22,852 nt of DNA, taken from IMG/VR virus record IMGVR_UViG_3300047562_000226, positions 1-22,852 of that record, one strand, 5' to 3'. Both the position numbers and the translations under genes were made by a program. The first letter of the stretch is position 1; each line of letters starts with the position of its first letter. Positions 1 through 22,852 of this stretch are shown here, piece by piece. The stretch is from a virus. Below the pieces are notes generated by a model. It had not been told where the DNA came from, searched no databases, and saw only the letters and a program-made list of their open reading frames with translations.

Positions 1-221
1 TCGTATTCGCATCACCTTCCAAGTCCAGGGTAAGAAATCTTCAATCGATTGGAAGGGTGCTACGCAAAGGTGAAGGGAAAGATTTAGCAACACTATATGA
101 TATTGCTGACGACATTTCTGAGAAACCAAATAAAAATTATACGTTAAAGCATCTAGAAGAAAGAATCAATATCTACCAAGAAGAAAACTTTAATTATGAA
201 GTAATTAAAATTAAAGTGTAA
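1..221 (+). CDS. uvsW: UvsW-type SF2 helicase, C-terminal end only (partial)
   Basis: This is the 3' end of a gene cut by the window edge; the reading frame begins at base 3 and stops at TAA 219-221. The visible 72 residues contain SKSRVRNLQSIGRVLR, which matches helicase superfamily 2 motif VI (QxxGRxxR, with the arginine finger). It is followed by KGEGKDLATLYDIADD, typical of the end of phage T4 UvsW. UvsW is an ATP-dependent helicase that remodels recombination intermediates and R-loops and helps phage switch from origin- to recombination-dependent replication. That role is family knowledge; the sequence shows only the last helicase motif. Its position just ahead of genes 55, 47 and 46 agrees with a T4-like replication and recombination block. 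The next gene starts 1 base after the stop. Confidence 0.85.
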   Translation, partial: VFASPSKSRVRNLQSIGRVLRKGEGKDLATLYDIADDISEKPNKNYTLKHLEERINIYQEENFNYEVIKIKV

Positions 222-222
222 T

Positions 223-618
223 ATGGAAGAAGAATTCTATGCATCAATAAAATTAATGTCAGGCGAAGAAATCGTTGCTAAGGTTTCTTACGATAATGAT
301 GAAGATGTTCTTATTATTGAAAATCCTAGATTAGTAAATGTTATTGAAATGAAAAGAGGAAAGAGCACCATGAAGGGATTCACTTTTGAATCTTGGATGG
401 CAGCTACTTACGATGAAATGTTTATTATTAAAAAAGACCACATCCTCACTATCACAGAATTAGATACTAAGATTCAAAAATTTTATCAAAGGTATCTACA
501 AAAAGAAAATGGTGAAGTAGAAGACTCGACAAAAGTAGATATCAAAAATCAAAGAGGATATCTATCTTCAATAAAAGAAGCCCGTAAGTCTTTAGAAGAT
601 CTTTATAAAAAAAGCTAA
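223..618 (+). CDS. Sm-like (LSm-fold) small phage protein A
   Basis: A 131-residue protein whose N-terminal half reads as a short beta-barrel: a strand with KLMSGEEIVAKV (residues 10-21), an acidic turn, a strand ending in ENPR, a central FESW segment (about residues 54-57) and a closing strand before HILTITE. This layout recurs in two other proteins here (12003 and 12313), so I call all three one family. It resembles the Sm-like proteins of putative cyanophage origin that I recall from structural genomics work. The C-terminal 40 residues are charged and probably helical. There is no clear Shine-Dalgarno, and the start lies 1 base after the uvsW stop, so translation is probably coupled. Sm-like proteins often form rings that bind RNA, but no function is shown here. 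The family match is moderate and the function unknown. Confidence 0.7.
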   Translation: MEEEFYASIKLMSGEEIVAKVSYDNDEDVLIIENPRLVNVIEMKRGKSTMKGFTFESWMAATYDEMFIIKKDHILTITELDTKIQKFYQRYLQKENGEVEDSTKVDIKNQRGYLSSIKEARKSLEDLYKKS

Positions 619-656
619 TAACTTTGAAACGCGACATCGCTAATTATACAAGTTTT

Positions 657-679
657 CAGGGGGTCTGTCAAGCCCCTTG
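657..679 (+). terminator. G/C-rich hairpin upstream of gene 55, weak terminator or leader structure
   Basis: CAGGGGG (657-663) can pair with CCCCTTG (673-679), giving about 7 bp with one G-U pair and a 9-base loop. No clean T-run follows, so it is a poor intrinsic terminator. Its 3' arm runs directly into the TTGCAT box of the promoter at 677-705. It may be a partial terminator for the uvsW transcript or a structure reused by the promoter. Confidence 0.4.
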
Positions 680-705
680 CATTATCTATGATATGATGTT
701 ACAAT
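677..705 (+). promoter_or_regulatory. sigma70-like promoter for gene 55 operon
   Basis: TTGCAT (677-682) and TACAAT (700-705) are separated by exactly 17 bases, as in bacterial sigma70 promoters. It lies in the 110-base gap before gene 55, 23 bases ahead of the ATG, and AAAGGA (712-717) could serve as ribosome site. The same gap also contains TATGAT repeats, so the exact -10 box is uncertain. Confidence 0.5.
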
Positions 706-728
706 ACTGACAAAGGATAATTCGTAAG

Positions 729-1220
729 ATGGCAAAAAGAAAGACTGAAAACTATGTAAACAACAGAGACTTCCTTGATGCTCTCATGGTTTATCGCAAA
801 GAGGTTGCCGCTGCTGAAGCAGCAGGTGAGCCAAAACCTCGTGTGCCTCCTTACATTGGTCAGTGTTTCTTAAAGATTGCCACGCATTTATCATACAAAC
901 CTAACTTTGTCAACTACATGTTTAGGGAAGATATGATTTGCGACGGTATTGAAAATTGTTTACAATACATTCACAACTTCAATCCAGAAAAATCTACGAA
1001 TCCTTTTGCCTACTTCACTCAGATTATCTACTTTGCCTTCCTTCGTCGTATCCAGAAAGAAAAGAAACAGTTAGAAATCAAGAGTAAAATTCTTGAGAAG
1101 TCTGGGTTTGATGAAGTATTGTATACAGACAGTTACACTGGTGACATGTCTGGTTATAATAGTAGCTCATCAGATTTGAATAGCATCAAAGAGTCCCTTG
1201 AAATTAGATACAAACGATGA
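729..1220 (+). CDS. 55: late-transcription sigma factor gp55
   Basis: A 163-residue protein matching T4 gp55, the small sigma-family protein that directs host RNA polymerase to late promoters (consensus near TATAAATA) together with the sliding clamp. The sigma region 2-like segment is clear: NPEKSTNPFAYFTQ starts at residue 85 and is followed by an aromatic-rich helix (IIYFAFLRRIQKEKKQ) expected to bind the -10 DNA and the polymerase. T4 gp55 is slightly longer (185 residues). The start uses AAAGGA 11 bases upstream. The stop overlaps the start of gene 47 (ATGA, 1217-1220). Late motifs that it should recognise are seen downstream at 21431, 22241 and 22625, and gene 45 for its clamp partner is in the same window. 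Confidence 0.92.
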   Translation: MAKRKTENYVNNRDFLDALMVYRKEVAAAEAAGEPKPRVPPYIGQCFLKIATHLSYKPNFVNYMFREDMICDGIENCLQYIHNFNPEKSTNPFAYFTQIIYFAFLRRIQKEKKQLEIKSKILEKSGFDEVLYTDSYTGDMSGYNSSSSDLNSIKESLEIRYKR

Positions 1221-2266
1221 GTATTGCTCTTATTACTGACCAGCATCTAGACGGGAGAAAAGGCAGTGTTGCATTCTGGGAATACTTCAAAAGATTCTAT
1301 GATGAAGTATTCTTTCCGACCCTGGAAGCAAGAGGAGTCAGAAATATTATCGACCTTGGTGATACGTTTGATAATCGCAAAGGGATTGACTATAATGTTT
1401 GGAACCGTGTGCGCGAATATTATTTTTCGCGTCTTGAAGACATGGGTATTTTCGTCCACATGATTCTAGGCAATCATTGTGTATACTACAAAAATACAAA
1501 TAAGATTAATTCCCCTGAGTTGCTTCTAAAGGATTTTCATAACATTGAAATATACTCTAGTCCAGAAGTTGTTAGCATCGAAGGCAGAAAAATTTTGATG
1601 ATGCCTTGGATTAACTCAAGTAACTATGATGATACCATGAGGCAACTTAATGATACTTCTGCTGAAGTGGCAATGGGTCATTTAGAGTTGAATGGTTTTG
1701 AAGTAACTCCTGGTATGAAGATGGAGCATGGAATGGATGCTAAAATCTTTTCTAAATTCAAACAAGTATTCTCTGGACATTTTCATCATAAGTCAACCAA
1801 AGGTAATATTACTTACTTAGGTAATCCTTATCAGATGTTTTGGAATGACTATAAGGATGAGCGAGGATTTCATTTGTGGGACCCCGATACTTTAGAGTTA
1901 GAGAGAGTTAAAAATCCTTTTGAAATTTTTCAGAAAATTTATTATAACGAAACAACCGATTCACACAATCAGTTTGATATCAGTAAGTGTGCAAACTCTT
2001 TTATCAAAATTATTGTAGAAGATAAAAAAGACTATCAAGAGTTTGAGAAGTTTGTTGAGAATGTCTACTGCAAGAAACCACATGATGTGAAAATTGTAGA
2101 AACATTTGTCAACGACACCTTTACAGAGGAAGATGAAAATCTTGAAGTTAAAGATACTCTTACTCTTCTTAATGAATATATTGATGAAGTTGAGTTATCC
2201 GTAAATAAAAATAGATTAAAATCTCTTATGAAGTCCCTATATATTGAGAGTTGTGAGGTAGTATGA
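1217..2266 (+). CDS. 47: recombination endonuclease subunit gp47 (Mre11-type)
   Basis: A 349-residue calcineurin-like phosphoesterase, the nuclease half of the gp46/gp47 (Rad50/Mre11-like) complex that resects DNA ends for recombination-dependent replication and degrades host DNA. Metal-binding motifs run in order: D8-Q-H10, G48-D49 in GDTFDNRK, G85-N86-H87, GHLELNGF in the middle, and GHFHH. All match T4 gp47, whose length is similar (339). The residue after GNH is Cys where Asp is usual; the metal-binding Asn and His are kept, so I expect an active enzyme. The start overlaps the gene 55 stop. The stop at 2264-2266 directly abuts the next ATG. The partner gene 46 lies 263 bases downstream, separated only by a small gene. 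Confidence 0.95.
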   Translation: MSIALITDQHLDGRKGSVAFWEYFKRFYDEVFFPTLEARGVRNIIDLGDTFDNRKGIDYNVWNRVREYYFSRLEDMGIFVHMILGNHCVYYKNTNKINSPELLLKDFHNIEIYSSPEVVSIEGRKILMMPWINSSNYDDTMRQLNDTSAEVAMGHLELNGFEVTPGMKMEHGMDAKIFSKFKQVFSGHFHHKSTKGNITYLGNPYQMFWNDYKDERGFHLWDPDTLELERVKNPFEIFQKIYYNETTDSHNQFDISKCANSFIKIIVEDKKDYQEFEKFVENVYCKKPHDVKIVETFVNDTFTEEDENLEVKDTLTLLNEYIDEVELSVNKNRLKSLMKSLYIESCEVV

Positions 2267-2533
2267 ATGTATCTTATCTGCCTTAAGGAACACAACGATG
2301 GTGTTTACTCAGTAATCTCAGAAGAGGGTGATCATGTTATTTTCTTCTTTGAAGAAGAAGAGGATGCGGATAGGTATCTTATGCAATTAGAGCAGAGTGA
2401 TGATGATGACCTTCCAGAGATGACAGTTGTTGAGGTGGATATTGACATTGCGACCAAAGTATGCGAAGATAAGGGTTACCACTACACAGTGGTAACTCCA
2501 GATGATGTGGTAGTGCCCCCTAAAGATTTATGA
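2267..2533 (+). CDS. DUF3110-like small acidic protein
   Basis: An 88-residue acidic protein of unknown function between genes 47 and 46. It has a short strand (YLICLKEHNDGVYSV), then VIFFFEEEEDADRYLMQLEQ (residues 24-43), then a strand with VVEVDID and a GYHYTVVTPDD end. This order (strand, FEdEDDAeRY helix, PxxxVxEvd, GY...vxP) is how I remember DUF3110, a small family found in cyanobacteria and their phages. The pattern suggests a ferredoxin-like alpha/beta fold. The start touches the gene 47 stop and the end overlaps the gene 46 start (ATGA at 2530), so expression is tied to the nuclease subunits. Function is unknown; it supports a cyanobacterial host. Confidence 0.7.
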   Translation: MYLICLKEHNDGVYSVISEEGDHVIFFFEEEEDADRYLMQLEQSDDDDLPEMTVVEVDIDIATKVCEDKGYHYTVVTPDDVVVPPKDL

Positions 2534-4254
2534 TTATTTTTAAAAACCTGAAGTGGAAAAACTTTCTCAGCACGGGTAATCAATATACAGAAGTGGACCT
2601 GTCGAAAGAAAAGAGCACTATCATTGTGGGAGCAAATGGTGCTGGTAAGTCTACAATCTTAGACGCTCTCACTTTTGCATTGTTTGGAAAACCTTTTCGT
2701 AAAATTAATAAACCACAACTCCTCAACTCAATCAATCAATCTGATTGTGTTGTGAATCTTAATTTCAACATCGGTAGGAATAAATACGAAGTAACGCGGG
2801 GAATCAAACCTGCGATTTTTGAAATTAAACAGAATGGTGCAGTATTAAATCAAGACGCATCTGCTGTTGACCAGCAGAAAAATTTTGAGCAAACCATTCT
2901 CAAAATGAATTACAAATCTTTTACTCAGATTGTCGTACTTGGGTCGTCTACCTTCGTGCCATTCATGAGGTTACCGCTAGCGGCACGACGAGATATTATT
3001 GAAGACATTCTGGACATTCAGATTTTCTCTTCGATGAATGTTAATCTGAAGGACAAGATTAGAAATATTAATGAAGAATTGAAAGACCACGAATATAACT
3101 TTTCTCTTGTCAAGGAAAAAATTGACATGCAGAAAAAGTTTATGATGGATATTGAGAAAAAGAATAAAGAAGATATTCAAGAAAAAGAGCAGCGCAAAGA
3201 GTCTCTACTCACTGAGGCATTAAATTATGAGACACAAATCCTCGATAACGACAAGACAATCGACGAAAAGAGCTCTACCCTTTCAGACACGAAGAAAATT
3301 AAAGCAACGATTGCTAAGGTCGAAACACTCAAGAATAAAATCTCGCACAAGCATACCAACTATGTTAAAGAGAAATTATTCTTTGAGCAAAATGATTCTT
3401 GTCCAACATGCGGTCAGGGCATCGAAGAATCTTTCAAACAAGAAAAGGTCACGCTTCTCTCGGATAAACTTACTGAGGTGGAGAAAGCAATGTCTGATTT
3501 GGGACAACAACTTTCCGATCTCCAAAGTCAAGAAAATACCTTTATTCTTTTAATTGATGAGATAAACGAAATCAATGCAAAGAATAGGCAGTTAAAAAAT
3601 GACATTAACTCACTTCATAGGAGAATTGAGGAATTGGATGGAGACATCAGAAAACTTAGGGATTCAGATGTCAGTCAACGGGAGCAATTTCAAATTCTTA
3701 AATCACTCGATAGCGAAAGCAAAAAGATTCAAAAAACAATCTCCGAAACCAAAGAGGAAAAAGATTGTCTCACCACAGCAGCGCAACTTCTCAAAGACTC
3801 GGGCATCAAAACGCGCATCATCAAAAAATACCTCCCGACGATGAATAAACTCATCAACGATTATCTAGATAAGATGGAGTTTTCTGCATCGTTTATGCTA
3901 GATGAAAGTTTTAGTGAAGTTATTAAATCAAGATACCGTGATGAATTTTCTTATGAATCTTTCAGTGAGGGAGAGAAAGCTCGTATTGACATCGCTCTTC
4001 TGCTTACTTGGCGCTCTATTGCTAAGCTCAAGAATAGCGTGGATACTAACCTCTTAATCCTCGATGAAATCTTTGACGGGTCACTTGACCAATCTGGCAA
4101 CAGTGACCTAGGATGGATTCTCAAAACGTTTGACGATAAAACAAACGTATTCGTTATTTCCCACCGCGACAATATGGCAGACAAGTTTGACCGCTGCCTA
4201 CGATTTGAGAAGCATAAGAATTACTCATACGTCACTGAGGAATCAACAGTGTGA
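2530..4254 (+). CDS. 46: recombination endonuclease subunit gp46 (Rad50/SMC-type ATPase)
   Basis: A 574-residue SMC-family ATPase, partner of gp47 in DNA end resection. The Walker A loop is G34-ANGAGKST42. Two long charged coiled-coil stretches (about residues 165-280 and 300-420) flank a zinc hook, CPTCG, with cysteines 291 and 294, which would join two molecules through a metal ion. The ABC signature FSEGEKARID lies near residues 478-487, and Walker B ends in D512-E513 of LLILDEIFDGSLD. Length is close to T4 gp46 (560). The start overlaps the preceding stop (ATGA). Everything needed for ATP-driven dimerisation is present. A hairpin and a new promoter follow directly. Confidence 0.96.
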   Translation: MIIFKNLKWKNFLSTGNQYTEVDLSKEKSTIIVGANGAGKSTILDALTFALFGKPFRKINKPQLLNSINQSDCVVNLNFNIGRNKYEVTRGIKPAIFEIKQNGAVLNQDASAVDQQKNFEQTILKMNYKSFTQIVVLGSSTFVPFMRLPLAARRDIIEDILDIQIFSSMNVNLKDKIRNINEELKDHEYNFSLVKEKIDMQKKFMMDIEKKNKEDIQEKEQRKESLLTEALNYETQILDNDKTIDEKSSTLSDTKKIKATIAKVETLKNKISHKHTNYVKEKLFFEQNDSCPTCGQGIEESFKQEKVTLLSDKLTEVEKAMSDLGQQLSDLQSQENTFILLIDEINEINAKNRQLKNDINSLHRRIEELDGDIRKLRDSDVSQREQFQILKSLDSESKKIQKTISETKEEKDCLTTAAQLLKDSGIKTRIIKKYLPTMNKLINDYLDKMEFSASFMLDESFSEVIKSRYRDEFSYESFSEGEKARIDIALLLTWRSIAKLKNSVDTNLLILDEIFDGSLDQSGNSDLGWILKTFDDKTNVFVISHRDNMADKFDRCLRFEKHKNYSYVTEESTV

Positions 4255-4260
4255 CTTATC

Positions 4261-4284
4261 AGGGGTTGTCTTAGGGCGACCCCT
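4261..4284 (+). terminator. 10-bp hairpin after gene 46
   Basis: AGGGGTTGTC (4261-4270) pairs with GGCGACCCCT (4275-4284) around a TTAG loop: 10 bp including two G-U pairs. It starts 6 bases after the gene 46 stop, so it sits where a terminator is expected. It lacks a T-run (it is followed by GTTGTATGAT), so it may instead stabilise the mRNA end or slow polymerase. The TTGTCT box of the next promoter begins inside its 5' arm. Confidence 0.5.
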
Positions 4285-4294
4285 GTTGTATGAT
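4266..4294 (+). promoter_or_regulatory. sigma70-like promoter for the VWA gene
   Basis: TTGTCT (4266-4271) and TATGAT (4289-4294) are 17 bases apart, ideal spacing. Transcription would begin near 4301 and give a leader of under 20 bases before ATG 4318. No strong Shine-Dalgarno is present (only AAGAGA at 4310-4315). Confidence 0.5.
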
Positions 4295-4317
4295 AGGTCT
4301 ATCGACGCAAGAGACCA

Positions 4318-6438
4318 ATGCTTAACATGGAAGTCAAGGGCAGTCTTGCCCGCCTGCTCGCCACTGAGAATCTCATTGTAGAGCACCGTAACGTAGAGAC
4401 TGCCATGTTTAACGTGGTTGACCGTGTGCTGACGCTGCCTATGTGGAAACGTGCTAGCGTCAACGTCTATGATATGCTGGTCGGTCACGAGGTCGGTCAT
4501 GCTCTCTATACTCCCCAGAAGTTTGGGCAAGACTATGGTGTCCCTCAGTCTTACTTGAATGTGGTTGAGGATGCTCGCATCGAGAAACTCATGAAGCGTA
4601 AGTTTCCTGGTCTTGCTCGTAACTTCTATGCTGGTTATCAGGAATTGCATGATGAAGATTTCTTCGCCATTGGTGACCGCTCACTCAACTCCTATACTCT
4701 AATCGACCGTATCAATCTGTATTTCAAGATTGGTATTCATGCTAATGAAATGTTTGGTTTTGAGAAGGAAGAAACTCCTCTGGTTGATATGGTTGCCAAT
4801 GCAGAAACTTTTGAGGAAGTTGTAGAAGCTGCTCGTGCCATTCTAAAATATACTAAAGAAAAAGAAATGGAGAAGGTAGCAGAGATTCCTAATGCTGAAG
4901 AGTTGCAAAGCGATACTGCAGCACAATCGAATTCTGCACCATCTTCTATTCAACAATCTGATGTTGGAGAATCTGAAGAAGAGAAAGTCCAGTCCGAGGA
5001 GAAGGTAGAAAACACTGGTGCTCAAACTGGTGCTGGAGACCTAGGTGGTGACTTTAAATCTGAGACGGATTCTGCATTCACAGAATCACAAAAGAATCTA
5101 GTCAACAAAGAGTATGGTGACATTGACTATGTTGAAATGCCGCCCCTCAGTATCGATACTTTTGTGGTCAAGAATGAAACAGTGATGGAGGAGTGCAATG
5201 CAACTTTCTCTGAGCAAAATAACAGTGCATTTCAATATGTAGACTCTGCTTATCTGGAGTATCGTAAAGAAGCGCAACGTGAAGTATCTTTTCTCGTTAA
5301 AGAGTTTGAGATGCGTAAGTCTGCAGACCAATATGCTCGCTCTCACAGTTCAAAGACTGGTGTCCTTGATACTAGCAAACTTCATACTTTCAAATGGAAT
5401 GAAGACCTATTCAAGAAAGTCAACGTTATTCCTGATGGCAAGAATCATGGTTTGATTTTTATTCTTGACTGGTCTGGGTCTATGGGACAGATTCTCATGG
5501 ATACTGCCAAGCAACTTCTTAACATTGCATGGTTTTGTAAGAAGACTCAGATTCCTTTTGATGTCTATGCGTTTACTAATAACTATTGGTATGACCGCAA
5601 CTATGACCACGAGGAAGATTGTGTGCAATCTGATGGCCGTCACCATGACAAGAAAGCAGGTTACATCGAGATTTCTTCTTACTTCCGTCTGCTGAATCTC
5701 ATCTCTAGTAATGGCAAGAATGGAAAAGACCTTGAGAAACAACTTCTCAACTTCTGGCGACTTGTGTATGGTGAGAGCATGTATTGTGGTTACACTCTTC
5801 CCATTGGATATGGTCTCTCTGGCACTCCTCTGAATGAATCTGTGATTGCTCTCACTGCTATCATTCCTGACTTCCAGAAGCGCACTAAAGTCCAGAAGAC
5901 TAATGTGATTATTCTCACTGATGGTGAGGCACAATCAATCTCCTATAACAAAGATATCTCTTGGGGTGGTGTTTCTAAAATTGGGCAGAATCACATTGGA
6001 CAACATTGCGTTTTGCGTGACCGTGTTAATGGGCGAGTGTATCCTTCCTTCACAGGAAGTTACTACTCTGCAGATGAGATTACTTCTACTTTCTTGACTG
6101 CAGTCCGCAATCGTTTCCCTGATGTTAATCTGATTGGGATTCGTCTCACTAATGGTCGCGGTCTTAGTAATGCAATTGGCATCAGCAAAAGGACTATCAC
6201 TGATGCTGATAAAATTCAAAAGGAATGGAGGAAGTCTAAGTCTGCTGAGATTTCTGATTACAATGGATATCAGAAAATGTATTTCATCGGTAGCGATAAC
6301 ATTCACAACGATGACAATTCTTTTGAAGTTGCACAAGATGCAACCAAGTCTCAAATCAGGAATGCATTTAAGAAGTCCCTCTCCAAGAAGGCAGTCAACA
6401 AGAAAATGCTGACCTCCTTCGCTACCATGGTCAGTTGA
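4318..6438 (+). CDS. zincin-like (HExxH) plus von Willebrand A domain protein, CobT-like
   Basis: A 706-residue two-domain protein. The N-terminal part has H57-E58-V-G-H61, a zinc metalloprotease HExxH motif, followed 23 residues after H61 by VVEDARIE (E84), a plausible third zinc ligand. The VEDARIE stretch also resembles the N-terminal part of CobT-type chelatase subunits. An acidic, Ser/Glu-rich linker covers about residues 190-270. The C-terminal VWA domain has a complete metal site: D384-W-S386-G-S388, T503 in SGTPLNE, and D535 in LTDGEA. Such proteins usually work with an AAA+ ATPase of the MoxR/CobS class, which is the next gene. Annotators often call this gene a putative peptidase; protease activity is inferred, not shown. 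An alternative start is M4 (4327). It has its own promoter and a terminator after it. Arginine is mostly CGT/CGC. Confidence 0.85.
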   Translation: MLNMEVKGSLARLLATENLIVEHRNVETAMFNVVDRVLTLPMWKRASVNVYDMLVGHEVGHALYTPQKFGQDYGVPQSYLNVVEDARIEKLMKRKFPGLARNFYAGYQELHDEDFFAIGDRSLNSYTLIDRINLYFKIGIHANEMFGFEKEETPLVDMVANAETFEEVVEAARAILKYTKEKEMEKVAEIPNAEELQSDTAAQSNSAPSSIQQSDVGESEEEKVQSEEKVENTGAQTGAGDLGGDFKSETDSAFTESQKNLVNKEYGDIDYVEMPPLSIDTFVVKNETVMEECNATFSEQNNSAFQYVDSAYLEYRKEAQREVSFLVKEFEMRKSADQYARSHSSKTGVLDTSKLHTFKWNEDLFKKVNVIPDGKNHGLIFILDWSGSMGQILMDTAKQLLNIAWFCKKTQIPFDVYAFTNNYWYDRNYDHEEDCVQSDGRHHDKKAGYIEISSYFRLLNLISSNGKNGKDLEKQLLNFWRLVYGESMYCGYTLPIGYGLSGTPLNESVIALTAIIPDFQKRTKVQKTNVIILTDGEAQSISYNKDISWGGVSKIGQNHIGQHCVLRDRVNGRVYPSFTGSYYSADEITSTFLTAVRNRFPDVNLIGIRLTNGRGLSNAIGISKRTITDADKIQKEWRKSKSAEISDYNGYQKMYFIGSDNIHNDDNSFEVAQDATKSQIRNAFKKSLSKKAVNKKMLTSFATMVS

Positions 6439-6442
6439 GAAA

Positions 6443-6464
6443 CCGACCCCAAGTCGGATTTTTT
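6443..6464 (+). terminator. rho-independent terminator after the VWA gene
   Basis: CCGAC (6443-6447) and GTCGG (6453-6457) form a 5-bp stem with a 5-base loop, followed by A and six T (6459-6464), 4 bases after the stop codon. The stem is short, so termination may be partial. Confidence 0.65.
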
Positions 6465-6478
6465 CCGATTATCCCTTG

Positions 6479-6484
6479 TATAAT
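6479..6484 (+). promoter_or_regulatory. -10 box (TATAAT) ahead of cobS-like gene
   Basis: A perfect TATAAT follows the terminator and lies 27 bases before ATG 6511. No good -35 box is visible at 16-18 bases, where the terminator T-run lies. It could need an activator, or be a variant phage promoter (TATAATATA resembles the late motif). The leader to the ATG is rich in C and A and has no Shine-Dalgarno. Confidence 0.4.
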
Positions 6485-6510
6485 ATACACATACCAAACG
6501 ACCCAACCCC

Positions 6511-7581
6511 ATGAAAAACTTTGAAGTTGCCCCCATTGTTGAGCGTTACGGTCAAACCGTTTCGGCGTCTCACCTGCGCGAGTATGCTGGTGAGATTGGA
6601 ATGTCCTACCAGACACTGACTAAGAAACTGGAGCAATACAAAGTCCAGCGTGGACTGTGGCAACTGTCTGTTGCTGAGCAACTGGAGCAAACTTTCAATG
6701 CTCCCGCCGCTGTTACCGTACGGGAAAATATGGACCTTATTCCTCAAAAAGATACTAACTTTGTCCCGTTCGGGAATTTTGCAGACATCAAAAAAATTAT
6801 TCAATCTGGTATCTTTTATCCTACTTTTATTACTGGTCTGTCTGGTAACGGCAAGACTTTCTCTGTGGAGCAAGCATGTGCTCAACTGAAACGTGAGTTG
6901 ATTCGTGTAAACATTACTATTGAAACTGATGAAGACGATCTTATTGGTGGGTTTCGCCTTGTCGATGGGTCAACTGTTTGGCATAACGGACCTGTCATTG
7001 AAGCACTCGAACGAGGAGCAGTCCTGCTACTCGATGAGATTGACCTTGCTAGCAACAAAATCCTTTGCCTCCAATCCATCCTTGAAGGGAGCGGTGTGTT
7101 TCTGAAAAAGATTGGCAAGTTTGTCAAACCTGCTCCTGGTTTCACTGTTATTGCTACTGCTAACACTAAAGGCAAAGGTAGTGATGATGGTCGCTTCATT
7201 GGCACTAATGTGCTCAACGAAGCATTCCTTGAGCGTTTCCCTGTTACCTTCGAGCAGTCCTATCCTTCTGCCAAGATTGAATCTGCTATCCTAAAGAAAG
7301 TTTCTGAGTCTCTTGAATGCTACGATGCTGACTTTGTTGAGCGTCTAGTTTCCTGGGGTGAGATTATTCGCAAGACTTTCTTTGATGGTGGTGTCGATGA
7401 AATTATTTCCACTCGTCGCCTGGTGCATGTTATTCGTGCCTACTCAATCTTCGGCAAACGTATGAAAGCAATCGAAGTTTGTGTCAATCGTTTCGATGAT
7501 GAAACAAAGCAATCATTCTTGGAATTGTATGCTAAAATTGATGCAACAGTAACTACCGACGAAACTGCCGATGCTGAATGA
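6511..7581 (+). CDS. cobS: AAA+ ATPase of the CobS/MoxR class
   Basis: A 356-residue AAA+ ATPase. A small N-terminal domain (about residues 10-60) has a helix-turn-helix-like stretch (GMSYQTLTKKLEQY). The P-loop is G109-LSGNGKT116, Walker B ends in D175-E176 of LLLDEIDLA, and sensor 1 lies in VIATANTKG. The next segment, LNEAFLERFPVTFEQ, carries the arginine-finger region typical of CobS/CbbQ/MoxR enzymes. Cyanophage copies are commonly named cobS and proposed to help cobalamin synthesis by cobalt insertion. The preceding gene encodes a VWA protein with a complete metal site, so the pair looks like a MoxR-VWA remodelling machine; the real substrate is unknown. The start is the only sensible ATG, without Shine-Dalgarno. 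All 17 arginine codons are CGN, unlike the late-side genes. Confidence 0.88.
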   Translation: MKNFEVAPIVERYGQTVSASHLREYAGEIGMSYQTLTKKLEQYKVQRGLWQLSVAEQLEQTFNAPAAVTVRENMDLIPQKDTNFVPFGNFADIKKIIQSGIFYPTFITGLSGNGKTFSVEQACAQLKRELIRVNITIETDEDDLIGGFRLVDGSTVWHNGPVIEALERGAVLLLDEIDLASNKILCLQSILEGSGVFLKKIGKFVKPAPGFTVIATANTKGKGSDDGRFIGTNVLNEAFLERFPVTFEQSYPSAKIESAILKKVSESLECYDADFVERLVSWGEIIRKTFFDGGVDEIISTRRLVHVIRAYSIFGKRMKAIEVCVNRFDDETKQSFLELYAKIDATVTTDETADAE

Positions 7582-7777
7582 CCTTCCTCGCCACACCATC
7601 ATCAGTCTTAAAGATGGGGGTGTTTTTTTAGTTTATTGTAAAGTTATGGAATATCATAGTGGCGTTGATATTCCATGTTATCTTGGGATTAAGTATCCTG
7701 GTGGAATTTTGGGAGTTGACTCTTACACTTCAAGATGCTATACTAACGATATAGATTCTATTATCAAGGAAATCTAA
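7571..7777 (+). CDS. small unknown protein, overlaps end of cobS
   Basis: A 68-residue ORF that starts 11 bases before the end of cobS in another frame. I do not recognise it. It has several short strand-like stretches (TIISLKDGG, VFLVYCKVMEY, YLGIKYPGG) that could make a small beta domain. A terminator-like hairpin with seven T (7592-7629) lies inside its first 20 codons, so part of its message may be cut short. Alternatively, translation may begin at an internal ATG (7646, giving 44 codons). The next gene starts 2 bases after its stop, and AAGGA (7766-7770) near its end is that gene's ribosome site. Likely real because it fills an otherwise gene-free gap in frame with no stops; function unknown. 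Confidence 0.55.
   Translation: MLNDLPRHTIISLKDGGVFLVYCKVMEYHSGVDIPCYLGIKYPGGILGVDSYTSRCYTNDIDSIIKEI
7592..7629 (+). terminator. terminator-like hairpin at the end of cobS
   Basis: CCATC (7596-7600) pairs with GATGG (7613-7617), extended by CAC (7592-7594) with GTG (7620-7622) across a small internal loop. Seven T (7623-7629) follow. It begins 10 bases after the cobS stop, an ordinary place for a terminator, but sits inside the 68-residue ORF. Confidence 0.5.
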
Positions 7778-7779
7778 TT

Positions 7780-8088
7780 ATGCAATGGAAATATGATGAA
7801 GACAAAATCCTCAAAGATGTTGAGGAATATGTTGTGAGCACATACCATAGTCACTACTGTGGTCATGAGCAATCCTCTCAAAGCATTCAAACGATTGACC
7901 TAATGGCAGCAAAAGAGCTTGCTTCTGATTTTTGTCAAGCAAACATTCTCAAATACGGTAGTCGCTACGGTGACAAAGATGGTCACAGCAAACGTGATTT
8001 GATGAAAGTGATTCATTATGCAATGCTTTTGCTACATTTTGACGGTCACTATTCTCGCACTAACAACGGTCTACAGGAGTTTAAATGA
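7780..8088 (+). CDS. DUF3310 (SaV-like) protein
   Basis: A 102-residue protein. Its core, FCQANILKYGSRYGDKDG (from about residue 51), followed by SKRDLMKVIHYAMLLLHF, matches the DUF3310 pattern: an (F/A)xxGNxxKYxxRxGxK element, then a helix with DLxKAxxY. DUF3310 proteins are small helical proteins common in phages and sometimes described as nucleotide-kinase- or pyrophosphohydrolase-like; biochemical activity is not settled. The usual Gly-Asn before the KY is Ala-Asn here. The ribosome site AAGGA lies 9 bases upstream. The stop overlaps the gene 45 start (ATGA at 8085), so it may be co-expressed with the clamp genes. Confidence 0.7.
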   Translation: MQWKYDEDKILKDVEEYVVSTYHSHYCGHEQSSQSIQTIDLMAAKELASDFCQANILKYGSRYGDKDGHSKRDLMKVIHYAMLLLHFDGHYSRTNNGLQEFK

Positions 8089-8747
8089 GTACTATTGCCC
8101 TTTCTAAAACCACAATCGACATTCTTAAAAATTTCTCTACAATCAATACATCGATTGTTATCAAAGAGGGCAACGTCCTACGCACAATTAGTAACGAGGA
8201 AAATATCCTTGCTACTGCTACTGTTGAGGAAACGTTTCCCCAAACCTTTGCTATCTATGACCTGACTCAGTTTCTTGCAGGTCTCTCACTCTTTGAGAAT
8301 CCCAGTCTAGTATTTGATAACGATGATTATCTGATTATCAAGTCTGGTCGCTCCCGAGTGAAATACTACTTTAGCGACCCTGAGATTACTCTCAAGACAG
8401 CACCCGATAAGAAAGTAAATTATCCTGGGTCTGATGTTACTTTCTCTCTGTCTGCTGGTGACCTGTCATCTCTCAACAAAGCATCTAATGTGTATAGATT
8501 GCCTGACTTTACGATTGAGACAGACGATGAGATTCTTCTGACTGTCCGTGACCTTGAGAATGATACCTCTCACGTTTATGACATTACTGTTAAAGGTGAG
8601 TTTGAAGGAAATCATAACCTTCACTTGAAGGTTGAAAATCTTCGACTGATGCAAGGCGATTATAATGTAGGTGCTTCCAAGCATCTGATTACAGAGTGGA
8701 AACATTCTGACCTTGACCTTACTTACTATATTGCACTTGAGCCTTGA
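8085..8747 (+). CDS. 45: DNA polymerase sliding clamp gp45
   Basis: A 220-residue protein with the length and pattern of T4 gp45 (228 residues), the trimeric ring that tethers the polymerase to DNA and, with gp55, activates late transcription. Recognisable parts include the opening LSKTTIDILKNFSTINTSIVIKEGN, a typical clamp first helix and strand, and repeated beta-strand blocks such as FAIYDLTQFLAGLSLF and YLIIKSGRSRVKYYF. There is no catalytic motif, as expected. CAGGAG (8074-8079) is a good ribosome site. It overlaps both neighbours by 1-4 bases, and the clamp loader gene follows at once, as in T4. Confidence 0.93.
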   Translation: MSTIALSKTTIDILKNFSTINTSIVIKEGNVLRTISNEENILATATVEETFPQTFAIYDLTQFLAGLSLFENPSLVFDNDDYLIIKSGRSRVKYYFSDPEITLKTAPDKKVNYPGSDVTFSLSAGDLSSLNKASNVYRLPDFTIETDDEILLTVRDLENDTSHVYDITVKGEFEGNHNLHLKVENLRLMQGDYNVGASKHLITEWKHSDLDLTYYIALEP

Positions 8748-9688
8748 TGAAAAACTTTTTGTGGGTGGAGGAGTATCGTCCTCATACTATTGAAGACTGT
8801 ATCCTCCCTAATTCGTTAAAGAAAGTATTTACTGGATTTGTTGAGCAAGGAGAGATTGCTAATCTCCTTCTCTCTGGTCCTCCTGGTGTCGGTAAAACTA
8901 CAGTTGCTAAGGCACTCTGCGAAGAGTTAGGTCTTAGTTATATTGTCATTAACGGTAGTGACGAAGGTCGCTTCCTAGACACCATTCGCACTAAAGTCCG
9001 TAACTTCGCTACTACTAAATCTTTGATTGGTGGTGGTGCTCATAAAGTTGTCATCATCGATGAGGCGGACAATACAACTCATGATGTGCAACTTTCTCTT
9101 CGCACATTCGTGGAAGAGTATCATAGCAACTGTCGCTTTATCTTCACCTGCAATTTTATCAACAAGATTGCAGAACCACTGCACTCTCGATGCACCGTCG
9201 TTGACTTCCGAATTAAGCAGGCGGAGCAGCAACGCCTTCAGGCACAATTCTTTGACCGCTTGAAGGGCATCCTAGACGCCTCTGGTGTGGCGTATGAAGA
9301 CAAGGTGGTGGTCAAACTCATTCAGCGTTACTACCCCGACTGGCGGCGTCTCCTGAATGAGGCACAGCGTCACTCTGCTGGTGGGTCTCTAGATTCTGCT
9401 GTGCTCTGTGACATTGCTGATGTTAATCTAGATGAATTGATTCGTGCAATGAAGAATAAAGAGTTTACTACCGTGCGTAAGTGGGTGGTAAACAACATGG
9501 ACAGTGACCCTAATATCATCATGCGTAAGGTGTATGATTCTCTCACTGAGTTTATTGAAGGGTCTACTATTCCTCCTGCTGTCCTGGTGCTTGCTAAGTA
9601 TCAGTATCAAGTTGCTTTTGTTGCTGACCAGGAGATTAACTTGCTTGCTTGTCTTACTGAATTGATGGTGGAGTGTAAGTTTAAATGA
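8747..9688 (+). CDS. 44: clamp loader large subunit gp44
   Basis: A 313-residue AAA+ ATPase, the motor of the gp44/gp62 clamp loader that opens gp45 and places it on DNA. The P-loop is G44-PPGVGKT51, Walker B ends with D105-E106 in VVIIDEAD, and the arginine finger is in the S147-R148-C149 (SRC) motif shared by clamp loaders. Length agrees with T4 gp44 (319). A TTG lies one codon upstream at 8744, but the ATG at 8747 overlaps the gene 45 stop (TGATG) and fits the coupled style of the block. The next gene overlaps its stop (ATGA) and is a methylase rather than gene 62. Bases 9241-9360 are about 54% G+C by hand count, higher than around them. Confidence 0.94.
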   Translation: MKNFLWVEEYRPHTIEDCILPNSLKKVFTGFVEQGEIANLLLSGPPGVGKTTVAKALCEELGLSYIVINGSDEGRFLDTIRTKVRNFATTKSLIGGGAHKVVIIDEADNTTHDVQLSLRTFVEEYHSNCRFIFTCNFINKIAEPLHSRCTVVDFRIKQAEQQRLQAQFFDRLKGILDASGVAYEDKVVVKLIQRYYPDWRRLLNEAQRHSAGGSLDSAVLCDIADVNLDELIRAMKNKEFTTVRKWVVNNMDSDPNIIMRKVYDSLTEFIEGSTIPPAVLVLAKYQYQVAFVADQEINLLACLTELMVECKFK

Positions 9689-10566
9689 AATCTTTGAAAA
9701 CCCCTCTTCGTTATCCAGGTGGTAAATCTCGTGCTTGTGTGAAACTGGCAGAGTATCTTCCTGACATGAAAAAATTCAAGGAGTTTAGAGAGCCTTTTCT
9801 TGGTGGTGGTAGTGTAGCACTATACATGACTAAGCAATATCCCCATCTAAACATTTGGGTGAATGATTTGTATGAGCCTCTTTATAACTTTTGGAAAGAG
9901 TTGCAGCACAATGGTCAGGCACTTACTGAAGAATTAAAACAGTGTAAGATTGATAATCCAACTCCTGACACTGCTAAGAATATCTTTCTAGAATCAAAGG
10001 AGATTGTCAATGAAGATTCCGTATCCAATTTACGTCGTGCTTGTGCTTTTTACATTATTAACAAGTGCTCTTTTTCTGGTCTCACTGAATCCTCATCCTT
10101 TTCACAACAGGCATCCGAGTCTAACTTCTCAATGCGAGGAATCGAAAAACTCCCAGAATACTCAGAATTAATTAAAGATTGGAGAATTACAAATGCAAGT
10201 TATCAGGAGCTACTTACCGACGCTAGAGACGTATTCACCTACCTTGACCCCCCCTACGATATTAAATCTCATCTATACGGAAGGAGAGGTGGTATGCACA
10301 AGTTCTTCGACCATGATACCTTTGCTGTTGATTGCGATTGTTTCGTCGGTCCTCAACTTATATCTTATAACTCGTCTCAACTTATTCGTGAGAGGTTTGA
10401 AGGGTGGCAAGTCGGAGAATTCCAACACACCTACACAATGAGGTCTGTAGGTGACTACATGAAAGACCAACACGAAAGAAAAGAATTAGTATTGTTTAAT
10501 TATGACCGCACCAACTCTGTCTCAGATTCTCTACTCAATCAACCAGTCGAAGAAACATCTGTATGA
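9685..10566 (+). CDS. dam: D12-class (Dam-type) N6-adenine DNA methyltransferase
   Basis: A 293-residue class D12 adenine methyltransferase. The AdoMet-side motif opens the protein (PLRYPGGKSR, residues 7-16). Motif I is E36-PFLGGGS43, an acidic ND(L)YEPL segment follows, and the catalytic motif is D188-P-P-Y191. Members of this class methylate adenine, classically in GATC; the target here is not known. The recognisable family end, KELVLFNYD, is followed by about 20 extra residues read in the region overlapping gene 62. The start overlaps the gene 44 stop (ATGA). Its position between the two clamp-loader genes, adjacent in T4, suggests insertion. GATC is rare in this window (about 16 sites), which may relate to this enzyme or to host restriction. 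Confidence 0.9.
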   Translation: MKSLKTPLRYPGGKSRACVKLAEYLPDMKKFKEFREPFLGGGSVALYMTKQYPHLNIWVNDLYEPLYNFWKELQHNGQALTEELKQCKIDNPTPDTAKNIFLESKEIVNEDSVSNLRRACAFYIINKCSFSGLTESSSFSQQASESNFSMRGIEKLPEYSELIKDWRITNASYQELLTDARDVFTYLDPPYDIKSHLYGRRGGMHKFFDHDTFAVDCDCFVGPQLISYNSSQLIRERFEGWQVGEFQHTYTMRSVGDYMKDQHERKELVLFNYDRTNSVSDSLLNQPVEETSV

Positions 10567-10885
10567 AGAGGAGGATGCTAAGTCATACCCACCTTTCATT
10601 GTTAACAAATGCCTATCTGGATTTCTGGATACAGTGCTGTATGCAAATGAAATGAATATGAATTCGCATCTAGACAAGAAGATGCAATATGACTTTTTTA
10701 TAAATAGTATCACGCCAAGGAAGAGATTCTCTCCCTGGGAAAAGAAGTCTTCAATTGATTGTCTTGATGCAGTCAAAGAATATTATGGGTATAACACCGA
10801 TAAGGCTTTGCAAGCGTTGAGGATTTTAACTAATGAGCAACTTGAAGAGATTAAACGCTTAGTAAATAAAGGTGGTAGACGATGA
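10502..10885 (+). CDS. 62: clamp loader small subunit gp62
   Basis: A 127-residue protein matching the cyanophage form of gp62, the non-ATPase subunit that joins gp44 in the clamp loader. The diagnostic centre is YPPFIVNKCLSGF (from about residue 29), then a YANEMN segment and KKMQYDFFINSITPRKRF, which parallel the T4 segments ending in AMNLIG and PRGKRYGKW. T4 gp62 is longer (187). The first 65 bases overlap the methylase gene in another frame. I keep ATG 10502 because the N-terminal ILYSINQSKKHLYEEEDAK fits the family start. A TATAAATA at 10699 inside this gene is probably chance. The stop overlaps the regA start (ATGA at 10882). Confidence 0.85.
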   Translation: MTAPTLSQILYSINQSKKHLYEEEDAKSYPPFIVNKCLSGFLDTVLYANEMNMNSHLDKKMQYDFFINSITPRKRFSPWEKKSSIDCLDAVKEYYGYNTDKALQALRILTNEQLEEIKRLVNKGGRR

Positions 10886-11316
10886 CAACTGATGTAGAAA
10901 TCAAGTGGAAGCAAACTGATATGGTCGAAGTGGTTCTAAATGAACCCGACGACTTCCTTAAGGTGAGAGAAACTCTGACTAGAATTGGAGTGGCATCTCG
11001 TAAAGAGAAAAAGATTTATCAGTCATGCCATATCCTACACAAACAAGGCAAGTATTATATCGTCCACTTCAAGGAGCTATTTGCTCTTGACGGTAAGAAT
11101 ACTAACCTGTCATTGAATGACGTGCAGCGTCGTAATCGTATCATTCAATTGCTAGTAGACTGGGGACTAGTTACTATTTGTGCTGCTGGTCAAGAAAAGA
11201 TTGCTGACCTTGCTCCCCTCAACCAGATTAAAGTCCTTGCCTTTAAAGAGAAGGATGAATGGACTCTTGAAAGTAAATATAATATTGGTCGCAAAAAAGT
11301 AGAAGCAACCGAATAA
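10882..11316 (+). CDS. regA: translational repressor RegA
   Basis: A 144-residue protein clearly related to T4 RegA (122 residues). Shared stretches include DDFLKVRETLTRIGVAS, YQSCHILHKQGKYYIVHFKELF, and the ending DEWTLESKYNIG, each nearly matching T4 in order. RegA binds AU-rich ribosome-binding regions of early phage mRNAs, including clamp and clamp-loader messages, and blocks their translation. This copy has about 12 extra residues at the N-terminus and about 8 at the C-terminus. The start overlaps the gene 62 stop. A strong terminator follows 7 bases after its stop, so it closes the 45-44-dam-62-regA unit. Confidence 0.94.
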   Translation: MTTDVEIKWKQTDMVEVVLNEPDDFLKVRETLTRIGVASRKEKKIYQSCHILHKQGKYYIVHFKELFALDGKNTNLSLNDVQRRNRIIQLLVDWGLVTICAAGQEKIADLAPLNQIKVLAFKEKDEWTLESKYNIGRKKVEATE

Positions 11317-11323
11317 TAAAGGT

Positions 11324-11347
11324 AGGGGAGTCCACACTCCCCTTTTT
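11324..11347 (+). terminator. strong rho-independent terminator after regA
   Basis: GGGGAGT (11325-11331) pairs perfectly with ACTCCCC (11336-11342) around a CCAC loop, with an extra A-T pair (11324 with 11343), followed by five T (11343-11347). It ends the clamp-regA operon. Confidence 0.85.
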
Positions 11348-11361
11348 AATGCTCTTGAATA

Positions 11362-11367
11362 TATAAT
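11362..11367 (+). promoter_or_regulatory. -10 box (TATAAT) for hsp20
   Basis: TATAAT inside an AT-rich stretch (CTTGAATATATAATATG) between the regA terminator and hsp20. No convincing -35 at 16-18 bases (that position falls in the terminator arm). It resembles the box ahead of cobS, also lacking a -35. Confidence 0.4.
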
Positions 11368-11372
11368 ATGAA

Positions 11373-11391
11373 GAGACGCCTTCGGGGTCTC
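11373..11391 (+). other. UUCG-capped hairpin in hsp20 leader
   Basis: GAGAC (11373-11377) pairs with GTCTC (11387-11391), with a bulged G, then CC/GG closing a TTCG loop (11381-11384). C(UUCG)G is an exceptionally stable RNA tetraloop. It lies 6 bases after the -10 box, so it would sit at the very 5' end of the hsp20 mRNA, and there is no T-run after it. A likely role is to protect the 5' end or affect start-up of translation; AAGGAG (11412-11417) lies outside it. Confidence 0.6.
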
Positions 11392-11423
11392 AATAAAAAT
11401 CTCGCTTATTCAAGGAGACACAC

Positions 11424-11909
11424 ATGACTAAATACACTTGGGATATTTACTCCCCATTTTCAGTAGGTCTAGACGATGTATTCAATCGCCTAGAGGCAAT
11501 GACAGGTCACAACACCAGTTATCCACCCTACAATTTAATCAAACACGATGGATCTAATTACGAAATCGAAATTGCTCTGGCTGGATTTAAGGCAGAGGAG
11601 ATTGAGGTCTCTACAGAACAAAACATTCTCAGAGTTGCCTCAAAAGTTGAGAAACGAGATTCTGAAAGAACATACCTACACAAAGGTCTCTCCAAACGTT
11701 CATTCAATAACTCGTGGCAACTTGGAGATGATGTCAGAGTATCCTCTGTAGATTTTGCTGATGGATTGCTATCAATTTCATTAGAGAAAATCATCCCAGA
11801 AGACAAAAAGAAAACGACGTACATTATTGGTAGAAAACTAGATCCTAAGTTTTTAACTGAGGACAGAGATTCAAATTTTCCTGGAGAAAATACTATAAAT
11901 AATAATTGA
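11424..11909 (+). CDS. hsp20: small heat shock protein Hsp20
   Basis: A 161-residue small heat shock protein. The alpha-crystallin domain spans about residues 38-130. It opens with YEIEIALAGFKAEEIEVS, the usual first strands with a proline-less A-G-F-K turn, continues through a charged loop (EKRDSERTYLHKGLSKRSF), and ends with the conserved strand pattern DGLLSISLEK (near residue 114). These proteins are ATP-independent holdases; in cyanophages hsp20 is a common gene near the replication block, perhaps aiding protein folding during infection. It has its own promoter, a stable leader hairpin, a good ribosome site and a strong terminator, so it is a single-gene unit. The last codons contain a TATAAATA motif (11894). 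Confidence 0.92.
   Translation: MTKYTWDIYSPFSVGLDDVFNRLEAMTGHNTSYPPYNLIKHDGSNYEIEIALAGFKAEEIEVSTEQNILRVASKVEKRDSERTYLHKGLSKRSFNNSWQLGDDVRVSSVDFADGLLSISLEKIIPEDKKKTTYIIGRKLDPKFLTEDRDSNFPGENTINNN
11894..11901 (+). promoter_or_regulatory. late-promoter-like TATAAATA at hsp20 end
   Basis: An exact T4 late consensus TATAAATA within the last codons of hsp20. Initiation would be expected near 11907, about 17 bases before the strong terminator at 11924, so any product would be a short RNA unless read-through occurs. Could be chance in an AT-rich codon run (Thr-Ile-Asn-Asn). Confidence 0.3.
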
Positions 11910-11923
11910 ATATCGTCGGCGCA

Positions 11924-11963
11924 GGGGCGGTGCTGGTCAGAATCAGCACTTGCCCCCCTTTTT
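11924..11963 (+). terminator. strong rho-independent terminator after hsp20
   Basis: GTGCTG (11930-11935) pairs with CAGCAC (11944-11949), extended by a G-T pair, a bulged T, and GGGGC (11924-11928) with GCCCC (11952-11956). Then CC and five T (11959-11963). About 12 paired positions; it starts 14 bases after the hsp20 stop. Confidence 0.85.
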
Positions 11964-11978
11964 ATTCCGTGGTATAAT
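11950..11978 (+). promoter_or_regulatory. sigma70-like promoter embedded in the hsp20 terminator
   Basis: TTGCCC (11950-11955) lies in the 3' arm of the terminator, and TATAAT (11973-11978) follows after exactly 17 bases. It would drive the two Sm-like genes and DNA polymerase. The first ATG is at 12003 with GGAG at 11993-11996. Confidence 0.55.
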
Positions 11979-12002
11979 TAATGTATATAATTGGAGTTTA
12001 CT

Positions 12003-12347
12003 ATGGTCCCCAAAGTTTTAGTATTCAAATCAGGTGAGCGTGTGATTGCAGGCGCTTCTGAAATGACTGATAAAGAAACTGGTAGAGGTATTTGTTTGGT
12101 ATTGAAGTGTCCTTACATTCTTACACTCAATCCAAAGCAAGACAACGAAGAAGAGTATTCTGTAAACTTTAGCAAGTGGAATCCTTTCACTCCTGATAAT
12201 ACTTTTAACGTGCCCTACGATGCTGTTACTTGTCTGAGTGATGTTGAGCAAGGCATTCTAGATGTATACATGGAGCGATTTGCTCAAGAACTTTATTATG
12301 AGGAGGAAGAAGATGCAGAGTCTGAAACTGCTTCTACTGAAGAATGA
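12003..12347 (+). CDS. Sm-like (LSm-fold) small phage protein B
   Basis: A 114-residue protein with the Sm-like layout of the protein at 223. It opens with VLVFKSGERVIAGASE (strand, turn, strand), then a segment ending CPYILTLNP, a middle VNFSKWNPFT, a strand FNVPYDAVTCL, and a helix GILDVYMERF with an acidic tail. A TTG four codons upstream (11991) is in frame, but GGAG at 11993-11996 is well placed for ATG 12003, which I chose. It overlaps the start of the next gene (12313), a relative. Both lie directly ahead of DNA polymerase in one transcript. Sm-like proteins usually form rings that bind RNA; RNA binding is not shown. Moderately confident of the family. Confidence 0.7.
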   Translation: MVPKVLVFKSGERVIAGASEMTDKETGRGICLVLKCPYILTLNPKQDNEEEYSVNFSKWNPFTPDNTFNVPYDAVTCLSDVEQGILDVYMERFAQELYYEEEEDAESETASTEE

Positions 12348-12621
12348 TTATTACATAGTCGCACAGGTTGAAGAAATTGTTGCTGACTATGGTATGCCAA
12401 ATTGCAAACTGGTAGAGCCCTATCAAATTGACTTGTTTACTACAGAAGGAAAGGTTGCGCTCTCGCCCTGGCCGTGCTATACTGACCAGAGAGAAGTGCT
12501 TTTCTCGTCGGACAACATTCTGACTATCGTAAGTCCAAATGCTGACGTAGTAAAAGCATATATCGATTTGGTCCCTACTGTGATTGACGAAGAGGTTGAT
12601 GAAGTTTTACAAGAACGTTGA
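12313..12621 (+). CDS. Sm-like (LSm-fold) small phage protein C
   Basis: A 102-residue protein related to its neighbour at 12003: KLLLLKNDYYIVAQVEE (strand, turn, strand), VEPYQIDLF, WPCYTDQREVLFSSDNILTIVSP, then a YIDLV tail. The SGE turn of the other two copies is KND here, so it has diverged. An in-frame ATG 17 codons earlier (12262) lies deep in the previous gene. I chose 12313 because AGGAGGAAG at 12301-12309 is the strongest ribosome site nearby, 3-6 bases before the ATG. Its end overlaps DNA polymerase by 23 bases, so polymerase output is probably coupled to its translation. Function unknown. Confidence 0.7.
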   Translation: MQSLKLLLLKNDYYIVAQVEEIVADYGMPNCKLVEPYQIDLFTTEGKVALSPWPCYTDQREVLFSSDNILTIVSPNADVVKAYIDLVPTVIDEEVDEVLQER

Positions 12622-15088
12622 GCAAGTTGGAAACAAAATTCTTGTCCGTGCCCACGAGAATGGCACTGACGTAATGTATAGGGAGGACTTCAAGCCCTCC
12701 CTTTTTGTTTCTTCCAATAAGGAATCGGACTACAAAAGTCTAGATGGTCGCCCCCTTCGCCGCGTGATGCCTGGTAGCATTGCTGACTGTCGTCAGTTTG
12801 TGCAACAGTATGCTGACATTGAGGAGTTTGAAATTCACGGAAATACTAGATACTTATATCAGTATATCAATGAGAAATATCCTCATGAGGAAATCAAATT
12901 TGATAGCTCTCTCATTCGTGTCTTCACGCTTGATATTGAGACGGCAGCTGAGAATGGGTTTCCTGACATCCAATCCGCTGACCAGGAGATTCTGCTTATT
13001 TCTCTTCGTGATTCTTTTACAAATCGTATCACTGTCTGGGGAAGCAAAAGTTTCAAGAATGAAGACCGACAAGTTGATTACATACATTGCGACGATGAGA
13101 CGAAACTCTTATCATGCTTCCTTGCCTGGTGGCAAGAAAACTTCCCAGATGTAATCACTGGATGGAATGTCCAACTATTCGATATCCCATACATCTGCCG
13201 CCGAGTTACTAGGATTCTAGGTGACAAGCATACTAAGACTCTTTCGCCTTGGAAGTTAATCTCTGATCGTGAGATTTATATCAAGGGTCGTAAGCAGATT
13301 GCCTATGATATCCCTGGCATTGCATGTTTAGATTATCTTGAGTTGTATAAGAAGTTTACTTATACTAACCAAGAATCATATCGCCTCGACCACATTGCAT
13401 TTGTGGAGTTGGAGCAGAAGAAACTTGACCACTCTGAGTTTGATACTTTCAAGGAATTCTATACTAACGATTGGCACAAGTTTGTTGAATATAACATCCA
13501 TGACGTGCGTCTGGTTGACCGTCTAGACGATAAGATGAAACTGCTTGAGTTGGCATTCACCATGGCATACGACGCCAAGGTTAATTATGAGGATGTATAT
13601 TCTCAGGTCCGTATGTGGGATAACATTATCTTCATCTATCTCGACAAGATGAAGATTGCTATTCCTCCTAAGCATCAGTCTAGAAAAGATGCTCAGTATG
13701 CTGGTGCTTATGTGAAGGAGCCTATTCCTGGCATGTATGACTGGGTGGTATCGTTTGACCTTAACTCTCTATACCCCCACCTCATCATGCAATACAACCT
13801 GTCTCCAGAGACGCTCCTGCCCCGCCGTAGCAGCGTCAACGTGGACATGCTGCTGGACAAGGCACACGATACCAGAGACCTCTCAGGGGAGACCCTGTGC
13901 GCCAATGGGACTCACTACACTACCAAGCATCAGGGTTTCCTTCCCAAGTTGATGGAGAAAATCTATGAGGACCGCACCATCTACAAGAAGAAGATGCTTG
14001 CTGCTAAGCAGCAGTATGAGAAGACACCTACTATCGAATTGAAGAAAGAGATTGCGAGATGTAACAATATTCAGATGGCACGAAAGATTCAACTCAATAG
14101 TGCTTATGGTGCAATCGGCAACGAGCATTTCAGGTATTATAAACTTGAAATTGCTGAAGCGATTACTCTTTCAGGACAACTTTCAATCCGTTGGATTGAA
14201 AACAAAATGAATGAATATCTAAATAATCTTTTGAAAACAGACCGAGAAGATTATGTCATCGCATCCGACACTGACAGCATCTATCTTAATCTTGGACCTC
14301 TTGTTGATAAATTTTTTAGTAATAAGTCTGGCGATAAAGCAACAATTGTGGGGATACTTGACAAGATATGTCAGGAAAAATTGGAGCCTTTTATTGAGGG
14401 TGCATATCAGGAGTTGGCTGATTACCTGGCGGCGTATGACCAAAAGATGAAAATGAAGCGTGAGAATATCGCTGAGCGTGGTATCTGGACTGCGAAGAAG
14501 CGTTACATTCTCAACGTTTGGGATAGCGAAGGTGTCCGCTATGCTCAACCTAAGATGAAAATCATGGGTCTTGAAACTGCTCGCTCTTCTACACCTGCAT
14601 ACTTCAGGGATAAACTGTATCAAGCATTCAAAATTATCATCACACAAACTAACGATGACATCATCAACTTCATTGATGAAATTAAACTAGATACAAGAAA
14701 GCAAGATTATCTTGACATTGCTTTCCCTCGTGGTGTCAATGGTCTAGACAAATATCGTAATGGCACTGACATTTATTCTAAGGGCACTCCAATCCACGTT
14801 AGAGGTGCGCTCCTATACAATTATTATGTCAGACGTAACAAGGTAGATAACAAATATCCAATCATTCAAGAAGGTGAAAAGATTAAATTTCTCTATCTAA
14901 AGACACCAAATCCAATCGGTGAGAATGTTATTTCATTCTTCCAGCAACTTCCCAAGGAGTTTAATCTTGAGAAGTATGTTGACTATCAACTGCAATTTGA
15001 GAAGTCTTTTCTCGAACCGCTGAAAAATGTGCTAGAATGTATTGGATGGCAACACGAAAAACGTGGCAACTTAATGAGTTTCTTTTGA
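12599..15088 (+). CDS. 43: family B DNA polymerase gp43
   Basis: An 829-residue replicative DNA polymerase with proofreading exonuclease, close to T4 gp43 (898). Exonuclease motifs: D112-I-E114 in FTLDIETA, GWNVQLFDIPYI, and YNIHDVRLVD. Polymerase motifs: D387 in FDLNSLYPHLIM (motif A), KIQLNSAYGAIGN (motif B), and D557-T-D559-S (motif C). A TTG five codons upstream (12584) is in frame, but ATG 12599 gives the usual MKFYKNVEQVGN start. It works with gp45, gp44/62 and gp41 from the same window. A stretch just after motif A (13801-13920) is 62% G+C by hand count against about 40% around it. The end is 6 bases from uvsX. Confidence 0.97.
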   Translation: MKFYKNVEQVGNKILVRAHENGTDVMYREDFKPSLFVSSNKESDYKSLDGRPLRRVMPGSIADCRQFVQQYADIEEFEIHGNTRYLYQYINEKYPHEEIKFDSSLIRVFTLDIETAAENGFPDIQSADQEILLISLRDSFTNRITVWGSKSFKNEDRQVDYIHCDDETKLLSCFLAWWQENFPDVITGWNVQLFDIPYICRRVTRILGDKHTKTLSPWKLISDREIYIKGRKQIAYDIPGIACLDYLELYKKFTYTNQESYRLDHIAFVELEQKKLDHSEFDTFKEFYTNDWHKFVEYNIHDVRLVDRLDDKMKLLELAFTMAYDAKVNYEDVYSQVRMWDNIIFIYLDKMKIAIPPKHQSRKDAQYAGAYVKEPIPGMYDWVVSFDLNSLYPHLIMQYNLSPETLLPRRSSVNVDMLLDKAHDTRDLSGETLCANGTHYTTKHQGFLPKLMEKIYEDRTIYKKKMLAAKQQYEKTPTIELKKEIARCNNIQMARKIQLNSAYGAIGNEHFRYYKLEIAEAITLSGQLSIRWIENKMNEYLNNLLKTDREDYVIASDTDSIYLNLGPLVDKFFSNKSGDKATIVGILDKICQEKLEPFIEGAYQELADYLAAYDQKMKMKRENIAERGIWTAKKRYILNVWDSEGVRYAQPKMKIMGLETARSSTPAYFRDKLYQAFKIIITQTNDDIINFIDEIKLDTRKQDYLDIAFPRGVNGLDKYRNGTDIYSKGTPIHVRGALLYNYYVRRNKVDNKYPIIQEGEKIKFLYLKTPNPIGENVISFFQQLPKEFNLEKYVDYQLQFEKSFLEPLKNVLECIGWQHEKRGNLMSFF

Positions 15089-15094
15089 GGTATT

Positions 15095-16117
15095 ATGAGT
15101 TTTTTACAATCAGTTATTAAGGAGTTGGACAATGAATTTGCTTCAGTTGTGGAAGATGGAGTCGCCGCTGGCGATTGTGATTCGTATGTGGACACTGGTT
15201 CTTACATTCTCAATGCTCTTATCAGTGGCAGCATATATGGAGGTCTCCCGTCAAACAAAATCACTGCGCTCGCAGGAGAATCCAGTACAGGTAAAACTTT
15301 CTTCGCTCTCTCCATTTGCAAAAATTTCTTAAACAATCATCCTGATGCTCAGGTAATCTATTTTGAAACTGAATCTGCTGTCTCTAAAGACATGATGGTT
15401 TCGCGTGGCATTGATGCTAAACGTGTTGGTCTTGTCCCTGTTACTACAGTACAAGAGTTTCGCACTCAGTCTATCAAGGTGGTGGATGAGTATATGAAAC
15501 TGAAGAAAGAGGACAGACCTCCTCTTCTTTTTGTGTTAGATTCTTTAGGTATGCTTTCTACATCAAAGGAAGTGCAAGATGCTACTGATGGTAAAGAGAC
15601 ACGCGACATGACTCGCGCTCAGGTGATTAAATCTATCTTTAGGATTCTGTCACTGAAATTAGGTCAAGCGAGTATTCCTCTGATTGTTACTAACCATACA
15701 TATGAAGTGGTTGGTGCTTATGTGCCGACTAAAGAAATGGGCGGCGGCACTGGACTGAAGTATGCTGCATCAACTATCCTCTTCCTTTCTAAGAAGAAAG
15801 AGAAAGATGGGACCGAAGTTGTAGGCAATATTATTAAAGTAAAAGCACAGAAGTCACGCTTCACAAAAGAAAATTCAGATATCGAGACACGACTCTATTA
15901 TGACGCAAGGGGACTTGATAAGTATTATGGACTATTGGAGTTGGGTGAGAAGCACGGAGTATTCCAGCGTAAGGGGAATCGTATCGTTGTTGACGAATCC
16001 TCTGTTTATCCTTCTGTTATTCTTGCTTCTCCCGAGAAATACTTCACGCCCGAAGTAATGCAAGCATTGGATGAGTGTGCAAAGAAAGAATTTTTGTATG
16101 GAGTAGCAGATGAGTGA
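15095..16117 (+). CDS. uvsX: UvsX RecA-like recombinase
   Basis: A 340-residue recombinase of the RecA/UvsX family, which coats single-stranded DNA and drives strand exchange for recombination-dependent replication. The Walker A loop is G61-ESSTGKT68, and Walker B ends at D149 of FVLDSLG. Later segments include [14 protein letters not shown] and [13 protein letters not shown], the latter like the DNA-binding loop 2 region. T4 UvsX is 391 residues, so this is somewhat shorter at the ends. GAGG (15086-15089) overlapping the polymerase stop is the ribosome site. The end overlaps the gene 41 start by 8 bases (ATGAGTGA). UvsX acts with UvsW and gp46/47 encoded upstream. Confidence 0.95.
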
Positions 16118-17495
16118 AAGGATTGAAACAACTATTTTACGCAACCTCCTGTGCAACGAACAGTTTTACAGGAAGGTTGTGCCTTTCGTAAAACCAGATT
16201 ACTTTAATGAGATTCATGAAAAAGTAATCTATGAAGAGGTGTGGAATTTTGCTAGTAACTATGAGATGTTACCAACAGCAGAAGTCCTTATTATTAATTT
16301 GCAGAATAGAAAAGACTTAAATGAAGAAACTTATCAAGAGTCTGTTAAGACGATTCAATCCTTACACTCAGACCCAGTTGAATATAACTGGTTACTTGAC
16401 ACCACAGAGAAGTGGTGTAAAGACAGGGCAATCTATCTTGCCCTCCTCGATTCCATCAAAATCGCGGATGGAGGTAATACAAAAATATCAAAGGATGCGA
16501 TCCCAGCAATCTTACAAGAGGCCCTGGCAGTATCTTTCGACGAACATGTAGGTCATGATTACGTTGAGAATGTAGAGCAACGATATGATTTCTATCATTT
16601 AAAAGAAGATAAGATTCCGTTTGATTTAGAAAAATTCAATCTCATTACCAAAGGTGGTCTTCCTAATAAGACATTGAATGTTGCTCTTGCTGGCACTGGT
16701 GTTGGTAAGTCTTTATTCATGTGTCATTGTGCCGCCCAGGCACTGCAACAGGGAAAGAATGTTTTGTATATCACGCTTGAGATGGCGGAAGAAAAGATTG
16801 CCGAACGTATTGACGCCAATCTTTTGAATGTAAATATTAAAGATATCGGATCTCTTCCTGAAACTATCTTCACATCTCGCATTAGGGATATTGGTAGGAA
16901 GACAATGGGTAGACTTATCATTAAAGAATATCCAACTGCATCTGCACACGTCGGTCATTTCAAGTCTCTCCTCAATGAATTGCAACTTAAGAAAACGTTC
17001 AAACCAGATATTATATTCATCGATTATCTTAACATCTGCGCGAGTGCAAGGTATAAAGGCGCTATTGTCAATTCCTACACTTATGTTAAAGCGATTGCTG
17101 AAGAATTACGTGGCCTTGCTGTGGAACACAATGTACCTGTTGTCTCAGCGACGCAAACAACCCGTAGTGGTTTTGGCAATAGCGACGTGGATCTTACTGA
17201 TACTTCGGAATCCTTTGGTCTACCTGCTACTGCTGATTTCATGTTTGCTCTTATATCGACGGAGGATTTGGAGAAGGATGGTCACATCTTGGTTAAACAA
17301 CTTAAGAACCGATACAACGACCCAACCTTCAACAAAAGATTTTTGATTGGGGTTGACAGGGCGAAGATGAAACTGTATAATGTAGAGGTGCAAGACTCTT
17401 CCACCATCTTGATTGATGATGAAGAGTATGAGTATGAAGAGGAAAAACCTCAAAGTAAAAACAAGTTTAGTAAGTTTACAGAATTTATTGTATGA
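16110..17495 (+). CDS. 41: replicative DNA helicase gp41 (DnaB-type)
   Basis: A 461-residue DnaB-family helicase, the ring motor that unwinds the replication fork 5' to 3' and holds the primase. The P-loop is G195-TGVGKS201, followed by [18 protein letters not shown] (the DnaB motif 1a region). Walker B ends at D305 in IIFIDYLNI, and the H3/H4 region includes [13 protein letters not shown] and the arginine-finger area near KNRYNDP. Length agrees with T4 gp41 (475). The N-terminal 180 residues form the helical collar domain. An acidic C-terminal tail ([13 protein letters not shown]) may contact partners. The start overlaps uvsX by 8 bases, and the stop overlaps the next ATG (ATGA at 17492). 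Confidence 0.95.
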
Positions 17496-17917
17496 CAACA
17501 AGCACTATGACACGCAAGATTGATTTCTCTCGTTATGAAGAATTTGTGGCAGCAGTTACAAGCAATGCTTCTACGAACTTTGTTGACTTCGCTGACCGCA
17601 TTGGTGATCTGGATCGTCAAGGTGCCAATATTGAACGACTGCTTACTGCTGGCGTTGGTCTTAATGCTGAGGGCGGTGAGTTTCTTGAAATTATTAAGAA
17701 GATGGTATTCCAAGGCAAACCTTGGAATGAAGATAACCGTGAGCATCTTATCATTGAGTTGGGTGACGTTATGTGGTATGTCGCTCAAGCATGTATGGCA
17801 CTAGAAGTTTCTTTCGATGATGTGATTGCAACCAATGTCAAGAAACTGGAGAAGCGTTATCCTGAAGGGTCATTCGACCCATACTTCTCTGAGAATCGAG
17901 CAGCAGACGACCGTTGA
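17492..17917 (+). CDS. MazG-like nucleoside triphosphate pyrophosphohydrolase
   Basis: A 141-residue protein with the all-alpha NTP pyrophosphohydrolase pattern: E60-G-G-E63-F in GLNAEGGEF and E89-L-G-D92 in ELGDVMWYVAQ, corresponding to the ExxE...ExxD magnesium-binding set, then a helix with NVKKLEKRYP. The first acidic pair is the shorter ExxE rather than EExxE. Enzymes of this class split (d)NTPs to NMP and pyrophosphate; cyanophages are thought to use them to adjust nucleotide pools or alarmone levels. A second in-frame ATG (17507) could also be used. The start overlaps the gene 41 stop. A strong terminator begins 4 bases after its stop, closing the long replication operon. Confidence 0.85.
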   Translation: MTTSTMTRKIDFSRYEEFVAAVTSNASTNFVDFADRIGDLDRQGANIERLLTAGVGLNAEGGEFLEIIKKMVFQGKPWNEDNREHLIIELGDVMWYVAQACMALEVSFDDVIATNVKKLEKRYPEGSFDPYFSENRAADDR

Positions 17918-17921
17918 TTAT

Positions 17922-17954
17922 AACCTCCCCTAAATAATTAGAGGGAGGTTTTTT
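17922..17954 (+). terminator. terminator whose 3' arm is the next gene's ribosome site
   Basis: AACCTCCC (17922-17929) pairs with GGGAGGTT (17943-17950); CTAA/TTAG extend it around an ATAA loop with one bulged A (17942), followed by a T-run (17949-17954). The 3' arm AGGGAGG is also the Shine-Dalgarno of the gene at 17958, so in any read-through RNA the ribosome site would be paired. Confidence 0.85.
17929..17936 (+). promoter_or_regulatory. late-promoter-like CCTAAATA within the terminator hairpin
   Basis: CCTAAATA differs at one position from the NATAAATA late motif. By T4 spacing, transcription would start near 17942, after the 5' arm, leaving the Shine-Dalgarno (17943-17948) free. The match is imperfect and no start site is proven. 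Confidence 0.4.
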
Positions 17955-17957
17955 CTT

Positions 17958-19424
17958 ATGGCAAAGGCAACGGTATCTGTAGCACAAATAGTAAGTCCAG
18001 TACCTTCACAGTATAAGAATCAATTGAAAGCAATTTTAGATTCTGTTGATGGAAACAATTGGAGAAGACCTGAATCTGGGTCTGGCACTACGTTTCCTAA
18101 AAATGGACAGGGTGTATATATTATATACCTAGATGATTCTATGATGGCATCCCTCAGGCAGAAACATCCAGGTGGACAGAATGCTATTGTAAGTGGTAAA
18201 GAAGCATACTTGCTTCCTATAGGATCTCCTGCTAGAAAAATTTCTTTTAGAATTACTGGTAAGAAAGGTGGTGGAGCTGCTGATGCTAAAACTACCGCTG
18301 CTCAAGAAAGAGGGTCTATCTATATTTTTAGAAGAGTGCTTGCTAATAATAAAAGATATAGAAGTGCTGCTGATATCCGTAATGATACTCAAGCGTATAG
18401 AGCATTGGAAAGAATATGGAAGTTGTCTGGTTTAGAATTTGATGATGATTGGTTAGAAGATTATTATAAACAGTCTGCAACTATGTTGCAAAAATATGCT
18501 GATGCTTCCTTCACGGAATTCATTCGTGATGGTGGATTCATGAAATGGGTAACAGATTTAGTTAGAGAAAAGTATCAGATATCACAGAAAGATAATTGGA
18601 ATCCAGCCGATGTTTGGTTAGTTAAAAATCAAAGAAAGGTTATTAAAGATATAGAAGAATTAGTTGACGGTGGGCGTAGTCAAACTCTGGAAGAGTTGAA
18701 TGCTATCCTGAGAACATTATTTAAAGAAAAGATTGTAGTTGGTGTGTCACTGAAAAAAGTTTCTGGTAGCGTTGCTAGATGGGAAGAAGTAAACGTAGAT
18801 GAAGACCAATTTAAAGAATACGATAAGATGTATTATGAGGTTAGTGAGATACAATGTAATTTAAAATTAAAGACAGAAAAGGGTAAACTTACTTTTGGGA
18901 GTCAAGACTCTAGAGTATTTGTTAGCACAAACGTTGACACATTAAACTTTCAAATTAAAGCGAATGATTCTGCTGCTGTTAGTGGGTCCAATTTAAAATT
19001 CGAACCAACAGCATCTGGAGCAACTGCGGCAAGATTGGGTAAATCTCCAGTTGATATGGTGAGGAAACTTATGATTGATTATGGGATTACTTATGAAAGC
19101 AATCATCAAAGATATCCAAACGATGTTGCTTCGTTTCTAGATGTTGAAGATGATTACAAAAAGATGCTTGCGAAATTGATGAGTGCTAGAGGAGCATTTA
19201 AACCAGACTTTGGAATAGATGATGTAGATACTGCAATTAATAATATTACAATGGTGTTTGGCACTAATCCTCATGTTGCAAAATCTAAATTAATGCAGAT
19301 ACAGTTTTTGCATATGTTAGTAAGTCTTACCCCAGTCAAAAAAAGAAACATGTTTATGACTGACATGGGATTCCTAGCACAAAAGAAAGGAAGAAGATTT
19401 GGACCATTTGGAAAGCTTTACTGA
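17958..19424 (+). CDS. unknown 488-aa protein, possible PD-(D/E)XK-like nuclease
   Basis: I do not recognise this protein with certainty. Residues 1-120 hold short strands (GVYIIYLDD, AYLLPIG, KISFRITGK). The middle has a suggestive block: NPADVW with D218, then an ELNAILRTLFKEK helix, and GVSLKK with S264 and K266. A D...(S/E)xK arrangement on adjacent strands is how PD-(D/E)XK nucleases often look, and PAD(V/I)W...GxSLKK blocks occur in restriction-like phage proteins, so a nuclease fold is possible but unproven. The remainder is mixed, with a basic C-terminal end (KKGRRFGPFGKLY). Arginine is nearly all AGA, unlike the replication genes. Ribosome site AGGGAGG sits in the upstream hairpin. 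The stop overlaps the next start (TGATG), linking it to the KxDG protein. A virion role is an alternative. Confidence 0.7.
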   Translation: MAKATVSVAQIVSPVPSQYKNQLKAILDSVDGNNWRRPESGSGTTFPKNGQGVYIIYLDDSMMASLRQKHPGGQNAIVSGKEAYLLPIGSPARKISFRITGKKGGGAADAKTTAAQERGSIYIFRRVLANNKRYRSAADIRNDTQAYRALERIWKLSGLEFDDDWLEDYYKQSATMLQKYADASFTEFIRDGGFMKWVTDLVREKYQISQKDNWNPADVWLVKNQRKVIKDIEELVDGGRSQTLEELNAILRTLFKEKIVVGVSLKKVSGSVARWEEVNVDEDQFKEYDKMYYEVSEIQCNLKLKTEKGKLTFGSQDSRVFVSTNVDTLNFQIKANDSAAVSGSNLKFEPTASGATAARLGKSPVDMVRKLMIDYGITYESNHQRYPNDVASFLDVEDDYKKMLAKLMSARGAFKPDFGIDDVDTAINNITMVFGTNPHVAKSKLMQIQFLHMLVSLTPVKKRNMFMTDMGFLAQKKGRRFGPFGKLY

Positions 19425-20638
19425 TGAGCAAGAATACACACCTAGAGCACTTAGAAGATAGTATCTTGTTTGATGGCAAGCAAGGTGCAGTAGATGCATT
19501 TAAATTCTTGGATTTGCTTGCACAAACATTCTCTGGCAAAGCAACGAATAACTTCAAGATTACTACTAAGTGGGATGGAGCTCCTGCAATTTTTTGTGGA
19601 CAATATCCAGGCACAAAAACATTTTTTGTCGGCACTAAATCTATCTTTAATAAAGATTCAAAAGTTAATACAACACCAGAAGACATTGAAGCTAATCATG
19701 GTCATGCTCCAGGACTTGTTGCGAAGTTGAAAGACGCTCTCAAATATTTTCCACAATTAGATGTAAAAGGAGTCGCACAGGGAGACCTGTTATTTACTGA
19801 TGACAAAAAATTTGAAATGATTGATGGTAAAAGATGTATTACTTTTAAACCAAATACCATTACATATTCTATACCAGAAGATAGTGAGTTATATGAAAAG
19901 GCGAGAAGAGCAAAAATAGGAGTTGTATTTCATACAACATACAGAGGAAATTCTATTGATTCTTTGTCTGCTACTTTTGGATATGATGTATCGAAATTAA
20001 AAGATGTTGATGATGTATTAGTTTTGTCTGCAGAGACTGGTCAGTTAGGAAAAGATGTTTTACTTACTGATAATGAAAAAGTAAAACTATCTAGAATGAA
20101 AGGTGCTAGTGCAAACCTAGTCAGAGCAACTGGAAATTTTTTAGATGAAGTTGCCGCACAAATAGAAGCAAACGATCAATTGACTGTGGGACCTAGATTA
20201 AAAATTTATTTCAACTCATACGTTAGACAAGGACGTAGAGTAAATAATGCTAAACAATTTGTTTCTAACTTTGAAAAATATTTTGAGGACGAAGTAAAAA
20301 AAGCAGCTGATAAAGTAAAGACACCAAAAGCAAAAGCAAGTAAATTAAAAAAATTGTATGATGGGTTAGAGTTTATTGAAAATAATAAATCCGAATTGAC
20401 TAAAGCAGTTGCCCTATATACAACGTTGCAGAATGCGAAAACATTTTTTGTGCGTAAGTTAGAGAAAGGTGAAAAGATTGGGACATATTTAAAAACGGAT
20501 GATGGGTATAAGATAACTGCGCCAGAAGGATATGTTGCTATTAGCAATGATAGAAATGCTGTTAAGTTAGTTGATAGATTATCATTCAGTGTTGCAAACT
20601 TTAATGTATCTAAAGATTGGGTGTCAGGAGATAAATGA
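19424..20638 (+). CDS. KxDG nucleotidyltransferase-like protein (DUF6267-like)
   Basis: A 404-residue protein with K49-W-D-G52 in KITTKWDGAPAIFCG, which looks like motif I of the ligase and capping-enzyme superfamily (KxDG, where the lysine takes the nucleotide). Further on, AQG120-D-LLFTDD resembles motif III (DGEL-like), and ITFKPNTITYSIP and KIGVVFHTTYRG could hold later motifs, but a clear motif IV/V is not obvious. The C-terminal third is helical and lysine-rich. I recall this KWDGxPA pattern from cyanophage proteins labelled DUF6267, function unknown. Eleven of 13 arginine codons are AGA. It overlaps both neighbours by 1-4 bases and is followed by an HxGH enzyme. Nucleotidyl transfer is inference; a degenerate member is possible. 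Confidence 0.75.
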   Translation: MSKNTHLEHLEDSILFDGKQGAVDAFKFLDLLAQTFSGKATNNFKITTKWDGAPAIFCGQYPGTKTFFVGTKSIFNKDSKVNTTPEDIEANHGHAPGLVAKLKDALKYFPQLDVKGVAQGDLLFTDDKKFEMIDGKRCITFKPNTITYSIPEDSELYEKARRAKIGVVFHTTYRGNSIDSLSATFGYDVSKLKDVDDVLVLSAETGQLGKDVLLTDNEKVKLSRMKGASANLVRATGNFLDEVAAQIEANDQLTVGPRLKIYFNSYVRQGRRVNNAKQFVSNFEKYFEDEVKKAADKVKTPKAKASKLKKLYDGLEFIENNKSELTKAVALYTTLQNAKTFFVRKLEKGEKIGTYLKTDDGYKITAPEGYVAISNDRNAVKLVDRLSFSVANFNVSKDWVSGDK

Positions 20639-21183
20639 GTAGAGTAGTAGTAGCGTGGGGAAGATTTAACCCACCAACAATCGGTCATCAAAAATTAATT
20701 GAAGCAGTTGCTAAGATTGCTAAGGGAGACGATTACTTCATCTACCCTACTCATACTCAGAAGAAACCTAAAGATCCTCTTCCATCCAATATGAAAGTAG
20801 ATTATATGAAGAAGATGTTTCCAAAACATGCTTCGCATATTATTTACAATAAAGAGATTAATACTATCATTAAATTACTGCAAGAATATCAGGGCACTTA
20901 TACTGAATTGACATTGGTGGCTGGGTCTGATAGAATACCTAGTTATAAAGAGCTTTTAAATAAATACAATGGTGTAGAATATACATATAAGAATCTTAAT
21001 GTTGTTTCTGCTGGAGAGCGTGACCCAGATTCTGATGGTGCATCTGGAATGTCTGCTAGCAAGATGAGAGCAGCAGCAAAAGACGGAGACTTTAAATCAT
21101 TCAGGAGTGGTATTGCTGACACACTAGATGATAACGAAAAGATGGAATTAATGTTAGAAGTACGTAAAGGAATGGGATTATGA
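20635..21183 (+). CDS. HxGH-motif nucleotidylyltransferase (cytidylyl-/NMN adenylyl-like)
   Basis: A 182-residue protein of the HIGH nucleotidylyltransferase superfamily. The first strand and loop read WGRFNPPTIGHQKL (residues 8-21): the T/HxGH element is T15-I-G-H18. A second motif, S140-A-S-K-M-R145, matches the (I)SxTxxR element that holds the triphosphate. Between them is the Rossmann-type LTLVAGSDR. Relatives make NAD (NMN adenylyltransferase), CDP-alcohols or FAD; cyanophage copies are often labelled cytidylyltransferase, and the true substrate is not clear. The first His of HxGH is Thr, as in some members. The start overlaps the previous stop (ATGAG), and the stop overlaps the next ATG. 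Confidence 0.85.
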   Translation: MSRVVVAWGRFNPPTIGHQKLIEAVAKIAKGDDYFIYPTHTQKKPKDPLPSNMKVDYMKKMFPKHASHIIYNKEINTIIKLLQEYQGTYTELTLVAGSDRIPSYKELLNKYNGVEYTYKNLNVVSAGERDPDSDGASGMSASKMRAAAKDGDFKSFRSGIADTLDDNEKMELMLEVRKGMGL

Positions 21184-21464
21184 AATCACTGAAAGAAATT
21201 AGAGAGCAATCACAACAAAAGTCTTATCGCTTGGGTGAAGTATTCTCTGAGGGTGATTGGGTAAAAAATTCCGAAGGTCAAGTTGGGAAGATTCATCGTC
21301 GTGGCATTAACTATGTTATTGCTGTTACAGAAGAAGGTAAGATGTTTCGTGCTTGGGTAAAAGATATTACCGAGCATTGTGGTTGCGAAGATGAAAAACC
21401 AACCACTGCTAAAGATACAATCAAGACATTTATAAATAAAAATAAACGTAAAAAAGAACAATGA
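21180..21464 (+). CDS. small KOW/SH3-like protein
   Basis: A 94-residue protein. Residues 21-60 read as a KOW or SH3-like small barrel: GDWVKNSEGQVGKIHRRG, then NYVIAVTEEGKMFRAWVKDI, the usual order of a (G)DxV...G.xGxI turn and following strands. A CGCED segment and a lysine-rich tail follow. KOW-like domains often bind nucleic acid or ribosomal or polymerase partners, but no role is shown here. The N-terminal MKSLKEIREQ is helical. It overlaps the preceding and following genes (ATGA). Near its 3' end is a perfect TATAAATA (21431), a probable late promoter for the next gene. Confidence 0.65.
   Translation: MKSLKEIREQSQQKSYRLGEVFSEGDWVKNSEGQVGKIHRRGINYVIAVTEEGKMFRAWVKDITEHCGCEDEKPTTAKDTIKTFINKNKRKKEQ
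21431..21438 (+). promoter_or_regulatory. late promoter TATAAATA before the 262-aa gene
   Basis: Exact match to the T4 late consensus, 22 bases before ATG 21461; initiation expected near 21444. It overlaps the lysine codons at the end of the previous gene, which are AT-rich, so chance is possible. Confidence 0.5.
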
Positions 21465-22249
21465 AGCCATATTTCAATGATGACTTCTCCAAGATTTTGG
21501 TGGAGAAAGTTGCACTCAGCATGACGGAAGCAAGTGGTAAGTGTAATCATTCTGGTGCTGGCACTTCATGTCCTCTTCATGGAGATGCAGATTGCAACTC
21601 ATCGAAGCAGAATCGCAAAGAAGAGGTTGATAATAGTAATCTAATGCCAGAAGAATTAGTTGGCACAACTTACGAAATTCCAATGGAAGATGGTGAAATT
21701 ATTATCATCGAGAAAGTCAAGATGGATGGCAAGGATGACAATGGTTTCAAGTCATGCTGGAAAGGATATAGGAAAGCAGGTACTAAAGTTAAAGGTGGTA
21801 AGGAAGTTAATGACTGCGTAAAGGCTGGTTATGAAATGAATGGTGAGCAAGACCTTGCTGAGGTTGCTCCTCCAGGCGCTAAGTCTGAGCGTATGGTTAA
21901 GCATATCAAGAAGTCATATGCTAAAGATGGCAAACTAACCGACAAAGAAAAGTCTATTGCTTATGCTACTGCTTGGAAGAATAAGAATAAAATGAAGGAA
22001 GAGGTGGAGTCTATCGAAGAGAAGAGAGACATGCCTGGTAATCAGGAGAAGATTGATGCTAATAAGAATGGTAAAGTGGATGCTCATGATTTTGCTCTTC
22101 TTCGCGCTAGAAAATCTAAGAAGACAGTGAAAGAGATGTGGCAAATTGCTGCTGAAGCAAAAGCACAAATCGAAGTAATGCCAGAAATTGATGATAAAGA
22201 CCCTGGCAATATTAAGAAAAAGGAAAAGAAAGAAGACAAAGATAAATAG
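21461..22249 (+). CDS. multi-motif virion-type protein (Cys/His, CWxGY, EF-hand loop)
   Basis: A 262-residue hydrophilic protein of separate short motifs. C28-x-H30...C37-P-L-H40...C45 could bind zinc. C99-W-K-G-Y103...KVKGGKEVNDC is a CWxGY...C module. KSERMVKHIKKSYAKDGKLTDKE is a pattern seen repeatedly in cyanophage structural-region proteins. D199-A-N-K-N-G-K-V-D-A-H-D210 is a near-ideal EF-hand calcium loop (Asp instead of Glu at position 12), like a dockerin repeat. The tail is rich in Lys, Glu and Asp. I infer a virion or prohead-associated protein; no enzyme motif is visible. Late promoter candidates lie just upstream (21431) and at its end (22241). The start overlaps the previous stop (ATGA). 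Confidence 0.7.
   Translation: MKPYFNDDFSKILVEKVALSMTEASGKCNHSGAGTSCPLHGDADCNSSKQNRKEEVDNSNLMPEELVGTTYEIPMEDGEIIIIEKVKMDGKDDNGFKSCWKGYRKAGTKVKGGKEVNDCVKAGYEMNGEQDLAEVAPPGAKSERMVKHIKKSYAKDGKLTDKEKSIAYATAWKNKNKMKEEVESIEEKRDMPGNQEKIDANKNGKVDAHDFALLRARKSKKTVKEMWQIAAEAKAQIEVMPEIDDKDPGNIKKKEKKEDKDK
22241..22248 (+). promoter_or_regulatory. late promoter GATAAATA before the small-protein pair
   Basis: GATAAATA fits the cyanophage late motif NATAAATA, 28 bases before ATG 22277; initiation expected near 22254, leaving the GGAGG ribosome site (22267-22271) in the leader. Confidence 0.5.
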
Positions 22250-22276
22250 TCTTGTCATCCATTCTCGGAGGTCATC

Positions 22277-22450
22277 ATGGGCGCAGTAGTATCAGTAGTT
22301 AAACCACTACTCATTTCGATTGCGACTCACCCAGCGGTCAAGCAGCTTGTGTTAGATCTACTTAAGAAGTATGTTGATAGCACAGACAATACCATTGATA
22401 ACGTTGTTTATGAGTTGGTTAAAGAGAAACTCTTTAAACCTGAAGCATGA
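22277..22450 (+). CDS. 57-aa unknown protein, amphipathic N-terminus
   Basis: A 57-residue protein with a perfect ribosome site, GGAGG, 5 bases before the ATG. It opens with a hydrophobic stretch, MGAVVSVVKPLLISIATH, followed by helical segments QLVLDLLKKYV and NVVYELVKEKLF. I do not recognise it. It could attach to a membrane or pack as a short helical bundle. Its stop overlaps the start of a small membrane protein (ATGA at 22447), so the two are probably made together. Late expression is suggested by GATAAATA upstream and a terminator after the pair. Confidence 0.7.
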   Translation: MGAVVSVVKPLLISIATHPAVKQLVLDLLKKYVDSTDNTIDNVVYELVKEKLFKPEA

Positions 22451-22611
22451 TTACCTGTTTTCTGACGAACTGGGGTGTCACAATAGTTCTTGGATTTCTG
22501 TTATCATTATCTGAATGGTTAGCAAAAACTAAAAGAACGGAAGCAAACGGTATCTTAGATTTCACTCAAACATTTCTAAGAAACGTATTACGTAAGGGAG
22601 ACTCTAAATAG
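22447..22611 (+). CDS. 54-aa small membrane protein
   Basis: A 54-residue protein with one probable transmembrane helix, about residues 8-24 (WGVTIVLGFLLSLSEWL), followed by a positively charged, polar tail (AKTKRTEANG...FLRNVLRKGDSK). By the positive-inside rule the C-terminus would be in the cytoplasm. Small single-helix late proteins of this kind can be holin-, spanin- or virion-related, but nothing here proves it. It starts within the stop of the 57-residue gene. Its last codons (TCT AAA TAG) lie in the loop of the terminator at 22597. Confidence 0.65.
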   Translation: MITCFLTNWGVTIVLGFLLSLSEWLAKTKRTEANGILDFTQTFLRNVLRKGDSK

Positions 22612-22625
22612 GGTCTCCTTTTTTT
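22597..22625 (+). terminator. terminator after the small-protein pair
   Basis: GGAGAC (22597-22602) pairs with GTCTCC (22613-22618) around a 10-base loop containing the stop codon of the 54-aa gene, followed by seven T (22619-22625). The last T is the first base of the late promoter TATAAATA. Confidence 0.8.
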
Positions 22626-22632
22626 ATAAATA
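22625..22632 (+). promoter_or_regulatory. late promoter TATAAATA for the final gene
   Basis: Exact T4 late consensus, fused to the T-run of the preceding terminator; initiation near 22638. Ribosome site AGGGAGAAG (22657-22665) precedes ATG 22670. Confidence 0.7.
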
Positions 22633-22669
22633 CTCTTTAGATATAAAACCTACGACAGGGAGAAGTACC

Positions 22670-22852
22670 ATGCCTCTATGGGGAAAAACAGATACTGCAG
22701 GTGATAGACCAAAATGGTATACCACTTTACAAAACATGGATACCGCAGGCAGACAAATTATTTTCGTTGATAATACAGAAGCCTCTTTAGAAGTCAACAG
22801 AGCAAGAGGATTCAACGCCCCTGGTTGGTGGGCATACTACACAGTTGAGCAA
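22670..22852 (+). CDS. probable virion protein, N-terminal part (partial)
   Basis: The first 61 residues of a gene cut by the window end. It begins MPLWGKTDTAGDRPKW and continues to GFNAPGWWAYYTVE. Proteins starting MxLWGxxD, followed by a V(D)xTEA...NRAxGxxxPGW segment, are common in T4-like cyanophages and are usually labelled virion structural proteins; the assignment is from memory of that pattern. It has a clear late promoter (22625) and a strong ribosome site, AGGGAGAAG, which agrees with late structural expression. Nothing can be said about the C-terminal part. Confidence 0.75.
   Translation, partial: MPLWGKTDTAGDRPKWYTTLQNMDTAGRQIIFVDNTEASLEVNRARGFNAPGWWAYYTVEQ

Follow-up and report, generated by a model that had tools for sequence, protein, structure and literature searches.

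The window (the whole stretch of 22,852 nucleotides) comes from a T4-like cyanophage, of which it represents 22.8 kb, and its analysis revealed a 36-base element at 17922-17957 that appears to pack a terminator, a late promoter motif and the ribosome site of the next gene together. We propose that this element is probably a terminator gate that cancels itself, which is the best explanation of its features. In the proposed mechanism, polymerase arriving from the replication operon would transcribe both arms of a hairpin, which together with a U6 tract would stop most transcripts after mazG; in transcripts leaking through, the 3' arm would sequester the next gene's ribosome site. In the late phase of infection, a polymerase directed by gp55 and gp45 would start at about 17942 from the CCTAAATA box in the hairpin. 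Because the 5' arm would be absent from this late RNA, it would neither terminate at the U tract nor hide AGGGAGG, and the late block would be transcribed and translated. The late start, the termination efficiency and the timing of translation are what we infer in this scheme, and the anatomy, the validity of the motif, the conserved layout, the compensatory arm changes and the calculated unmasking are what the data below show. The hairpin has the look of a strong terminator as well, so that masking of translation may concern leak-through RNA only.

The GC-rich hairpin and its U6 tract occupy 17922-17954 on the plus strand, and the ATG of the next gene lies at 17958. RNA folding places the 5' arm AACCTCCCCTAA, carried by read-through RNA only, at 17922-17933, followed by the loop ATAA (17934-17937), the 3' arm TTAG-A-GGGAGGTT with A17942 unpaired (17938-17950), the remainder of TTTTTTCTT, and the ATG. 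The late promoter motif CCTAAATA (17929-17936) is nested in the 5' arm and loop, the Shine-Dalgarno sequence AGGGAGG (17942-17948) is located within the 3' arm, and the U6 tract (17949-17954) also forms the spacer between the Shine-Dalgarno sequence and the ATG. A preliminary description of this DNA had reported a hairpin with the Shine-Dalgarno sequence in its 3' arm and a late motif across its 5' arm and loop, and each of these elements was found at its coordinates. As in an intrinsic terminator, the stable stem runs directly into the U run. The minimum free energy of the hairpin RNA is -15.6 kcal/mol (z = -3.5), and none of 200 dinucleotide shuffles was equally stable. Neither Rfam families nor tRNAs were found in the window.

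The motif in the hairpin, CTAAATA, had been described as one mismatch away from the late motif, and it proved to be a bona fide late-promoter form. In 2004 ORFs called on 20 kb segments from eight cyanophage genomes, ATAAATA occurs 155 times in the region from -75 to -6 against 8.8 expected (17.7-fold), and CTAAATA 85 times against 8.6 expected (9.9-fold), both sharing one peak 20-40 nt before the start codon. GTAAATA and TTAAATA are enriched 2.4-fold and 2.9-fold before genes of the same genomes, and the C form makes up 85 of the 282 TAAATA sites upstream of genes. In Aeromonas phage Aeh1, CTAAATA likewise serves as the published late consensus and begins at -12 (PMC1524935). The mismatch of CTAAATA to NATAAATA is therefore a known functional form, on account of both its enrichment before genes and the Aeh1 consensus. 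Similar to the cyanophage late promoter NATAAATA described for S-PM2 and Syn9, the motif belongs to the same class and takes the same position before late genes; the published consensus omits the C form, and the passages found make no mention of terminator nesting (PMC2984593). Cyanophage late promoters thus include CTAAATA, which was left out of the NATAAATA consensus. The octamer N(A/C)TAAATA, which marks gp55-type late promoters at a set distance before late genes, is present here, and gp55 is encoded in the window. The T4 late motif covers -13 to -6 (PMC1524935), and this register puts the predicted start at 17942, in agreement with the start near 17942 suggested earlier; the predicted late RNA would consequently lack the 5' arm.

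Calculation of the cost of opening the region from the Shine-Dalgarno sequence to the ATG gave 17.2 kcal/mol in read-through RNA, in which AGGGAGG is paired in the 3' arm, versus 2.9 kcal/mol in the late RNA. Every start from 17929 to 17947 unmasks the ribosome site, with a cost of at most 3.6 kcal/mol. By the same calculation the cost drops from 16.1 to 3.8 or 0.9 kcal/mol in T4 e, from 15.5 to 2.8 kcal/mol in T4 gene 49 and from 16.2 to 5.7 kcal/mol in T4 segB. The T4 logic invoked for the element, with e and 49 as examples, is thus borne out at the level of calculation, as these genes and segB act like the window, where the cost falls from about 17 to about 3. For T4 e, published work gives a 100-fold reduction by structured RNA. 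Across cyanophage late promoters in general, unmasking by late starts did not differ from controls (p = 0.07), so that the unmasking is locus-specific, and a general law that all cyanophage late promoters unmask ribosome sites was ruled out.

The leader of T4 e (lysozyme) resembles the window: its loop contains TATAAATA and its 3' arm AGGAGG, an ATG lies close behind, the late RNA is without the 5' arm, and the unmasking is of the same size. Its ACCTTCTATAAATACTTAGGAGGT resembles cyanophage relatives such as ACCTTCCCTAAATACCTAGGGGAGGT. In T4 e, however, the stem runs into ATTATG with no U tract, hence no terminator, it precedes a different gene, and an additional TATAAATA lies upstream, whereas the window has a GC-rich stem and a U run as the spacer between ribosome site and ATG, a pairing that is rare at other genes. 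Judged from these sequences, the element would work like the hairpin-gated late genes of T4 (e, soc, 49 and I-TevI).

The window encodes relatives of a gp55-type late sigma factor, gp45, gp44, gp43, UvsX, gp46 and RegA, then gp41 and MazG. The gp55-type factor (729-1220, phrog_234, 6.4e-68), required for the proposed late start, and the gp45-type sliding clamp (8085-8747, phrog_223, 7.3e-75), a co-activator of T4-type late transcription, are both on the plus strand, as are the genes flanking the hairpin. Upstream, mazG (17492-17917, Pfam MazG, 2.2e-10) is the last gene of the replication operon. A perfect sigma-70-like TTGACA-17-TATAAT is located at 17353-17381 inside the 3' end of gp41 and is partly kept in relatives L040 and L046; it possibly reflects coding constraint only, or a promoter for mazG. 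The late-side block sits behind gp43-uvsX-gp41-mazG on the same strand. It comprises a gene for a 488 aa protein (17958-19424, phrog_1462), a DUF6267 gene (19424-20638, Pfam PF19782, 8.8e-127) and a cytidylyltransferase-like gene (20635-21183, T4-GC190), after which comes a virion protein gene. Relatives of T4-GC190 were found in S-SM1 virions (PMC3037559), which together with the following virion protein gene points to a block that is late at least in part. The element had been placed at the exact early/late border. A late block does start here, but it is only a short late island; since gp61, nrdA and nrdB follow a few genes further downstream in annotated relatives, the border is that of this island.

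The first genes behind the border fall into at least three unrelated families among the relatives, so the module belongs to the position. The first gene is swapped among unrelated, mostly uncharacterised families and DUF6267 and the cytidylyltransferase stay, forming a small replacement hotspot. Searches of Pfam, PDB sequences and PDB folds with the 488 aa protein gave nothing significant, and its assignment as a PD-(D/E)XK nuclease from SLKK motifs was dropped on that ground. A sequence-pattern search of viral_contigs for relatives of this protein found none; other loci nevertheless show that relatives exist. The structure model of a second first-gene family was too poor for use.

Relatives of the border were collected as 80 loci fetched through DUF6267, which is encoded by the second gene past the hairpin, blind to the hairpin itself. 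The start of the gene before DUF6267 is on the contig in 64 of them; these relatives are fairly close, with DUF6267 71-87% identical, and the 64 loci are therefore not independent events. A late motif stands just before the first gene in 64 of 64 loci (63 by script, L319 by eye). A T-tailed hairpin straddles the predicted start in 60 of the 64, and in the remaining four (L280, L281, L287, L288) the hairpin lacks a T tract. The arms vary and show compensatory changes, examples being CCTCCCC/GGGGAGG, CCTTCCC/GGGGAGG, CCTCTCC/GGAGAGG, CCTTCCC/GGGAAGG and CCCTCCAC/GTGGGGGG, and the loop reads ATAA, ATAC, ATAG, GTAA or GTGA. Alignments of the border stems show weak covariation, the 3' arm being held constant by the ribosome site. 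The preliminary description had singled out compensatory arm changes and the TAAATA core as the points to compare in relatives: the hairpin is retained through changed arms and the core is retained, with one clade having the motif outside the stem.

This clade (L313, L328 and others) is the only one with a hairpin lacking TAAATA. It carries AATAAATA directly 5' of the stem, followed by CCCCC-GTAA-GGGGG, and its late RNA is predicted to begin with the first base of the loop, 16 nt ahead of the ATG. As AATAAATA adjoins the 5' end of the stem, RNA from this predicted start would still be devoid of the 5' arm. In both architectures, whether the motif occupies the loop or adjoins the stem on its 5' side, the start is predicted at the loop or just beyond it, mostly 13-20 nt before the ATG. 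This suggests that the conserved thing is the start site and not the RNA loop, for which the L313/L328 clade is the cleanest evidence. In the L044/L050 clade the arms are flipped and the 3' arm CCCCC has no ribosome site, so masking is not universal. In some relatives an extra ATAAATA upstream of the hairpin counts against the gate, as a transcript from there includes the hairpin. L324, L333, L043 and L075 have an extra GTATAAATA about 14 nt upstream, and a start at this site would still transcribe the whole hairpin. The nested form is absent at the mazG border in S-PM2, S-ShM2, S-CRM01 and other phages. In S-PM2 and S-CRM01 a terminator comes first and AATAAATA follows it as a distinct element, and in S-ShM2 CTAAATA stands with no hairpin; the nested form is thus one of several solutions. 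Isolates that do carry the element include Syn1, S-RSM4, S-MbCM7 and S-CAM1.

In the eight genomes, a strong T-tailed straddling hairpin was found at 7 of 156 late-motif genes, and the cases concentrate at repeated loci. Genome-wide, the count for late motifs inside terminators was 9 of 404, no more than in the flanks, and an enrichment of this kind was rejected. Upstream of gene 13, the motif is present in 43 of 43 distinct sequences, roughly half of which hold it as a terminator loop. These gp13 hairpins covary, with 16 cells changed on both sides among 15 aligned sequences and 0 of 500 shuffles as high. Examples in which the late motif is the terminator loop before this neck-protein gene, with covarying arms, are L427:2204-2257, L428 and L429. 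A scan for late motifs directly 5' of the stem (type B), with a pattern containing no ATG, returned 43 distinct sites, of which 40 have an ATG 2-6 nt past the pattern. Of the type B sites tested, some stand ahead of a RusA-like Holliday junction resolvase (phrog_244) or of SegE-type GIY-YIG endonucleases (PF19835, 1.6e-51), and others lie at the mazG border, where still different first genes follow. The predicted late RNA of type B units begins at the first loop base. Before RusA-like or SegE-type genes, L604, L553, L570, L582 and L606 show the order late motif, CCTCC, loop, GGAGG, TTTTTT, ATG.

A scan of T4 for a late motif with a straddling T-tailed hairpin, run blind to annotation, picked out gene 49 and segB and nothing else; for both, hairpin gating has been described or implicated (PMC3014915, PMC2988022). 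In the leaders of gene 49 (endonuclease VII) and segB the late motif lies at the 5' base of the stem, and the stem hides the start region. Gene 49 and the seg genes parallel the type B units before the RusA-like resolvase and the SegE-type nucleases; they differ in a weak or absent U tract, and the cyanophage resolvase is RusA-like, not endonuclease VII. The hairpins of Aeh1 mobE and T4 I-TevI likewise hide the ribosome site in read-through RNA, and the late promoter excludes the 5' arm (PMC2988022); Aeh1 also uses a CTAAATA late motif (PMC1524935). Unlike the window, they belong to homing endonuclease genes and have no terminator function reported in the literature searched. Among the papers searchable without subscription, none was found to describe a late promoter nested in a terminator, and within this literature the fusion of a T4-type hairpin gate and an intrinsic terminator appears to be new.

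The element might instead be a compact terminator and late promoter that only insulates transcription units, with a G-rich 3' arm that is convenient and a masking without regulatory role. The gene 13 version, which nests the motif in the terminator loop with no obvious ribosome site in the stem and has virion genes among its upstream genes, fits this explanation, as do the flipped arms of the L044/L050 clade and the tandem terminator-TATAAATA units such as that before T4-GC537. We nevertheless consider it unlikely, since at the mazG border the ribosome site lies within nearly every stem, 13-18 nt past the predicted start, and the same holds for the type B units ahead of RusA-like and SegE-like nucleases, in parallel to T4 gene 49 and the seg genes. 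An RNA operator, in which a phage protein of RegA or gp43 type binds the hairpin loop and represses translation, is very unlikely: a RegA relative is encoded in the window and T4 gp43 binds a hairpin (PMC3014915), but the loop bases change among the relatives, and type B relatives have TAAATA outside the hairpin with the start-codon spacing kept. An ordinary terminator with coincidental TAAATA and ribosome-site overlaps agrees with the genome-wide count and is still hardly credible, because 60 of 64 relatives, collected without regard to the layout, retain it, as do three further loci, T6 occurs at most 16 nt upstream of only 25 of the 2004 gene starts, and in a scan with the pattern CCTCCC-N8..22-GGGAGG-T6, loop letters left free, an ATG follows within 9 nt in 25 of 26 hairpins with TAAATA versus 7 of 65 without it (Fisher p = 5e-15).

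The self-cancelling gate would extend the mechanism of T4 e, 49 and I-TevI to abundant marine cyanophages, with termination added to one element, so that termination and translation would both depend on a single choice of start site. In its reuse ahead of a Holliday junction resolvase and of GIY-YIG nucleases, the device has its parallel in T4 gene 49 and the T4 homing endonucleases. We lean towards the wider view that self-cancelling terminators of 30-35 nt form a class in cyanomyoviruses that is tied to position; these elements would block upstream transcription and translation, be erased when the inner late promoter fires, be reused before unrelated genes (at the mazG border, gene 13, the RusA-like resolvase and the SegE-like nucleases) and persist while the gene behind is swapped. 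Temporal control in cyanophages becomes directly testable with a 36-nt reporter.

In the contigs L125, L127, L140 and L142 (155-412 kb), TATAAATA lies inside a terminator of CCTCCCACC/GGTGGGAGG type before a gene resembling a Dam-type methylase; this likeness may be due to chance, as the motif is rare there and the DNA is AT-rich. The window contains a second terminator at 22594-22632, whose T tract runs straight into TATAAATA before the gene at the position of T4-GC537 (virion protein), and the same tandem unit is present in Syn1, S-RSM4, S-PM2, S-MbCM7 and S-CAM1. A CTAAATA in the loop of this terminator overlaps the upstream stop codon.
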